Assembly: GCF_900112765.1 (NCBI RefSeq)
Contig: NZ_FOMZ01000003.1
Span: forward strand, 1-64,000
Reading direction: 5' to 3'
DNA length: 64,000 nt
DNA from: Actinopolyspora alba
GTDB lineage: Bacteria > Actinomycetota > Actinomycetes > Mycobacteriales > Pseudonocardiaceae
The notes under the pieces were generated by a model. That model was given only the letters and a program-made list of their open reading frames with translations, searched no databases and had not been told where the DNA came from. Positions 1 to 64,000 of the stretch are shown here, in pieces (the first letter of the stretch is position 1; every line of letters begins with the position of its first letter). The position numbers were made by a program, and so were the translations under genes.

Positions 1-1091
1 AAACCCGCCAGTTACAGGTCGGGCCGGTCGGTGTCGGCAGTGATCACCCGGTTTCGGTGCAGACGATGACGACGACGAACACCACCGACATCAACGGAAC
101 GCTGCAGCAGATCGCCGAGCTCACCGCGTCGGGCTGTGACATCGTGCGCGTGGCGTGCCCGACCTCCGACGACGCCGAGGCGTTGCCGATCATCGCGCGG
201 AAGTCCCAGATACCGGTGATCGCCGACATCCACTTCCAGCCGAAGTACGTCTTCGCGGCGATCGAGGCGGGCTGCGCGGGGGTCCGGGTCAATCCGGGCA
301 ACATCCGCAAGTTCGACGATCAGGTCAAGGAGATCTCCCGGGCGGCCAAGGACACCGGCACCCCGATCCGCATCGGCGTCAACGCGGGCTCGCTCGACCC
401 GCGCATGATGGAGAAGTACGGCAAGGCCGTGCCCGAGGCGCTCGCCGAGTCGGCGTTGTGGGAAGCCGGCCTGTTCGCCGAGCACGACTTCCACGACGTC
501 AAGATCTCGGTCAAGCACAACGATCCCGTGGTGATGGTGCGGGCTTATGAGATCCTCGCCGAGCGGTGTGACTACCCGTTGCATCTGGGGGTGACCGAGG
601 CGGGTCCGGCTTTTCAGGGCACGATCAAGTCGGCCGTGGCCTTCGGATCGCTGCTGCGGCAGGGGATCGGGGACACGATCCGTGTGTCGTTGTCCGCCCC
701 GCCGGTGGAGGAGATCAAGGTCGGCACCCAGATCCTGCAGTCGTTGAATCTGCGGCCGCGCAAGTTGGAGATCGTGTCCTGCCCGTCCTGCGGGCGGGCG
801 CAGGTCGACGTCTACAAGCTCGCCGACGAGGTCACCGCCGGTCTGGAGGGCATGGAGGTTCCGCTGCGGGTGGCGGTGATGGGCTGCGTGGTCAACGGCC
901 CCGGCGAGGCCCGCGAGGCCGACCTCGGGGTGGCCTCGGGCAACGGCAAGGGACAGATCTTCGTCAAGGGCGAGGTCATCAAGACCGTGCCGGAGAACCA
1001 GATCGTGGAAACCCTCATCGAGGAGGCCGGACGCCTGGCGGAGGGGATGGAGCAGAGCTCCGACGAGTCGCCGACCGTCACCGTCGGCTGA
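1..1091 (+). CDS. ispG: 4-hydroxy-3-methylbut-2-enyl diphosphate synthase (5' truncated by window edge)
   Basis: IspG/GcpE catalyses the penultimate step of the non-mevalonate isoprenoid pathway, reducing methylerythritol cyclodiphosphate to HMBPP with a [4Fe-4S] cluster. The reading frame is open from base 3 and already reads [20 protein letters not shown], a conserved IspG N-terminal stretch, so the true start lies upstream and the GTG at 57 is internal. The cluster ligands are visible as SCPSCGR and [10 protein letters not shown] near the C-terminus. About 362 residues are present, close to full length. The following GNAT gene and penicillin-binding lipoprotein keep the mycobacterial gcpE neighbourhood. 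Identity is secure; only the start is missing. Confidence 0.97.
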
Positions 1092-1360
1092 CCGGTGCGG
1101 TATCCGCTGTCCGGCTGTCGCTGCAGCGGACGGCCCGGTTGTTCGCGACGGTTCGGTGACCGCGGACAGGCCGGTGGTTTCGGGGCGGCCCGTCGTCGGC
1201 GGGCCGTTCCGACCTGTTCCAGCGGGGAGTCCTGTCCGGCGGGATTCCCTGGTCAGGCTGGCGATCCTGCTCGAAAAGTTCCTTCGATCGGGTGATCTCG
1301 GTGCGGAATACCTCACTTCCGGGATGTCTCGTGCGGCGTTGTCCTACGGGTTTCTGGCAC

Positions 1361-1379
1361 GCTTGAGCAGTGCTCAAGC
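1361..1379. promoter_or_regulatory. Perfect 9-bp inverted repeat across the GNAT start codon
   Basis: GCTTGAGCA, one base, then TGCTCAAGC. The GTG start of the downstream gene (1370) lies in the centre. It could be a dimeric repressor operator or an mRNA hairpin hiding the start. No regulator is identified. Confidence 0.5.
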
Positions 1380-2206
1380 TCGCGGGTGCGCGGTTGTTAC
1401 AGGGAAGGGACTTGGCAAGCGTTCGTTCCCTGCTGGAATCGGATCCCGTGGCCGCTTGCATGGTGCTTTCCCGAATCGAGGCCGCCGAGATCGATCCGGT
1501 CTATCTGAGTGGCGAGCTGTGGGGATTCGGCAGCGGCTTCGAGGGGCTCTGCTACTCCGGTGCCAATCTCATACCGCTGCGCGGGGGCAGGGACGCGATG
1601 CGCGCTTTCGCCGACCGCGCGGCTCGCCGCAGGCGGGTGTGTTCCTCGCTCGTCGGCCCCGCCAGACAGGTCATGTCACTGTGGTCCGAGTTGTCCGCCA
1701 ACTGGGGCCCCGCCAGGGAGGTGCGTCCCGAGCAGCCGTTGTTGGCGATGTCCGAACCTCCCGCGGGGTGGGTGGACCCCGCGGTGCGCCAGGTCCGTTC
1801 CGAGGAACTCGACAGCTACCTGCCCGCGGCGGTGTCCATGTTCGTCGAGGAGGTCGGCGTGGATCCCCGCAGCAACGGTGGTGCCGTGGGTTATCGCGCG
1901 CGAATGGCCGATCTGATAGCCAGTGGACGCGCGTTCGCCCGGTTCGAGGACGGCCAGGTGGTCTTCAAGGCCGAGATCGGTGCGATCTCCGGTACCGTCG
2001 GTCAGATCCAGGGGGTCTGGGTACGCCCCGATCGGCGTGGCAGTGGACTGGGGGCAGCCGGTACCGCGGCCGTCGCCGACCATCTGGTGCGCGGTATGGG
2101 GCGCAGGGCGAGCCTTTACGTCAACGATTTCAACATCGCCGCCAGAGCGGCCTACCGAAAGATCGGATTCCGGCGGGCCGGAACGTTCAGCACCGTACTG
2201 CTCTAG
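1370..2206 (+). CDS. GNAT family N-acetyltransferase with DUF4081-like N-terminal half
   Basis: A 278-residue two-part protein. Residues 1 to about 130 resemble the DUF4081 domain that precedes GNAT folds in actinobacteria; residues about 140-278 form the acetyltransferase, with the acetyl-CoA loop seen as VRPDRRGSGLGAAG and the typical C-terminal LYVNDFNIAARAAYRKIGF. The substrate is unknown. A homologue sits next to gcpE in Mycobacterium (Rv2867c position), so the context is conserved. The GTG at 1370 is chosen because it gives the expected N-terminus; there is no clear Shine-Dalgarno sequence, and the start lies inside a perfect inverted repeat. Confidence 0.85.
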   Translation: MLKLAGARLLQGRDLASVRSLLESDPVAACMVLSRIEAAEIDPVYLSGELWGFGSGFEGLCYSGANLIPLRGGRDAMRAFADRAARRRRVCSSLVGPARQVMSLWSELSANWGPAREVRPEQPLLAMSEPPAGWVDPAVRQVRSEELDSYLPAAVSMFVEEVGVDPRSNGGAVGYRARMADLIASGRAFARFEDGQVVFKAEIGAISGTVGQIQGVWVRPDRRGSGLGAAGTAAVADHLVRGMGRRASLYVNDFNIAARAAYRKIGFRRAGTFSTVLL

Positions 2207-2451
2207 TCGAACTCTGCTGCCCCGGCTCTTTCCCGCGTTCGCTCGGCGGAACATCCCGCCCGGCTCTCGCCGTGACGAGGCCCGAGCCCGGGCATGACGG
2301 CGGGGTGATTGTGAATCGAAACACTTCTTACTCGCCGTAATGCGTTCGATGGATACTTTCCTCCTGTTCAGCGACCTCGGTCGTGTCATGGTGCGTTCTG
2401 CGCAACACAGCACGCACGACACCTGGACGGTTCTTCGGCATACTGCGATCT

Positions 2452-4260
2452 GTGCGTACAGCTCGTGCTCTCAGTGCTCTGACGGGACTGCTCGTTACCC
2501 TGCCGCTGGCTTCCTGCGGCGTGTTCGACTCCGGCCCCTCGGCCGAGGACGCGGCGGCCGCCTATCTGCGTGACTTCGCCGCAGGCGACAACGCGGCGGC
2601 CGCTCGCCGCACCGACGCACCGGAAACCGCTCGAAAGTTCCTGGGCGAGACCAGGCGGAATCTCTCGCCGGAGAAGGTCGAGGCCTCCGTCACCGGGGTC
2701 GACTCCGGTGACGGTGGCAGTCCCACCACCGCGAAGTTCCGCGCTTCGTGGAAGTTCGGCTCCGATCGGGTCTGGAACTACGACGGTGAACTCGAGCTGC
2801 GCGAGAACGAGGACTCCTGGAAGGTCCACTGGCAGCCCTCCGTGGTGCATCCCGAGCTCGGTTCGGGGCAGAGCCTGCACTACCAGCTGGATCCCGCCAC
2901 TCCCGCGCCGGTCCTGGGGCGGGACGGTACCCGTCTGATGGGGCCCCAACGACTGATTCGCGTCACCGTGGTGCGCAAGGAGGTGGACAACCTCTCCGAG
3001 GTCGCCGGGTCACTGGCACGGGGCCTGGAACCGGTGGCCCCCAGCGTCACCAAGCGGGGGATAGTCGAGGGCGCCAAGGACACGCCCGAGAACCAGGCCT
3101 ACACCGTGGTCACACTGCGCCTGTCCGACTACCGGCGGGTTAAGTCCGCGATATACGAATTACCGGGGGTCCGGTTCCCGGACAGGACCGCCCTGGTGGC
3201 CTCGGAACAGGACTACGCCTCCCAGGTGCTTCCCGCCATCTCCGAGAACCGGAAGGACCGGTTGAACGGCAGCGACGGCTGGCGCGTCTTCACGGCCAAC
3301 TCCTCCGGCGCGGAGCTGAAGACGCTGCACCGGGCCGAACCCCAGCCTACCGAGGCACTCCGGACCACACTCAGCGACAAGGTGCAGCGTGCCGCCGAGA
3401 ACGCGGTCGACCCGATCGACAAGCCCGCCATGATCGTGGCGATGCGCCCCTCCAGCGGCGGGGTGCTGGCCGTCGCGCAGAACAAGGCCGCCGACGACAA
3501 GGGCGCACTGGCGCTGACGGGGCAGTACCCGCCGGGGTCCACCTTCAAGATGGCGACCGCTCTCGCGACTCTCGAAGCCGGCGAGGCCGACATCGGTACG
3601 AAACTCGGTTGTCCCGCGGAGCGGACCTTCAACGGCAAGACACTGCCCAACGCGCATCATTTCGACCTCGGCCGCGTGACCATGAAGAAGGCCTTCGCCG
3701 AGTCCTGCAACACCACCTTCGCCGGACTGGCCTCCCGGCTGCCGGCCTCGGCGTTGCCGACGGCCGCCGAGAAACTGGGAATCGGCGCCGACTTCGCGAT
3801 CCCCGGCATAACCACCCTGACGGGAGAAGTGCCCTCCTCCGAGGATGAGGTGACGCGTGCGGTCAACGGCATCGGCCAGGGCAAGGTGCTCGCCAGTCCG
3901 TTCGGGATGGCGCTGGCCAGCGCCTCGGTGGCCCACGGCTCCATGCCCACGCCCAAACTGCTCGAATCAGCCGAAACGCGAGTGAACGAGCAGGCGAAAC
4001 GCGCCCCCTCCGAACAGGCGTTGCGGAAACTCCGCGAGATGATGCGGGAGGTCGTGCGTTCCGGGACCGCCACCGAGCTGTCCGGCCTCGGCGAAGTGGC
4101 GGGTAAGACGGGGACCGCACAGTTCGGCGACGGCAGTCGGGCGCACGGTTGGTTCACCGGGTACCGGGGGGACCTGTCGTTCGCGGTGCTGGTGACCGAC
4201 GCCGGGACTTCGGAGCGGGCGGTTCGGGTCTCGAAGAAGTTTCTCGACGGGGTCGGCTGA
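2452..4260 (+). CDS. Penicillin-binding lipoprotein (class B transpeptidase, MecA/NTF2-like N-terminal domain)
   Basis: A peptidoglycan D,D-transpeptidase anchored outside the membrane. From the GTG at 2452 the product is 602 residues, beginning with a lipoprotein signal ending in LASC (lipobox). An NTF2-like domain follows (GPSAEDAAAAYLRDFAAGD), then a dimerisation region, then the transpeptidase domain with its three motifs in order: STFK (catalytic Ser363), SCN (Ser418) and KTG (Lys552). Length and architecture match the mycobacterial Rv2864c lipoprotein, whose gene holds the same place. The GTG start is preferred because CATACT lies 7 bases upstream, which fits a leaderless mRNA, and because the longer frame would bury the signal peptide. 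Confidence 0.92.
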   Translation: MRTARALSALTGLLVTLPLASCGVFDSGPSAEDAAAAYLRDFAAGDNAAAARRTDAPETARKFLGETRRNLSPEKVEASVTGVDSGDGGSPTTAKFRASWKFGSDRVWNYDGELELRENEDSWKVHWQPSVVHPELGSGQSLHYQLDPATPAPVLGRDGTRLMGPQRLIRVTVVRKEVDNLSEVAGSLARGLEPVAPSVTKRGIVEGAKDTPENQAYTVVTLRLSDYRRVKSAIYELPGVRFPDRTALVASEQDYASQVLPAISENRKDRLNGSDGWRVFTANSSGAELKTLHRAEPQPTEALRTTLSDKVQRAAENAVDPIDKPAMIVAMRPSSGGVLAVAQNKAADDKGALALTGQYPPGSTFKMATALATLEAGEADIGTKLGCPAERTFNGKTLPNAHHFDLGRVTMKKAFAESCNTTFAGLASRLPASALPTAAEKLGIGADFAIPGITTLTGEVPSSEDEVTRAVNGIGQGKVLASPFGMALASASVAHGSMPTPKLLESAETRVNEQAKRAPSEQALRKLREMMREVVRSGTATELSGLGEVAGKTGTAQFGDGSRAHGWFTGYRGDLSFAVLVTDAGTSERAVRVSKKFLDGVG

Positions 4261-4333
4261 TTCCGGTGTGTTAGGTTGTCGCGCACCGTGCCGTTCCGGG
4301 CGCGGTGCGAGATCACCGTGGACGGGAGTGGAT

Positions 4334-4747
4334 GTGATCTACTTCGATTCTTCGGCCCTGCAGAAGCTGATCGCCGCGGAGCCGGAGAGCAACGCGCTCA
4401 GCGTGTGGATCCGGAGCAACTGGGAACAGCCACGTGCCACCAGCGCGGTCTCCAGGGTCGACATACTCCGTAGTTTTCGTACGGCGGGTCCCGCGGCCGA
4501 GGATCTTGCCTCGATCGTGGTGTCGAAGATCGAACAACTACCCGTCGGGCAGGACGTGCTCGACACCGCGAGCGGATTCGACTCGCCGCTGAGTTCCACG
4601 GAGGCCATCCAACTGGCCTCCGCCTGCCAGGCGCGGGACGGACTGCACGCGTTCGTCTCCTACGACCCGGTGATGCTGCGTGCCGCCGAACGCGTCGGTC
4701 TGGTGACCGTCTCGCCGGGCAACGACGCACCCGGCGTGACTGGTTGA
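4334..4747 (+). CDS. PIN-domain protein (VapC-like), without a visible antitoxin
   Basis: A 137-residue PIN-fold protein, the family of VapC ribonuclease toxins. It begins VIYFDSSALQKLI with the first metal ligand Asp5. The other acidic positions are Asp43 (RVDILRS, usually Glu), Glu90 (SSTEAIQLA, usually Asp) and Asp111 (SYDPVM), so two of the four positions are exchanged conservatively. GTG 4334 has GGGAG five bases upstream. Only 73 bases separate it from the preceding gene, too few for a VapB antitoxin, and none follows. The equivalent mycobacterial locus holds a vapBC pair (vapB23/vapC23). It may be a solo PIN nuclease or a toxin that has lost its partner. Confidence 0.8.
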   Translation: MIYFDSSALQKLIAAEPESNALSVWIRSNWEQPRATSAVSRVDILRSFRTAGPAAEDLASIVVSKIEQLPVGQDVLDTASGFDSPLSSTEAIQLASACQARDGLHAFVSYDPVMLRAAERVGLVTVSPGNDAPGVTG

Positions 4748-4857
4748 GCGGAGTCGTCCTCCCCGCTTTCGGCGCGGCGCTGTGTGGTTGGTCATTTCGG
4801 GGCCACGTGCTCGACTGCGGGCGGTTTCGCGTGGTGCCGACGTTCTAGAGTGAGGAC

Positions 4858-5715
4858 ATGCCCGTACGAAGCCCGCTGCAACCAGGACAGCAAACCCCCC
4901 GCCGTCCGGTGCCGTCCGGTATCGAGCGTCCCGAGTACGTCGACAAACCGGCACCGCGGCGCAATACCGATCCCGACGTGCAGCCTCCCGAAGTGATCGA
5001 TGCCATGCGTGTCGCGGGCAAGCTCGCGGCCCAGGCGCTGGAGGAGGCGGGCAAGGCGATCCGTCCCGGTGTGACCACCGACCACGTCGACGCCGTGGTG
5101 CACGAGTTCTTCGTCGACAACGGGGTCTACCCGTCCACCCTCGGTTACCGCGGGTTTCCGAAGTCGTGCTGCACCTCGTTGAACGAGGTCATCTGCCACG
5201 GGATACCCGATTCCACGGTGATCGAGGACGGGGACATCGTCAACGTCGACGTGACCGGATACATCGGCGGTGTGCACGGTGACAACAACGCGACGTTCCT
5301 CGCGGGAGAGGTCTCCGAACAGGCCCGGTTGCTCGTGGAACGCACCCACGAGGCCACGATGCGCGCGATCCGTGCGGCGCAGCCGGGGCGGCAGCTGAAC
5401 GTGATCGGACGAGTCATCGAGTCCTACGCCAAGCGGTTCGGCTACGGCGTCGTACGGGACTTCACCGGACACGGCATCGGTCGCTCGTTCCACAGCGGCC
5501 TCGTGGTGCTGCACTACGACGAGCCGTCGGTGCAGACGGTGATCGAACCCGGCATGACGTTCACCATCGAACCGATGATCACGCTCGGGACTCACGAGTA
5601 CGACGTCTGGGACGACGGCTGGACGGTTACGACCAGTGACAAGAGTTGGACCGCGCAGTTCGAGCACACCATTCTGATCACCGAGGACGGCAACGAGATC
5701 CTCACGCGTCCCTGA
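4858..5715 (+). CDS. map: Type I methionine aminopeptidase
   Basis: A dinuclear-metal peptidase that removes the initiator methionine in the cytosol. The 285-residue product has a proline-rich extension of about 40 residues with PxxP elements, as in mycobacterial MapB, then the pita-bread fold. Metal-ligand segments are visible: [19 protein letters not shown] (two Asp), GHGIGRSFH (His), TIEPMI (Glu) and FEHTILIT (Glu). The ATG is preceded by TAGAGT six bases upstream (possible leaderless -10) and also by GAGG. Synteny with the preceding lipoprotein and PIN genes is the same as in Mycobacterium. Confidence 0.95.
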
Positions 5716-5851
5716 ACGCTCCGGGAGGAACGCGGATGCCCGGCCGGGGCGCGCTCACGTTGGGCACGCCCCCGTTCCGCTCGATGGCACGGGTTGTGAG
5801 CGAGGGCACTTCCGCGTGGTGGGTAAGCACGCGGGGACGTGGCCGTGGTGT

Positions 5852-7387
5852 ATGAAATCCGACGTGAATTCACTGCTGGTTGCCGGGACGACCTCCGACG
5901 CGGGCAAGAGCGTACTCGTGGCCGCGCTCTGCCGTTGGTTGGCGCGTCGCGGTGCCCGGGTGGCGCCGTTCAAGGCGCAGAACATGTCCAACAACTCCGT
6001 CGTCACCACCTCGGGCGGTGAGATCGGACGTGCGCAGGCAGTACAGGCCATGGCCGCCGGTGTCGAATCCGACGTCCGGTTCAATCCGGTGCTGCTGAAG
6101 CCGGGCAGTGATCGCACTTCCCAGGTCGTGGTGCTGGGACGGGTGGCTGGGCAGGCCACCGCGCTGTCTTATCGCGAGCGCAAGGCCGAGCTGCTGCACA
6201 CGGTTACCGCTACGCTTTCCGAGCTGCGCTCCGAGTACGACTACGTGATCTGTGAGGGGGCCGGGTCACCGGCCGAGATCAACCTGCGTGCCCAGGACAT
6301 CGCCAACATGGGACTCGCTCGTGCCGCCGAGCTGCCCGTGCTGGTGGTCGGCGACATCGACCGGGGTGGGGTGTTCGCCCAGCTGTTCGGCACGCTCGCG
6401 CTGCTGGATCCGGCCGACCAGGCGCTCGTTTCCGGGTTCGTGGTCAACAAGTTCCGCGGTGAACCCGACCTGCTCACCCCGGGGTTGCGGGAGCTCGCCG
6501 AACTCACCGGTCGAACCGTGCACGGTGTGCTGCCGTGGTCGGAGGAGCTCTGGCTGGACGCGGAGGACTCGCTGTCGTACGTGGCCGACGGTGTGGTCGG
6601 TCGCCCCGCCCCACCGGTGGGCGAGCAGTGGTTGCGCGTGGCCGTGCCGCGACTGCCGCGCGTGTCCAATGCCACCGACGTCGAGGCGCTGGCGGCCGAG
6701 CCCGGTGTCTCGGTGCGGTTCGTGACGGAGCCTTCCCGGATCGCGGACGCCGATCTTGTGGTGCTTCCCGGCTCCAAGTCCACGGTCGCCGATCTCGACT
6801 GGCTCCGACGAACCGGACTGGCCGAGGCGGTTCTCGAACACGCCGCCGCGGGCCTGCCGGTGCTGGGAATCTGCGGTGGGTTCCAGATGCTGGGGGAGCG
6901 GATCGTCGATCACGTCGAGTCAGGTGCGGAGATCGACGCTCTCGGGCTGCTGGACATGGAGATAGAGTTCGAGACGGCCAAGACGCTGGGCAATCCCGTG
7001 GGCACCGCTTTGGGGCAGCCGGTTTCCGGTTACGAGATTCACCACGGCAGGGTGCGGCGCCCTCCCGAGACCGAGCCGCTGGTTCTGCTCCCCGACGGTA
7101 ACGGGGAGGGAGCGCTGCACGGTTCCGTCGCGGGGACGCACTGGCACGGCCTGTTCGAGAACGACGCGTTCCGTCGCGACTTCCTGGAACGCGCCGCCCG
7201 GATCGCCGGGAGGACGGGTTTCCGCGTCGCCGCGGACACCTCGTTCGCCGAGCTGCGCCGTGGTCAGCTGGACCTGCTCGGGGACATGGTGGAACACCAC
7301 CTGGACACCGACGCGTTGCTTCGGTTGCTCGACCGGGGTGCCCCCGCCGGTCTGCCGCGCGTCTCCAGCGGTCTGGTCTCGCCCTGA
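5852..7387 (+). CDS. cobQ: Cobyric acid synthase (adenosylcobyrate a,c-diamide amidotransferase)
   Basis: CobQ amidates the b, d, e and g side chains of adenosylcobyrinic acid a,c-diamide using glutamine and ATP. The 511-residue protein has an N-terminal dethiobiotin-synthase-like ATPase with P-loop GTTSDAGKS and the CobQ signature [12 protein letters not shown], then a class I glutaminase domain with nucleophile Cys341 in [10 protein letters not shown] and the late HWHGLFEN segment. ATG 5852 gives the family N-terminus; the upstream extension is not conserved-looking. It stands alone, 25 kb from the main cobalamin locus, and I see no cobalamin riboswitch in its 136-base leader. Confidence 0.95.
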
Positions 7388-7404
7388 CCGGGTGTGTTCC
7401 CGGT
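7387..7404. terminator. Small hairpin between convergent cobQ and regulator gene
   Basis: ACCGGG and CCCGGT form a 6-bp stem with a 6-base loop directly after the cobQ stop codon. There is no T-tract; it could serve either strand weakly. Confidence 0.35.
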
Positions 7405-7423
7405 GATGACCTCCTGATCGTTT

Positions 7424-8119
7424 TCAGGCGGTGTTGTGCTCCTCCTCCGAGGTGAACTCGGAGAGTAGTTCGTCGAGGAAACCGCCCGCCTCGACCGCGG
7501 CCCGTTCGGGATGACCGTCGCGTACGGCTTCCAGCAGTTCGGTGTGGGAGACGTCGCGTTCCGGGGGGACCTCGGGGTCGAAGGTGGTGGCCACGCTGGA
7601 GAGCACCGCTTCGCTGATGCCCTGGTAGAGCTGGATCAGCACCGGGTTGTGCGAGGCTTCCACCAGCCGCAGGTGGAATCGGCTGTCGGTGTGCACGACC
7701 CGCTCCGAGTCGCGTTCGGCGAGGGCGGTGTCCCGTTCCCGCAGCGCGATCTCCAGGTCCGCGACGTCGGCTTCGGTCCGGGCGTTAGCCGCCAACCGGG
7801 CACTTTCCACTTCCAGGGCGCGCCGTACCTCCAGAACCTGCCGGAGTTCGGTGTCGCACAACCTGCTGACGGCTCCCGACAGCTCGCTCGTGGCGCGTAC
7901 GAACGTGCCGTCTCCTTGCCGGACCTCCAGCAGTCCCGCGTGAGCCAGGGCCCGCACCGCTTCGCGGACCGTGTTGCGCCCGACGCCGAGCGCGTTGACG
8001 AGTTCCGCCTCCGGTGGGATCCGTTGCCCGAGAGGCCACTCGCCTGATGCGACTAACTCACGCATCTGGGCGATGACCTGGTCCACCAAACCGGTCCTCG
8101 TTGTCGTGACCAAGGGCAC
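7424..8119 (-). CDS. FadR/GntR family transcriptional regulator
   Basis: A 231-residue regulator with an N-terminal winged helix of the GntR class (LGQRIPPEAELVNALGVGRNTVREAVRAL, then the wing VRQGDGTFV) and an all-helical FCD-type ligand domain. His residues in the FCD part (HTDSRFHLRLVEASHN) suggest metal-assisted binding of a carboxylate. The GTG start has AGGA seven bases upstream. It is transcribed divergently from an MFS transporter with 49 bases between the starts, so it most likely controls that gene and itself. The ligand cannot be read from the sequence. Confidence 0.9.
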   Translation of the reverse strand: MPLVTTTRTGLVDQVIAQMRELVASGEWPLGQRIPPEAELVNALGVGRNTVREAVRALAHAGLLEVRQGDGTFVRATSELSGAVSRLCDTELRQVLEVRRALEVESARLAANARTEADVADLEIALRERDTALAERDSERVVHTDSRFHLRLVEASHNPVLIQLYQGISEAVLSSVATTFDPEVPPERDVSHTELLEAVRDGHPERAAVEAGGFLDELLSEFTSEEEHNTA

Positions 8120-8136
8120 AGCGAGGTCCTTTCATC

Positions 8137-8160
8137 CAAACATCCTACGTTTGCGATACT
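8137..8160. promoter_or_regulatory. Divergent promoter/operator between FadR-type regulator and MFS gene
   Basis: CAAAC-N7-GTTTG (8137-8153) is an inverted repeat. It overlaps a possible minus-strand -10 (TAGGAT) and abuts a plus-strand GATACT (8155-8160) lying 8 bases before the MFS ATG. This placement would let one regulator block both directions. Confidence 0.4.
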
Positions 8161-8168
8161 AGTACGCG

Positions 8169-9485
8169 ATGTCTTCCGAGTCGCGTACCGAAACCGTTCC
8201 CGATCGGTTGATCGTCCAGGATGCCAGTTCCGGGGCGGGCGAGGCCCGGAATGATACGAGTTCGCAAGCCAACGAAAGTACCCCCGAGATCAACGGCCTC
8301 CCAGACCGGAACGCGGCCGCGGGCGGTGGGCTGCTGCTGCTCGGGGTCGCGCTCGCCGCGGCGAACATGCGCCCCGCGGTGACCAGCCTCTCCTCGATAC
8401 TCGGCGGGGTACGTGACGCGCTCGGTGCCAGTACCGTCTGGGCCAGCGCGCTCACCTCGGTGCCGACGCTGTGCTTCGGGGTGGCGGGCATAGCCGCACC
8501 GCTGTTGGCGCGTCGCTGGGGGAGGCGGAGCGTCGTCGGTGTCGCGCTGGGCGTGCTGACCGCGGCGATGCTGCTGCGAGTCGTGGGCGGCACGATCACC
8601 GTCCTCGCAGGCACCGTGGTCGCCTGCGCCGCTATCGCGATGTGCAACGTCCTCATCCCGGTGGTGGTCAAGGAGTCGTTCCCCACGCGGGTGGGTATGG
8701 CCACCGGCCTCTACACCACGGCGATGGCCGCGGGCGGCTCCGTGGGGTCCGCCTTCACTCCCTGGTTACGTGCCGAGCTGGGTGGATGGCGCCTGGCACT
8801 GGCCACTTGGGCGGTGCTGGCCCTGGCGGCATTCGTCGTCTGGAACTCGGCGGGCAGTGGTCGCGGTCCCGACTCCGGAGCCGCGGCCCGGCAGCGAGCG
8901 GAGTCGACGGCGGAAGGTTCCTCGTTGCTGCGCAGCCCGCTGGCCTGGGCGGTTACCGGTTATTTCGCGATGCAGTCGCTGGTGGCCTACGTGGTCATGG
9001 GCTGGCTTCCCGAGGTGTTCAAATCGGCCGGTGCCGGTGCCGGTGCCGCCGGAGGGCTGCTGGGCCTGGTGCTGCTGATCGGCGTACCGATCAGCATGGT
9101 GCTGCCACCCCTGGTCACGAGGACGAACGGTCAGTCGGTCTGGACGGTCTGCCTGGCGGCCACGGCCATCAGCGGCTTCCTGGGGGTGCTGTTCGCGCCG
9201 ATGAGCGCGCCGCTGCTCTGGGCGCTGCTGATCGGCGTGGGGATGAGCGCGTTCCCGCTGGCGCTGGTGCTGATATCGCTGCGCACCAGCAGCGCGGCCG
9301 ACACGGGCAGGCTGTCCGGAATGGCCCAGAGCATCGGTTACCTGATCGCCTCCACCGGCCCCTTCCTGTTCGGAATGCTGCACGACGTCACCGCGAGCTG
9401 GTCGGCGTCGCTGGTGGTGTTGATAGGAGTGCTCACGGCGCAGGCAGTCCTCGGTGCGTTCGCCGGGCGCCCCCGCACCCTCTGA
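8169..9485 (+). CDS. MFS transporter, CynX/NimT-like
   Basis: A 438-residue major facilitator with about 12 hydrophobic segments and a hydrophilic N-terminal extension of roughly 50 residues. The segment AANMRPAVTSLSSIL in the first helix and the repeated small-residue helices fit the cyanate/2-nitroimidazole (CynX/NimT) branch, whose members export small organic anions or drugs. The substrate is not determinable. The ATG is 8 bases after GATACT, compatible with leaderless transcription. The divergent FadR-type gene is its probable regulator. Confidence 0.82.
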   Translation: MSSESRTETVPDRLIVQDASSGAGEARNDTSSQANESTPEINGLPDRNAAAGGGLLLLGVALAAANMRPAVTSLSSILGGVRDALGASTVWASALTSVPTLCFGVAGIAAPLLARRWGRRSVVGVALGVLTAAMLLRVVGGTITVLAGTVVACAAIAMCNVLIPVVVKESFPTRVGMATGLYTTAMAAGGSVGSAFTPWLRAELGGWRLALATWAVLALAAFVVWNSAGSGRGPDSGAAARQRAESTAEGSSLLRSPLAWAVTGYFAMQSLVAYVVMGWLPEVFKSAGAGAGAAGGLLGLVLLIGVPISMVLPPLVTRTNGQSVWTVCLAATAISGFLGVLFAPMSAPLLWALLIGVGMSAFPLALVLISLRTSSAADTGRLSGMAQSIGYLIASTGPFLFGMLHDVTASWSASLVVLIGVLTAQAVLGAFAGRPRTL

Positions 9486-9566
9486 TCCGGGGTTCCCCTC
9501 CGGGATTTCCGTCGGCAGGGGGCCGGGAGCTCCGGCGGGAACGGGTGCGGGAACCGTGCGAGTGGT

Positions 9567-9620
9567 GGGCGCGGATCGGCCAGGTGAGCACCGCGGTGCC
9601 CACCTGGCCGATCCGCGCCC
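9567..9620. terminator. Bidirectional hairpin, 20-bp perfect stem
   Basis: Arms 9567-9586 and 9601-9620 are perfectly complementary, with a 14-base loop that contains the small palindrome CACCGCGGTG. It lies between the convergent MFS and mtr genes. There is no T-tract on either strand. Confidence 0.75.
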
Positions 9621-9638
9621 GCTCTCGTACCCGCCCGA

Positions 9639-11045
9639 TCAGTCCAAGGGCAGGCCGAGCAGCGCGTTCTCCACCAGCTCGGGCATCGCGGGGTGGATCC
9701 AGTACTGGCCGCGAGCCATGGAACGCGCGTCGATGCCGAACTCCATGGCCTGAACGAGCGGTTGGATCACGGTGGGTGCCTGCGGCCCGATGATGTGTGC
9801 CCCGAGCAGCTTCCCGGTCGCGGGGTCGGCGAGCAGCTTGGCGAAGCCGGTGGTGTCCTCCATCGCCCATCCGTAGGCGATGCCGCCGTAGTCCTGTGTG
9901 GCGGTGACGTAACCGATGCCGTGCTCGGCGGCCCGCTGCTCGGTGAGTCCCACCGAGGCGATCTGTGGTTCGGAGAACACCGCGTGCGGCACGAAGCGGT
10001 GATCCGACTCGATCGGTGTGTCCGGGTGCAGCAGATTGTGCTGCACCACCCGCTCCTCGTGGTTGGCGACGTGCTTGAGCTCGTACTCGCTGCTGACGTC
10101 GCCCAGCGCCCACACTCCCTCGACGGTGGTGCGCTGCGTGCTGTCCACTTTGACTTTTCCGTCCTCGGCGGTCTCGATTCCCGCCGCGGCGGTGTCGAGC
10201 AGGTCCGAGTTGGGGCGACGCCCCGTGGCCACCAGCAGCGTCCGTGCTTCGAGGGTCTCGGCCCCTTCCGGGCCGTCCAGCCGGAGCCGCACGCCCTCCC
10301 CGGAACCGCTCACCTCGATCTCGCGCCGGTTCAACCGCAGGTCCCACTGCCGTGCGGCCAGCTCGGTGAACCGTGCCGAGATGTCGTCGTCCTCGCCACG
10401 CAGCACCCGTCCGGAACGGCCGACCATGGTCACGCGTACGCCCAGCGCGGCGAAGATGTGCGCGAACTCCGCCCCGATGAAACCCGTGCCCATGATGATC
10501 ATGCTTTCCGGAAGGCTTTCCAGACGCATCACACTGTCACTGGTGTGGTACTCGACGTCCTCGATGCCCGGGACCTCCGGAATCACCGGGCGGCCTCCCG
10601 CGGCGATCACCACCCGGTCGGCACTGATCGTGGTCGGCCCTTCGGCCGTCTCCACCCGGAGCTCCCGTGCCGCGGTGAACCGTGCGGTGCCCTCGTAAAG
10701 CGTCACGTTGGGGTTCTCGTCCCTGCGGAACCGCTTTCCGCTTTCGGCGATCGTGTCGATCCTGCCGAACACGCGGTCCCTGATCTCGCGCCACCGCACC
10801 TCGTCGAGCCGTACTCCGACTCCCAGCCGTTCCCCGGCGGCCGGGGAGTTGGCGACATCGGCGGTGTGCACGAACATCTTCGTCGGTATGCACCCCACGT
10901 TCAGGCAGGTGCCGCCGTAGGACGAGTGGCTTCCGACACCCTTCTCCACGACCGCGACATCCCAGTCGGCGAATCGTTCGTCGAGGATCGCGTTACCCGA
11001 ACCGGTGCCGATGATGATCAGATCGAAGTGTCGCACGTGCCCCAT
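9639..11045 (-). CDS. mtr: Mycothione reductase
   Basis: A 468-residue FAD-dependent pyridine nucleotide-disulfide oxidoreductase that reduces mycothiol disulfide with NADPH, keeping the cytosolic thiol pool reduced. The N-terminus FDLIIIGTGSGNAI is the FAD-binding motif of this subfamily, the redox-active pair lies in GGTCLNVGCIPTK, a second dinucleotide fold is MGTGFIGAEFAHI, and the C-terminal active-site base is in WIHPAMPELVENAL. The GTGSGN form separates Mtr from lipoamide and glutathione reductases. It implies a mycothiol-producing actinobacterium. It converges on the MFS gene through a shared hairpin. Confidence 0.93.
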   Translation of the reverse strand: MGHVRHFDLIIIGTGSGNAILDERFADWDVAVVEKGVGSHSSYGGTCLNVGCIPTKMFVHTADVANSPAAGERLGVGVRLDEVRWREIRDRVFGRIDTIAESGKRFRRDENPNVTLYEGTARFTAARELRVETAEGPTTISADRVVIAAGGRPVIPEVPGIEDVEYHTSDSVMRLESLPESMIIMGTGFIGAEFAHIFAALGVRVTMVGRSGRVLRGEDDDISARFTELAARQWDLRLNRREIEVSGSGEGVRLRLDGPEGAETLEARTLLVATGRRPNSDLLDTAAAGIETAEDGKVKVDSTQRTTVEGVWALGDVSSEYELKHVANHEERVVQHNLLHPDTPIESDHRFVPHAVFSEPQIASVGLTEQRAAEHGIGYVTATQDYGGIAYGWAMEDTTGFAKLLADPATGKLLGAHIIGPQAPTVIQPLVQAMEFGIDARSMARGQYWIHPAMPELVENALLGLPLD

Positions 11046-11424
11046 CCCGTCTCTGCTTCCTTGCCGCCGCGTACAACCCGGGGTTCGTTCCGGAAATTCC
11101 TACGCGTTCGGTGGCCGCGCGACCACACGTCCCGTGGTGCGGAAGGGCCGACTGAGCCCCGTTCGGCAACGAGTTCTGTTTCCTTGAACGGAAAATAGCC
11201 AATTGTTACGAGGTTGTTCTCCATCCGGAACGTTCGTCGTGTTCGCATCGATCGCGTCGTGCGCAGGGAATATTCCGCAATCGCGCGGGTGTGCTGGATG
11301 TAACGTGATATGAAAGATGCTCGAAAAACTGGGGGAACAGCAAGTCGAACATTCCCGTGAGGAAGGAATCCGCGAGGTTCCGCGGGCCGATGGGCCCGTG
11401 CGTTCGCGGTGAGTTGGAGTACGA
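11046..11424. other. Intergenic region upstream of the exopolysaccharide locus
   Basis: 379 bases, noticeably more AT-rich than its surroundings around 11180-11340, as expected for divergent promoters of mtr and the exopolysaccharide locus. A hairpin CGGGCC-GATG-GGCCCG (11383-11398) sits just before the next start codon. I see no gene and no recognised riboswitch. Confidence 0.5.
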
Positions 11425-12972
11425 ATGCGGTTATCCTCGCGGCAGCGGGAACACCCCGTCGAGCTACGACAGAAGATTCCCGCCGCGGGCGGTTCGGGCC
11501 AGGAGGTTTCCGGCGCCGGGGCCACCGAAGTGAGGCGCGACGCGCGCCGCGATGGCGCGCCACGGTCGCACAGTGCTCGGGCGTTGCCGTGGGAGCGTCG
11601 TTACCGTTCGTTGGTGGCTCTCGGCGATGTGACCGCCACGGGGCTGGCCGTGGCGGGTGGCACGGTGATCTCGGCCCCTTCCGAGCCGTGGCGGACGGTG
11701 CTGTTCGCGGCCGTCACCGCCGCCGCGCTGCTCGTCGGCCTGGTTCCGGCCTGGGACCACAGAATTCTCGGGCAGGGAGCCGAGGAGTTCCACCGGTTGG
11801 GCAGGGCACTGCTGACCGCTGCCGTGTTGTTGGCGTTCGGGGCGGTCGCCGCCGGTGTCGGTCAGTTGCGGGGCTGGATCTTCGCCGTGTTGCCCTCGGC
11901 CGCCGTGCTGTGCTTGTTGCAGCGTTACGTGCTGCGCAAACTGCTGCATCGGAAGCGGGCCGCGGGGCGCTGCATGCTTCCGGTCATCGCGGCGGGGGAC
12001 CCCGAAGCGCTGCGCGATCTGATCGCGCGTACCCGGAGGGAGTCCCATCTCGGTTGGCAGATCCGCGCGGTGTGCACCGCGGGACGCTCGGGAAGCGGTG
12101 CGGACGTCGATCAGATCGACTCCGTTCCGGTGGTGGGAAGCCTCGGCGACGTCGCTCGGCAGGCGCGGTTGGATGCCTACCGGGCGGTGATGATCAGTGC
12201 CGACGGCTACTGGACACGTCAACGGCTGCAGTGGCTGTCCTGGGAACTGGAGGGTACCGCCACCGAGATGGTGGTGGCTCCGGTGCTGATGGACATCGCC
12301 GGTCCCAGGGTGCACGTGTCCGAGGTGCTCGGCATGCCGCTGTTGCGGCTGAGCGAGCCGGTGCTGACCGGGCCGCGGCTGTTCGTCAAGTCCGTTATGG
12401 ACAGAACAGGGGCACTGTTTTTGCTGTTGGCGTTGTCTCCCCTGCTGCTCGTGATCGCCGCGGGGATCAAACTGGACAGCGCGGGGCCGGTGTTCTACCG
12501 GCAACGACGTGTCGGTCACAACGGCCACGTGTTCACCATGTTGAAGTTCCGGACGATGGTCACCGGCGCGGATGCCTCATCCTCCGACGGTGAGCTCATC
12601 GACGAGGGAGCCGGGCCGCTGTTCAAGTCGAGGTGCGATCCCAGGGTGACCGGTCTCGGTTCCGTGCTGCGGAGCTACTCCCTGGACGAGTTGCCGCAGC
12701 TGGTCAACGTTCTCGTCGGTGACATGTCACTGGTGGGGCCGCGGCCGCCACTGCCGAACGAGACCGAGTCCTACGAGCCGGAGATGCACCGTCGCTTCCT
12801 GGTGCGTCCCGGGATGACCGGACTGTGGCAGGTCAGCGGCAGGAGTGACCTCTCGTGGGCGGAGAGCGTGCGGCTGGATCTGCGTTACGTGGAGAACTGG
12901 TCACTGACGTTGGACGGGATGATCCTCTGGAAGACGGTGCGTGCGGTGATGTCCAGGGAGGGAGCCTACTGA
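11425..12972 (+). CDS. Exopolysaccharide polyprenyl glycosyl-phosphotransferase (priming enzyme)
   Basis: Transfers a sugar-1-phosphate from a nucleotide sugar to undecaprenyl phosphate at the membrane, starting repeat-unit assembly. The 515-residue protein has four or five N-terminal membrane helices (about residues 60-180), a middle cytosolic nucleotide-binding-like domain, and the C-terminal bacterial sugar transferase domain. The latter shows the re-entrant helix VKSVMDRTGALFLLLALSP, then KFRTMV, DELPQLVNVLVGDMSLVGPRP and RPGMTGLWQVSGRSDLSW, all family hallmarks. It heads a 15-kb Wzx/Wzy-type locus. The sugar cannot be predicted. Confidence 0.93.
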   Translation: MRLSSRQREHPVELRQKIPAAGGSGQEVSGAGATEVRRDARRDGAPRSHSARALPWERRYRSLVALGDVTATGLAVAGGTVISAPSEPWRTVLFAAVTAAALLVGLVPAWDHRILGQGAEEFHRLGRALLTAAVLLAFGAVAAGVGQLRGWIFAVLPSAAVLCLLQRYVLRKLLHRKRAAGRCMLPVIAAGDPEALRDLIARTRRESHLGWQIRAVCTAGRSGSGADVDQIDSVPVVGSLGDVARQARLDAYRAVMISADGYWTRQRLQWLSWELEGTATEMVVAPVLMDIAGPRVHVSEVLGMPLLRLSEPVLTGPRLFVKSVMDRTGALFLLLALSPLLLVIAAGIKLDSAGPVFYRQRRVGHNGHVFTMLKFRTMVTGADASSSDGELIDEGAGPLFKSRCDPRVTGLGSVLRSYSLDELPQLVNVLVGDMSLVGPRPPLPNETESYEPEMHRRFLVRPGMTGLWQVSGRSDLSWAESVRLDLRYVENWSLTLDGMILWKTVRAVMSREGAY

Positions 12973-13020
12973 CGGTGAGTGGCCGGGCCGCTCCCGCCTC
13001 GCCGGGAGGGCATACGCAAA

Positions 13021-13061
13021 TTGCCTAAATGGTTTAGGTTTTGTATAGTACCTTTTAGGTA
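13021..13061 (+). promoter_or_regulatory. Sigma-A-type promoter with two palindromic operators before the TetR gene
   Basis: TTGCCT (13021-13026), a 17-base spacer and TATAGT (13044-13049) form a near-consensus promoter. CCTAAA-TGG-TTTAGG (13024-13038) overlaps the -35 and spacer; TACCT-TTT-AGGTA (13049-13061) overlaps the end of the -10 and the start-site region. Both share CCT/AGG half-site ends, so autoregulation by the TetR protein is the simplest reading. Confidence 0.7.
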
Positions 13062-13081
13062 AGCTGCGGACGGGGGATGTT

Positions 13082-13681
13082 GTGCCGAGAGCGGGGCTGA
13101 GCGCGGAACGTCTCATCGGTGAAGCGGCGGAGCTGGCCGACGAGGTCGGCTTCGAGCAGGTGACGGTCTCCGCGCTGGCCAGGCGATTCGGTGTCAGGGT
13201 CGCGAGCCTGTACTCACACCTGGACGGCTCGCACGACCTCAGGACCAGGATCGCGCTGCTCGCCCTGGAGGAACTCACCGATCGTGCCGCTGCCGAACTG
13301 GCCGGACGGGCGGGCAGGGATGCCCTGGTCGCCTTCGCCGACGTCTACCGTGACTACGCTCGGCAGCATCCCGGCCGCTACGCCGCGAGTCGTTACCGAC
13401 TCGATCCGGAGACGGCGGCAGCTAGTGCCGGAGTCAGGCACGCGCGACTCCTGCGCTCCGTCCTGCGGGGCTACGACATCACCGGCGATGAGCAGACACA
13501 CGCGGTTCGGCTGCTGGGCAGTGTTTTCCACGGCTACGTCAGCCTGGAGCTGGAGGGCGGATTCAGCCACAGCGCTCCCGACAGCGGGCGATCCTGGGCA
13601 CGAATCGTGGAAGTTCTCGATGCCCTGCTGCGGAACTGGCCCGATGCCGCACAGCCCGACGCCTCACAGCAGGGGAGTTGA
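13082..13681 (+). CDS. TetR family transcriptional regulator (WHG-type C-terminal domain)
   Basis: A 199-residue repressor-type protein. Its N-terminal helix-turn-helix reads VTVSALARRFGVRVASLYSHLDG; the C-terminal ligand domain contains the VFHGYVSLELEGGF segment typical of TetR proteins with the WHG domain. The GTG start follows GGGGGATGTT. It lies 71 bases upstream of an SGNH hydrolase gene on the same strand, so the two are probably co-transcribed from the palindrome-bearing promoter at 13021-13061. The inducer is unknown. Confidence 0.88.
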   Translation: MPRAGLSAERLIGEAAELADEVGFEQVTVSALARRFGVRVASLYSHLDGSHDLRTRIALLALEELTDRAAAELAGRAGRDALVAFADVYRDYARQHPGRYAASRYRLDPETAAASAGVRHARLLRSVLRGYDITGDEQTHAVRLLGSVFHGYVSLELEGGFSHSAPDSGRSWARIVEVLDALLRNWPDAAQPDASQQGS

Positions 13682-13752
13682 ACCCCGTCCGCGTTCGCGC
13701 CCCCGAGGCGTACCGACGGCTCCCGGCCACCAACACGCGACAGGAAGAGACC

Positions 13753-14955
13753 ATGCACAACGAGCCGACCCCGATCGACACACCTCTCACCGCGAATCTG
13801 CTGCGCGGCGCGGTCGAGACGGAGCACACCGAACGCGGATTGCTACCGCATCGGCTGCCCGCCAGGGCACTCGCCCAGTGCGGTGACGGACAACTCGCCA
13901 TGGCCGAGAGCCAGCCCTCCGGCGTCCGGCTCGCCCTGCGCACCCGAGCCACCACTGTCGAGCTGGACACCGTGCCGACCAAGCGGATCTACCGTGGGGC
14001 GCCGCCTCGACCGGACGGAATCTACGACCTGCTCGTCGACGGCTCGCTGGTGGAGCAGTCCCACGTCAGCGGGGGCGACACCCTCGAAATCGACATGACG
14101 ACAGGTGACGTCCAGCGGCATACCGGACCGGTCGGAACTCTTCGCTTCACCGATCTGCCCGAACGCGTGAAGGATCTCGAGATCTGGTTACCGCACGACG
14201 AGACCACCGAACTCGTGGCCCTGCGCACCGACGCCCCTGTCGAGCCGTCCCCGAAACCGGACCGTGCCGTCTGGTTGCACCACGGCAGCTCGATCAGCCA
14301 CGGTTCCAACGCCGCGAGCCCCACCGCGACCTGGCCCGCGCTCGCCGCGAACACCGCCGGGGTGGACCTGGTCAACCTGGGGTTGGGCGGCAGCGCGCTG
14401 CTCGACCCGTTCACCGCGCGAACGATGCGCGACACCCCCGCCGACCTGATCAGCCTCAAGCTCGGCATCAACCTGGTCAACGCCGATCTGATGCGGCTGC
14501 GTGCCCTCACACCCGCGGTGCACGGTTTCCTCGACACCATCCGGGAAGGGCATCCCGACGCTCCGCTGCTGGTCGTCTCACCCATCCACTGCCCGATCCA
14601 CGAATCCACCCCGGGCCCCAGCGCCCCCGACCTCACCGAGTCCGAACTCGGGCGGTTGCGCTTCCTCGCCACCGGGGATCCGGCGGAACGGGCGAACGGG
14701 AAGCTCACGCTGGAAACGATTCGAGCGGAACTGGCCAGGATCGTGGCGCAGCGGGCGGCGGAGGATCCGAGGTTGCACTACCTGGACGGACGCGAACTCT
14801 ACGGTCCGACCGATTACGCCGAACTACCACTACCCGACGAGCTCCACCCGGATTCCGCCGCCCACCGCCGTATGGGTGACCGTTTCACCGGGTTCGCCTT
14901 CGCGCCCGAAGGCCCCTTCGCGGGACACGACGACCGTCGGTCCCTGGCACGGTGA
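13753..14955 (+). CDS. SGNH/GDSL-type hydrolase (probable esterase)
   Basis: A 400-residue protein with an N-terminal beta-rich region (to about residue 165) and an SGNH hydrolase domain. Block I is HHGSSISHG (nucleophile Ser179 or Ser180), block II NLGLGGSALLDP, block III LKLGINL, and the catalytic Asp-His pair is DELHPD (Asp362, His365). Such enzymes often remove or transfer acyl groups on carbohydrates, fitting an exopolysaccharide locus, but the substrate is inferred only from context. No signal peptide is visible, so it may act in the cytosol. ATG 13753 is chosen for its AGGAAGAG ribosome site. Its 3' end overlaps the convergent glycosyltransferase by 71 bases. Confidence 0.82.
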   Translation: MHNEPTPIDTPLTANLLRGAVETEHTERGLLPHRLPARALAQCGDGQLAMAESQPSGVRLALRTRATTVELDTVPTKRIYRGAPPRPDGIYDLLVDGSLVEQSHVSGGDTLEIDMTTGDVQRHTGPVGTLRFTDLPERVKDLEIWLPHDETTELVALRTDAPVEPSPKPDRAVWLHHGSSISHGSNAASPTATWPALAANTAGVDLVNLGLGGSALLDPFTARTMRDTPADLISLKLGINLVNADLMRLRALTPAVHGFLDTIREGHPDAPLLVVSPIHCPIHESTPGPSAPDLTESELGRLRFLATGDPAERANGKLTLETIRAELARIVAQRAAEDPRLHYLDGRELYGPTDYAELPLPDELHPDSAAHRRMGDRFTGFAFAPEGPFAGHDDRRSLAR

Positions 14956-16177
14956 GCTCGTTGATCGTTTGCCGCAGCGAGTCGTGGTAGCGGTCCGGGG
15001 CGAACAGCGCGGCTGCCTCGTGACGGGCGTGCTCCGCGAGCTCCAACGCACCCGACCAGTCGAGCAGCAGCCGTTCCACACCGTCCGCGAGGGCCTCGGG
15101 GTCGTCGGCTTCGACGATGTGGCCGCGGCTGCCGTCGCCGACGGTTTCGGGAAGTCCCTGGACGTCGGTGACCACCACCGGCAACCCGGCGAGCTGTGCC
15201 TCGACAGCGGTATTGCCGAACGGCTCGAACCGGGAGGGCACCAGGGCGATGTCCGCTTCGGCGTAGTGGTGCCAGACAGCGGAGTCGAAGCCGTGCAGCC
15301 GGACCGAGTCCGACAGTCCGTGCGCGCGCACCAGTCGCTCGATCTCGCGTTCGAACCATTCGTAGCCGTCGAAGACGGATCCGATCAGATCCAGCGTGAC
15401 CGGATGTCCCCGTTCCCGCAGCAGCGCGAGTGCCCGCACCGCCGTGTCCGTGCCCTTGCGCGGCGAGAGCCTGCCCACCAGGACGAGCCGTCGCGGCCGG
15501 GTGCTCCGAGTGTCCACGCGGGGGTGTTCGGGCCCGGCGACCCCGTTGTAGACCACGCTGGTCCGGTCCCGCAGCCGAGGGATCGCTCGGTGCAGCACAC
15601 CGGCGGCGGCGCGACTGTTGACCACGACACCGCGGCACGCCAGCAGTGGAAGCGCCAGCCCGACACGTACCGGTAACGGTTGGGCGTCCTCGGCCTCGTG
15701 CACGTGCGTCACCACGCGGTGTCCGAGCGCGGCGGCCAGCAACGTCCAGGTGGGAACGGTGATCGTGCTGATGTAGACGGCCGCGTAACGGCGTGACAGC
15801 ACTCGAAGCATGGCGGGTAGCGCGACAAGACCGTCCCGCAGGAAACCGAGCAGACCGGTGGGGTGCAGCACGCTTTTGCGCAGCACCGCCGTGGGGCAGT
15901 GGTGCACCCGTGCTCCGGTGCGTCGCAGATACGGTACGAGTGGACCCTGCTGGGGCAGTACCACCAGCACACGGTGTCCCGCCCCGGTCAGTGCTCGCAC
16001 CGATTCGAGGAACACGCGGTCGGAACCGTACAACTCGGCGGACGGGTGCACCAGCAGCAGCTCGCTCGGCGAGTGGTTCCGGCTGTCGCGGGGCCGAAAG
16101 CGGTCGCGGACGGCCTTCCGAAACACCGCCGCTGCCTTCCGGGCCGTAACTGGGCTTTCGAACGGCGAACGGGTCAT
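14885..16177 (-). CDS. Glycosyltransferase family 4
   Basis: A 430-residue GT-B fold glycosyltransferase. The N-terminal half shows the GT4-type acceptor loop LYGSDRVFLESVRAL; the C-terminal half carries the donor site: RRLVLVGRLSPRKGTDTAVRAL and the E-x7-E motif in PSRFEPFGNTAVEAQLAGLPVVVTD. It probably adds a sugar to the lipid-linked repeat unit at the cytosolic membrane face. Start 16177 is preferred over the ATG at 16189 because GGGAG lies five bases before it. It follows the polymerase gene on the same strand by 64 bases. The sugar and linkage are unknown. Confidence 0.88.
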   Translation of the reverse strand: MTRSPFESPVTARKAAAVFRKAVRDRFRPRDSRNHSPSELLLVHPSAELYGSDRVFLESVRALTGAGHRVLVVLPQQGPLVPYLRRTGARVHHCPTAVLRKSVLHPTGLLGFLRDGLVALPAMLRVLSRRYAAVYISTITVPTWTLLAAALGHRVVTHVHEAEDAQPLPVRVGLALPLLACRGVVVNSRAAAGVLHRAIPRLRDRTSVVYNGVAGPEHPRVDTRSTRPRRLVLVGRLSPRKGTDTAVRALALLRERGHPVTLDLIGSVFDGYEWFEREIERLVRAHGLSDSVRLHGFDSAVWHHYAEADIALVPSRFEPFGNTAVEAQLAGLPVVVTDVQGLPETVGDGSRGHIVEADDPEALADGVERLLLDWSGALELAEHARHEAAALFAPDRYHDSLRQTINELTVPGTDGRRVPRRGLRARRRTR

Positions 16178-16241
16178 CGCTGCTCCCATCGTGGCTGTCC
16201 CGGCAGCGCGGGAAGTGCGGAGGTAGAGGGGCTCGACGCTG

Positions 16242-17531
16242 TCAGCGGGTGGTCGCGGAGTTCCCGTCGCCCGCGAGTTCCGTTTCCGCCCGGAGCATCC
16301 CGGCCCAGGCCGCGAGCATCAGCAGCCACACGGCCGACGCGTTGGCGGGCGCTCCGAGGGATTCGGCGAACACCGAGTTGGCCAGCATTCCCAAGGTGAC
16401 CGAGATGATGACGGTGCGGTCCGCCCGCGGTTCCGGTCGTAGCCGCTTGGCGCGCGTGGTGTTGACGAATATACCGATCACCAACGCCGACCAGACGATC
16501 AGGCCGAGCAGACCGGTGTTCACGAGCAGGTTGATCACGGCGTTGTGACCGCCGCCGAGTCCTATCTCGTCGAGGAAGAGCCCGCGAGTGGCACTCAGGC
16601 CGTGGCCGTACAACGGCCGTTGACCGAAGGCTTCGAGGGCGTACCCCCACAGTTCGGTACGGGCGTTGAGGGTCAGCAGCCGCGACATCGAGTGCCCACG
16701 AGTGAAGAACCCGGCTATGGCCGGGGCGGCGGCCAGTACCACGGTCAACACGCCTACCGACAGGAAGGCCGTGATCTCCAGCCTGCGGGTTCCCCGCCAC
16801 CTGATCCACAGCGCCACGACCGAACCGACGGCTGCGGCCAGTGCCGCGCTCCGGGTGTTCGTCGCGATCAGCCCGCCGACGCAGACGGCCAGCATGCCGA
16901 GGTAGATCCCCAGCGGCCAGCGCGGACCGGTTCTGGTGTTGCGTCTGCCGATGACGTAGCTCGCGAGCACGATCACGGCGATCGCCAGTAGTTGCCCCGC
17001 GGCGACGGGGTGCAGGTACAGCCAGGTGAACCGATCCGGCTGGCTTTCCCTGCGCGGGAAGGGGACCAGCACTCCGAAGATCACCGATACCGTGATAAGC
17101 GCACTGTAGGCGTGCGCGAAGAAGTGCATGCTCGCGCGGTCCGAGTGCCGCGCCGTCGTGCGCGTCAGTGCCAGGATGATCGCCATCTGACAGGATCGCA
17201 CCAGCGCCATCTCGAAGTACGGAGAGTACACTGTGGACAAGAAGAGCACCGCGACGTAGGCGTAAGCCGCCAGGGTCGTCCAGTGGGCCGTCGCGAGTCT
17301 CGGCGTGGGACGGAACCGCAGAAACAACCAGCAGGCGATCACTCCGTAGGTGGCGATCTCGAGCAGTACGAAAAGGTCAGGATTCCCCGCGATGGATTGG
17401 TCCTGATCGCGGAGTCGGAATTCGTACTCGCTGGCTATGATGAACGCCAGTGCGCACACGGTCAGTCGTATCGTGTCCCGATCGGAGCGGAAACCGGATG
17501 CGTCGGCAAGGAAGCGGCGATAGTCGAGCAC
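16242..17531 (-). CDS. O-antigen ligase/polymerase family membrane protein (Wzy-like)
   Basis: A 429-residue protein with about 11-12 hydrophobic segments and a large periplasmic-type loop in the second half containing LNARTELWGYALEAFGQRPLYGHGL, the signature of the O-antigen ligase/Wzy_C family. In a locus with a priming transferase and a flippase-like protein it is the best candidate for the repeat-unit polymerase. The GTG start has AGGA five bases upstream. It forms a minus-strand pair with the GT4 gene and is divergent from the next glycosyltransferase. Confidence 0.85.
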   Translation of the reverse strand: MLDYRRFLADASGFRSDRDTIRLTVCALAFIIASEYEFRLRDQDQSIAGNPDLFVLLEIATYGVIACWLFLRFRPTPRLATAHWTTLAAYAYVAVLFLSTVYSPYFEMALVRSCQMAIILALTRTTARHSDRASMHFFAHAYSALITVSVIFGVLVPFPRRESQPDRFTWLYLHPVAAGQLLAIAVIVLASYVIGRRNTRTGPRWPLGIYLGMLAVCVGGLIATNTRSAALAAAVGSVVALWIRWRGTRRLEITAFLSVGVLTVVLAAAPAIAGFFTRGHSMSRLLTLNARTELWGYALEAFGQRPLYGHGLSATRGLFLDEIGLGGGHNAVINLLVNTGLLGLIVWSALVIGIFVNTTRAKRLRPEPRADRTVIISVTLGMLANSVFAESLGAPANASAVWLLMLAAWAGMLRAETELAGDGNSATTR

Positions 17532-17760
17532 GGAAATCCTCGGCTTGGGTGTCTTGCGGAACGGGTTCTACCAGTCCTGCCCGAGGTGCCGGGAGCCGGT
17601 CGCTCGGACAGCGCGGGCTCGCGAGAGCGAGGACGAGTCGAGGAGCGCGTCTCGGAGGAGATCTGGTAACGAACTGATACCGCGAGCTTATACAGCGGTC
17701 ACAGTGCCCGCACCATTGATTGCCGAACTACGGCGGACAGGCCGATTCGATTGGACGGCG

Positions 17761-18960
17761 ATGCGCATAGCGATGTTGGGTACGCGGGGTGTTCCCGCGC
17801 GATACGGTGGATTCGAGACCTGCGTGGAGGAGGTCGGGGCCCGGTTGGTTCGGCTGGGCCACGAAGTCACCGTGTACTGCCGCAACGGCAATGACGAGGC
17901 CGAACGAAGTCCCGAGTACCGGGGAATGCGGTTGGTACGGTTGCCCGCCCTCCGCAGGAAAACCCTGGAGACGCTGAGTCACACCGGCGTCTCGGTGGGA
18001 CACCTGTTGCGGGATCCACCGGATGTGGCCGTGGTTTTCAACGCCGCGAACGCGCCGTTCCTGCCCTTGCTGCGAGCTCGTGGGGTGCCGGTTGTCACCC
18101 ATGTCGACGGCTTGGAGTGGAAACGTGCCAAATGGGGGAGGCTCGGGTCCCGTTACTACCGGGCGGCCGAAGCCGCGGCGGTTCGCTGTTCCGACGCGCT
18201 CATCGCCGACTCCCGGGGGATCCAGGACTACTACGCGCAGCGGTTCGACGTCGGCACGGAATACATTCCCTACGGTGCTCCCGTGCTGGACGCTGTCGGT
18301 GCCGACACGCTGTCCGAACACGGGCTGCGGGCCGGGGAGTACCACCTCGTGGTGGCGCGTTTCGAACCGGAGAACCACGTCGACGTCGCGGTGGCCGGTT
18401 ATCTCCGGAGTGGTGCGGTGCACCCGCTGGTGATAGTGGGGGCGGCTCCTTACGCGGATTCCTACACCGCGCACGTCCGCAGGCTCGCGGCGCGCGGTTC
18501 CGGGGTGAGGCTGCTGGGGTCGGTCTGGGATCAGCGGGGCCTCGACCAGCTCTACGCGAACGCGCTCACGTATGTTCACGGGCATTCGGTCGGTGGCACC
18601 AACCCGTCGTTGCTGCGCGCGATGGGGGCCGCGACCGCGACATCGGCCTACGACGTGCCGTTCAACCGGGAAGTGCTGGGGGAGCACGGTGTCTACTTCA
18701 CCGATCCGGCTTCGTTGGCCGAATGCTTCGACCGTGCCGAGGAGTTTCCACAGGACACGATGGATCGTGGGCGTGCACAGCTCTCCGCGCTGCGGGGCAA
18801 CTACGACTGGGATGTCGTGGCCCGCGGTTACGCGGAACTGGCGGAGCGGTTGTGTGCCCGTCGGGTCTTCCCGGTAACGGGGAAGGTGTCGCGGTTGTTC
18901 GGTCGCGCCGTGACCGGCCGTACCGAGCCGCGGCGGAGTCAACCGGACAGAAAGGAGTGA
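17761..18960 (+). CDS. Glycosyltransferase with DUF1972 N-terminal domain (rhamnosyltransferase-like)
   Basis: A 399-residue GT-B glycosyltransferase. The start MRIAMLGTRGVPARYGGFET is the DUF1972 hallmark seen in bacterial exopolysaccharide rhamnosyl- and galactosyltransferases; GGTNPSLLRAMGAATATSAYDVPFNREVL is the C-terminal nucleotide-sugar site of this group. ATG 17761 matches the family start. A GTG at 17704, preceded by TATACA at 17689-17694, would add 19 residues and could be a leaderless start. It is followed after one base by the secreted propeller-like gene, so the two are co-transcribed. Confidence 0.87.
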   Translation: MRIAMLGTRGVPARYGGFETCVEEVGARLVRLGHEVTVYCRNGNDEAERSPEYRGMRLVRLPALRRKTLETLSHTGVSVGHLLRDPPDVAVVFNAANAPFLPLLRARGVPVVTHVDGLEWKRAKWGRLGSRYYRAAEAAAVRCSDALIADSRGIQDYYAQRFDVGTEYIPYGAPVLDAVGADTLSEHGLRAGEYHLVVARFEPENHVDVAVAGYLRSGAVHPLVIVGAAPYADSYTAHVRRLAARGSGVRLLGSVWDQRGLDQLYANALTYVHGHSVGGTNPSLLRAMGAATATSAYDVPFNREVLGEHGVYFTDPASLAECFDRAEEFPQDTMDRGRAQLSALRGNYDWDVVARGYAELAERLCARRVFPVTGKVSRLFGRAVTGRTEPRRSQPDRKE

Positions 18961-18961
18961 G

Positions 18962-20623
18962 ATGTTACGTCGTAGCCGAAGAGTTGGCGCGGCTTTTGTC
19001 GGGATCCTCGGGCTGGGGCTGTTGACCGCTCCGGCGGGGGCGGCCGAGCAACAACCGCAGCCGGTTACGGCCGGTGCGTTGCCCACACCGCAGACTAACG
19101 GGATCGTGCTGTCCATGGCGATCGTGGGCGATACCGTCTACGCGGGTGGCCACTTCAGCAAGGCCCGCCCCGCCGGGGTCTCTCCGGGAGGTGCCGGCGA
19201 GGTCAACAGGGACAACCTGCTGGCCTTCGACATCCGGACCGGGCAGCTGCTCGACTGGTCCCCCTCCGTGACCTCCACGGCGTTCGAATCCAGCGCGGAT
19301 CCCGGTCCGCTGTGCGACTCGCTCGGCGAGAATCGTTGGCGATGCGACACGGTTTTCAACGTCACCGCCTCCCCTGACGAGAGCAGGGTTTACGTCGGGG
19401 GTGACTTCGATCGGATCAACGATCGGTGGCGTTCCAGGGTGGCGTCCTTCGACGCGGCCGACCGTACGCTGGTGGACGGGTTCGACCCGACGGTGGCCGG
19501 TCGCGTACGGGCTCTCTCGGTCACCGAGGACACCGTCTACATGGGGGGTGCTTTCGACAGCGTCGACGGCACCGATCGCACCAGGCTGGGCGCGGTGTCC
19601 ACCACGGGGGAACTGCTGCCGTGGAACCCCACCGTCGACGCGACTGTCCACAGCATATCGGCAGTGCCGGAACAGCGGCGCACACTCATCGGCGGTGCCT
19701 TCGACAATGTCAACGGGCAGTCCCACTCCGCACTGATGGCCGTTGACGACACCACCGGTGCGAACGTCTCCTGGCAGTGGCAGGCTCCCACTCCGGAGGA
19801 CGTGGTCACCGACATCGACACCGACGGGAACGGCCGTGCCTATTTCGGCGCGTACAACTGGGACGCCGACGGCGCCGTTCGTTTCGAGGGCCGTGGTGCC
19901 GTGCGCATCGACAGCGGTGCCACTGTCTGGATGGACGGGTGCTACGGCGACACCCAGTCGGTCGCCGTGTCCGAGGGTGTGGTCTACGCGGCATCCCACA
20001 CGCACTCCTGTGCCGCACTCGGGGCTTTTCCCGAGGACGGATCGATCGATTACCAGCGGTTGAGTGCGGAGAGCACGGCCGTGGCCGGTACGGCCGCTGC
20101 CAACCCGAACCACGTGACCGAGGGAGATCCGGTTCCCGCCTTGCTGCCCTGGTTGCCCAACACCAACGGTGGCCCGGCGGACAGCCCCTGGCAGAACGGG
20201 ACGTGGGCGATCGAAGCCGGTTCGGACTACGTCGTCGTCGGTGGTGAGTTCACCACTGTAAACGGCACGCCACAGCAGTCGTTGACCCGGTTCGCGGCGC
20301 GTTCGGTGCCGGAAGCGGTCAACAACGGTCCACAGGTGCCGTTCCGAGCTCCGGATGTGCGGCGCCAGTGGCCCAGCGGGGACGTCACGATCGAGTGGAC
20401 CGGAACCTGGGACGCCCAGAACCGTGCCATTCGTTACGAAGTGGTGCGGGTCGGTGCGTCCGAGCCGATCCACACGGTGACGAAGGAGTCCTGGCCGTGG
20501 TCGCGGCCCACCATGCGGTTCACCGATACCCAGGCTCCCGACGGGAGTACGGAGTACTGGATCAGAGCCGTCGACGCCGACGGGGCGGCCATCGGTTCGC
20601 CACGGGGCAGCACTGATTGGTGA
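18962..20623 (+). CDS. Secreted delta-60-repeat (beta-propeller-like) protein with a C-terminal Fn3-like domain
   Basis: A 553-residue exported protein. An Arg-rich signal peptide ends near AGAAEQQ. At least five repeats of the form VYxGGxFxxVxG follow (GGHF, GGDF, GGAF, GGAF, GGEF), the delta-60 repeat pattern predicted to build a beta-propeller. The last 110 residues (GPQVPFRAPDVRRQWPSGDV onward) look like a fibronectin type III domain. Four Cys are present in pairs (PLCDSLGENRWRC and DGCYGDTQ...HSCAA), plausible disulfides outside the cell. It is tightly linked to a glycosyltransferase, so a role in polymer binding or export is likely but inferred. Confidence 0.8.
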   Translation: MLRRSRRVGAAFVGILGLGLLTAPAGAAEQQPQPVTAGALPTPQTNGIVLSMAIVGDTVYAGGHFSKARPAGVSPGGAGEVNRDNLLAFDIRTGQLLDWSPSVTSTAFESSADPGPLCDSLGENRWRCDTVFNVTASPDESRVYVGGDFDRINDRWRSRVASFDAADRTLVDGFDPTVAGRVRALSVTEDTVYMGGAFDSVDGTDRTRLGAVSTTGELLPWNPTVDATVHSISAVPEQRRTLIGGAFDNVNGQSHSALMAVDDTTGANVSWQWQAPTPEDVVTDIDTDGNGRAYFGAYNWDADGAVRFEGRGAVRIDSGATVWMDGCYGDTQSVAVSEGVVYAASHTHSCAALGAFPEDGSIDYQRLSAESTAVAGTAAANPNHVTEGDPVPALLPWLPNTNGGPADSPWQNGTWAIEAGSDYVVVGGEFTTVNGTPQQSLTRFAARSVPEAVNNGPQVPFRAPDVRRQWPSGDVTIEWTGTWDAQNRAIRYEVVRVGASEPIHTVTKESWPWSRPTMRFTDTQAPDGSTEYWIRAVDADGAAIGSPRGSTDW

Positions 20624-20632
20624 GCGACTGTC

Positions 20633-20668
20633 ACCGGCCCGGTCCGCCTCCGGGCGGGCCGGGCCGGT
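20633..20668. terminator. Bidirectional hairpin between convergent genes
   Basis: ACCGGCCCGG (20633-20642) pairs with CCGGGCCGGT (20659-20668); a 16-base loop has further GC pairing potential. No T-tract. Confidence 0.65.
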
Positions 20669-20672
20669 CCGC

Positions 20673-22487
20673 TCAAGTCCCGCGAGCTCCCGGGACGGTC
20701 AACAGGCCCACATCCGGACGGCGGTACGCTCGCACGCCGAGTTCCTCGGCGACATCCCGCGGTAGCGGGCGTCCTGCCTTGCTCCCCACCGCGCCGTCAC
20801 GCAACCGGAAGTCACCGCTGGCCGGTGCGCGGAACGGATGACGTTCGGTGCGCTTCGAGATGCTGTGTTCGCCCTGTCCGGTTGCCTCGGTCAGTTCGGC
20901 CAGCGACTCGAAACGGCTTTTCCGCTCGTCACCGTGGTACCACTCCGCGAGGTAGGGCTCGTCACTCCGCAGGTAGACGTTGCCGTCGCTGCGTGACACG
21001 AAAGCCGGAGTGCTCACGTCCGCTGCTTTGTTGTCTCCCGTCCTGATGAACGGTTCGTCGCCAGCGGTTCCCGCGAAGAGGTTGTTCACGATTTCGGTTT
21101 CCGCAGTGATCCAGCTCAGGCCGAGCTCCTGACTGTAAGGATCGAAGGACGGGGAGCGTGGATCGTTGTATATTCCCAGGGAGCCGTGATTTCGCCAGAA
21201 GGTGTTGTTGAAGAAGCCGATGCGGTCGGCACTGGAGATCTTCATGCCGAACCGGTCGTTGTGCGAGACCAGGTTCGAGGCGAACAGCGCGCGGGAGGAG
21301 ACCTCGTAGTACAAGCCGTGCTTGGCGTTGTCGCGTGCGGTGTTGTGCACGACCGTCGCGTCGGTGCAGCCCAGATCGCACCACCAGCCGGTGCCGATGT
21401 TGTTCACGAACGAGTTGTGCTCGATCAGCGCTTTCCGGGTGCGTGTCATCTTCACGCCACCGGCCCCGATGGCGGGGCCGGACAGGGCGAACCGCTCCCT
21501 GTTGTTCCGCGACACCCGGTTGTCCACCAGTCGTACGCCGTGCGCCTTGTTCGACATCAGGCCCACGAGGCCGTTGTCGACGATGATGTTGCCGTCCACT
21601 TCGGCGTTCGGGGCGAACACGGCCACCCCGCTGGAGGCAGACCACGCGAACGCGTTGTCGCGCAGCACGACATCGGCGGCGTTGACCACCACCATCGCCC
21701 CTCTCCTGCCGTATTCCTGGCGGGAGGCGTAATGCGCGATCCCGACACCGTGCAGGCTGCTGCCCGCCGCCCGGGGTCCGTCGAACTGCAGCAGCCACGG
21801 ATGCGCGCTCGCCTCGACGGTTTTGCCCGTGGGATCGGATCCCAACAACAGGGTGTCCTCGACGGTGTCGACGTAGAAGGTCCCCGGAGTGACCTCGCCG
21901 CGCTCCGCCACCTGCCGCAACGGTTTTCCGTCCAGGAAGACCATGTCCGGCAGGCCGGCGTTCGGATGCCGTGAGTCGATTATCTCCGGCAGGTAGCAGT
22001 CCCGGCAGTAACCCGGTGACCAGTCCCGGTGCAGCCACCCCTCGTCGGCACGGGTCCAGTCCGCCACGATCTCACTGCCTTTCAACCACACCCGTTCACC
22101 GGGGAAGGACCTGATCCGCAACCGTTTGCGCACGATTCCCACGCTCTCCCGGTACGTTCCCTCCCGGAGCACGATCGTCGTGGGGGAGTCGGCCCTGTCC
22201 ACGGCCGCCCCGAGAGTGCGCAACGGTGCTTTCCTGGTGCCCGCGGCATCGTCGGAGCCGTCGGTGGCCACGAACAGCGCTTCCGGGGAAACCGGCGTGT
22301 TCGTGCCGGGAACCGCGGGGAGCGGGGAGGCTTCGGGTAGCGGATGCCTGTCCACCGTTTCCGCTGTACCGGAATTGATCCGCACCAGGACTATCGCGAG
22401 CACGGCCGCGGCACACAGCAGGACCGCTCCCGCCGCGACGACGAGTCGGTTTCGGTGCTTTTCCGTACGCGGAACCAGCGGAAACAT
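20673..22487 (-). CDS. Membrane-anchored right-handed parallel beta-helix protein
   Basis: A 604-residue protein with one N-terminal membrane helix (about residues 14-37, after a basic KHRNR segment) and an extracytoplasmic remainder. ALFVATDGSDDAAGTRKAPLRT followed by TIVLREGTYRES is the DUF1565-type start of parallel beta-helices. The centre repeats V-x-D-N or E-x-N coils (LRDNAFAWSASSG, VDGNIIVDNG, VDNRVSRNN, IEHNSFVNN, VHNTARDNAKHG). Such folds occur in polysaccharide lyases and C5-epimerases, so it may trim or modify the exopolysaccharide. No specific catalytic residues could be assigned. Confidence 0.8.
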   Translation of the reverse strand: MFPLVPRTEKHRNRLVVAAGAVLLCAAAVLAIVLVRINSGTAETVDRHPLPEASPLPAVPGTNTPVSPEALFVATDGSDDAAGTRKAPLRTLGAAVDRADSPTTIVLREGTYRESVGIVRKRLRIRSFPGERVWLKGSEIVADWTRADEGWLHRDWSPGYCRDCYLPEIIDSRHPNAGLPDMVFLDGKPLRQVAERGEVTPGTFYVDTVEDTLLLGSDPTGKTVEASAHPWLLQFDGPRAAGSSLHGVGIAHYASRQEYGRRGAMVVVNAADVVLRDNAFAWSASSGVAVFAPNAEVDGNIIVDNGLVGLMSNKAHGVRLVDNRVSRNNRERFALSGPAIGAGGVKMTRTRKALIEHNSFVNNIGTGWWCDLGCTDATVVHNTARDNAKHGLYYEVSSRALFASNLVSHNDRFGMKISSADRIGFFNNTFWRNHGSLGIYNDPRSPSFDPYSQELGLSWITAETEIVNNLFAGTAGDEPFIRTGDNKAADVSTPAFVSRSDGNVYLRSDEPYLAEWYHGDERKSRFESLAELTEATGQGEHSISKRTERHPFRAPASGDFRLRDGAVGSKAGRPLPRDVAEELGVRAYRRPDVGLLTVPGARGT

Positions 22488-22553
22488 GTCGGGTTGGCCT
22501 CATCTGGTCGTCGGGTCTGCTCGCGTTGGCCGTCGTTGGGACCGGACTGTCAG

Positions 22554-22982
22554 TCAACCGCCGGGACGGTCGGGCACCGAGATCCGGTCACGGAGCGAGG
22601 TGCTGGACACGTGTGCGGTGTACGGGAAGTACACGATTCTGACTCCCACGGAAGCCAGTCTGCTCTCCAACGCCTCGCCCCGTTCGGTGTCCTTCCAGTC
22701 GTCGCCCTTGACCAGTACGTGGAAACCGACCCTTCGCCATGCCAGGAACTTGTCCAGATAGGGATCGGCCACCGCCTTGTCCACGTGCCGGATGCTCGCG
22801 ACGATCTCAAGTCGTTCCTCGAACGGGACGACGGGGTGTCTGGCCTTGGCACGCAGGATCATCTCGTCGGTGGCGACACCGGCGACGAGCCGGTCGCAGA
22901 TCGAACGCGCTCGCTGCAGAATCCGGAGATGGCCGATGTGGAACATGTCGTAGGCACCGGGCGCGTATCCGATCACCGGCAT
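22554..22982 (-). CDS. TagD-like nucleotidyltransferase (glycerol-3-phosphate cytidylyltransferase family)
   Basis: A 142-residue HxGH-superfamily enzyme that would activate a phospho-alcohol with CTP. GAYDMFHIGHL holds the HxGH ATP/CTP-site motif, and SSTSLRDRI corresponds to the C-terminal ISTTxxRxRI-like loop of cytidylyltransferases. Start 22982 is chosen because it gives the family N-terminus (MPVIGYAPGAYD) and because the upstream gene's stop codon ends three bases before it (TGAGCATG). That coupling to a CDP-alcohol phosphotransferase suggests the pair makes and uses one CDP-alcohol. The alcohol (glycerol or another polyol) is not determined. Confidence 0.83.
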   Translation of the reverse strand: MPVIGYAPGAYDMFHIGHLRILQRARSICDRLVAGVATDEMILRAKARHPVVPFEERLEIVASIRHVDKAVADPYLDKFLAWRRVGFHVLVKGDDWKDTERGEALESRLASVGVRIVYFPYTAHVSSTSLRDRISVPDRPGG

Positions 22983-22984
22983 GC

Positions 22985-23824
22985 TCACCGTCCCGTTTCC
23001 GGTGGGCACAGCGTTCGCATCTCACGGAACCATTTCGGCAGCGCCAGGCAGGCGAAACAGAAATGTGCCGCGAACAACACCGTGTACACCGCGATGAAAG
23101 GAATCCTGTCACCCAAAAGAATGAAACATAAGCACAGCACTCCGTAGTCGGTCGGCGCGACCAGTAATGACTTGGTGATTCCCGGTGTCGTGGAATTCGT
23201 CGACATCGCGGCGGCAGGGTTCGAGCGCGCGCGTCGCAACTGGTCGTTGAGAATCATCGCGAAGAACAACACGCTTTCGGTCACCGCGAAACCGAGCGGA
23301 ACCAACAACCACGCGCTCGCCGTGTCCCCGAACCGAAACGTCGAAAGCAGCACGGCGAGGTGCAACGTGGGGATCTTCGCGCTGTCGACGATGTGGTCCA
23401 ACCATTCCCCGGCCGGGTTTCCACCACCCCGCAGCCTGGCAAGCTGCCCGTCCGCGGAGTCGAGGGCGTAACCGAGCAGGAGGGCCAGCGCGACGATCAC
23501 ACCCAGTGTGCGGGAAGGGGGAACGGCGGCCAACGCGAGGATCCCACCGAACGTGAACGCCGCGCTTATGATGGTCACCTGGTTGGGGGTGAACCCGGCC
23601 GGATAGGCCGCCGCGGCGAGGTAACCGCCCGCCTTGCGGTTGATGAACCTGGAGTACGCGGGCGCTCCGCTGGCCGACTTCTGCGCTCCGGGGAGGCGGC
23701 GTAACGCTTCCCGGAACACCGAGCCGGCCCGATCGTTCCCGGGCTGGGAGCCGCTCCGTAAGACAGGTCCGCGCACAGGTTCTCCTTCGTCGAAGGTGCT
23801 CGTAGTTCTGTCCGAATGCATCAC
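22985..23824 (-). CDS. CDP-alcohol phosphatidyltransferase family protein
   Basis: A 279-residue integral membrane enzyme. The family motif D-x2-D-G-x2-A-R-x8-G-x3-D-x3-D is complete: DSADGQLARLRGGG followed by NPAGEWLDHIVDS. About six hydrophobic helices surround it. A basic, soluble N-terminal segment (AQKSASGAPAYSRFINRKAG) precedes the first helix, a feature of actinobacterial members in cell-envelope loci. Its gene leads into the TagD-like nucleotidyltransferase with two bases between stop and start. Together they probably place a phospho-alcohol on a lipid or on the growing polymer. The start may be GTG 23824 or ATG 23821. Confidence 0.85.
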   Translation of the reverse strand: MMHSDRTTSTFDEGEPVRGPVLRSGSQPGNDRAGSVFREALRRLPGAQKSASGAPAYSRFINRKAGGYLAAAAYPAGFTPNQVTIISAAFTFGGILALAAVPPSRTLGVIVALALLLGYALDSADGQLARLRGGGNPAGEWLDHIVDSAKIPTLHLAVLLSTFRFGDTASAWLLVPLGFAVTESVLFFAMILNDQLRRARSNPAAAMSTNSTTPGITKSLLVAPTDYGVLCLCFILLGDRIPFIAVYTVLFAAHFCFACLALPKWFREMRTLCPPETGR

Positions 23825-24242
23825 CCGGATCCGGGGCGGGCGTTATCGAATCGATGTTTCCGATGAGTGTTCACTCGAGGAGCCGGAGAAAACGCCGTGA
23901 GCTCCGAGCGAGCGGAAACTTCGCGATTCGTCAGACTCTCGGACGTGTCCGGATACTCGTCAAGTGGACGCCGTTCGTTACACCGTTATCGTAATCATGG
24001 TGTTCGCATCGGGGAGTGTCACCGTGACCCCGCGACCGGCGTAAGCTCCCCGTCGGAGCGCGCCGACCGGGACGTCGTTCGGACACTTCGGACCGGTCGG
24101 ACCGGGGGATCGTCCGCTCACCGGTCAGGGACGGACAGGAGGCCATCGTGCTCGGTGGCACCGTACCGCGAGCCTGTCGTCGCGGTGAGCAGCTCGATCG
24201 TGCCCCTCCCCGGCGACCGCTCACGCGTCGAATGGAGCTCGC
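23825..24242. other. Divergent intergenic region within the exopolysaccharide locus
   Basis: 418 bases between the CDP-alcohol gene and the chain-length gene. I see no convincing ORF. A direct repeat of CGGACCGG lies near 24088-24105, and an AT-richer stretch (GTTATCGTAATC, about 23982-23993) may mark a promoter. No known RNA motif is recognised. Confidence 0.4.
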
Positions 24243-25781
24243 ATGAATGAACCCCTGCCCGCCCCGAACATTCTCGGCGCGTTATGGCGCTATCGATTGA
24301 GTTCGCTCGGGATCGTCGTCGGCACCGTCCTGGTCAGCGTCGTCGTCGCGCTCACCGTGGGAAGTGCCGGGGTCGCCGAGGCCCGCATCGTGCTCAAGGC
24401 CCCCGACTCGGCACAGGCGCTGGGTTTCGAGATCACGAGTGAATCGGGGTTCGTGCGCTATGTCAACCAGCGTGCGCTGTTCGTGACCTCCGATCGCACA
24501 CTGGGGACCGCCCGTGAACGGCTCGGCGGGCAGGAGACGATCAAGGAACTGCGTGAGGCGGTCACCGCCAGGGCCTCCGACAACGGTGACTCGATTCTCG
24601 TGCGGGTCGACATAGGCGATGCCGAACGGTCCACCGAGATCGCCAACGCCGTCGTGGCCGCCTACCAACGAGAGTCCAGGGCCGAGGTATCCGCGGCGGC
24701 GGACAAGGCGTTGAAGGCGCTGCGCAACCGACGTGAACAGTTGGTCGCCGACATCGCCGAATCCGGTTCCGGCGTGGATTCGGCCTCCAGCCGCACCATC
24801 AGCGAGCTGGACCAGCGCATAACCGAGATCAGAATCGCCTCCGGCCAGTTCGGCGATGGTGTGTCCTTCGTAGACAAAGCTGTTACCGATTCCTCGGGTG
24901 TCATCACCGCCCTGCTGCGTGACGCGGTCGTCGGATTCGCGGTGGGAGTGCTGTTGGCCGCGACGGTCGCCTGGGCGCGTGCCGATCGCAACCGCAGGGT
25001 GCGTGATGCCGCGGACCTCGCGCGGTTGTCCGACGAGCCACTGCTGGGCGAGGTGGAAGCGCTCGGTGAGGGAGAGACCGCTCGGTTGCACAACCTGGTG
25101 GTGCCGCCGCTGGGCTCCTACCGACTCGTTTCCTCGGTGCTGCGCAACACCGTCCGAGGCGGGCTGGTGGCTGTGACGGGAGTCTCCGCCGGGGACGGTG
25201 CCACCACCACGGTGCTGCAGGTGGCGGGAGCCGCCGCCCGGGACGGGCTGCGGGTGCTGGTGGTGGACGCGGCCGTGCGGACCAGGGAGCTCTCGCACAA
25301 CGTCGCGTTGCAGAACGACTGGTACGGCATGGCCCCCATCGCCACCGGCGCGGCGACCGTGCACGCTTCCACCAGGGTCATCGAGGTGGGGCCCGGTATC
25401 GAGTTCCGCGTCATTCCCGCCGGGCGTGCCAGCGAGGGAGCTCCCGACTACTTCCGTTCCTCGCTGTTGCGCAGAGCGATGGTGGAAGCCCGGGGTGGTT
25501 ACGATCTCGTGCTGGTCGATCTGCCGCCGTTGGAGTCCGCCCCCGAGGTCAGCGCGCTGGTCCCCGCCGCGGACGGAGTCGTGCTCACCGTCCGCAAGGA
25601 GCGTTCCGTGGCCGCGCTGCGCAGGGCGCGGGAACGGATCGAACTGCTGGGGGGCAAGATCGCCGGTTACGTTTTCACCTTCGCCTCGCAGAGCTCCCCG
25701 ACTGGGGCGCAGCACAACGAGCAGCAGGGCGAGACACAGGGTCGAGTTTCCGCGACAACCGTTCACCGAGGTGGACAGTGA
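24243..25781 (+). CDS. Chain-length determinant/BY-kinase-like protein with a degraded Walker A
   Basis: A 512-residue Wzc-type protein: N-terminal helix (LGIVVGTVLVSVVVALTV), an extracytoplasmic Wzz-like region with a coiled-coil stretch (about residues 140-200), a second helix (AVVGFAVGVLLAATVAWA), then a cytosolic MinD/BY-kinase-like domain from about residue 290. The P-loop reads VSAGDGATTT; the invariant Lys of GxGKT/S is Ala320. Walker A' (VLVVDAAVRTRELS) and Walker B (LVLVDLPPL) remain, and the C-terminus lacks a Tyr cluster. ATP binding and tyrosine kinase activity are therefore doubtful; it may act purely as a structural length regulator. It overlaps the flippase gene by 4 bases. Confidence 0.83.
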   Translation: MNEPLPAPNILGALWRYRLSSLGIVVGTVLVSVVVALTVGSAGVAEARIVLKAPDSAQALGFEITSESGFVRYVNQRALFVTSDRTLGTARERLGGQETIKELREAVTARASDNGDSILVRVDIGDAERSTEIANAVVAAYQRESRAEVSAAADKALKALRNRREQLVADIAESGSGVDSASSRTISELDQRITEIRIASGQFGDGVSFVDKAVTDSSGVITALLRDAVVGFAVGVLLAATVAWARADRNRRVRDAADLARLSDEPLLGEVEALGEGETARLHNLVVPPLGSYRLVSSVLRNTVRGGLVAVTGVSAGDGATTTVLQVAGAAARDGLRVLVVDAAVRTRELSHNVALQNDWYGMAPIATGAATVHASTRVIEVGPGIEFRVIPAGRASEGAPDYFRSSLLRRAMVEARGGYDLVLVDLPPLESAPEVSALVPAADGVVLTVRKERSVAALRRARERIELLGGKIAGYVFTFASQSSPTGAQHNEQQGETQGRVSATTVHRGGQ

Positions 25782-27043
25782 CCTCGCACCGAATTCCCGG
25801 ATGGCTTCGTGGTCAGGTGCGGGACGGGGTGGCCGGCGTGGCGGCGCAGGGGATCACCGCCGCCACCAGCCTGCTGGTCCAGCTGGTCGCGGCCGTTTCG
25901 CTGGGACTGTCCCAGTACGGTGTGTTCGCGGTGTTGCTCGCCATGCTCGTCGGGGCCAACGCGCTCTACATCGGCTTCGTCTGCGACAGCTTCACCGTTT
26001 TCGACCGGCACGAACCCCGATACCGCGCGGCACTGGTCAGTGCGGCGTTGCTGGTGGCCGCGCTGTGCGTGTCGGGGGCGCTGGTACTGGCACTGACGTT
26101 CTCCGGTGGCGGGATCCGCCTGGCCGTCCCGTACGCGCTGCTGGTGGGCAGCAAGCTGGCCGCCGAAACCGTGCGCAGACTGTTCGTGGTCCGGGTGTCC
26201 TTCCGCGCCCTGCTGCTCAACGACGCGTGTTCGCTTGTCGTCACCGCGTTGGCGTTGCCGGTGTTGCTGGGGGTGAGTGGGGAACCCACTCCGGAGGTGC
26301 TGCTCGGATCGATGTGCTGCGGTGCGTTCGCCGCGGTATCGCTCGGGCTGTGGCAGTTGCCCGGTTCCGAGTGGCGCGGGTTGCGGCCGGGGGTCACCGA
26401 ACTGCCGGGACTGGCCCGGTTCGCGGTGTGGCGCGCCTTGCAGTCCGGGCTGCGTCCGCTGACGTTGTTGGCCGCCCGGCTGTCGGTGGCCGGGCTGATC
26501 TCCACGGCGGCCGTCGGTGTGCTCGAACTCGCCCGGTTGGTGGTCGCTCCGGTGCAGGTCGTGATCAACGGTTCGGGAAGCCTGCTGCTGGGCAAATTGG
26601 CGGCGCGCGAGCGGGGTGGTGACCCACGTGACCCGCGCCTGATCGGAAGGGCCGCCGGTTCGCTGTGCGGCGGAACGGTCGCGGCGGGACTGCTGTCCGC
26701 GGTGCTGGCCCTGCTGCTCGCTCCTCCGCTGTTCGGCAGGAGCGTCGATGCCGGGGCCGTGTTCGGTTGGGTCGGCTATCTCGCCCTGTGGGCGGCGGGA
26801 CTGCCCTATGCCACCGAGCTCGTAACCCGACGCATGTCCCGTGCGGTGTTCCTGCCGCGGTTGCTTGACTCCGTAATGGGACTGGCCGTGGCCACCACGG
26901 CGCTGTCGCTCGGTGCCCCGGTCGCCGCGTTGCCCTGGGCGCTGGCACTGGGCGGGGGGTACGCCGCGTACCGGCTGCGTACGTTGGTCCGTTCCGAACC
27001 GAGTCCCCTGGCGGCGGAACCGGGGATCTCCCGCGCGCGGTGA
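25778..27043 (+). CDS. Polysaccharide flippase-like membrane protein (Wzx/MOP superfamily)
   Basis: A 421-residue protein with about 12 predicted helices and few charged loops. The architecture, with a Gln/Ser-rich first helix (GITAATSLLVQLVAAVSLGLSQYG), fits the MOP flippase superfamily that moves lipid-linked repeat units across the membrane. Its GTG start overlaps the stop of the chain-length gene (GTGA), so the two are translationally coupled. It completes the set of priming enzyme, polymerase, length regulator and flippase in this locus. Sequence signatures of Wzx are weak, so function rests on topology and context. Confidence 0.75.
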   Translation: MTSHRIPGWLRGQVRDGVAGVAAQGITAATSLLVQLVAAVSLGLSQYGVFAVLLAMLVGANALYIGFVCDSFTVFDRHEPRYRAALVSAALLVAALCVSGALVLALTFSGGGIRLAVPYALLVGSKLAAETVRRLFVVRVSFRALLLNDACSLVVTALALPVLLGVSGEPTPEVLLGSMCCGAFAAVSLGLWQLPGSEWRGLRPGVTELPGLARFAVWRALQSGLRPLTLLAARLSVAGLISTAAVGVLELARLVVAPVQVVINGSGSLLLGKLAARERGGDPRDPRLIGRAAGSLCGGTVAAGLLSAVLALLLAPPLFGRSVDAGAVFGWVGYLALWAAGLPYATELVTRRMSRAVFLPRLLDSVMGLAVATTALSLGAPVAALPWALALGGGYAAYRLRTLVRSEPSPLAAEPGISRAR

Positions 27044-27057
27044 AGTGTCGCCACCGT

Positions 27058-27096
27058 CGTCGTGCGGCCTCGCTCCTCAGCCGGGGCCGCACGACG
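27058..27096. terminator. Bidirectional hairpin, 12-bp perfect stem
   Basis: CGTCGTGCGGCC (27058-27069) pairs with GGCCGCACGACG (27085-27096), loop 15 bases, between the convergent flippase and PEBP genes. No T-tract. Confidence 0.7.
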
Positions 27097-27128
27097 GGTG
27101 ATCCGTGACAACCGGGCCGAAAGGCCGT

Positions 27129-27674
27129 TCAGTGCGCGTAGGTCGGCGCGATCACGGCACGCCCCAGGGTGTGGAAGGCGAGCATGAAGTTGACCACGGC
27201 CGGAGTGGCGGTGCTGTCGACGCCGAGCTTCGCACTGTCGACCGCGTTCACCGCGAAGTAGTAGCGGTGCGGACGGTCACCTTGCGGGGGAGCCGCTCCA
27301 CCGAACGCATGCTCTCCCACGTCGTTGCGCACGTGGAAGGCGCCCTCGGGTACGCCGGTACCGCTTCGGTCACCCGCACCTGTCGCCAGCTCGGTGACCG
27401 AGGCCGGGACGTCGACGAGTACCCAGTGCCAGAACCCACCGGGGATGGGGGCGTCCGGATCGAAGCAGGTGATCACGAAGCTCTTCGTGCCCTCGGGGAA
27501 GCCGTGCCAGGAAAGCTGCGGCGAGACGTTGTCGCCGCCGGCCCCCATGCCGTCGTAGGCGTGGGCCTCGGACATGGCTTGGCCATCGGTTACGTCCTTC
27601 GAGGTGACCGTGAACGACGGCACTTCGGGCAGCAGACTGTAGGGATCGGGATCGATGGGACGCTCCAGGCTCAT
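27129..27674 (-). CDS. YbhB/YbcL family phosphatidylethanolamine-binding-like (PEBP) protein
   Basis: A 181-residue bacterial PEBP/Raf-kinase-inhibitor-like protein. The ligand-site strand [21 protein letters not shown] and the loop [21 protein letters not shown] are the two family signatures; [18 protein letters not shown] is also typical. Members bind anionic ligands and their bacterial role is unsettled. No signal peptide is visible, so it is probably cytosolic. AAGGG lies upstream of the ATG. It appears monocistronic, facing the exopolysaccharide locus across a hairpin. Confidence 0.92.
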
Positions 27675-28049
27675 TGCGTCTACCCTTCTCGTCGATCGGA
27701 TTTCGGTACACCTCGGCCGGAATCGCCGTCCTTCGGTGATCGGCTGCTTCCACCGTAATCACCGCTCCGGCGTCGGTCGTGGCCACTCCCGGCGAGCTCC
27801 AACCGGGGCGAGTCGTTCTCCAGCGCTGCGCCGTTCTCCGGTAGTTGCGCCGGAAACGCCATTTTGTCGCTCGATCAGGTGAGTCACTGTCCAGTTTCGG
27901 CTTGCTTGTGAGCCGTCAGCGGCGAGGTCGTGGACACTGGCCGCGACGGCTCGGTTACGAACGACCACCAATGCGCGAAACCCGGTAATCGTTTTCCGTT
28001 TCCCCGGAGTACCGCTCCGGAGGGCGGTGACCGCTACAGGGAGCTTTGA
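27675..28049. other. Divergent intergenic region, PEBP gene / first protease gene
   Basis: 375 bases. Open frames here are short and compositionally unlike coding DNA. A hairpin CCGGAG-TACCG-CTCCGG lies near 28002-28018 and a GGGAG ribosome site precedes the protease ATG. No other element is recognised. Confidence 0.4.
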
Positions 28050-28853
28050 ATGCGACGACGCTCGTGGCCCAACCTTCCGGCGGTACTGTTCGTGGCTCTC
28101 GTGTTCTGGGCTGTGCTTCCCACGACCACGGTTGCCACCGAGCAGCCACCTCCCGAGCTGAACACGGCATCGGCCACACCGATCGTCGGAGGGAAACCCG
28201 CCGACATCGACCAGTACCCCTGGGTGGTTTATCTGATCGATTCCCGGGGAGAGCAGTTCTGCGGCGGTGCGCTGGTCGCCTCGAACAAGGTGGTGACCGC
28301 GGCACACTGTGTGATCGATCGTCGATCCCCCGGCGTCCGCGTGGTGGCCGGGCGTGCCGACAAGAACAGTCAGCGGGGCCGGGTCGTGGGGGTGACCGAC
28401 TTCTGGGTTCATCCCGAGTACAGCGCTCCCTACCGAGGGGCCGACGTGGCAGTGCTGACACTTCGTGAATCCACATCACGTTCGGTCGTGAAACTGGCCA
28501 CCCCGAGCGACGAACTCTACGGCGACAACACCGAGGCGATCGTGCTGGGCTGGGGAGCCCGCTCCGAAGGAGGCCAGAAATCGGAGGTCCTGCGCCGGGC
28601 GACGGTTCCGGTGGTCGGCGATGCCGAGTGTGCCGAGATCTACGACCGGCAGTTCGTCCCGAACGCGATGGTGTGCGCGGGATATCCGGATGGGGGAGTG
28701 GACGCCTGCCAGGGTGATTCCGGAGGTCCGCTGGTCGTGGGGAACAGGATCATCGGCATCGTTTCGTGGGGCGTGGGATGCGCACGTCCGGGAAAGCCGG
28801 GGGTCTACACCGAGGTGGCGGCCTATGCCGACCGGATACGGGCCCGGTTCTGA
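28050..28853 (+). CDS. Secreted trypsin-like serine protease (S1 family)
   Basis: A 267-residue exported protease. A basic signal peptide (MRRRSWPNLPAVLF...) precedes a short propeptide and the mature N-terminus IVGGKPADIDQYPWVV. The catalytic triad is His in VTAAHCV, Asp in ADVAVLTL and Ser in GDSGGP; DACQGDSGGP places Asp at the base of the S1 pocket, predicting cleavage after Arg/Lys. Six Cys fit three disulfides. A similar protease is encoded 1 kb downstream, with a LysE exporter between them on the other strand. Confidence 0.93.
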   Translation: MRRRSWPNLPAVLFVALVFWAVLPTTTVATEQPPPELNTASATPIVGGKPADIDQYPWVVYLIDSRGEQFCGGALVASNKVVTAAHCVIDRRSPGVRVVAGRADKNSQRGRVVGVTDFWVHPEYSAPYRGADVAVLTLRESTSRSVVKLATPSDELYGDNTEAIVLGWGARSEGGQKSEVLRRATVPVVGDAECAEIYDRQFVPNAMVCAGYPDGGVDACQGDSGGPLVVGNRIIGIVSWGVGCARPGKPGVYTEVAAYADRIRARF

Positions 28854-28868
28854 GTCGAACCGGGCCCG
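28839..28868. terminator. Hairpin overlapping the protease stop codon, 12-bp stem
   Basis: CGGGCCCGGTTC (28839-28850) pairs with GAACCGGGCCCG (28857-28868). The 6-base loop begins with the TGA stop codon. No T-tract follows. Confidence 0.65.
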
Positions 28869-28947
28869 GTAGCGGACCGATGGTCACGGTGCCCCGGGGG
28901 TCTCCGGCAGCGGTTGTTTCCCGCTTGGGGTACTCGTGCCGGAGCGG

Positions 28948-29583
28948 TCAACCGGCGACCAGTCCCACGGAGAGTCCGAGGAACGCTGCCGCGCTGACCA
29001 CGTCGAGCGAGTTGCGGATGCTCGGCTTCCGCAGTCGGCCCGCCACCCGGGAGGCACCGAGCACGATCGCCAGCTCCCAAACGGCGGCCAGCGCCAGGAA
29101 AACGAGCCCGAGCATCGTCAGCTGCAGGGCCGGACTGCTCGCGGATCCCACGAACTGCGGCAGAAAGGCCAGGCTGAACAGCAGCATCTTGGGATTGGTG
29201 ATGTTGCTGAGTAGGCCACGCAGGTACGGATTGGCATCCGGCGTCGCCGGGGCGTCACCGAGCACGTCGGCGCTGTCGCCGTGCCGGGAGCGCCAGAGTC
29301 CGCGCAGGATGGTCACCGCCAGATAGATCAGATAAGCCGCTCCCACCCACTTCAGCACCGAGAGCACTTCCGGCCTGCTGGTGACGAGTGCTCCCAGGCC
29401 CGAGATCACCAGGGCCACCTGAACCAGGCTCGCGGTGTGTATGCCCGCCAGGGTGTACAGCCCCGGGCGTGTCCCGAACCTCATCGATGTGCGAAGCAAC
29501 AGGAACGTGTCCACGCCGGGTGTGAGTATCACCGCCGTGCTGATGAGTACGAAGCCCGGCAGGGTTCCCGGATCCAGCAGCAT
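28948..29583 (-). CDS. LysE/RhtB family amino-acid exporter
   Basis: A 211-residue membrane protein with about six helices. The N-terminal STAVILTPGVDTFLLLRTSM (a variant of the TPGP motif) and the central GLLSNITNPKMLLFSLAFLPQF (NPK) are the family hallmarks. Members export amino acids or related metabolites using the proton gradient. The ATG has AAAGGA a few bases upstream. It lies between two protease genes on the opposite strand, and a functional link (removal of peptide-derived amino acids) is only a guess. Confidence 0.9.
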   Translation of the reverse strand: MLLDPGTLPGFVLISTAVILTPGVDTFLLLRTSMRFGTRPGLYTLAGIHTASLVQVALVISGLGALVTSRPEVLSVLKWVGAAYLIYLAVTILRGLWRSRHGDSADVLGDAPATPDANPYLRGLLSNITNPKMLLFSLAFLPQFVGSASSPALQLTMLGLVFLALAAVWELAIVLGASRVAGRLRKPSIRNSLDVVSAAAFLGLSVGLVAG

Positions 29584-29906
29584 GCCGTTCCTTTCCGTAC
29601 GCGACCGTGGCCGATTCGGGTCGTCGACACACGTTTCACCGACAAGAGGTCACTTGTGGGCGACAGGCTTCACACGTTCGGGGGTAGATCGTGGAGCCCG
29701 TCTCGTTGCTTGTCGGACCACCCAGTTGGCATTTCAGGATTAATGCCGCGCAAAGTCCGATCGTGGAGCAACTTTTTCGACTGAAGCCGAGTATAACGAA
29801 AAAAATTACGACACAGCTGTGAGTTGTCCCTCCTGTGTTCGGTGCAACACCAGCGGATACGTTCCGTCGTGGAGTCGACACACTCGGGCAGAACTGGAGA
29901 CCACTG
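29584..29906. other. Divergent intergenic region, LysE gene / second protease gene
   Basis: 323 bases with an AT-rich core (about 29735-29815) unusual for this genome. TATAAC (29792-29797) is a plausible -10 for the protease gene, but no good -35 is seen. The frame upstream of 29907 is open but does not look coding. Confidence 0.4.
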
Positions 29907-30761
29907 TTGCGTGCTCACGGCGGCCCTTCCCGCGGGGGAGTCAACCGACCGCTGCGACGTCGACTTCGAGTGCTCGTGTGCTGCCTGGTTCCGTTGCTGT
30001 GGGCCGTGCAAACGACCGCCGTGGTTCAGGCGGAGTCGATGACCGGTCGCGGTGACGCGCGGGCCAGAATCGTCGGCGGTACCGTGACCGCCCCGGAAGC
30101 CGCGCCCTGGGCCGTCGCGCTCACCGACTCCTCGGGGGCTCACTTCTGCGGGGGTGCGCTGGTTTCCGCTCGCGAGGTCGTTACCGCGGCGCACTGCACA
30201 CTCGATCCGACGACCGGTGCGGCCAGGAGCGCCACCGACATCCGGGTCGTGCTCGACCGTCGTGATCTCCGAACCCGGAAGGGTGAGGTGATCGCGGTCG
30301 AACGTGTCTGGCGGCACTCGCGGTACGAGCACTTCACCCGTGGTGACGACGTCGCCGTGCTGACCCTCCGGAGCGGGGCGTCCGCGCCGCCGTTGAAACT
30401 GGTGGACGCCGGAGAGCGTAAGCGGTACCGGCCGGGGACCACCGGCACCGTTTACGGCTGGGGACGCACCGCCGAATCGGAACCGACGTCCCAGGTGCTG
30501 CGTTCGGTGCGGGTCCCTGTGATGTCCAACTTCCGGTGTTCCCGGGCTTACCCGGGGTTCGACCGCGAGTCGATGTTCTGCGCGGGGTATCCCGAGGGAG
30601 GCAAGGACGCGTGCGGCGGCGACTCCGGAGGACCGTTCGTGGTCGACGGCAGACTCGTCGGCCTGGTCTCCTACGGAAGCGGCTGTGCCCGCCCCGACTT
30701 TCCGGGCGTCTACACGCGACTCTCCTCCTACGCGGCGAGGATCCGCGACCTCGCCCGGTGA
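29907..30761 (+). CDS. Second secreted trypsin-like serine protease (S1 family)
   Basis: From TTG 29907 the product is 284 residues: an Arg-rich n-region, a hydrophobic core (VLVCCLVPLLWAVQTTAVVQA) and a mature S1 domain beginning RIVGGTVTAPEAAPWAVAL. The catalytic His is in VVTAAHCT, Asp in GDDVAVLTL and Ser in GGDSGGP; DACGGDSGGP again predicts trypsin-like specificity. TTG 29907 is preferred because GGAGA stands five bases upstream; GTG 29835 would add 24 residues before the signal peptide. It is a diverged paralogue of the protease at 28050. Confidence 0.88.
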   Translation: MRAHGGPSRGGVNRPLRRRLRVLVCCLVPLLWAVQTTAVVQAESMTGRGDARARIVGGTVTAPEAAPWAVALTDSSGAHFCGGALVSAREVVTAAHCTLDPTTGAARSATDIRVVLDRRDLRTRKGEVIAVERVWRHSRYEHFTRGDDVAVLTLRSGASAPPLKLVDAGERKRYRPGTTGTVYGWGRTAESEPTSQVLRSVRVPVMSNFRCSRAYPGFDRESMFCAGYPEGGKDACGGDSGGPFVVDGRLVGLVSYGSGCARPDFPGVYTRLSSYAARIRDLAR

Positions 30762-30789
30762 CCCCGTCCGGTGAATTCGCCCGCTGACG

Positions 30790-30806
30790 CGGAGCGGCCC
30801 GCTCCG
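30790..30806. terminator. Short hairpin after the second protease gene
   Basis: CGGAGCG-GCC-CGCTCCG, a 7-bp stem with a 3-base loop between convergent genes. No T-tract. Confidence 0.45.
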
Positions 30807-30946
30807 GGGAACCCGTCACGGCCACTCCGCCGCGGTGAACGCGGGCACGCGCCCCATCGGAGAGGTGCCTGCCATTATCGTGACCGTCCGCGGAGCGCGG
30901 CCCCACGTCCGGCCACGCGGATACCGAGGTCACGCTCCCGCTGGAT

Positions 30947-31948
30947 TCACGTCGATTCGATCTCGGCCAGCAGTTGTTCGCGTCGGCCGTCCCGGAGGAA
31001 CGACGCCTCGACGGAGTTGCGCGCGAACTCGCGCAGCGCGGCCTCACCGAACCCGAGCTCCCGCTCGATCGCCCGGAAGTTGTCACCCACGTAACCACCG
31101 AAGTAACTCGGGTCGTCCGAGTTGATCGTGGTGAGCACACCGGCGTCGACCAGCCGGGGCAAGGGGTGCTCCCGCAGGTTCTCCACGCCGCGCAGCCTTA
31201 CGTTCGAGAGCGGGCACACCGTCAACGGAACACGGTCACGCGCCAGCCTGCTGACCAGCTCGGGATCATCGAGAGCCCGAACGCCGTGGTCGACCCGCTC
31301 GACCCCCAACACGTCCAGCGCCTGCCACACGTAGTCCGCGGGCCCCTCCTCGCCCGCGTGGGCCACCAGCCGGAGTCCCGCCTGCCGGGCCCGGGAGAAC
31401 ACTGTCGCGAAGTCTCCCGGCGGATGCCCCAGCTCCGCGGAGTCGAGGCCGATGCCGATTATGCGCTGCCGGTGCTCCAACAGCTCGTCCAGCATCCGAG
31501 CCGCTTCCTCACTGCCCCGGTCGCGCAGGAAGCACGCGATCAGCTCGGTGCTGATACCGAAGCGGCGCTCGCTGCTCGACAACGATGCCTCCAGGCCATC
31601 GAGCACCGTCTCCAGCGCCACCCCTCGGGTGGTGTGTGCCTGTGGGTCGAAGAAGATCTCGGCGTGGCGCACCCCCTGCGCCGCCGCCCTGGCGAGATAG
31701 CCATCGGCCAGCTCGGTGAAGTCCGCCGCGCTGCGCAGCACGTTCATCCCGGTGTAGTACAGATCCAGAAACGACCGCAGGTCACCGAACTCGTACTTCC
31801 CGCGCAGCTCCTCGACTCCCGCGTACGGCAGCGTGATGCCGTTGCGCTCGGCGAGGGCGAACGTCAGTTCCGGCTCCAGCGCACCCTCGATGTGGATGTG
31901 CAGCTCGGTCTTGGGCACTCGCAGTGCCGTCGAGGTTTCCGTGCTCAA
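30947..31948 (-). CDS. Adenosine deaminase-family protein, most like bacterial adenine deaminase
   Basis: A 333-residue zinc hydrolase of the ADA superfamily. Metal and catalytic motifs are HIHIEGALEP, HAGEEGP, ERVDHGVRAL and the late Asp pair NSDDPSYFGGY. HAGEEGP, SAELGHPP, FFDPQAHTTRG and DDPSYFGGY match, from memory, the adenine-deaminase branch (Pseudomonas PA0148, yeast Aah1 type); classical adenosine deaminases have a different segment after the DD pair. I therefore expect adenine to hypoxanthine conversion in purine salvage. The TTG start at 31948 has AGGAAGGG upstream; the much longer open frame upstream of it is not coding-like. Confidence 0.87.
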   Translation of the reverse strand: MSTETSTALRVPKTELHIHIEGALEPELTFALAERNGITLPYAGVEELRGKYEFGDLRSFLDLYYTGMNVLRSAADFTELADGYLARAAAQGVRHAEIFFDPQAHTTRGVALETVLDGLEASLSSSERRFGISTELIACFLRDRGSEEAARMLDELLEHRQRIIGIGLDSAELGHPPGDFATVFSRARQAGLRLVAHAGEEGPADYVWQALDVLGVERVDHGVRALDDPELVSRLARDRVPLTVCPLSNVRLRGVENLREHPLPRLVDAGVLTTINSDDPSYFGGYVGDNFRAIERELGFGEAALREFARNSVEASFLRDGRREQLLAEIEST

Positions 31949-32100
31949 CGTTTCGTCCCTTCCTGTGGCCGCGAACCGAAGCAAGTAAACGTAACTGTTC
32001 CGCCCCGTTCCACGTGGAGCCCTCCGTCGAGACGTGGCGTGGCCGACTCCGCACGCCACGACCGCTCGGAATCGCGCGACGGTGTGATAGGTACTGGAGG

Positions 32101-32577
32101 GTGAACCCGCATCCCCTCGCCACCGCGGTGCAGCGCGCCTACACGGCCGATCTCGCCCCGGAGGATTTCTACCGTATGCTGCGGCTGCGCGTGGACGTCT
32201 TCGTCGTCGAGCAGCACTGCCCCTATCCGGAACTCGACGGTCGTGACCTCGAAGGGGCAACCCGCCACTTCTGGATCGACTCCGCCGATTCCGGCGTGCT
32301 CGGATACCTGCGACTGCTCGAGGAACCCGACGGCTCCTTCCGGATCGGACGGGTGTGCACCGCCCCCTCCGGTCGGGGAATGGGGCTCGGCAAGAAACTG
32401 ATGCGTGCCGCTGTCGCCGAGGTCCGCAAGTCGTATGCGGTACTTTCCTCCCAGACCTACGCGGCGGGGTTCTACCGGTCGTTCGGGTTCGTCGAGTACG
32501 GCGAGCCCTACGAGGAGGACGGGATACCGCACATCGACATGCATCGGGACCCGACAGTGACGGGAGTAACGCGATAG
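32101..32577 (+). CDS. GNAT family N-acetyltransferase, ElaA-like
   Basis: A 158-residue acetyltransferase. MLRLRVDVFVVEQHCPYPELDGRDL is the ElaA-type N-terminal signature, RIGRVCTAPSGRGMGLGKKLM is the acetyl-CoA loop, and YRSFGFVEYGEPYEEDGIPHIDM is the ElaA C-terminus. The substrate is unknown. GTG 32101 is chosen; it has TAGGTA seven bases upstream, suggesting a leaderless mRNA, while the GGAGG directly before it is too close to act as a normal ribosome site. A homologue occupies the same place next to the chelatase-like gene in Mycobacterium (Rv2851c). Confidence 0.88.
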   Translation: MNPHPLATAVQRAYTADLAPEDFYRMLRLRVDVFVVEQHCPYPELDGRDLEGATRHFWIDSADSGVLGYLRLLEEPDGSFRIGRVCTAPSGRGMGLGKKLMRAAVAEVRKSYAVLSSQTYAAGFYRSFGFVEYGEPYEEDGIPHIDMHRDPTVTGVTR

Positions 32578-32587
32578 GGCACGACGT

Positions 32588-32616
32588 TTGGTGCCCGAAC
32601 GGGCTTCTGCGAGGAT
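32588..32616 (+). promoter_or_regulatory. Possible promoter of the first cobalamin riboswitch
   Basis: TTGGTG, 17 bases, GAGGAT. The second riboswitch has TTGACT, 18 bases, GAGGAT followed by the same GC. The -10 deviates from TANNNT, so this is tentative. Confidence 0.3.
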
Positions 32617-32634
32617 GCGACGTGGTCCAAGCAA

Positions 32635-32776
32635 GCAACGGTCAGGAAGCCGGTGTGAATCCGGCACGGCCGGCGCCACTGTGACCGGGGAGCGGTTTTC
32701 CCACGAATGGTCACCGGGAGTCACCCGGGAAGGCCGGAGAAGCGCGTCGATCCGGGAGTCAGGACACTGCCGTTGC
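32635..32776 (+). promoter_or_regulatory. Cobalamin riboswitch upstream of the chelatase gene
   Basis: P1 is GCAACGG (32635-32641) pairing with CCGTTGC (32770-32776). The core shows GGAAGCCGGTGTGAATCCGG, GCCACTGTGACCGGGGAGCGG and the B12 box AGTCAGGACACTGCC. The right P1 strand GTTGC can alternatively pair with GCAAC at 32785-32789, a possible switching helix, before the ribosome site AGGAAGGA (32809-32816). Cobalamin binding should lower expression of the downstream gene. Confidence 0.95.
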
Positions 32777-32825
32777 TGCGTTCCGCAACCAGGGGCGTCC
32801 GAGACCCTAGGAAGGAATACCAGCG

Positions 32826-35030
32826 ATGACCGCTGCCACATCGGCACCGTCCACCGTGCGCTACCCGTTCTCCGCGGTTGTCGGGCACGACGATCTGCGA
32901 CTGGGGTTGCTGCTCAACGCGGTGTACCCGCGTATCGGCGGGGTGCTGGTGCGGGGCGAGAAGGGCACCGCGAAGTCGACCATCGTGCGTGCGCTCGCTG
33001 CCCTGTTGCCCGCTCTCGACGTCGTCGAGAACTGCCGCTTCGGTTGTGATCCCGCCGAGCCGGACACGGACTGCCCCGACGGGCCGCACGACGAGGCGAC
33101 GGCCGGTGCTCGTCGTCCCGCGCGCCTCGTGGAACTCCCGGTGGGGGCTTCCGAGGACCGCCTGGTCGGATCGCTGGACGTCGAACGCGCGTTGACCGAG
33201 GGAGTCCGCGCCTACCAGCCCGGGTTGCTCGCCGCGGCCAACCGCGGGGTGCTCTACGTCGACGAGGTCAACCTGCTGCACGATCATCTCGTCGACCTGT
33301 TGCTCGATGCCGCCGCCATGGGCCGCTCCCACGTCGAGCGTGAGGGGGTCTCGCTGTCGCACGCGGCGTCGTTCCTGCTGGTCGGCACCATGAACCCGGA
33401 AGAGGGTGAGCTGCGTCCCCAGCTGTTGGACCGCTTCGGGCTGACCGTGCAGGTGGCCGCTTCGCGCGAGGTCGACACACGTACCGAGGTGGTACGTCGT
33501 CGACTGCACTTCGAGGCCGATCCCGTCGGGTTCGCGAAGGAATGGGCGGAGGAGGACGCCGAGCTCGCGCGACGCATCGCCGATGCCCGCTCCCGGGTCG
33601 ACTCCGTCCAGCTGCCGGACTCCGAGGTTCGCCGGATCGCGTCGGTGTGTGCCTCGTTCGAGGTGGACGGTATGCGCGCCGATCTGGTGCTGGCGCGTGC
33701 CGCGGTCGCGCACGCGGCCTGGCGGGGAGTGAACGCCGTCGCCGCGGCGGATGTGGAAGCCGCGGCGAGGCTGGCGCTGCCGCACCGCCGACGGCGCGAT
33801 CCGTTCGACGAGCCGGGCATGGACGAGCAGCAGTTGCGGCAGGCCCTGGCCGATGCCGAACAGGACGCCGAGCGGCAGGAGGCCTCGGCGGACTCGGTCA
33901 CGTCCGATTCGGACGGTGGTTCCGAGCCGAACGACTCCGAGCAAGGCCCCGATGCCGGCCCTGACGACGGCCCTGATGACGGCCCCGACGACGAGGACGG
34001 TTCCGGGGGTGGTGGCACCGGCGCTCCGGACGGCCCCGAGGGGCCCGACAACGCCCCCTCGGGAGGCGCCGAGGGGAGACCGCCCTCCGACGAGGATGCC
34101 GCCGGTAACACTGCCAACGATTCGGACGGGAACAGTTCAGACGGCTCCGGTGAAGCCCCACGAGAGCGGACTTCCGAGGCTTCGGACACCACGTTCCGGG
34201 CTCGGTTGCTAGAGATTCCCGGGCTCGGCGAAGGCGCGCCGGGACGGCGTTCGCGGTCGCGTTCCCGTACCGGTCAGGTCGTGCGCTCGTCCGCGGTGGA
34301 CGGTCACGGTGTTCACCTGCCCGCCACGTTGGCCGCCGCGGCGCCGCACCAGCGTTCCCGGGGACGTTCCGGCCCCGGCCTGCGGCTGCACGCCACCGAT
34401 CTGCGCCACTCCGTGCGCGAAGGGCGCGAGGGCAATCTGGTGCTCTTCGCCGTGGACGCCTCAGGGTCGATGGCTGCCAGGGAGCGGATGTCCGCCGTCA
34501 GCGGTGCGGTCATCGCACTGCTTCGCGACGCCTACCAACGCAGGGACAAGGTGGGAGTGGTGACCTTCCGGGGGACGGACGGCGAGATCGCTCTGCCACC
34601 GACCTCGTCGGTGGACACCGCTGCCACTCGAATGCGCAGGCTGCCGACGGGCGGCAAGACGCCGTTGGCGGGCGGGCTGCTCACGGCTCGCAAGGTGATC
34701 CGTACCGAGCGGATGCGTGATCCGCGGCGCCGCCCCCTGCTGGTCGTGCTCACCGACGGTAAGGCCACTGTGGGCGTCGACGCCGCGGGCGACGCCGCCA
34801 CGCGTAGCCGTCGCGCCGTGGACGACGCGATGCGTTCGGCCGCGTTGCTCAACGAAATGGGCGTGGCCTCCGTGGTGGTGGACTGCGAGAACGGGCCGGT
34901 GCGTCTCGGCATGGCCGACCGGCTGGCGCACGTGCTCGGAGCGCCCAACCTGCGGTTGGAAGAACTCTCCGCGGACAACGTCGCCGGAGTCGTGCGCGCC
35001 GCGCGGGAAGCCGGTGCGGTGCTCGCGTGA
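32826..35030 (+). CDS. ChlI/ChlD-type chelatase subunit (putative cobaltochelatase ATPase partner of CobN)
   Basis: A 734-residue fusion of an AAA+ ATPase and a von Willebrand A domain. Walker A is [10 protein letters not shown] (near residue 44), Walker [11 protein letters not shown]; a sensor region and a Pro/Asp/Gly-rich acidic linker (about residues 335-465) follow; the VWA domain carries the MIDAS motif DASGSM at Asp544 plus a second part [10 protein letters not shown]. It is the actinobacterial counterpart of BchI/BchD, expected to power cobalt insertion by CobN, encoded 11 kb away. Riboswitch control and the next gene, cobO, support that role rather than magnesium chelation. Confidence 0.9.
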
Positions 35031-35082
35031 CTCCGTTCCGTCGGGAGCGCACCGTCGTGCACGGTGTGGAGGCGATTGCTGA

Positions 35083-35088
35083 TACAAT
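35083..35088 (+). promoter_or_regulatory. -10 element (TACAAT) of the candidate small RNA
   Basis: TACAAT lies 7 bases before the first base of a two-hairpin element (35096). No good -35 is visible at 17 bases spacing. Confidence 0.5.
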
Positions 35089-35095
35089 GCGTGGT

Positions 35096-35178
35096 GTCCA
35101 CCTGACCCCCAGGGGTGGACCAAAGCGCCCTCGCGCTCCCGGCACCCCCAGGCCGGTTGAGTGCGAGGGCGTTCTCTT
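35096..35178 (+). ncRNA. Candidate small RNA with two C-loop hairpins (6C-RNA-like)
   Basis: Hairpin 1 (35096-35120) has GTCCACC pairing with GGTGGAC, extended by a T-G pair, and a loop containing ACCCCCAG. Hairpin 2 (35126-35171) has a 13-bp outer stem (one G-T pair), a TT bulge, an inner CCGGC/GCCGG stem and the loop ACCCCCAG, followed by TTCTCTT as a terminator tail. A TACAAT -10 sits 7 bases upstream. Two GC-rich hairpins with cytosine-run loops are the definition of the actinobacterial 6C RNA, though here each run is five C rather than six. It may instead belong to the leader of cobO; the terminator-like end argues for a separate RNA of about 83 bases. Confidence 0.7.
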
Positions 35179-35375
35179 GGCGTCCTGGACGAGGCGTGGT
35201 CCGTGGACGAGGCGTGTTTCCCGCGATCCGATGACGAGACCGGTGTCCGCTCGCGGTTCGGCCGTCCCGAACCCTCCGCACGCGACCGTGGTACCCACTT
35301 CACACCCTACCGCTGTCCACGCCCCTCGATCGGGACCGTGGGAGCGAACGACCGTACTCGCTTGGAGATCCTGCT

Positions 35376-35990
35376 ATGCCACAGGGACAACCGAACTCCG
35401 TACCGAACGACGGGTTGACCACCAGGCAGCGTCGCAACCGTCCGCTGCTCGCGGTGCACACCGGTGACATGAAGGGCAAGTCCACCTCCGCGTTCGGAAT
35501 GGCGTTGCGCGGCTGGAACCAGGGCTGGTCCATCGGGGTTTTCCAGTTCGTCAAGTCGGCCAAGTGGCGGGTGGGCGAGGAGTCGGCCTTCCGGGCACTC
35601 GGCAGGTTGCACGAGGAGACCGGCGAGGGTGGTCCGGTCGAGTGGCACAAGATGGGTGAGGGGTGGTCCTGGACCCGCAAACGCTCCACGGAGCAGGACC
35701 ACGCCGAGGCCGCGCTGGAGGGGTGGCACGAGATCGCCCGCCGGATCGAGCAGAGCAGGCACGACCTCTACGTGCTCGACGAGTTCACCTACCCGTTGCA
35801 CTGGGGATGGGTCGACGTGGCGGAAGTGGTGGAAACCCTGCGGCAGCGCCCGGGATTCCAGCACGTGGTGATCACCGGCAGGCGTGCTCCGCAGCAGTTG
35901 CTCGACGCCGCCGATCTGGCACTGGAGACCGGCAAGCTCAAACACCCGATGGATGCCGGTCAGAAGGGACAGAAGGGGATCGAGTGGTGA
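35376..35990 (+). CDS. cobO: Cob(I)yrinic acid a,c-diamide adenosyltransferase
   Basis: Adds the upper 5'-deoxyadenosyl ligand from ATP to the reduced cobalt. The 204-residue protein has the CobA/CobO/BtuR P-loop TGDMKGKSTSAFG, the conserved NQGWSIGVFQFVKSAKWRVGEE, a central WSWTRKR and VLDEFTYPLHWGWVD, and ends in PMDAGQKGQKGIEW, all hallmarks of the family. GGAG precedes the ATG. Its stop overlaps the GTG of cobB by 3 bases (GTGA), so the two are translationally coupled. The 197 bases between the small-RNA candidate and this start hold nothing else I recognise. Confidence 0.96.
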   Translation: MPQGQPNSVPNDGLTTRQRRNRPLLAVHTGDMKGKSTSAFGMALRGWNQGWSIGVFQFVKSAKWRVGEESAFRALGRLHEETGEGGPVEWHKMGEGWSWTRKRSTEQDHAEAALEGWHEIARRIEQSRHDLYVLDEFTYPLHWGWVDVAEVVETLRQRPGFQHVVITGRRAPQQLLDAADLALETGKLKHPMDAGQKGQKGIEW

Positions 35991-37402
35991 CCCGGTCGGT
36001 TTCGGCCACGGTGACCGGTGCCGCCCGTCCGCGCGTCGTGATCGCGGCTCCGGGCTCCGGGCACGGCAAGACCACCGTCGCGACCGGACTGCTCGCGGCG
36101 CTGCGGGAACGGCTCGGAAAGGTGGCGGGTTTCAAGGTGGGGCCCGACTACATCGATCCCGGGTATCACGCCGTGGCCACCGGTGCACCGGGTCGTAATC
36201 TCGACCCCGTCCTGGTCGGGGAGAGCCGTGTCGCCCCGTTGTTCGCCCACGGCGCCGAGGGGGCGGACCTCTCCGTCGTCGAAGGTGTCATGGGGCTGTT
36301 CGACGGCAGGCTCGGTTCCGTGGACGAAGTGCCGTCCTACGGTTCGACGGCTCACGTCGCCTCCTTGCTGGACGCTCCGGTTGTGCTCGTGGTGGACGCC
36401 AAGGGGCAGAGTCAGAGCGTAGCCGCGTTGTTGCACGGTTTCCGTGCTTTCCAACCGGGACTGCGGCTGGGAGGTGTGATCTTCAACAGGGTCGGTTCGG
36501 CTCGGCACGAGGGGATTCTGCGCGAGGCCGCGCGCTCCGTGGGAATCAACGTGCTCGGTGTCCTCGCCCGTGCCGACGAGCTGCACGTGCCCTCGCGCCA
36601 TCTCGGCCTCGTCACCGCCGCGGAGCACGGTGAACGGGCCGATGACGCCGTCGCCGGCATGGCGCGGATCGTCGCCTCGGGGGTCGATCTCGACGCGGTG
36701 GCCGCACTCGCCGCTTCGGCTTCCGGAATGTCCGTCGAGCCGTGGCGCCCCGAAACCGCGATCGGCGACAGCGAGCTGACGGCGGGTTCGCCTCGGGTGG
36801 CGGTGGCGGGTGGATCGGCGTTCACCTTCGGTTACACCGAACACGTCGAACTGCTGCGAGCCGCGGGTGCGGAGGTCACCGTGGTCGATCCGCTGCGGGA
36901 CGAGCGGCTCCCCGCGGGCACCAGCGGATTGATTCTGCCCGGTGGGTTCCCGGAGCAGTACGTCGCGGATCTGTCCGCGAACGAGGGGCTGCGTCACGAC
37001 ATCGCGAGCCGTGTCGCCGACGGCCTGCCGGTGCACGCCGAATGCGCGGGCCTGCTGTATCTGGCGCGGAGTCTGGACGGATATCCGTTGTGCGGCGTGT
37101 TGGACGTCGACGCGCGGATGTCCCCTCGGCTCACGCTCGGCTACCGGGAGGCGGTGGCGGCGAGTGACTCGGTGCTGTTCCACGAGGGCAGTCGGGTTTC
37201 CGGGCACGAGTTCCACCGCACCGTGCTCACCCGGACAGCCGGGGAAGATCCGGCCTGGTTCTGGCGCGACGACGGTGTGGTGACCGAGGGGTTCGTGCGC
37301 GACAGGCTGCACGCTTCCTACCTCCACACCCACCCGGTCGCGATACCCGGGGCGATCGCGCGGTTCGTGCGGGAGTGCTCCCGCTGGCGGCACGCCCGGT
37401 GA
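35987..37402 (+). CDS. cobB: Cobyrinate / hydrogenobyrinate a,c-diamide synthase
   Basis: Amidates the a and c side chains of the corrin ring with glutamine and ATP. The 471-residue product has an N-terminal ATPase domain (P-loop APGSGHGKTT, then KVGPDYIDPGYH and GVMGLFDG) and a C-terminal class I glutaminase domain with nucleophile Cys in PVHAECAGLLYL, preceded by LPGGFPEQY and closed by SYLHTHP. The GTG at 35987 overlaps the cobO stop and gives the family N-terminus; the frame is open further upstream inside cobO but is not used. In an aerobic pathway the substrate is hydrogenobyrinic acid. Confidence 0.96.
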   Translation: MTRSVSATVTGAARPRVVIAAPGSGHGKTTVATGLLAALRERLGKVAGFKVGPDYIDPGYHAVATGAPGRNLDPVLVGESRVAPLFAHGAEGADLSVVEGVMGLFDGRLGSVDEVPSYGSTAHVASLLDAPVVLVVDAKGQSQSVAALLHGFRAFQPGLRLGGVIFNRVGSARHEGILREAARSVGINVLGVLARADELHVPSRHLGLVTAAEHGERADDAVAGMARIVASGVDLDAVAALAASASGMSVEPWRPETAIGDSELTAGSPRVAVAGGSAFTFGYTEHVELLRAAGAEVTVVDPLRDERLPAGTSGLILPGGFPEQYVADLSANEGLRHDIASRVADGLPVHAECAGLLYLARSLDGYPLCGVLDVDARMSPRLTLGYREAVAASDSVLFHEGSRVSGHEFHRTVLTRTAGEDPAWFWRDDGVVTEGFVRDRLHASYLHTHPVAIPGAIARFVRECSRWRHAR

Positions 37403-37895
37403 ACCCGGTCCCGAACGGCACCACGGTCGCCGATCGGGCGTGGTTCTCGCGTTCCGCGGTTGTCGTTCGAGTGAGTACGTGGCGGGGAGACCCTGTTGGC
37501 CCCGGCGGCTCGACTTCGAATTCCTCCCCCTGCCCGCTCGGGTCGGCCGGGCAGGCCGACGTGCTTGATCCACTCTGGAACGATTGTTCCCGTTCGTGTG
37601 CCGTGTGCGGCCGGAACGGTGCACTCGGTGTCGTCGGCGGTGTCGCGATACGGTCGATCAGTACGCGTCGTGGCTTTTCACTGTCGCGTCGACGAGCGAT
37701 GCGCGGTGCTTTCGACAGACCGAGTGCCGCTCGCCTGCGCCACGTGCGACAGCGGGACGAGTCGGAGACCTCCGTCGGTTCACCGGTGATTCGACCGCCT
37801 CGACGCGGGAGAACGGCCGTACCGGGTGCGGCGCGTATCGATTGTCCGCAGTGGTATTACTTGCACCGCGTGAGGCGGGAGAGGAGAACGATCGC
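37403..37895. other. Intergenic region upstream of the CobM-like gene
   Basis: 493 bases without a convincing ORF. GGAAC-GATT-GTTCC (37577-37590) contains the GAAC-N4-GTTC core of actinobacterial LexA sites, but its flanks differ from the usual CGAAC/GTTCG and it lies 300 bases from the gene. GAGGAG precedes the next ATG. No cobalamin riboswitch is present. Confidence 0.45.
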
Positions 37896-39536
37896 ATGAC
37901 TTCGGGAACTCGTACCGGGCTGGTCTCTTTTGTGGGGGCGGGCCCCGGTGCGGCCGATCTGATGACACTGCGCGCCGCGCGTCGGATCTCCGAGGCGGAC
38001 ATCGTTCTCTGCAGCCCGAGTACGATCTCTCCCGAGGGTGTGCGGGAACACGCACGTGCCGACGTGGAGCTGCTCGACACCACCGCGGTCGACCAGCGCG
38101 AGGTTCAGGAGATCTACCGCAGGGCGGAGCGGGAGCGCCTGCGGGTGGTGCGACTGCACTCCGGCGATTCCGCGGTCTGGAGTTCGCTGCAGCAGCAGTA
38201 CGACACCTGCGCGCGCATGGAACTGGAAGTGGAGATGGTTCCGGGAGTGGCCGGCCACACCGCCGCGGCCGCCGCGGTCGGCAGGGAACTCACCGGTGCG
38301 GACCACGAATATCCCGTCATGGTGGCCAGGCCGGACGGTCGATCCAATACGCTTCCCGATGCGGCGAAAGCGCGGGAGTTCGCCGAGAACGGCGTGACCA
38401 TGGCGCTGTCGGTCTCCGCGTCACGCACCGGTCAACTCGTGGAGCGGTTGCGCGCGGCGGGCTACGACGACGACGTTCCGGTCGTGGTCGCCTACAAGGT
38501 CACGTGCTCCGACGAGTTGGTGCTGCGCGGCAGCGTCGGTGAGCTCGAGGGAATCGTCAAGAAGCACAGGCTCTGGCGGAACACGCTCTTCCTGGTCGGC
38601 GAGGCGCTGCGGCCGCAGGCCACCCGTTCGCGGTCCTACTCCGCCGCGCGGACGCGGGAGCAGGCGGTGCGGGGCGGTCGTTACGGGGAGTCGACTTCGG
38701 GACGGCGCGGTGGTTCCGGCGCTCGGTACTCCGTCGGGCGGCGGGGCACGGAGTGGAGTTCGGGAACTCGCGGTGCTTCGGGTGACGCCGCGGGCAGTGC
38801 GGACGGACCGCTTCCGCAGCCCCGTTCGGACGAACAACGCGATGGTGCGCGTGCCGACGCCGATGTCGCCTGGTGGGCGGTGCGTGATTGGCAGCAGAAC
38901 ACCAGGGACGCCGTTCGGACCGGTGGTCGCGGTGGAGTTCGGCACTCGGTCGTGACCGAGCAGCAGTCCACCGAGGGTTTCACGGCCCCCGAGGAGGAGG
39001 TGGCCACCGAACAGGGTGCCGTCGGCTCCGGAACGGGGGAGGACGCCGTGGCGGCGACGGATGGCTCCGTCGACCCCGCCCCGGTGGAGGGCCTCGAACC
39101 GGCGCGCACCGTTGACGACGCGGCCTCCGTGGCGGCGGAGCGCGGAGCGACCGGTTCCGAGGGGAGCGGGCGCGACGACGCGGAGTCCGCACCGGACGAC
39201 TCCGCCGGCGGTACCGAGCCGGAAACGGTCGAGGAACCGGTCGCGTCCGAGGAGGGTCCGCGAGAGCGGCCCAGTGCCGAAAAGGGCGAACAGGCCGAGG
39301 AGTCGAGCGCGGCGGAGGCCGTCGACGTCTCGAACCCGAAAACCGCCAAGAACGACGCACGGTCCGGTACCTCGGCGAAGTCCGGTTCCAGGAGTTCGGC
39401 GACCAAGTCCGGCGGTGGCAGGTCGAACACGGCGAAGAGCGGCACCAGAACCAGGTCGCAGCAGAAGAGCACGACGAACGGAAACAGGGGCGGTTCGTCG
39501 AGTACCGGTTCCGGGAAGCGGCGCGCCGCCGAGTAG
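37896..39536 (+). CDS. CobM-like SAM-dependent tetrapyrrole methylase with a long disordered tail
   Basis: Residues 1-240 form a tetrapyrrole (corrin/porphyrin) methylase domain most like precorrin-4 C11-methyltransferase: FVGAGPGAADLMTLRA, LHSGDSAVWSS, EMVPGVAGHTAAAAAVGREL and NTLFLVGEAL. It differs from the true CobM encoded at 55451: the GDP motif is GDS, CLYAGSLVP is replaced by LCSPSTISPEG, and the LLTRIAARATPMPEG segment is missing. Residues 241-546 are a low-complexity tail, first Arg/Gly/Ser-rich, then acidic, ending Lys/Ser/Arg-rich. It is followed by a CobL-like gene after a short gap. It may act on a different corrinoid intermediate or serve a scaffold role. Confidence 0.78.
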   Translation: MTSGTRTGLVSFVGAGPGAADLMTLRAARRISEADIVLCSPSTISPEGVREHARADVELLDTTAVDQREVQEIYRRAERERLRVVRLHSGDSAVWSSLQQQYDTCARMELEVEMVPGVAGHTAAAAAVGRELTGADHEYPVMVARPDGRSNTLPDAAKAREFAENGVTMALSVSASRTGQLVERLRAAGYDDDVPVVVAYKVTCSDELVLRGSVGELEGIVKKHRLWRNTLFLVGEALRPQATRSRSYSAARTREQAVRGGRYGESTSGRRGGSGARYSVGRRGTEWSSGTRGASGDAAGSADGPLPQPRSDEQRDGARADADVAWWAVRDWQQNTRDAVRTGGRGGVRHSVVTEQQSTEGFTAPEEEVATEQGAVGSGTGEDAVAATDGSVDPAPVEGLEPARTVDDAASVAAERGATGSEGSGRDDAESAPDDSAGGTEPETVEEPVASEEGPRERPSAEKGEQAEESSAAEAVDVSNPKTAKNDARSGTSAKSGSRSSATKSGGGRSNTAKSGTRTRSQQKSTTNGNRGGSSSTGSGKRRAAE

Positions 39537-39578
39537 GAAGTCACAGCGAGAAACCAACTCAACCTCTAGTCGGACGGA

Positions 39579-40796
39579 GTGCGCGACGTGGCGGTCACGG
39601 TTATCGGAATCGACGGTGGACCGTTGCCCGAGGGGGCGGCCGAGGTGCTGAACTCAGCGGAACTGATCGTGGGAGCTCCCCCGCACTTGCGGGCGCACGC
39701 ACCGGAGGGGGTGCGAACGGTCGAGCTCGGTTCGTTCGGACCCGCGTTGAGCGCGCTTTCCGCGTTGACCGCCGAGGAAACCGGTGTGGTGCTCGCCTCG
39801 GGTGACCCCGGTTTCTTCGGCGCCGTTCGCGCACTGCGCGACAAGGGAGTGCGGTGCACGGTGTTGCCCGCGTTGTCCAGCGTGCAACGACTGCTCGCGG
39901 GCATGGGACGTTCTTGGGAGGACGCCAGCGTGGTCAGCGCGCGCATCGGGGGACTGCACCGTGCGCTCAACATCTGCCGCGCGCGTTCGACCGTGGTGGT
40001 GCTGACCGGTGGTGACACCGGACCGGCACAACTGGCCTCCGGGCTGCGTGGTTGGCGTCGCACGATGATCGTCGGTGAGGACCTCGGGGGCGAGCACGAG
40101 CGTGTAACCACGATCGATCCGGACGAGGCAGTGGAGCGCAACTGGTTCGAACCCAACATCGTCTGCTGCGTGGACGATCCGGACGCCGTTCCCGGACGTA
40201 GCTGGCACAGCGGGGGTGAGCCCACGCCTCCGGAGCGGTGGGCCCTTCCGGAGGGCGAGTTCTCCCATCGGGAGGGGACGGTCACCACCAGCGAGGTTCG
40301 TGCGCTCGCGCTGGCGCGACTGGCTCCCCGACCCGGCAGCCTGGTGTGGGACGTGGGGGCAGGCTCGGGTTCGGTGGCGGTGGAGTGCGCCAGGATGGGT
40401 GCCGCCTGCGTCGCGGTGGAGTCCGATGAGGCCCAGGTCGTGAGGCTGGTTTCCAACGCTGCCGCTCACGGGGTGGACGTCCGCGTCGAGGAGGGTGCCG
40501 CGCCGGCGGTGTTGCGTGGGCTCGCCAAGCCGGATTCGGTTTTCGTCGGGATCGACGACGCGGAAGTGCTCACCGCCTGCGCTCATGTGGGGGCGCGTCG
40601 GGTCGTACTCGCCTCGCACACGTTGGACCGCATAGCGGCGAACAGGGATGTGCTGCGCAACGCCGGTTACCACGTCGAGGGAGTACAGCTCTTCGCCAAC
40701 CGGATGGTCACTTCGGACGAGGACGTTTCGGGACTGGCGGCGGGTGAGCCGGTGGTACTGCTGTCCGCCGAGCTTCCCAACGGGGATGCCGTGTGA
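39579..40796 (+). CDS. CobL-like precorrin-6Y methyltransferase (CbiE-CbiT fusion, paralogue)
   Basis: A 405-residue fusion. The N-terminal CbiE-type domain has VTVIGIDGGPLPEGAAEVL, ASGDPGFFGAVRAL and LPALSSVQRLLAGMG; the C-terminal CbiT-type domain has the SAM site LVWDVGAGSGSVAVECARMG. It is the second CobL in the window; the one at 56191 is closer to the family norm (GIGADGW, TKRDVR), while this copy has GIDGGP and TTSEVR. In the aerobic pathway CobL methylates C5 and C15 and removes the acetate on C12. Whether this copy is redundant or specialised is open. Its stop overlaps the cobE start. An alternative start is GTG 39588. Confidence 0.82.
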   Translation: MRDVAVTVIGIDGGPLPEGAAEVLNSAELIVGAPPHLRAHAPEGVRTVELGSFGPALSALSALTAEETGVVLASGDPGFFGAVRALRDKGVRCTVLPALSSVQRLLAGMGRSWEDASVVSARIGGLHRALNICRARSTVVVLTGGDTGPAQLASGLRGWRRTMIVGEDLGGEHERVTTIDPDEAVERNWFEPNIVCCVDDPDAVPGRSWHSGGEPTPPERWALPEGEFSHREGTVTTSEVRALALARLAPRPGSLVWDVGAGSGSVAVECARMGAACVAVESDEAQVVRLVSNAAAHGVDVRVEEGAAPAVLRGLAKPDSVFVGIDDAEVLTACAHVGARRVVLASHTLDRIAANRDVLRNAGYHVEGVQLFANRMVTSDEDVSGLAAGEPVVLLSAELPNGDAV

Positions 40797-41278
40797 GTGT
40801 CACCGGAGCTCTGGTGATCGGTATCGGTGCTTCCAGCGGTGTGACCGCTGCCGCCGTGACGGAAGCACTGTCCGGACTGGACGGGTGCTTTCCCGGTGGC
40901 CCCGTCGTCGTGCGGGCGGTGGCCACGATCGATCGTGCGGCGGAGTCGGGACAGTTGCGTGCCGGGTTGCGGCGACACTCGCGGCGCTGGTCGTTCGCGG
41001 CCGAGGGGGAGCTGCCGCTGCTGTGCTACTCGGCCGAAGCGCTCGCCGGGACGATCGTCCTCAACCCGAGCGATTCCGTCGGGGAACGGGTCGGCACCCC
41101 CAGCGTCGCGGAAGCGGCATCTCTGCGTGCCGCCGCCGAGATCGGGGACGGCACGGCTCGGATGGTGCTGCCCAAGTTCGTCACCGCCGGTGTCACGCTC
41201 GCGGCGGCCAACCCCACGGGATCTCCGACGGCGCTGCGACCGGTCGTTCCCGGAAGGGCGCTCCGCTGGTTGCGTTGA
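40793..41278 (+). CDS. cobE: CobE/CbiG C-terminal domain protein
   Basis: A 161-residue protein matching the free-standing C-terminal domain of CbiG, called CobE in aerobic pathways: GALVIGIGASSGVTAAAVTEAL at the N-terminus and SVAEAASLRAAAEIGDGTARMVLPK followed by VTAAAANPTG-like residues at the C-terminus. Its exact role is unsettled; it is required or helpful around the ring-contraction and methylation steps. GTG 40793 overlaps the stop of the CobL-like gene (GTGA). No CbiG N-terminal or middle domain is present, consistent with the aerobic route. Confidence 0.85.
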   Translation: MSVTGALVIGIGASSGVTAAAVTEALSGLDGCFPGGPVVVRAVATIDRAAESGQLRAGLRRHSRRWSFAAEGELPLLCYSAEALAGTIVLNPSDSVGERVGTPSVAEAASLRAAAEIGDGTARMVLPKFVTAGVTLAAANPTGSPTALRPVVPGRALRWLR

Positions 41279-41406
41279 TCCGCGCGTGCGCGGGCCCCTG
41301 GGGGGTCACCGTGCTCCCGCTCGACGCACCGAGTGTTACAGCCGCGCCAAATCGGCTACGCAAAGTGAGTAATTTGCCGACTATTAGGCCGATTTATCGA
41401 TAGATC

Positions 41407-41437
41407 TTGACTGTATCGAGTGAAGCTACATTACAGT
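41407..41437 (+). promoter_or_regulatory. Promoter-like elements before the second small-RNA candidate
   Basis: TTGACT (41407-41412) is followed by TACATT (41427-41432, spacing 14) and TACAGT (41432-41437, spacing 19). Neither spacing is ideal. The surrounding 41375-41460 stretch is strikingly AT-rich for this genome. Confidence 0.45.
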
Positions 41438-41443
41438 ACTGCA

Positions 41444-41551
41444 AGCTATATGTGAGAAAACTTCGGCTTGCGTGGTTGCCAACAGCCTTACGGGTGAACC
41501 GACCACGCCCACCACCGCACTGACTGGGGGTGTGCGGTGGTGTTTTCTTTT
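41444..41551 (+). ncRNA. Candidate small RNA ending in a T-tract terminator
   Basis: The region begins just after promoter-like elements. A hairpin GCGTGGTTG (41470-41478) pairs with CGACCACGC (41500-41508), and a terminator CACCACCGCAC (41510-41520) with GTGCGGTGGTG (41532-41542) is followed by TTTTCTTTT (41543-41551). Because cobE ended 230 bases earlier and a promoter intervenes, an independent RNA of roughly 105 bases is likely; a long cobE 3' UTR is the alternative. The 5' end is approximate and I do not recognise the family. Confidence 0.6.
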
Positions 41552-41772
41552 CCCGGGCGTGTTTTCGCCGTTCAGCGCCGCGCTTCCGGCTTCTCCGGAG
41601 TGTCGTGCGGCGGCTTCCGTGGATTTCTCGAGGATGTGACATTGTCAACAGTTCGTGTGAGTACGCTCGTGGAATCTTGTTTCCGTTGCATGGAATCCGG
41701 CGTGCCCAGGTCAGATCCGCGTCAAGTGGGTACGGCCCGCTGCGCTGGGACGGTATGCCTAGGCTGGGCATC

Positions 41773-42873
41773 ATGGCACTGGTTGAACGCTCTCTACTCG
41801 GCCCCGGGCCGTCGAACACCTATCCGGAGGCCACCGCGGCCCTGGCGGCTCCGCTGCTCGGCCACCTGGACCCGGAGTTCCTGAAGCTGCTCGACGACAC
41901 CGGGGAACGGCTGCGGTCGGTCTGGGGGACCCGAAACCTTCGGACGCTTCCGCTTTCCGGTACCGGCTCCATCGGGATGGAGGCCGCCTTCGTCAACTTC
42001 GTGCGTCCCGGTGACGTGGTCGTCGTGGCCGTCAACGGTCTGTTCGGCGAACGCATGTGCGATGTCGCGAGCCGTTACGGAGCAGAGGTCGTGCGTGTCG
42101 ACCACGAATGGGGAGAGCCGGTGGACGTCCAGCGCGTGCTGGACGCCCATCCCGCCCCGGCGCTGGTGGCAGCCGTGCACGCCGAGACCTCCACCGGTGT
42201 GCGCAGCGATATCGGTCGCCTGGGCGAGGCGTTGCGTTCCCGCGGCGACAACACCCTGCTGTTGGCGGACTGTGTGACCTCGATCGCCGGTGAACGGATC
42301 GACCTCGACGCCTGGAACGTCGACATCGCCTACGCCGGTACGCAGAAATGCCTCGGGGTCCCCCCGGGACTCGCGCCGTTCACGGTTTCCGAACGCGCCT
42401 GGCAGCGCAGGGTCGAGAACCCCACCACCTGGTATCTGGACCTCGGGCTCATCGGGAACTACGTCACCGGAGGCGCCTCCGGCGGACGCGCCTACCACCA
42501 CACCGCGCCCACCGCGATGGTCGCCTCGTTGCACGCCGCGCTCGGCCGCGTGCTCGACGAGGGGATGCCCGCGGTCGCCGAGCGCCACCGTGCGGCGGGC
42601 GAGGCGCTGCAGCAGGGCCTGCGGCGGATGGGGCTCGAGCTGTTCGCTCCGGAGGGCAACAGGCTGCACCAGTTGACGAGCGTGTGGGTTCCCGAAGGTG
42701 TGGACTCGGCGGACGTGCGCAAGCAACTGCTGACCGACTACGGCATCGAGATCGGTGCCGGTGCCGGACCGTTCGCCAACAGCGTCTGGCGTATCGGTCT
42801 GATGGGCAACAACGCGCGGCTGGACCGGGTGGAGACGCTGCTCGGTGCGTTGCGCACCGTCCTCGGTCGGTGA
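41773..42873 (+). CDS. Class V aminotransferase, alanine/serine-glyoxylate type
   Basis: A 366-residue PLP enzyme of the AGXT/serine-glyoxylate aminotransferase group. LLGPGPSNTYPEA is the family N-terminus, HAETSTGV and ADCVTSIAGERID surround the cofactor, the Schiff-base lysine is Lys192 in YAGTQKCLG, and the C-terminal GAGAGPFANSVWRIGLMG is also typical. It probably moves amino groups between glyoxylate and alanine or serine. ATG 41773 lies 7 bases after TAGGCT, suggesting a leaderless mRNA. No link to cobalamin synthesis is apparent, although it sits inside that locus. Confidence 0.9.
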   Translation: MALVERSLLGPGPSNTYPEATAALAAPLLGHLDPEFLKLLDDTGERLRSVWGTRNLRTLPLSGTGSIGMEAAFVNFVRPGDVVVVAVNGLFGERMCDVASRYGAEVVRVDHEWGEPVDVQRVLDAHPAPALVAAVHAETSTGVRSDIGRLGEALRSRGDNTLLLADCVTSIAGERIDLDAWNVDIAYAGTQKCLGVPPGLAPFTVSERAWQRRVENPTTWYLDLGLIGNYVTGGASGGRAYHHTAPTAMVASLHAALGRVLDEGMPAVAERHRAAGEALQQGLRRMGLELFAPEGNRLHQLTSVWVPEGVDSADVRKQLLTDYGIEIGAGAGPFANSVWRIGLMGNNARLDRVETLLGALRTVLGR

Positions 42874-42893
42874 CCGATCCGGGCTACCTGTCC

Positions 42894-42944
42894 ACGTGCT
42901 CGTGCCCGACCCCGTCACAACGGCGGGGCCGGGCACGAGCACGT
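42894..42944. terminator. Hairpin after the aminotransferase gene, 15-bp stem
   Basis: ACGTGCTCGTGCCCG (42894-42908) pairs with CGGGCACGAGCACGT (42930-42944); the loop contains a further CCCCG/CGGGG pairing. No T-tract. It insulates the following riboswitch. Confidence 0.75.
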
Positions 42945-43030
42945 CCGGAACGTTCCCGGTCGTGGGATCTCCACGGTGAACAACCTCACCATGATTGACT
43001 TTGTGCCTTCTTCCGGGTGAGGATGCTCGC

Positions 43031-43180
43031 GCCGCACGGCGAGGAACTCGGTGCGAATCCGAGGTGGTCCCGCCACTGTGACCGGGGAGCGGTTCCCCAA
43101 GCGATGCCACGGCTCGTGCCACGGGCTGGAAGGCGGGGAACGACAGGCCATGATCCGGGAGCCAGGAAACTGCCTGCGGC
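43031..43180 (+). promoter_or_regulatory. Cobalamin riboswitch upstream of the Ni/Co transporter
   Basis: P1 is GCCGCA (43031-43036) pairing with TGCGGC (43175-43180). The core shows GAGGAACTCGGTGCGAATCC, CCGCCACTGTGACCGGGGAG and the B12 box GAGCCAGGAAACTGCC. A TTGACT (42995-43000) with GAGGAT 18 bases later may be its promoter. Downstream, the palindrome CGGGAATTCCCG (43221-43232) abuts the ribosome site GGGAGG (43232-43237), suggesting translational control. Confidence 0.95.
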
Positions 43181-43246
43181 CCCGCGTCGCGCCGTGACGC
43201 GCGGAACCAGATCCCCAGGGCGGGAATTCCCGGGAGGTCCCTCGAA

Positions 43247-44314
43247 ATGATGTCTTCCGACCCGTTACCGGGTGGGTCCGGCGGTGGCTGGTCCGCCACG
43301 GAGCGCCGGAAAGTCACCCTCGTGTTCATCGTGCTGGCCGTGCTGCACCTGCTCGGCTGGGGCGGGTATCTGCTCTACCAGAACTCCCTCGGTGCCGCGG
43401 GAGGACTGGCCGCCGCGGGAACCGCCGCCTACGTGCTCGGCGTACGACACGGCTTCGACGCCGACCACGTCGCGGTGATCGACGACGCCACCCGACTGTT
43501 GATGCAGCGTGGCAGAAAGCCGGTCTCCACCGGCATGTGGTTCGCGCTGGGTCACTCCAGCGTGGTGCTGATTCTGGCGTCACTGGTCGCGTTCGTCGCG
43601 GGCGTGGCCGCGAATGGCTGGGCCGAGCAGCTCGGCGCGCGAACGGCGCTGTTCGTGGACGTTTTCGTGGTGATGGTCGTGGGGGTGTTGGCGGTCCTCA
43701 ACGCCCTGGTCCTGCGCGACGCCTTCCGACTGTTGCGCCGCGCCCGCACCACGGGCGTCGACGACGCCGAGGTGGAGGAAGTCCTCGGTCGGCGAGGATT
43801 GCTGGCCCGGGTGCTGCGTGGCCGGATGCGCAGGTTGATCGGCAAGTCCTGGCATCTCTTCGTGATCGGCCTGCTCTTCGGGCTCGGAATGCAGACCGCG
43901 ACAGAGATCACCGTGCTCGCGCTCGTCGCCCCCACCGAGGTGTCGACCATGGCCGTGCTCACCCTTCCGCTGCTGTTCGCGGCGGGGATGTGCACCGTGG
44001 ACAGTGTGGACGGGATGCTGATGTCACGTGCCTACACGTGGTCGCTCGCACAGCCGGTCCGCAGGCTCTGGGTGAACGTCACCACCACGGCGCTGACCGT
44101 GGTGCTGGCGCTGGTGATCGGCGTGGTGGTGCTCGCGGGAGTGTTCTCGGAGCTCGGTGTCCCGATGGCTGGGATCGTCGCGGGTATCGGGGATCACTTC
44201 GAGCTTCTCGGGTATCTGACGCTCGGGGCCTTCATGGCAGTATGGGGAGGCGCCGCGCTCTGGTGGAAGCTGTCCGCTCCCAAGCCGCACGAAGTCGTGC
44301 GTGCTCACCAGTGA
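43247..44314 (+). CDS. NiCoT family nickel/cobalt permease
   Basis: A 355-residue membrane transporter with about eight helices. The metal-binding signature of helix II, RHGFDADHVAVIDDATR (HX4DH), is intact, as are LGHSSVVLILASLV and the later LFAAGMCTVDSVDGMLMSRAY. It imports Ni2+ or Co2+; control by a cobalamin riboswitch and position before cysG make cobalt the likely physiological metal. cysG follows after 81 bases on the same strand, so one riboswitch probably governs both. A nicT gene also lies near mtr in Mycobacterium. Confidence 0.94.
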   Translation: MMSSDPLPGGSGGGWSATERRKVTLVFIVLAVLHLLGWGGYLLYQNSLGAAGGLAAAGTAAYVLGVRHGFDADHVAVIDDATRLLMQRGRKPVSTGMWFALGHSSVVLILASLVAFVAGVAANGWAEQLGARTALFVDVFVVMVVGVLAVLNALVLRDAFRLLRRARTTGVDDAEVEEVLGRRGLLARVLRGRMRRLIGKSWHLFVIGLLFGLGMQTATEITVLALVAPTEVSTMAVLTLPLLFAAGMCTVDSVDGMLMSRAYTWSLAQPVRRLWVNVTTTALTVVLALVIGVVVLAGVFSELGVPMAGIVAGIGDHFELLGYLTLGAFMAVWGGAALWWKLSAPKPHEVVRAHQ

Positions 44315-44395
44315 CGGATACCAGCGGCAGCGACAGTCTCGAACCGACCCCGCCGATGTCGCCGGGGGTGTGACCCGACAGGAACGACTATCCAG

Positions 44396-45631
44396 ATGAC
44401 CTCGCACAGCCAGCACCACTACTTCGCCGGACTCGATCTGCAGGGCAGGCGGGTGGTGGTCGTCGGAGCAGGAACCGTGGCACAGCGCCGCGTCCCCAGG
44501 CTGCTCAAGGCAGGGGCAAGCGTCGTGCTGATATCGCCGGAGGCCACTCCCGCCGTTGACGCCATGGCCGAAGCCGGGGAGCTGGTGTGGCACCGCAGGC
44601 GGTACGCCGAGGGAGATCTGGACGGGGCCTGGTACGCGGTGGCCTGCACCTCCAGCGCCGAGGTCAACGAGCGGGTCGTCGCCGAGGCGGAGCGCGACCG
44701 GGTGTTCTGCGTGCGCGCGGACGACGCGAGCGGGGGCACCGCGGTCACTCCCGCCGTCGCGGAACACGACGGACTGCTGTTCGGAGTGTTGGCCGGTGGG
44801 GATCACCGGCGGTCGGCCGTGGTCAAGGAGGCGCTGCTGGAGGCGCTGCGCACCGGACAGGTCGATGAGCGCGCCGAACCACCGGAACCCGGCGTCGCCC
44901 TCGTCGGCGGTGGTCCGGGGGATCCCGATCTGATCACGGTTCGTGGGCGCCAGCTGTTGGGGAGGGCCGACGTGGTGATCACCGACCGGCTCGCGCCGCG
45001 CGAGCTGCTGGAGGAGCTGTCCCCCGACGTCGAGGTGATAGACGCCTCCAAGATCCCCTACGGTCGCGCGGCGAACCAGGAAGTCATCAACAAGCTGCTG
45101 ATCGAACGCGCCGCGGCGGGCAACTTCGTGGTGCGGCTCAAGGGCGGCGACCCCTACGTTTACGGACGGGGTTTCGAGGAACTGCTGGCCTGCGTCGAGG
45201 CAGGGGTGGCGGTGACCGCGGTGCCCGGCATAACCAGTGCGTTCGCGGCACCGGCGATCGGAGACGTGCCGGTGACCCACCGGGGGGTGGCGCACGAGGT
45301 GGTCGTGGTCTCCGGGCACGTGGGGCCGAAGGACGAGCAGTCCCTGGTGGACTGGCCCGCCCTGGCCCGGTTGAACGGGACTCTGGTGCTGATGATGGCC
45401 GTCAAGCGGATCCGCGAGTTCGCCGACGTGCTGCTCGAACACGGCAGGGGCCCCGAGACGCCGGTCGCGGTGGTTCAGGAGGGCACCATGCACACGCAGC
45501 GGACGCTGCGGAGCACCCTGCGCGAGGTGGCCGACGACGTCGAGAACTCCGAGGTCAAGCCGCCCGCCGTGATCGTCGTCGGGCCGGTGGCGGGGCTGGC
45601 CCCCGAACGCGGCGCACTGCCGGTCGGGTGA
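44396..45631 (+). CDS. cysG: Precorrin-2 dehydrogenase-like / uroporphyrinogen-III C-methyltransferase fusion
   Basis: Provides precorrin-2 for cobalamin and sirohaem. The 411-residue protein has an N-terminal NAD-binding domain (residues 1 to about 155; DLQGRRVVVVGAGTVAQRRV, ADDASGGTAVTPAVAE) like the precorrin-2 dehydrogenase of CysG, and a C-terminal SAM-dependent uroporphyrinogen methyltransferase (VALVGGGPGDPDLITVRG, RLKGGDPYVYGRGFEE, VPGITSAFAAPA, PVTHRGVAHE). It is shorter than E. coli CysG. It lies downstream of the riboswitch-controlled transporter gene and ends at a 20-bp hairpin shared with cobN. Confidence 0.93.
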   Translation: MTSHSQHHYFAGLDLQGRRVVVVGAGTVAQRRVPRLLKAGASVVLISPEATPAVDAMAEAGELVWHRRRYAEGDLDGAWYAVACTSSAEVNERVVAEAERDRVFCVRADDASGGTAVTPAVAEHDGLLFGVLAGGDHRRSAVVKEALLEALRTGQVDERAEPPEPGVALVGGGPGDPDLITVRGRQLLGRADVVITDRLAPRELLEELSPDVEVIDASKIPYGRAANQEVINKLLIERAAAGNFVVRLKGGDPYVYGRGFEELLACVEAGVAVTAVPGITSAFAAPAIGDVPVTHRGVAHEVVVVSGHVGPKDEQSLVDWPALARLNGTLVLMMAVKRIREFADVLLEHGRGPETPVAVVQEGTMHTQRTLRSTLREVADDVENSEVKPPAVIVVGPVAGLAPERGALPVG

Positions 45632-45642
45632 TTCCGCCCGAC

Positions 45643-45686
45643 CGCTCGTCGGCGTCGATTTCGCGAGAAATCGACGCCGACGAGCG
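45643..45686. terminator. Bidirectional hairpin, 20-bp perfect stem with GCGA loop
   Basis: Arms 45643-45662 and 45667-45686 are perfectly complementary around the tetraloop GCGA. The inner part GATTTCGCGAGAAAT recurs at 55387-55401. It separates convergent cysG and cobN. No T-tract. Confidence 0.8.
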
Positions 45687-45692
45687 TCGGTG

Positions 45693-48600
45693 TCAGTTCC
45701 CGCCGGGACCGTCCTCCAGGTCACCTTCGACCTGCAGGTAGACCTCACGCAGCCCCCGCAGCGTTTCGGGGTCCGGCTCCGCCCACAGCTCGCGGTCGGC
45801 GGCCTCCAGCAGTCGCTCGGCGATCCCGTGCAGCGCCCACGGGTTCGACTCGGTGAGGAACTTCTGGTTCTGCTCGTCGAAGACGTAGGTCTCGGCGAGC
45901 TTCTCGTACATCCAGTCGCCGACCACGCCGGTGGTCGCGTCGTAGCCGAACAGGTAGTCCACCGTGGCCGCGAGCTCGAAGGCCCCCTTGTAGCCGTGCT
46001 GGCGCATCGCCGAGACCCAGCGGGGATTGACCACGCGGGAACGGAACACCCGCGAGGTCTCCTCGTGTAGCGAACGGGTCCGGATCGAGTCCGGCCGCGA
46101 ACTGTCCCCGATGTAGGCGGCGGGGGATTCGCCGGTCAGCGCTCTGACCGTGGCGACCATCCCACCGTGGTACTGGAAGTAGTCGTCCGAGTCGGCGATG
46201 TCGTGTTCCCGGGTGTCGGTGTTCTTGGCCGCCACCGAGATCCTGCGGTAGGCGGTCTCCATGTCCGACCTCGCCTCGACACCGTCCAGCTCGCGGCCGT
46301 AGGCGAAACCACCCCAGACCGTGTACACCTCGGCGAGGTCCGAGTCGTCGCGCCAGTTGCGGCTGTCGATCAGCGACAGCATGCCCGCACCGTAGGCGCC
46401 CGGCTTGGAACCGAAGATGCGCATCGTCGCGCGGCGCTTGTCGCCGTGCTCGGCGATGTCGGCCCTGGTGTGCGCCCGCACGTGGTTCCACTCGTCGGGC
46501 TCGTCCAGCTCGGAGACCATCCGGAAGGCGTCGTCGAGCAGGTTCACCACGTGCGGGAAGGCGTCCCGGAAGAAACCGCTGATGCGCACCGTGACGTCGA
46601 CGCGCGGCCGTTCGAGCTCGTCGAGCGGGATCGCCTCCAGTCCGTTGACCCGCCGCGAGGAGTCGTCCCACGTGGGGCGGACACCGATCAGCGCGAGCAC
46701 CTCGGCGATGTCGTCACCGGAGGTGCGCATCGCGCTGGTGCCCCACACCGACAGTCCCACCGTGTCGGGCCACTCACCGTTGTCCTCGCGGTAGCGCTGC
46801 AGCAGCGACTCCGCGATGGCGTAGCCGGTGTCCCAGGCGAGCCTGCTCGGAATGCCCTTCGGATCCACCGAGTAGAAATTCCTGCCGGTGGGCAGCACGT
46901 TCACCAGGCCGCGCAGCGGGGAGCCGCTCGGCCCGGAGGGGATGTAGCCGCCGTTCAGCGCGTGCAGCGTCGAGTCCATCTCGTCGGTGGTGGCCGCGAG
47001 TCGCGGCACGATCTCCGCGGCGGCGAACCGCAGCACCTCGGGAACCCGTTCCGGCACCTCGCCCAGCACCGCACGGCAGATTTCCTCGACTCTCTCGCTC
47101 TGCCAGCCGTGTTCCTCCATGGCCGCCACCAGCGAGTGAGCCCGCTCCTCGACGTCGTCCACCCGCTCCCGGGCCTCCGAACCGTCCTCCGCGAGTCCCA
47201 ACGCCTCTCGCAGCCCCGGAACCGCTGCCTGCTGGCCACCCCACATCTGCCGCGCCCGCAGCATCGCCAGCACCAGGCCGATCCGGGCCTCCCCGGCGGG
47301 AGGGTCCCCGAACACGTGCAGCCCTTCCCGGATCTGGGCGTCCTTGACCTCGCACAGCCAACCGTCGACCTGCATCAGCATGTCGTCGAACTCGGCGTCG
47401 TGCGGGCGCTCCGCCAACCCCAGGTCGTGATCCAGCTTGGCAGCCTGCATCAGCGTCCAGATCTGGCTGCGGATGGCGGGCAGCTTGGCCGGGTCCATCG
47501 CCGTGATGTTGGCGTGCTCGTCGAGCAGCTGTTCCAGTCGTGCGATGTCGCCGTAGCTCTCGGCGCGGGCCATCGGAGGAACCAGGTGGTCCACCAGGGT
47601 CGCGTGCACCCTCCGCTTGGCCTGTGTTCCCTCACCGGGATCGTTGACCAGGAACGGGTAGATCAGCGGCAGATCGGCGATCGCCGCGTCCGTGGCGCAG
47701 GCCGCCGACATGCCCGCGGTCTTGCCCGGGAGCCACTCCAGATTGCCGTGTTTGCCCAGGTGCACCATCGCGTGCGCGTCGAAGTCGTCGACCAGCCAGC
47801 GGTAGGCGGCCAGGTAGTGGTGGCTCGGTGGCAGGTCCGGGTCGTGGTAGATCGCGATCGGGTTCTCCCCGAAGCCACGCGGCGGCTGGATCATCAGCAC
47901 GACGTTGCCCGCCCTGATGGCGGCGAGCACGATCTCACCCTCGGGGTCCCGCGAGTAGTCCACGAACAGCTCACCGGGCGGCGGTCCCCAGTGTTGTTCG
48001 ATGTCGGCGCGCAACTGTTCGGGAAGCGAGTCGAACCACTCCCGGTAGCGACCGACGGGGATACGTACCGGGTTGCCAGCCAGCTGTTCCTCGCTCAGCC
48101 AGTCCCGGTCCTGTCCGCCGGCCGCGATCAATGCGTGGATCAGCGCGTCACCGTCCTGCGCCTCGACACCGGGCAGGGCGTCCGGACCCTCCGCCGGCCC
48201 GATGTCGTAGCCGTGCTCACGCAGCGAGCGCAGCATCCGCACCGCGGAAACCGGGGTGTCCAGGCCGACGGCGTTACCGACCCTGGCGTGTTTGGTGGGG
48301 TACGCCGAGAGCATCAACGCGAGGCGCTTGCGCTCGGCGGGGATGTGTCCCAGCCTCCCGTGCCGAACCGCGATCCCGGCGACACGCGCCGCGCGCTCGC
48401 TGTCGGCGACGTAGACCGGCAGCCCTTCCGAGTCGTTCTCCTTGAACGAGAACGGTACCGTTATCAGCCTGCCGTCGAACTCCGGAACCGCGACCTGGGT
48501 TGCCATGTCCAACGGGGACAGTCCCTCGTCGTTCTCCTCCCAAGCGGCGCGGCTGCTGGTCAGGCACAGCCCTTGCAGGATCGGGATGTCCAGTTGCGCG

Positions 48601-49307
48601 AGTGCGCCGACGTCCCACGCCTCGTCGTCACCACCGGCGGTGGCCACCGCGGGTTTGCTGCCCCCCGCGGCGAGCACCGTGACCACCAGGGCGTCCGCGC
48701 CGCGCAGCGTTTCGAGCAGTTCCGGGTCGGGGGTGCGCAGCGAGGCGCAGAACAGCGGCATGGCCTGTCCGCCCGCGTTCTCGATCGCGTCGCAGAGGGT
48801 GTGGGCGAACGCGGTGTTGCCCGCCATGTGGTGCGCCCGGTAGTACAGCACCGCGACGGTGGGGCCCTCCTGCCGACCCGGCGTGCGTTCCAGCCTGCCC
48901 CAGGTGGGGGTTTCCGCGGGCGGAGCGAAGCCGTTCCCGGTCAACAGCACGGTGTCGGACAGGAAGTGGAACAGCTGGGTCAGGTTCTCCGGGCCGCCGT
49001 GCGCCAGGTAGGCGTGCGCCTCGGCGCACACCCCGCCCGGAACCGTCGAGCACTCCATGAGCTCTGCGTCCGGCTGTTGTTCCCCGCCGAGCACGACCAC
49101 CGGGCGTGGCCCGTTCAGCAGGACGTCGAGTCCTTCCTCCCACGCCCTGCGGCCGCCGAGCAGCCGCACCACGACGAGGTCGACCCCGTCGAGCAGCCCG
49201 GGGAGATCGTCCGCGCCGACCCGGGCCGGGTTGGCGAGCCGGTAGTCGGCGCCGCTGGCCCGGGCACTGAGCAGGTCGGTGTCGGAAGTTGACAGCAGCA
49301 GGATCAT
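45693..49307 (-). CDS. cobN: Cobaltochelatase large subunit
   Basis: A 1204-residue protein related to magnesium chelatase subunit H. CobN binds hydrogenobyrinic acid a,c-diamide and inserts cobalt with ATPase partners. Family stretches include LYYRAHHMAGNTAFAHTLCDAIE, LMLSAYPTKHARVGNAVGLDTP, VHLGKHGNLEWLPGK, PTGRNFYSVDPKGIPS and FGSKPGAYGAGMLSLID. Length is normal for the aerobic cobaltochelatase. No CobS/CobT genes are in the window; the ChlI/ChlD-type protein at 32826 is the likely partner. GAGGAG lies eight bases before the ATG, and the start overlaps the stop of a 27-codon leader ORF downstream of a riboswitch. Confidence 0.97.
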   Translation of the reverse strand: MILLLSTSDTDLLSARASGADYRLANPARVGADDLPGLLDGVDLVVVRLLGGRRAWEEGLDVLLNGPRPVVVLGGEQQPDAELMECSTVPGGVCAEAHAYLAHGGPENLTQLFHFLSDTVLLTGNGFAPPAETPTWGRLERTPGRQEGPTVAVLYYRAHHMAGNTAFAHTLCDAIENAGGQAMPLFCASLRTPDPELLETLRGADALVVTVLAAGGSKPAVATAGGDDEAWDVGALAQLDIPILQGLCLTSSRAAWEENDEGLSPLDMATQVAVPEFDGRLITVPFSFKENDSEGLPVYVADSERAARVAGIAVRHGRLGHIPAERKRLALMLSAYPTKHARVGNAVGLDTPVSAVRMLRSLREHGYDIGPAEGPDALPGVEAQDGDALIHALIAAGGQDRDWLSEEQLAGNPVRIPVGRYREWFDSLPEQLRADIEQHWGPPPGELFVDYSRDPEGEIVLAAIRAGNVVLMIQPPRGFGENPIAIYHDPDLPPSHHYLAAYRWLVDDFDAHAMVHLGKHGNLEWLPGKTAGMSAACATDAAIADLPLIYPFLVNDPGEGTQAKRRVHATLVDHLVPPMARAESYGDIARLEQLLDEHANITAMDPAKLPAIRSQIWTLMQAAKLDHDLGLAERPHDAEFDDMLMQVDGWLCEVKDAQIREGLHVFGDPPAGEARIGLVLAMLRARQMWGGQQAAVPGLREALGLAEDGSEARERVDDVEERAHSLVAAMEEHGWQSERVEEICRAVLGEVPERVPEVLRFAAAEIVPRLAATTDEMDSTLHALNGGYIPSGPSGSPLRGLVNVLPTGRNFYSVDPKGIPSRLAWDTGYAIAESLLQRYREDNGEWPDTVGLSVWGTSAMRTSGDDIAEVLALIGVRPTWDDSSRRVNGLEAIPLDELERPRVDVTVRISGFFRDAFPHVVNLLDDAFRMVSELDEPDEWNHVRAHTRADIAEHGDKRRATMRIFGSKPGAYGAGMLSLIDSRNWRDDSDLAEVYTVWGGFAYGRELDGVEARSDMETAYRRISVAAKNTDTREHDIADSDDYFQYHGGMVATVRALTGESPAAYIGDSSRPDSIRTRSLHEETSRVFRSRVVNPRWVSAMRQHGYKGAFELAATVDYLFGYDATTGVVGDWMYEKLAETYVFDEQNQKFLTESNPWALHGIAERLLEAADRELWAEPDPETLRGLREVYLQVEGDLEDGPGGN

Positions 49308-49387
49308 GCGATTGGCTCCTCGGCGTCGAGAACCGGGAGGACCGACCAGGACAGGACGCGCGATGCACGCGCGTTCGAACGGCGCAT
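49304..49387 (-). CDS. 27-codon leader ORF coupled to cobN
   Basis: A short ORF starting MRRSNARASRVLSWS and ending EEPIA. GGGAAGG stands six bases before its ATG, one of the better ribosome sites in the window, and its TGA overlaps the cobN ATG (ATGA). It lies between the cobalamin riboswitch and cobN. No similarity is recognised. It could be a leader peptide whose translation passes riboswitch control on to cobN by coupling, or a small protein. cobN also has its own GAGGAG, so coupling need not be obligatory. Confidence 0.5.
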   Translation of the reverse strand: MRRSNARASRVLSWSVLPVLDAEEPIA

Positions 49388-49427
49388 CAGTAACCTTCCC
49401 AGGGGTCCTCGCCCCTTTTCAGTGGTG

Positions 49428-49575
49428 GCGGTGGTCGGAGTCTCCTGGCTCCCGGATCATCGCTCGCTCCGGTCTTCCCATCTCCACGAGACAGTGACCG
49501 TCCACGGAGTTCGCTCCTCGGTGACAGTGGCGGGACCGCGCCGGACTCGCACCGGCTTCCTCCATGATCCACCGC
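49428..49575 (-). promoter_or_regulatory. Cobalamin riboswitch upstream of cobN (minus strand)
   Basis: Read on the minus strand, P1 is GCGGTGG pairing with CCACCGC at the two ends. The core has GGAAGCCGGTGCGAGTCCGG, GTCCCGCCACTGTCACCGAG and the B12 box AGCCAGGAGACTCCG, slightly off the usual ACTGCC end. A weak GGGG/CCCC hairpin and the leader ORF's ribosome site follow. It should repress cobN when cobalamin is plentiful. Confidence 0.93.
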
Positions 49576-49673
49576 AGATACGCGCTCCAGTTTCGGTAAC
49601 GTGCGGATCCCTCGTCAAGCCGCGGGCACACCCCGAGCCGCCATCGTGTCGCGGCGCACAGTGGTGCGGCCCG

Positions 49674-49679
49674 TAGCAT
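49674..49679 (+). promoter_or_regulatory. -10 element of cobG (leaderless)
   Basis: TAGCAT ends 7 bases before the cobG GTG, which would make the mRNA begin at or next to the start codon. No riboswitch lies on this strand. Confidence 0.45.
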
Positions 49680-49686
49680 CCCCGGA

Positions 49687-51078
49687 GTGTCCGAGAACTA
49701 CAGCGTCGACCGCGACAGAGCCGATGCCTGCCCCGGTGCGCTCCGGGTTCATCAGGCCGCGGACGGTGGGCTGGCGCGGATCCGGGTTCCCGGGGGGCGG
49801 CTGGAGGCCCGCCAGCTGCACGCCCTGACGAAGGCCGCCGTGGAGCTGGGGAACTCCACGGTCGAGCTGACCTCGCGTGCGAACCTGCAGCTGCGCGGTG
49901 TCGAAGCTCCCGACGAGCTGGGACGGCTGCTGGCCGAGGTCGGTCTGCTGCCCTCGTTGACCCACGAGCGGGTGCGCAACATCATCGCCGCCCCCTACGC
50001 GGGGCTCGGCGGGCGTGGCCGACTGCGCTCGGTGCGTTGGCTCGCCGCGGAACTCGACGCGCTGCTGTGCGCCGAGCCCGCGTTGGCCGAACTGTCCGGC
50101 AGGTTCCTGTTCACCGTCGACGACGGCAGCGGTGATCTGGCGCGGTTGCGTGCCGACGTGGGATTGCTGCCGGTGTCCTCCGACAGCCTCGCCCTGCTGC
50201 TGGCGGGAACCGATTCGGGAGTGCGGGTTCCGCCCGACTCGGCGCCCGCCGCCGCGGTGACGGCCGCGTGCGAGTTCCTCGCCGTGCGGGAACGACACGG
50301 TGCCGCCGCGTGGCGAGTGGCCGAGTTGGACACACCGGATGAGTTGACCGACGCGCTCCGTGCTCGTGTGGAGCGATGGTCGGGATCCGTTGCCGATGTC
50401 ACATCGCGGCCCCCTGCCTCGTTCACAGAGCGGGCGAATTCCCAGGAAAGACCCACTGTCGGTGAACTGGCTCGCTCCGAGGGGCGGGTAGCCCTGGGTG
50501 TGGGAGCACCACTGGGGCGCTTGTCCCCGGCGCAGCTGCGTTGCATCATACGAACGGCCGAAGCCGCGTCGGGTACCGTTCGACTGACGCCCTGGCGGAC
50601 GGTGGTCGTCCCCGGCGTCGCCGAAGACGAGTGCTCGACGTGGCTCTCCGCGCTGCACTCGTGCGGTCTGATCGTCGAAACAGCCTCGCCGTTCAACGGC
50701 GCGACCGCCTGTGCGGGGGAACCCGGCTGTGCCAAGTCCCTGGCAGACGTCCACCGGGACGCAGCGCGCGGTCTGGCCTATGTCGAGGCGGCGGACGCCG
50801 GAGACACCGAGGGCGGTGTCCTGCCGGTGCACTGGGCCGGTTGCTCGCGCCGCTGCGGGCTGCCGCGTGGTCCGGTGGTGGAAGTACTGGCGAGCCCCTC
50901 CGGATACCGGGTCAGCTCCACCACGGAGTCCGGGACCGACACCTGGGCCACGGAGGCGGGGACGGACGAGGTGGCCGAGGCCGTCCGGCGTGCCCGGCAC
51001 GTCGGTGCGAGCACCGTCGAGCCCGGGAACGGACACGAGGACAACCAGCAGGAAACGGGTGACGAGGACAACCGGTGA
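49687..51078 (+). CDS. cobG: Precorrin-3B synthase
   Basis: CobG is the oxygen-dependent iron-sulfur enzyme that prepares precorrin-3A for ring contraction; its presence marks the aerobic pathway. The 463-residue protein has two nitrite/sulfite-reductase half-domains: the first begins [23 protein letters not shown] and continues [12 protein letters not shown]; the [4Fe-4S]/sirohaem ligands are CAGEPGC (CX5C) and CSRRC (CX3C). The GTG start is 7 bases from a TAGCAT -10. The stop overlaps the GTG of cobH (GTGA). It is transcribed divergently from cobN. Confidence 0.94.
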
Positions 51079-51701
51079 TCGAATACATCCGGGACGGCAA
51101 GGAGATCTACCGGCGCTCCTTCGCGACGATCCGCGCCGAAGCCGGTCTCGACGAACTGCCGTCGGACGTCGCCGGTGTGGCCGTGCGCATGATCCACGCC
51201 TGCGGCATGGTCGACCTTGTCGACGATCTCGCCTTCTCCTCCGGAGTGGTAGGTGTCGCGCGCGACGCGCTGGCCGCCGGTGCTCCGGTGTTGTGCGACG
51301 CGGAAATGGTGGCCGCGGGGGTGACGCGCCGTAGGCTGCCCGCCGCCAACGAGATCCTGTGCACCCTGTCCGACCCACGGGTCCCGGAGCTGGCCCGGCA
51401 ACTGGAGACCACCCGCAGCGCGGCGGCCATGGAACTGTGGCGGGGCAGGCTCGACGGAGCCGTGGTCGCGATCGGCAACGCACCCACCTGCTTGTTCCGG
51501 TTGCTGGAGCTGATCGAGGAGGGGGCGGGAACACCAGCGGCGGTACTGGGGATTCCGGTCGGGTTCATCGGTGCGGTCGAGTCCAAACAGGCGCTGGAGG
51601 AGCACCCCGGCTGCCCCGAGTACCTGGTGGTGCACGGCAGGCGCGGCGGTAGTGCGATGACGGTCGCCGCCATCAACGCGATCGCGAGCGAGGAAGAGTG
51701 A
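51075..51701 (+). CDS. cobH: Precorrin-8X methylmutase
   Basis: CobH moves a methyl group from C11 to C12, giving hydrogenobyrinic acid. The 208-residue protein has the family N-terminus [20 protein letters not shown], the catalytic His in VRMIHACGM, and [36 protein letters not shown] and [14 protein letters not shown], all conserved in CobH/CbiC. It overlaps cobG at its start and the cobI-cobJ fusion at its end by 4 bases each, so the three genes form a tightly coupled operon. Confidence 0.96.
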
Positions 51702-53242
51702 GCAGCCAACACAGCAACGCCCCCCTGCCCGGCCGACTGTTCGGAGTGGGGCTCGGTCCCGGTGATCCGGAACTGGTCACGGTCAAGGCGGCACGTCTGA
51801 TCGGTGAGGCCGACGTGGTCGCCTATCACAGCGCCAGGCACGGCAACAGCATCGCCCGCTCGGTCGCCGAGCCCTATCTGCGCGGTGACCAGATCGAGGA
51901 ACCCCTGGTGTATCCCGTCACCACCGAGACCACCGATCATCCAGGGGGTTACCAGGGCGCGATCGACGAGTTCTACACCGAGATCGCGGGCAGGCTGGCC
52001 ACTCACCTCGCCGCGGGGCGCGACGTCGCGCTGCTGGGGGAGGGCGACCCGTTCTTCTACGGCTCCTACATGCACATGCACAAACGGCTCTCGGGGCGGT
52101 TCGACACGGAGGTCGTGCCAGGGGTCAATTCGGTCAGCGCCGCTTCGGCCGAGCTGGGACGACCACTCGCCGAACGCGACGAGGTCCTCACGGTACTGCC
52201 CGGCACTCTGGAGCCGGACGCCCTGGCCGAGCGGCTGCGGGACACCGACGCCGCCGCCGTGCTCAAACTGGGGCGGACCTTCGAGGGAGTGCGGGAGGCC
52301 TTCGACAAGGCAGGCTGTCTCGACAGTGCCTACTACGTGGAACGCGCCAGCACACGCCGCCAACGAGTCGAGAAGCTCGGCGACGTCGATCCCGAAAGCG
52401 TGCCCTACTTCTCACTGGCGCTGCTGCCCAGTCCGGTGGGTGACACCACCGGCACCACCGCGGCCCACGAGGACACCGGCGGCGAAACCGGTTCGAGCTC
52501 GGGCGGCCTCAGCGTGGTCGGATTGGGTCCCGCGGGTCGGGAGTGGACGACTCCCGAGGCGCAGGCGGCGCTCGGCGCCGCTGACGATCTCGTCGGCTAC
52601 GGTCCCTACCTCGACCGGATTCCGACCAATCCGCGCCAACGCAAGCACCCCTCGGACAACCGGGTCGAAGCCGAGCGGGCCGCGGCAGCGCTGGAACTCG
52701 CCGCCACCGGGCGCGAGGTCGTCGTGGTCTCATCCGGCGACCCGGGGGTCTTCGCGATGGCGAGCGCCGTGCTGGAGGCGGCCGCCGATCCGGCCTACGA
52801 GCACGTGAACGTCCGCGTGCTCCCCGGGCTCACCGCGGCGCAGGCGGTGGCCAGCAGAGCGGGGGCGCCGCTGGGCCACGACTACTGCGTGCTCTCGCTG
52901 TCCGACCGGCTCAAACCGTGGAGCGTCATCGAACAGCGGCTGGAGGCCGCCGCGAGTGCCGATCTCGCGATGGCCGTCTACAACCCCGCTTCCGCGAGCA
53001 GGCGTTGGCAGGTCGGTGCGGCCCGCGACACACTGCTCCGGCACCGTGCTCCCGACACACCGGTGGTGATCGGCAGGGACATCGGAGGTGCGGAGGAGGA
53101 CGTTCGGATCGTCCGGCTCGACGAGCTGGATCCGGAACAGGTCGACATGCGATGTCTGTTGCTGGTCGGCTCCTCCACCAGCAGGGTCGTCGAGCGCTCG
53201 GACGGTACGACCGTGTTCACGCCACGCCGTTACCCGGCATGA
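51698..53242 (+). CDS. cobIJ: Precorrin-2 C20-methyltransferase / precorrin-3B C17-methyltransferase fusion
   Basis: A 514-residue fusion of two SAM-dependent methylases. The CobI half (residues 1 to about 250) has [51 protein letters not shown] and [20 protein letters not shown]. The CobJ half (from about residue 268) has [49 protein letters not shown] and [21 protein letters not shown]. CobI makes precorrin-3A; CobJ performs C17 methylation with ring contraction after CobG. The fusion is common in actinobacteria. Its 3' end overlaps convergent cobK by 13 bases. Confidence 0.96.
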
Positions 53243-53979
53243 GAACCGCGTTCCCGGAACCAGGTGAGCGCCTCCTCCACGGTGTGTACCACGGGTGCCG
53301 GCGGGAGGTCCGGCTGTCGCACCAGCACCACCGGCAGTCCCAGCGCGCGTGCGGCGGTCAGCTTCCCCTCGGTCATGTCACCTCCGCTGTTCTTGCTCAC
53401 GATCACCTCTATCCGGTGTGCTCGGAGCAGCTCCAGCTCGGAGGCGGTGTCGAACGGTCCTCTCGCGGAGAGCGTGGTCATGTTCGGAGGCAGTGGTTGT
53501 TCGGGCTCGTCGACGGTGCGTACCAGGAACCAGTTGTCCCGCGCGGCTGCGAAGCACCCCAGCTCCTGACGCCCGGTGGTCAACAGCACGCGCCGCCCGA
53601 GCTCGCCGACCCTCTCGGCGGCCTCGGCCAGCGAGTCCACCTGGTGCCACTCGTCGTCCGGTCCCGGCGACCACGCCCTTCTCCGGAGCACCAGCAGCTC
53701 GGTTCCCGTGGTTTCCGCGGCCGAGACCGCGTTCTCGGTCATCCGCGCGGCGAACGGATGGGTGGCGTCCACCACGGTCCCGATCCGTTCCGTGCGGAGG
53801 TATTCGGCCAGTCCCTCCCGGCCGCCGAACCCGCCGATCCGGACCTCACCGGCGGGCAGTCTCGGCTCGCGAACCCGACCGGCGAGCGAGGACACCACCG
53901 AAATTCCCAGGTGGGCCAGTTGTTCGGCCAGTCGCCTACCCTCGCCGGTACCGCCCAGAACGAGGACACGCGGACTCAT
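53230..53979 (-). CDS. cobK: Precorrin-6A reductase
   Basis: CobK uses NADPH to reduce precorrin-6A to dihydroprecorrin-6. The 249-residue protein begins with the dinucleotide site RVLVLGGTGEGRRLAEQLA, then shows VVDATHPFAARMTENAVSAAE, LLTTGRQELGCFA, VRTVDEPEQPLP and EVIVSKNSGGDMTEGKLTAARALGLPVVLV, all family motifs. It faces the cobG-cobH-cobIJ operon and shares 13 bases with the end of cobIJ. The region upstream of its start up to cbiD contains no recognised regulatory RNA. Confidence 0.95.
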   Translation of the reverse strand: MSPRVLVLGGTGEGRRLAEQLAHLGISVVSSLAGRVREPRLPAGEVRIGGFGGREGLAEYLRTERIGTVVDATHPFAARMTENAVSAAETTGTELLVLRRRAWSPGPDDEWHQVDSLAEAAERVGELGRRVLLTTGRQELGCFAAARDNWFLVRTVDEPEQPLPPNMTTLSARGPFDTASELELLRAHRIEVIVSKNSGGDMTEGKLTAARALGLPVVLVRQPDLPPAPVVHTVEEALTWFRERGSHAG

Positions 53980-54201
53980 CGTTACACCTCAATTCGAATG
54001 CGGACTTCCGGCGACGGCCCGTGCCCGGCCCCGGAACGTCGGTGGGATCACGGTTTCCGGGTTCCCACCGCGGGTGGGCCGGGCCGGTCGTAGGGTCGAG
54101 CTCGCCGGTGCGGTCGGGCCGTTGAGAGTCCCGGGCTCCTTCGGAACCCGGATCGGTGACCGCGAACTCTTCCGCCAGGACGACCAATCGAACCCGTTGG
54201 A

Positions 54202-55317
54202 GTGCATTCTGCCGTGGCGAACGAAAGCGTCGAGCAGTCGGGTGGGCTCCGGTACGGCTGGACCACCGGAGCCTGTGCCCTGGCCGCCACCACAGCCGCT
54301 TACACGGCGTTGCTCACGGGTGACTTCCCGGACCCCGTGCCGGTGCGGTTGCCCAAGGGACACCGCCCGTCCTTCGCGCTCACCCGCGAGCGTTCCGGAC
54401 CGGGCTGGGCGTTCGCCGGAGTGGTCAAGGACGCCGGGGACGATCCGGATGTCACGCACGGTGCCGTCGTGCGCTCCCGTGTCAGCCGTGGTGAGCAGGG
54501 CGGCGGGGTGACCTTCCGCGCCGGAGCCGGTGTCGGCACCGTCACCAAGCCCGGCCTGCCGCTGGCGGTCGGTGAGCCCGCGATCAACCCCGTTCCGCGC
54601 AGGCTGATCACCGAAGCGGTAACCGAGCTCGCCGGGAGACACGGCGATTCCGGTGACGTGGTGGTCGAGATCTCCGTCGAGGACGGCGAGGAGCTGGCCA
54701 GACACACCTGGAACCCGAGACTGGGAATCACGGGTGGACTGTCGATCCTGGGCACTACGGGAGTGGTGATCCCGTACTCGTGCTCGGCGTGGATAGACAG
54801 CATCCGGCGGGGAGTGGACGTGGCCCGCGCCGAGGGACTCGAGCACGTGGCGGGATGCACCGGCAGCACGTCCGAGCGCACGGTAGTCGAGCTCTACGGA
54901 CTCGCCGACGAGGCGCTGCTCGACATGGGCGACTTCGCGGGAGCGGTGCTGAAGTACCTGCGCAGACACCCGGTGGCCCGGCTGACGATCGCGGGCGGCA
55001 TCGGCAAGATGGCGAAGCTCGCCGACGGCCACCTGGATCTGCACTCCAAGCGTTCCCGGGTCAACTTCGCGCAGCTGTCCCGGCTGGTGCGGCAGGAGGG
55101 CGGTAGTGCGGAACTGGCCGAACGCGTGGCCGGTGCCAACACCGCCCTCGACGCGCTCCAAGCGGCCCTCGCCGAGGATTTCCGGCTGGGGGATGTCGTC
55201 GCTCGGCACGCACGCGAGGTGGCCCTGGAAACGCTGCGTGGCTCGGCCGTGGAGGTCGAGGTGGTCGTGATCGACCGTGGTGGGGAGATCGTCGGACGTA
55301 CTTCTCCGACCTTCTGA
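54202..55317 (+). CDS. cbiD: Cobalt-precorrin-5B C1-methyltransferase-type protein (CbiD)
   Basis: A 371-residue CbiD homologue: GLRYGWTTGACALAATTAAYTAL at the N-terminus, VKDAGDDPDVTHGAVVRSRV, GVGTVTKPGLPLAVGEPAINPVPR, TWNPRLGITGGLSILGTTGVV and HVAGCTGSTSE are characteristic. CbiD belongs to the anaerobic pathway, where it methylates C1. Here it lies among aerobic genes and no CobF is seen, so it probably supplies the C1 methylation in a hybrid pathway. The start may be GTG 54202 or GTG 54214. It is divergent from cobK and ends near a hairpin-rich convergent region. Confidence 0.93.
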   Translation: MHSAVANESVEQSGGLRYGWTTGACALAATTAAYTALLTGDFPDPVPVRLPKGHRPSFALTRERSGPGWAFAGVVKDAGDDPDVTHGAVVRSRVSRGEQGGGVTFRAGAGVGTVTKPGLPLAVGEPAINPVPRRLITEAVTELAGRHGDSGDVVVEISVEDGEELARHTWNPRLGITGGLSILGTTGVVIPYSCSAWIDSIRRGVDVARAEGLEHVAGCTGSTSERTVVELYGLADEALLDMGDFAGAVLKYLRRHPVARLTIAGGIGKMAKLADGHLDLHSKRSRVNFAQLSRLVRQEGGSAELAERVAGANTALDALQAALAEDFRLGDVVARHAREVALETLRGSAVEVEVVVIDRGGEIVGRTSPTF

Positions 55318-55382
55318 CGGACTCCGCCGCCCCGATCCCTCGCGTGGGTGGTAGGGGTTCTCGGCACCGCGTCGTGGCGGCG

Positions 55383-55439
55383 CGGCGATTTCGCGAGAAA
55401 TTGACGCCCGGTACCCAGGGCGGGACCGTCCGGGCGTCA
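55383..55439. terminator. Hairpin region between convergent cbiD and cobM
   Basis: TGACGCCCGG (55392-55401) pairs with CCGGGCGTCA (55430-55439). Overlapping its left side, GATTTCGCGAGAAAT-like sequence (from 55387) is an imperfect copy of the core of the hairpin at 45643-45686. No T-tract. Confidence 0.6.
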
Positions 55440-55450
55440 GAAGCGGGCGA

Positions 55451-56194
55451 TCACTCGCGACAACGGTTCGCCGAGTAGAGGTGGCTGTCCGGGAACTCAC
55501 CCGCCGTGAGCACCTCGCCCACGACGATCACGGCGGTACGCTCGATCCCCGCCTGCCTGACCTGGTCGGATATGTCTGACAGCGTGCCGCGCAGCACGAT
55601 CTCGTCGTCCCTGCTCGCACCGGCGACCACGGCGACGGGGCACTCGGGGCCGTAGTTCGGCACCAATCGCTCCACGAGCTCCTCGACGCGGTTGACCGCC
55701 AGGTGCAACACCATCGTCGCGCCGCTGCTGCCCAGTGTTTCCAGGTCCTCGCCCTCCGGCATCGGGGTAGCTCGGGCGGCGATCCTGGTGAGCAACACGG
55801 TCTGACCGACACCGGGAACGGTGAGCTCCCGGTTCAGCGCTGCCGCCGCCGCGCTGAACGCGGGTACCCCCGGAACGATCTCGTAGTCGACACCGTGGGC
55901 GTCGAGCCTGCGCATCTGTTCGGCCACGGCGCTGAACACCGCCGGATCCCCGGAGTGCAGCCGTGCCACGTCCTGTCCCCGACGGTGGGCCGCCAGCATC
56001 TCGTCGACTATCCCGTCGAGCGTCATCCTGGCGGTGTCGACGAGTCGGGCTTCCGGCGGGCACTGTTCCAGAAGTTCCCGGGGGACCAGACTGCCCGCGT
56101 ACAGACACACCGGGCTGTTCGCGAGGGTGTCCCGCCCACGAACGGTGATCAGGTCGGCCGCACCGGGGCCCGCACCGATGAAGTGAACCGTCAT
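55451..56194 (-). CDS. cobM: Precorrin-4 C11-methyltransferase
   Basis: A 247-residue SAM-dependent methylase that methylates C11 of precorrin-4. All standard CobM segments are present: VHFIGAGPGAADLITVRG, PVCLYAGSLVPRELLEQCP, ARLHSGDPAVFSAVAEQM, EIVPGVPAFSAAAAALNREL, LLTRIAARATPMPEGEDL and VLHLAVNRVEELVERL. ATG 56194 overlaps the cobL stop (ATGA), so the pair is translationally coupled; the longer open frame upstream lies inside cobL. This is the canonical CobM, in contrast to the diverged tailed copy at 37896. Confidence 0.96.
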   Translation of the reverse strand: MTVHFIGAGPGAADLITVRGRDTLANSPVCLYAGSLVPRELLEQCPPEARLVDTARMTLDGIVDEMLAAHRRGQDVARLHSGDPAVFSAVAEQMRRLDAHGVDYEIVPGVPAFSAAAAALNRELTVPGVGQTVLLTRIAARATPMPEGEDLETLGSSGATMVLHLAVNRVEELVERLVPNYGPECPVAVVAGASRDDEIVLRGTLSDISDQVRQAGIERTAVIVVGEVLTAGEFPDSHLYSANRCRE

Positions 56195-57435
56195 CGCTTC
56201 GTCACCGCCCATTGCGTCACCCGCATGGCGGGACGCCAAGCGGTGAATCCACCGATCGGAGCGGCCTGTTCGATGCCGATGCGCACCAATTCGCCGCCCA
56301 ACCTGCTGTACCAGTCGGACACTATCGACTCCGATTCCATCGTGACGGCGTTGACCACCAGGCGTCCGCCCGGTGCCAACGCCTCCATGCAGGTCCGTAA
56401 CACGTCGGGCGCGGTCACCCCGCCGCCGACGAACACCGCGTCCGGTCGTTCCAGCCCCCGCAGCGCTTCCGGAGCGGTTCCCGCGACGACGCTCAGCTCG
56501 GGAACCCCGAGCCGGGCGGCGTTGCGCGCGATCCGTTCGGCACGCTCGGAGCCTCGCTCGATCGCGATCGCCCGGCAGGACGGAGCGGCACGCATCCACT
56601 CGACGGCCACGCTTCCGGCCCCCGCGCCGACGTCCCACAGCAGCCCACCGGGGAAGGGACCCAGCCGAGCCAGCGTGGTCACCCGCACGTCCCGCTTGGT
56701 CAGCTGCCCGTCGTGCTCGAACGCCTCGTCCGGCAGTCCCGGCGCACCAGCGGTTCGGAAGCGCTCGAAGGAGAGCTGCGTCTCCTCGTCGGTGCGGCAG
56801 CGCACCGCGAGCACGTTGAGTGGTTCGGTGTTCTGCCGCAGTTCGGCCGCGGTCGTGGTCCGGTGCCGCTCGTGCGCGCTTCCCAGGTTCTGCAGCACCG
56901 TCAGCTCGCTGGGGCCGAAGCCGTGCTCGGTGAGCAGCTCGGCGACCTTGCCCGGAGTCGTCCCGTCGGAGCTCAGCACCAGGAGGCGTCCGCCCGGATC
57001 GAGTGCGGCCAGGACGTTCTCCACCGCTCTGCCGACCAGGTTGACCACCTCGGTCTCCTGCGACGGCCATCCCAACCGGGAACACGCCAGTGACACGGAG
57101 GAGGGCCGCGGTATCACATCCAGCCGTTCCGGTCCCAGCAACCTGGCCAGGGTCGCGCCGATCCCGTGGAACATCGGGTCCCCGCTCGCCAGCACGCAGA
57201 CCGCGCTGTCCGCGTACTCGGCGAACAAGCCGGGCAACGCCGGCAGCAGCGGTGAGGGCCAGGCGACCCGGCGGCCACTCGGCTCCGGTACCAGATCGAG
57301 CTGTCTGCGGCTGCCCAGCAGCACGTCGGCCTCGGTGATCGCTTGCCTGGCGGTCGGGGACAGACCCGGCCAACCGTCGGCGCCGATGCCCACCACCAGC
57401 ACGCGTTCGGGCAGCTCCTTACTCACCTCGCTCAT
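56191..57435 (-). CDS. cobL: Precorrin-6Y C5,15-methyltransferase (decarboxylating)
   Basis: A 414-residue CbiE-CbiT fusion. The N-terminal half has VLVVGIGADGWPGLSPTARQAI, LASGDPMFHGIGATL and VIPRPSSVSLACSRLGWP; the C-terminal half has LTKRDVRVTTLARLGPFPGGLLWDVGAGAGSVAVEWMR, the SAM site of CbiT. It methylates C5 and C15 and decarboxylates the C12 side chain. It is the orthodox copy and leads into cobM by a 4-base overlap. The exact start is uncertain: ATG 57435 or GTG 57426, neither with a strong ribosome site. Confidence 0.95.
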   Translation of the reverse strand: MSEVSKELPERVLVVGIGADGWPGLSPTARQAITEADVLLGSRRQLDLVPEPSGRRVAWPSPLLPALPGLFAEYADSAVCVLASGDPMFHGIGATLARLLGPERLDVIPRPSSVSLACSRLGWPSQETEVVNLVGRAVENVLAALDPGGRLLVLSSDGTTPGKVAELLTEHGFGPSELTVLQNLGSAHERHRTTTAAELRQNTEPLNVLAVRCRTDEETQLSFERFRTAGAPGLPDEAFEHDGQLTKRDVRVTTLARLGPFPGGLLWDVGAGAGSVAVEWMRAAPSCRAIAIERGSERAERIARNAARLGVPELSVVAGTAPEALRGLERPDAVFVGGGVTAPDVLRTCMEALAPGGRLVVNAVTMESESIVSDWYSRLGGELVRIGIEQAAPIGGFTAWRPAMRVTQWAVTKR

Positions 57436-57897
57436 GACGATCCCGGTGCCTCGGACGTCGTCACTCGGCCCACAACGGCTCCTGCCGGCACGTCCTCCGT
57501 GACGACCCCGGAATTCAGAACCGCGCCGGGCAGCGCGCTCCGCTCACCGCGGAAGAGGTAACAGGACACGTTCGCGGTTCTCCTTCTCCGGGGCTCGTTG
57601 TGTCGCGGAACACGGTTCACCGGCGCGGACGGTTTCCGGTGCCAGCGGGATCGGCCGGGCGCGTACCGGCAGGACAGCCCGGTTCGGTGTTGCCGGTACG
57701 GCGTATCGGCAACCGGGATCCGGGAGGTTCCGGACGTCATGGGCGACTCCTGCCGCGGCTCCGCGCGGCGCTGCGCCTCGCTTCTCCCGGTCGACGGGCG
57801 AGGCGAACACACCGCACTGCTCACCGACCGGACGCGACGGGGTGATCCTATCCCACTTCGGGTGCGGCGACGTTGCCGGTGACCAGCACGGTCCTCG
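57436..57897. other. Intergenic region upstream of cobL
   Basis: 462 bases. A minus-strand frame (57432-57824, 130 codons) ends in ATGA overlap with cobL, but its Arg/Ser/Pro-rich, low-hydrophobic translation does not look like a protein. I looked for and did not find the GCCACTG core or a B12 box, so cobL-cobM appear not to be under a riboswitch here. Confidence 0.5.
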
Positions 57898-58638
57898 TCA
57901 GTCCGCGATCACGCGCAGTGCTCGTTCGCCCGCGCGTTCCACCCTGATCCCGGCTTTTTCCGCCACCACCGCTATCGAGTCGAGATCGCTGGGCTCCTCC
58001 TCGGCACATGCCAGTGCGCGCGCCAGCCGTCCCTTGTAGGCCTTGTTGTGATGGCTCACGGTCTTGCGCGAGCCGTCCGCGAGTTCGGTGACCACGCTTA
58101 CCGCCACAGCACCGTGCGTTCTCGCCAGCGCGGCGTAGGCCCCGGAACGCAGATCCACTACCGGTGCCCGTTCGGCGGCCAGCACCGGCTCCAGCGCGGG
58201 GCGCCACACGGTGTGCAGTCGGCCGACTCCGGGCAGGGCCGAGTTCGCCGAAAGCCGGTAACCGGGTATCGGGTCCCCGCCCCGGACCATGCCGAACAAC
58301 GCCGAGGCGACCGCCAACCGGTTGTCGGCACGGGACCGCTCGACCTCCGACATCGAACCGATCTCCAGCGCCTCGTAGAGCACTCCGGTGTAGCGCTCCA
58401 GCGCCGGCGCGGTCGGGGAGTTCCACAGCGTGGCGTTGCGCGCGACCTCGCCCGACATCCGCTCGGACAGTCCGAGGGCCCGCAGACTGGCATCGGTGTC
58501 CGACGCCAGCTCGGTCAGGGCTTCGGCCAGCCGTTCCCGCACCGGGTTGAGCTCCCCGAACGACAGCGATTCGAGCCGCAGCGGCGCTCCGTCACCGCCG
58601 TTCGACTTGGTTTCGGACGGGGGAAGCAACACCAACAC
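57898..58638 (-). CDS. yaaA: YaaA family (UPF0246) peroxide-stress protein
   Basis: A 246-residue member of the YaaA/DUF328 family, in E. coli an iron-management protein that limits oxidative damage after peroxide. The N-terminus MLVLLPPSETKSNGG is diagnostic; other family segments are ATLWNSPTAPALERYTGVLYEAL, ADNRLAVASALFGMVRGGDPIPGYRLSAN and VVDLRSGAYAAL, with VSHHNKAYKGRLARALA near the C-terminus. It appears to stand alone between the cobalamin locus and proS. Biochemical activity in this organism is inferred from the family. Confidence 0.92.
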   Translation of the reverse strand: MLVLLPPSETKSNGGDGAPLRLESLSFGELNPVRERLAEALTELASDTDASLRALGLSERMSGEVARNATLWNSPTAPALERYTGVLYEALEIGSMSEVERSRADNRLAVASALFGMVRGGDPIPGYRLSANSALPGVGRLHTVWRPALEPVLAAERAPVVDLRSGAYAALARTHGAVAVSVVTELADGSRKTVSHHNKAYKGRLARALACAEEEPSDLDSIAVVAEKAGIRVERAGERALRVIAD

Positions 58639-58862
58639 GTGAAATCGGGATCCTTTCCGTGTGAGCCTGTGGTTCGGAGGGGGCCGGAGAGGTGAAAGAG
58701 GCCCGTGGGGTCCACCGCAGCCTAGTAGCAGGACTTCGTGGACCCGGTTCTCGTGGTCGTTTCCACTGGTGGCCGGGTCGCGTGCGTGTACCTTTTCGGC
58801 GCTGACCGCCCCGACCGAACGGGCAACCGGGCAACCGCGCGGCGCCGCCGTTCCGCGTTCCC

Positions 58863-59147
58863 TCAGCCCTCCTCGGGCGGTTGGTCCCCCTCGGGGGCCG
58901 CGCAGGGAAAGTCCGGTACCTGCCTACGAACCACGCTGTCCCAGCACGCTCGGCAGGTCGGATACAGCAACCACTCCGTGGAACTCACGGGAGCGGGGTC
59001 CAGCAGCGAGCCGCACAGCGTCCGGACCTTCGACCATCCCCTCGGCGGGCGATCTTGCCGGATCGCGTGGCGTTTCCCGTCCAGCTGCCGTGCCGGATGC
59101 CAGAACAGGGGGCCGTCGTCGTCTTCCGAGCTCATCACAGCTCCCAT
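58863..59147 (-). CDS. Small zinc-ribbon-like actinobacterial protein
   Basis: A 94-residue protein. It contains FWHPARQLDGKRHAI, a Cys in TLCGSLL and the pair PTCRACW, so one His and three Cys could bind zinc, in the pattern of the small Pseudonocardiales family annotated only as zinc finger protein. The start is ATG 59147 or the better-spaced ATG 59135. Function is unknown; the acidic tail (APEGDQPPEEG) is unremarkable. It is divergent from proS. Confidence 0.65.
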   Translation of the reverse strand: MGAVMSSEDDDGPLFWHPARQLDGKRHAIRQDRPPRGWSKVRTLCGSLLDPAPVSSTEWLLYPTCRACWDSVVRRQVPDFPCAAPEGDQPPEEG

Positions 59148-59374
59148 CGTGTGTTCGGTTCGCTCGAAGTGCGGAACAATTGAGCCACACCCACGCGTGG
59201 CGAGCGTGCGAAGATCCGTCGCTGTGCTCCGATCGTGGGACTCGCGTCCCGTACTCCGGACCTTTCGGGCGGTGGCTCCCCTCCGGGAGGGGACTCGCCA
59301 CTGACCGTGGTCCCGACAGCTACGCTGCCCCGTAACACGCGAGGAGAACGCCGGGCGTAAAGGAGCGCGCAGCC

Positions 59375-61123
59375 GTGATCACGAGGATGTCCACGTTGTT
59401 CCTGCGTACCCTGCGGGAGGATCCGGCCGAGGCGGAGGTGCCGAGTCACCGCCTGCTCGTGCGCGCCGGATACGTACGTCGGGTGGCGCCGGGCATCTAT
59501 TCCTGGCTGCCGTTGGGGTTGCGGGTGCTGCGCAACATCGAGCGGGCGGTACGTGAGGAAATGGACGCCATCGGTGCCCAGGAGATCCACCTGCCCGCAC
59601 TGCTGCCGAAGGAACCCTACGAGGCCACCGGTCGCTGGACGGAGTACGGGCCGAACATGTTCCGGCTCAAGGACCGGAAGAACGGTGACTACCTGCTCGG
59701 TCCCACTCACGAGGAACTGTTCGCGCAGACGGTCAAGGGGGAGTACAACTCCTACCGCGACTTCCCCGTCATCCTCTACCAGATCCAGACGAAGTACCGC
59801 GACGAGGAACGACCCCGCGCCGGGATTCTTCGCGGCAGGGAGTTCGTGATGAAGGACTCCTACTCCTTCGACCTCGACGACGAACAACTCCTGCGGTCCT
59901 ACCAGCTCCACCGGCAGGCCTACGTGCGGCTGTTCGACCGGCTCGAACTCGACTACACCGTGGTGTCGGCGACCTCCGGTGCCATGGGTGGCTCGGCCTC
60001 CGAGGAGTTCCTGGCGGAGTGTGCCACGGGCGAGGACACCTTCGTGCGCAGCAGTGAGTCCGACTACGCGGCCAACGTCGAAGCCGTCACGACCCCGGCG
60101 CCCCCCGAGGGGAGGATCGAGGATCACCCCCCGGCGGAGATTCACCACACCCCGGACACCCCGACCATCGAGACCCTGGTGGAGTTCCTCAACTCCGAGA
60201 GCGGGCAACGCACCTTCACCGCCGCGGACACGCTCAAGAACGTGCTGGTGAAGACCCGTGCTCCCGGTGCCGAGGAGTGGGAGCTGCTAGCGGTGGGTGT
60301 GCCCGGCGACCGCGAGGTCGACATGAAGCGACTCGAGGCCGCCCTGGAGCCCCTGGAGGTGGCCCTGCTCGACGAGGCCGATTTCGAGGCGAACCCGTTC
60401 CTGGTCAAGGGGTACGTCGGTCCGCTGGCACTGCGTGACAACGAGGTGCGCTACCTCGTCGATCCCCGGGTGGTCCGGGGAACCGCCTGGGCCACCGGTG
60501 CCGACAAGCCCGACCACCACGTGGTCGATCTGGTCTGCGGCCGTGACTTCACCCCGGACGGAACGATCGAGGCGGCCGAGGTCAGGGAGGGAGACCCCTC
60601 ACCGGACGGACGCGGCGTACTGCGCTCCGCCCGCGGTATCGAGATCGGGCACATCTTCCAGCTGGGTCGCAAGTACACCGACGCCATCTCGCTGGACGCG
60701 CTCGGGCAGGACGGGAAACCGAAGCGGGTCACCATGGGCTCCTACGGCGTCGGGGTTTCCCGTCTGGTCGCGGCCATCGCCGAGCAGCACAACGACGAGC
60801 TCGGTCTGGTCTGGCCCAGGGAGGTCGCCCCCGCCGACGTGCACGTGGTGATCGCGGGCAAGGACGAGAGCCTGGCCACCGAGGCGGAACGGATCTCCGC
60901 CGAGTTGGACGGTGCCGGTATCAGCGTGATTCTCGACGACCGGAACGCCTCACCAGGGGTCAAGTTCGCCGACGCGGAGCTGGTCGGTGTCCCGACGATC
61001 CTCGTGGTCGGCAAGGGGCTGTCCAACGGTGTGGTCGAGGTCAAGGACCGCGCCGGTGGGGAGCGCACCGAGATCGCCACCGACCGGATCGTGGGGCATC
61101 TGGTCGGTCTGCTGCGCGGCTGA
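59375..61123 (+). CDS. proS: Prolyl-tRNA synthetase (bacterial type)
   Basis: A 582-residue class II aminoacyl-tRNA synthetase charging tRNA-Pro. [36 protein letters not shown] is the standard N-terminus; motif 2 includes [25 protein letters not shown]; residues about 225-400 form the inserted editing domain of bacterial ProS; then GRKYTDAIS and [17 protein letters not shown] (motif 3) and the anticodon domain follow. The GTG start has AAAGGAG upstream. Its place near the cobalamin genes matches the mycobacterial order. No T-box leader is visible. Confidence 0.97.
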
Positions 61124-61133
61124 TCAGCGCGGT

Positions 61134-61173
61134 GGTGTTCCGCTCCGGCGAGCTCTCGCCTGGGCGGAACACC
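61134..61173. terminator. Bidirectional nested hairpin after proS
   Basis: GGTGTTCCGC (61134-61143) pairs with GCGGAACACC (61164-61173), and inside it GGCGAG pairs with CTCGCC around a CT loop. It separates convergent proS and the membrane-protein gene. No T-tract. Confidence 0.7.
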
Positions 61174-61267
61174 CGCCTGTTCATCGGGGAACGCGACATC
61201 GCCGTGCGGTGGTGGCGAATCGATTCTCGGCGGTGGCCTGCCATCCGCCGCTGAGCCCATCCGCCGC

Positions 61268-62260
61268 TCAGCGCACCGTCCGCGCCGAGTCGACGATGCG
61301 GGGCACGACCTTCTCGCCGGGAGCGCTCGGTGCCGAGGCGGGCCGTTCGCTGTCCGCGCTCGCCACCAGCACCACGTAGTGTTCCCGGGCCTGTACCACC
61401 AGTGTCGCCATCGTGGCCTTCTCGGGAAGACACCCGGTTTTCCCGTCCCCCGAACGCTCGCCCCCCAGCGTCACCGTGCCCGACAGCCGGACCGCGTCGA
61501 ATCCCTCCACCGTGGTCTCACGTGGTTCCGCCGGTTCGAACGAGACGTCCGGATCGACTCCGTTGGTGGCGTAGAAGTCGGTTACGGCTTCCTCGAAGAG
61601 TCCCTCGGCGGTCTTCGACATCGGCTTTTCGTCTTCCACCAACGCGCTCACCACCCGACCGGCTACCAGCGTACGGTCGCCGCACCGGTACGAGGGGCCG
61701 TCCACGAGGCCGTGGAAGGTCACGTTCGGCACACCGGAAATCGTGTAGCTCCGCTCGGACGGCAGTACGCTCCAGTCCCGCGGTACGTCGTAGGCGAACC
61801 GGCTCCGCTCGTTGTAGCCCACCTGCCAGCCGTCGATCTCCGGTTCCGGCGCCGGAGGGGCGGTCCGGGCGGTCGTCGAGGATCGCTCCTCGTCCGCGGC
61901 GACGTTACCGCCGGACGGCGAGGAGGCGGTTCCGTAGTGGATGCTGATGGTGATCGCACTCGCCAGCAACAGGGCGGCGAGCGTGAGCCCGGTAACCACC
62001 CCCCAGCGGGTTCTCCGGCGGTTCCCGCCACGGGCGGGTTCGTCGAACGTGCCGAAGCCGCGGTAGACGGACTCCCCGGGGATCCCCGAGCGGTTGGAAT
62101 CGGACTGCCAGCCGTACGGACTGGAACTGGAATCCGTCGACCACCTGCCGGAGTAACCACCGGAGTGGGGCGGCCACTGTGGATACTGCTGTCCGCCTCG
62201 CGGACCGAATCCTGATTGGCCGGACGTGTTGTCGTACGGCCCACCGGGTGGTTGCGTCAC
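61268..62260 (-). CDS. Membrane-anchored protein with a Pro/Gly-rich cytosolic N-terminus
   Basis: A 330-residue protein. From GTG 62260 it begins VTQPPGGPYDNTSGQSG, a typical actinobacterial low-complexity N-terminus rich in Gly, Pro, Tyr and Ser (to about residue 80), followed by a basic segment (RRRTRWG), one membrane helix (VVTGLTLAALLLASAITISI) and an extracytoplasmic domain of about 190 residues with two Cys (YRCGD, GCLPEK). No known family is assigned. GTG 62260 is preferred because TAATCT stands 7 bases upstream, giving a leaderless mRNA, and because the longer frame would overlap yjbQ by 79 bases. Confidence 0.75.
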   Translation of the reverse strand: MTQPPGGPYDNTSGQSGFGPRGGQQYPQWPPHSGGYSGRWSTDSSSSPYGWQSDSNRSGIPGESVYRGFGTFDEPARGGNRRRTRWGVVTGLTLAALLLASAITISIHYGTASSPSGGNVAADEERSSTTARTAPPAPEPEIDGWQVGYNERSRFAYDVPRDWSVLPSERSYTISGVPNVTFHGLVDGPSYRCGDRTLVAGRVVSALVEDEKPMSKTAEGLFEEAVTDFYATNGVDPDVSFEPAEPRETTVEGFDAVRLSGTVTLGGERSGDGKTGCLPEKATMATLVVQAREHYVVLVASADSERPASAPSAPGEKVVPRIVDSARTVR

Positions 62261-62322
62261 ACCGGGAAGATTACCGTTCACGGGTCCGGGACGGTCCGCC
62301 ACCGCAGACGGGACCGTTCCGT

Positions 62323-62733
62323 TCAGCCTCGGAGGAAACTCATCCGGATCCGACGCGTCGGGTTGTCGGTGTTGGTGTCCACCAGGCACACCGACTGCCA
62401 CGTTCCCAGCGCCATGCGCCCCCCGAGCACCGGTACCGAGACGAAGGGCGCCACGAAAGCGGGAAGCACGTGGTCACGTCCGTGGCCGTACGAGCCGTGC
62501 CGATGTCGCCAACGGTCGTCAGCCGGGAGCAGTTCGCGCAGCGCGGTGAGCAGGTCCTCGTCGCTGCCGGCCCCGGTTTCGATGACCGCGATTCCCGCCG
62601 TGGCGTGGGGGACCCAGAGGTGCAGCAGACCCTCGTCCCCTCCGGCTCCGCGCAGGAACTTCTCGCACTCGGTGCTGAGATCGCGCACCACTTCGCGACC
62701 CCCGGTGCGTATCTCGACCTCTTCGCTGTGCAT
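62323..62733 (-). CDS. YjbQ family (UPF0047) protein
   Basis: A 136-residue secondary thiamine-phosphate synthase-like protein. The family signature HATAGIAVIETG with its conserved His, the EDLLTALRELLPADD segment, and HVLPAFVAPFVSVPVLGGRMALGTWQSVCLVD are all visible. Members show weak thiamine phosphate synthase activity, but the physiological role is unclear. It lies directly upstream of the membrane-protein gene on the same strand and 136 bases from a divergent PLP enzyme. Confidence 0.92.
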   Translation of the reverse strand: MHSEEVEIRTGGREVVRDLSTECEKFLRGAGGDEGLLHLWVPHATAGIAVIETGAGSDEDLLTALRELLPADDRWRHRHGSYGHGRDHVLPAFVAPFVSVPVLGGRMALGTWQSVCLVDTNTDNPTRRIRMSFLRG

Positions 62734-62869
62734 ACCGGGCAGTCTAGGACCTCCCCGGCGATTCGGTCGGATGGCGCGGGGGCGGTGGCCCGCTGTCGTA
62801 CCGGGGTCGGCAAAGCCGGGCGGTTCTCGATGCGATCACCACCCCTCCTCGTCGCGGTATCGTTCCGCC

Positions 62870-63916
62870 ATGCGCGAGTCGTTCGGTGCGAGCTTCGAGG
62901 TCCCGACCGGTTATCTCAACACCGCGAGCATCGGGGTTCCGCCCGCTTTCGCGGCCGACGCCGTGTCCGCGGTGATCGACAGGTGGCGAGCTGGTCGACT
63001 CGCAGCCAACGAGTTCGACGAGTTCGTGGCTTCGGCACGGCGGGACTTCGCTCGACTGGTGGGCGTTTCCTCCGAACGGGTGGCCACCGGCGGTTCGGTG
63101 GGACAACTGGTGGGTTCGGTGGCGGCGGGGCTGCCCGACAACAGCAGCGTGCTGGTGGTCCGACGGGAGTTCACGAGCGTGGTGTTTCCGTTCGCCGCAC
63201 AACACGACCGTGGCGTGCGGGTGACCGAGGTCGACCCGGACCGGTTGTTCGACTCCCTGCCGGATCACGACGTGGTCGCCGTCAGCGTGGTGCAGTCCGC
63301 CGACGGCGCGGTGATGGACACCGACCGACTACGCGCGCTCGCCGAGCGACACGGTGTTCGGGTGCTGCTCGACGTGACTCAGGCGGCGGGCTGGATGCCG
63401 TTGGAGCTGGACTGGGCGGACTGGGTCGTGGGATGCGGCTACAAATGGCTGCTCACGCCGCGCGGTGCGGCCTGGCTGGCAGTCGGCACGGGAACACCGT
63501 GGCCACGTCCGCACGGCGCGAACTGGTACGCGGGGGAGGACCCGTGGCAGAGCATCTACGGTCTGCCGCTGCGGCTGGCGAGTGACGCGCGTTCGCTGGA
63601 CTCCTCGCCGGACTGGTTCGCACAGCTGGGAGCGGCGGCCTCGCTGCGCTGGCTGGTCGGACTGGACAGGGCCGCGATCCGCGAGCACTGCCTCGGGCTG
63701 GCCGGGTCGTTGTGCTCGGAGCTGGGGCTGGCCGAACCCGATTCGCCCATAGTCTCCTTCGAGGCGCCCGAAGCCGTGTCACGGCTGCGTGAGGCCGGTG
63801 TTCGGTTCTCCGAGCGGGACGACAGGATCCGGGTGGCTTTCCACCTCTACAACACGGCGGAGGACGTTCGGGCGCTCCTGGACGTGCTCCGATCCGGCTC
63901 CGCTTTTCCGTCGTAG
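62870..63916 (+). CDS. Class V PLP-dependent aminotransferase/cysteine desulfurase-like enzyme
   Basis: A 348-residue fold-type I PLP enzyme. YLNTASIGVPPAFAADAV is the class V N-terminus, VQSADGAVMDTDRLRALAERHGVRVLLDVTQAAGWMPL contains the cofactor Asp, and the Schiff-base lysine lies in VGCGYKWLLTPRGAAWLAV. The GYKWLLTPRG form resembles the kynureninase/EgtE-like side of the class more than IscS, and no flexible Cys loop of a cysteine desulfurase is seen. The substrate is unknown. ATG 62870 follows TATCGT by 6 bases, so the mRNA may be leaderless. Confidence 0.85.
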   Translation: MRESFGASFEVPTGYLNTASIGVPPAFAADAVSAVIDRWRAGRLAANEFDEFVASARRDFARLVGVSSERVATGGSVGQLVGSVAAGLPDNSSVLVVRREFTSVVFPFAAQHDRGVRVTEVDPDRLFDSLPDHDVVAVSVVQSADGAVMDTDRLRALAERHGVRVLLDVTQAAGWMPLELDWADWVVGCGYKWLLTPRGAAWLAVGTGTPWPRPHGANWYAGEDPWQSIYGLPLRLASDARSLDSSPDWFAQLGAAASLRWLVGLDRAAIREHCLGLAGSLCSELGLAEPDSPIVSFEAPEAVSRLREAGVRFSERDDRIRVAFHLYNTAEDVRALLDVLRSGSAFPS

Positions 63917-63964
63917 TTGATGTGCTGTTCTCTGCCCGATCGTTACCCGCTACGGTAGGTGCCC

Positions 63965-64000
63965 GTGTCGGATCACCACGGTGCACCCGAACAGATGACG
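63965..64000 (+). CDS. Start of a following gene (3' truncated by window edge)
   Basis: GTG followed by SDHHGAPEQMT to the window edge, with TACGGT 8 bases upstream. Only 12 codons are visible, so neither the gene nor its product can be identified. Confidence 0.35.
   Translation, partial: MSDHHGAPEQMT

Follow-up and report, generated by a model that had tools for sequence, protein, structure and literature searches.

The locus and its two hairpins

Between the gene for a magnesium-chelatase-like protein of the AAA/VWA kind and cobO, in the 64-kb window (the whole stretch of DNA that was analysed, 64,000 nucleotides), lies an element that folds into two hairpins, with an extended -10 promoter sequence before it and a U-rich tail behind it (Table 1). 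The spacing from TACAAT to the base of hairpin 1 is 7 nt, and within 35096-35172 both hairpins display the octamer ACCCCCAG. The earlier note had described this arrangement from the letters, with the TACAAT 7 nt upstream and a TTCTCTT tail, and it is present as described, with two adjustments. Hairpin 1 stands at the positions 35096-35120 given there, and hairpin 2 is one pair longer than the proposed 35126-35171. The loops that were called identical do share ACCCCCAG, but they differ on their 5′ sides, U-GACCCCCAG in loop 1 and C-ACCCCCAG in loop 2.

Table 1. Features of the element, its flanking genes and the further copies in the same genome (G000)
Feature	Position	Strand	Description
Extended -10 promoter element, TGATACAAT	35080..35088	+	TACAAT at 35083-35088, TGA directly before
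Hairpin 1, GUCCACCU-GACCCCCAG-GGGUGGAC	35096..35120	+	8 pairs, the last being U.G
Loop 1, GACCCCCAG	35104..35112	+	with U35103 gives UGACCCCCAG
Hairpin 2	35125..35172	+	outer stem covarying, apical part near-constant; long stem, 2-nt UU bulge
Apical module of hairpin 2, CUCCCGG-C-ACCCCCAG-G-CCGG-UU-GAG with 2-nt bulge	35136..35161	+	signature across the family (column counts, alignment of 68 matches)
Loop 2, ACCCCCAG	35144..35151	+	from sequence and fold
U-rich 3′ tail UUCUCUU	35172..35178	+	presumed terminator end, from sequence
AAA/VWA magnesium-chelatase-like protein gene, upstream	32826..35030	+	VWA_2, AAA_lid_2, Mg_chelatase
cobO, corrinoid adenosyltransferase gene, downstream	35376..35990	+	CobA_CobO_BtuR
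Copy B	G000 C36:280329-280404		two hairpins; between corA and a small ORF
Copy C	G000 C36:131928-131984		one hairpin; between a GTPase-like gene and a PNPOx gene
Copy D	G000 C29:352684-352734		one hairpin; between the ABC-transporter side and an alanine dehydrogenase gene

The fold of 35089-35180 has an energy of -53.1 kcal/mol, against -38.3 ± 3.54 for 200 shuffled sequences (z -4.18), and none of the 200 reaches the stability of the natural sequence. The octamer taken by itself is only mildly unusual, because the 9-mer ACCCCCAGG, which occurs three times in the window (twice in the element) against 0.77 expected, reaches three occurrences in 4 of 100 shuffles. It is the conservation of the element, with double changes in its stems in the alignments of 21 and of 68 rows described below, that takes it beyond chance. 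Transcription is presumed to start at the base of hairpin 1, and the predicted transcript would then be about 83 nt long.

Conservation of stems and loops

In an alignment of 21 two-hairpin copies, double changes are found in 7 of the 26 pairs, and a 20-row alignment of hairpin 2 contains 36 double-change cells, against 15.0 in shuffled alignments, a number that is reached in none of 500 shuffles. A broader alignment of 68 diverse matches, which was fitted to a covariance model and hence leans towards that model, has double changes in 12 of 19 pairs (174 cells versus 55.9 shuffled), is 94.2% paired, and has a covariation score of 0.398 versus 0.137 ± 0.009 when shuffled. While the stems covary, the loop stays nearly constant: the columns CCCCAG are retained in 67 to 68 of the 68 matches, the preceding A in 65 and the first C in 63. 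In genome G015 the apical stem is altered (CCGAU/GUCGG, CCAAU/GUUGG) around an unchanged ACCCCCAG, and at one locus of G052 (L435) it reads CCCGG/CCGGG around GACCCCCAG. The loop has its variants. Loop 2 is CUACCCCAG in the A copies of G001, G002 and G006, where only CCCCAG is kept, some G015 copies have UAACCCCCAG, and three odd copies in G019 include two without CCCCAG altogether and one with CCCCAG alone. It seems clear from these comparisons that structure and loop are both under selection. The earlier note had read the doubled octamer as a sign of selection, and had proposed a search of homologues for compensatory stem changes and loop constancy; both were found.

Members L436, L437 and L438 of G019 are diverged: their C-loop is altered, their first hairpin is of another kind, and they are possibly a sub-family with another partner.

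Might the conserved hairpin be addressed to a protein? CsrB-type RNAs titrate an RNA-binding protein, and the apical hairpin of the present family might similarly be a decoy. In the 68 matches CUCCC, GGU and GAG of the apical stem hardly vary, which is more than base pairing would demand, and for CUCCC and GAG this excess of constancy might reflect a protein partner; multiple copies, or multiple hairpins per RNA, would also suit a decoy. However, two of the apical pairs (columns 20-45 and 21-44) vary with compensation, and no candidate protein has been identified. We regard titration of a protein as rather unlikely.

Promoter and 3′ end

Just upstream of the hairpin base, a TAnnnT motif is present in 198 of 202 distinct copies, which are related sequences; at the mirror-image position of the opposite strand none of the 202 has it. 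The motif ends 3-8 nt, mostly 5-7 nt, from the hairpin base; in one-hairpin copies that base was taken to lie a constant 10 nt ahead of the apical module. Applied farther upstream, the test gives 0-4 per class. When 211 distinct copies are clustered at 85% identity, 135 clusters result, and in 132 of them TAnnnT is found in one of two wider windows. At the other end, the T fraction after the stem is 0.37, against 0.20-0.21 further on (202 copies).

Judged by its sequence, the element has what is expected of a free-standing bacterial small RNA, namely a promoter and an end of its own (the consensus -10 and the U-rich tail) and a conserved structure. Given the spread through the family, the covariation, the fixed loop and the nearly universal -10, an autonomous small RNA is very probable. 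The window element appears to be a genuine small-RNA gene and is very probably its own transcription unit, which agrees with the layout of a complete, free-standing RNA that the earlier note had seen in it. If the RNA starts at the stem base and ends after the stem, as predicted, its single strands are therefore the loops, the 4-nt linker, the bulge and the tail.

Copies and distribution

The genome from which the window comes has four copies, the window copy being A. A whole-genome search finds three DNA-similar copies in this genome and in each of nine other Actinopolyspora genomes; the fourth copy in the own genome was gained through R2, a covariance model of hairpin 2. Within the Pseudonocardiaceae, R2 has matches in 206 of the 249 genomes searched, from 42 of the 46 genera. 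By this name, which we take to be the GTDB usage, we mean a GTDB-style grouping of Actinopolyspora with Saccharopolyspora, Amycolatopsis and Lentzea; NCBI instead has a separate family, Actinopolysporaceae. A closer search of one genome from each of four R2-negative genera (G011, G013, G062, G066) found no copy. In an order-wide draw R2 matches 51 of 298 genomes, all within the Pseudonocardiaceae, and in a phylum-wide draw 2 of 396, the own genome and G714; these counts are lower bounds because large draws apply stricter filters. The G714 match (33.8 bits) is an ordinary stem with no C-loop and is not counted as a relative, so that the two draws yield no convincing relative outside the family. 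Another match, at L434, has no C-loop either and was set aside.

An exact-pattern scan of named genomes gives at least 118 stretches, in which the apical module is partly fixed by the search pattern. Among the 80 matches listed, all were recognised as Pseudonocardiaceae bar one labelled Nocardia sp. NRRL S-836, which we take to be mislabelled; its copy and neighbours resemble those of Lentzea.

The commonest form of the RNA has a single hairpin, as in 160 of the 204 family members fetched. Because such copies exist, the second loop is dispensable, and with one hairpin each in copies C and D the two-hairpin layout is not a family-wide trait. Where two hairpins are present, 41 of the 47 distinct copies share the same hairpin 1. 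The single genome G015 has 14 matches (L297-L310), several of them on shared contigs, including a weak 34.9-bit match (L310) that retains the loop core. Two of the G015 copies adjoin genes that, by eye, resemble those of ImmA/IrrE-like peptidases. In G021, R2 has four matches.

Genomic neighbourhoods

Neighbouring genes were called approximately, with a basic in-house ORF picker. Copy A follows the chelatase gene in, among others, Actinopolyspora, Saccharopolyspora (L181) and Halosaccharopolyspora (L046 of genome G014). Is it then a cis-acting leader or attenuator of cobO, or an element of the 3′ end of the chelatase gene? One might think so, as it lies on the same strand between the two genes and its place behind the chelatase gene is conserved. 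The distance to cobO, however, varies from about 0.2 kb in the window through 0.3 kb (L181), about 0.66 kb (L208) and 1.1 kb (L046) to 2.2 kb (L244), and the element has its own promoter and U-rich end. Moreover, RNAs with the same hairpin 1 occur at unrelated loci, and ald-linked copies sit between genes that point away or converge. A role in cis of this kind is very improbable.

The location of copy D is the one most common in the family: on one side the ABC-transporter genes point away from it, and on the other lies alanine dehydrogenase (ald, named from sequence without a Pfam call) in convergent orientation. Among the 118 stretches of the exact-pattern scan, which are often cut off at their ends, an ABC-type cluster is near in 92 and an ald-type cluster in 67. 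The 14 places in G015 have mostly unrelated neighbour genes. Dispersal of this sort, with several copies per genome and so many in G015, could be that of a repeat, mobile or REP/MITE-like, that regulates nothing. Against such a repeat, the copies occupy stable, orthologous places across genera, their stems carry compensatory changes, nearly all have the promoter motif, and no match was found in viral contigs (searched by exact pattern) or in plasmid or phage collections (searched with copy B only). We give the repeat hardly any weight.

Because no pathway is common to all the places, action in trans is a better fit than a role confined to corrinoid genes. The earlier note had considered a regulator of corrinoid genes, an idea that finds no support, given the paralogues with the same loop at corA, ald, PNPOx/GTPase and the mostly unrelated genes of G015. 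A cobalamin-specific role is unlikely, and the cobalamin neighbourhood is probably the location of the window copy and not its specific target. The window copy, whose position behind the chelatase gene is kept in several genera, may in addition have some local role.

A search with the cobalamin riboswitch model (RF00174) gives no aptamer match at 35096-35178; three such aptamers lie elsewhere in the window, at 32621-32789 (+), 43042-43171 (+) and 49438-49562 (-). About 30-56 nt upstream of hairpin 1 of copy B (L034, about 5274-5300) there is, in several genera, an element AAAAGATC-N7-CTAGAGACA with the dyad TCTCT...AGAGA, which looks like an operator for a regulator.

Relationship to 6C RNA

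The resemblance to 6C RNA (RF01066; B11 in mycobacteria) is plain. Both are small actinobacterial RNAs from free-standing genes, with GC-rich hairpins and C-run loops, and the two hairpins with C-run loops by which 6C is defined are found in the window copy and copy B. Hairpin 1 has GACCCCC in common with loop 1 of the 6C of its own genome, and 6C is the best Rfam match of the stretch. The earlier note had accordingly suggested a new 6C subtype and a scan with the 6C covariance model. In that scan the window copy scores 29.1 bits against a curated cut-off of 47 (E 0.067 in 521 bases) and the corA-linked copy B 25.9; within 10 kb of surrounding sequence, copy C gives no 6C match at E values up to 1, and copy D gives none up to 10. 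A true 6C of 68 bits is located at G000:C30:330521-330595, and R2 misses it. With scores so far below the cut-off and a true 6C coexisting, membership in 6C was rejected. Nor does any Rfam 15 family match the window copy or copies B, C and D above its gathering score.

Unlike 6C, the present RNAs have the constant octamer ACCCCCAG in the place of a longer C-run, and an apical bulged stem in hairpin 2. They mostly have one hairpin, occur as several paralogues, are restricted to one family of bacteria, and reside alongside a true 6C. Extra 6C copies in mycobacteria likewise give a genome a second or further C-loop RNA gene, and a passage of PMC9569102 reports them to be similar in structure to regular 6C; the family of the window element, in contrast, is distinct by score. 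We conclude that this is a new family of the C-loop small RNA kind, separate from 6C and apparently undescribed. No description of it was found in the literature, in a search that did not extend to the supplementary tables that accompany RNA-seq papers on S. erythraea (PMC3610266, PMC4008361, PMC3827479).

Could the family nevertheless be a diverged paralogue of 6C, its C-loops repressing translation at the G-rich ribosome-binding sites of several mRNAs? The shared GACCCCC, the two C-run hairpins and the best Rfam match would be so explained, and a passage of PMC10470900 describes repression, by either C-loop of 6C/B11, of mRNA with a G tract in the 5′ UTR. The low scores, the failure of R2 to find the own 6C, and the predominance of single-hairpin members stand against it. 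We hold this reading to be possible, if on balance doubtful. Its mRNA-pairing part overlaps with the explanation that we prefer; the descent from 6C does not.

The own genome has a further 6C-like two-hairpin element, with loops ACCCCCGG and UUCCCCCGA, at G000:C36:296052-296141 (L036 5053-5142). It scores 36.4 bits to Rfam 6C (cut-off 47) and 20.7 bits to R2, and lies directly behind a small ORF that, by eye, is heavy-metal-binding-like.

Candidate pairing partners

The explanation we prefer, and consider probable, is an autonomous small RNA that works by pairing of its loops with other RNA; structure and family are read from sequence, and we infer the expression and the partner. The segment 35096-35178 would encode, in full, an RNA of about 83 nt that acts in trans, starts at the hairpin base, closes one or two hairpins, ends U-rich, and pairs through its loops with G-rich RNA, as in 6C/B11. 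We infer action through the loops because the RNA has almost no other single strand.

What G-rich RNA might the loops bind? G-rich ribosome-binding sites of mRNAs are one class of candidates, a real prospect within the loop-pairing reading, by analogy with 6C/B11, though short of an even one. A genus search for the 10-mer complementary to the loop gives 202 sites, of which roughly 50, as extrapolated from the five of the own genome, would fall in the RNA genes themselves. The reversed control ACTGGGGGTC has 108 sites; it is not independent of tRNA-Pro(GGG), in which it also occurs. Outside the small-RNA copies, the 20 of 21 own-genome CTGGGGGTCA sites that were fetched comprise 17 in the sense of predicted ORFs, one antisense, one exactly at the anticodon of tRNA-Pro(GGG) and one intergenic. 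Of the two sites closest to a start, one (L316) is 45 nt inside its ORF, and the other (L319) is at the end of one ORF, 53 nt upstream of the next predicted start. Twenty sites from G007 and G006 divide into 14 sense, 4 antisense and 2 in the same tRNA-Pro(GGG). CTGGGGG is found before ATG 787 times, versus 577 for the motif backwards, and the permuted TCGGGGG 1183 versus 330; these counts, from 10 genomes, are crude and include internal Met codons. Target prediction at G-rich start sites, as the earlier note had envisaged it, thus shows no specific excess of CTGGGGG upstream of ATG in these genomes. The smaller excess of CTGGGGG than of the permuted motif, and the many sense sites within ORFs, also weigh against descent from 6C with repression at ribosome-binding sites.

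The sharpest single candidate is tRNA-Pro(GGG). The 10-mer UGACCCCCAG complements its anticodon loop CUGGGGG plus three bases, UCA, of the 3′ stem, and in the own genome as well as in G006 and G007 the exact 10-nt complement lies at this anticodon. Since 19 of the 20 genomes examined have CUGGGGG-UCA in this arm, whether the RNA family is present or absent (G031 has UGA), the complement of UGACCCCCAG is on hand wherever the RNA was checked. The match of hairpin 1 to the own tRNA extends to 12 nt, that of loop 2 of the window copy to 8, and the 10-nt duplex has a predicted energy of -19.5 kcal/mol. The tRNA match was noticed post hoc, and the following comparisons are to be read in that light. 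Among 7560 permutations of the 10-mer with the same composition, 53 match any own tRNA (49 distinct ARAGORN predictions) and two cover a complete anticodon loop, both that of tRNA-Pro(GGG). With the run of five C fixed (NNNCCCCCNN, n=1024), 10 match an own tRNA and one covers the full anticodon loop. The complementarity would also explain the usual weak U.G closure of the loop, the U pairing with the A of UCA.

Does the RNA then kiss the tRNA? The family may be a genome-encoded anti-anticodon RNA, whose hairpins would present (UG)ACCCCCAG, contact the whole 7-nt loop in a kissing complex of 7-10 bp, and so withhold or sense tRNA-Pro(GGG), which reads CCC/CCU, lowering or reporting its free pool. 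Within the loop-pairing reading, this tRNA as the partner is a minority prospect, and the full anti-anticodon proposal is speculative and slightly less likely still. The occurrence of the tRNA arm does not follow that of the RNA: the same tRNA-Pro(GGG) arm is found in genomes of the family without the RNA (G011, G013, G066) and in other families. Copies with UAACCCCCAG (some in G015), or with CUACCCCAG as loop 2 (the A copies of G001, G002 and G006), would pair less well, as would the three odd copies of G019. Further, m1G37 is expected in tRNA-Pro(GGG), and its N1-methylation would block one pair; the RNA might therefore prefer undermethylated tRNA and so act as a sensor of its methylation or of Mg2+. 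The copies linked to corA and to the chelatase gene are a hint in this direction, though no proof.

Such a complex would have partial parallels. The ColE1 RNAs RNAI and RNAII are kissing-loop antisense RNAs, and here too the proposed first contact is between fully complementary 7-nt loops, although the proposed partner differs in being a tRNA anticodon loop. T-box leaders recognise the tRNA anticodon through base pairing, as is proposed here; unlike them, the present RNA is free-standing and no leader, it complements the entire anticodon loop, and no pairing with the acceptor end is proposed. Pairing of a free-standing RNA with the whole of a tRNA anticodon loop is not reported in the literature searched, and if the tRNA is the partner, the family would represent such a mode of translation control. 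If the partners are mRNAs, the C-loop strategy of 6C would have arisen or radiated more than once in actinomycetes. In either case a structured, apparently undescribed RNA family is added to bacteria that include the makers of erythromycin, vancomycin and rifamycin, and the combination of a near-fixed loop with freely covarying stems makes for a sharp binding hypothesis.

G021 carries four partial copies of the 3′ half of tRNA-Pro(GGG) (G021:C1:5603930, 5651157, 5684984 and 5711559), which are probably attachment-site scars of integrated elements.
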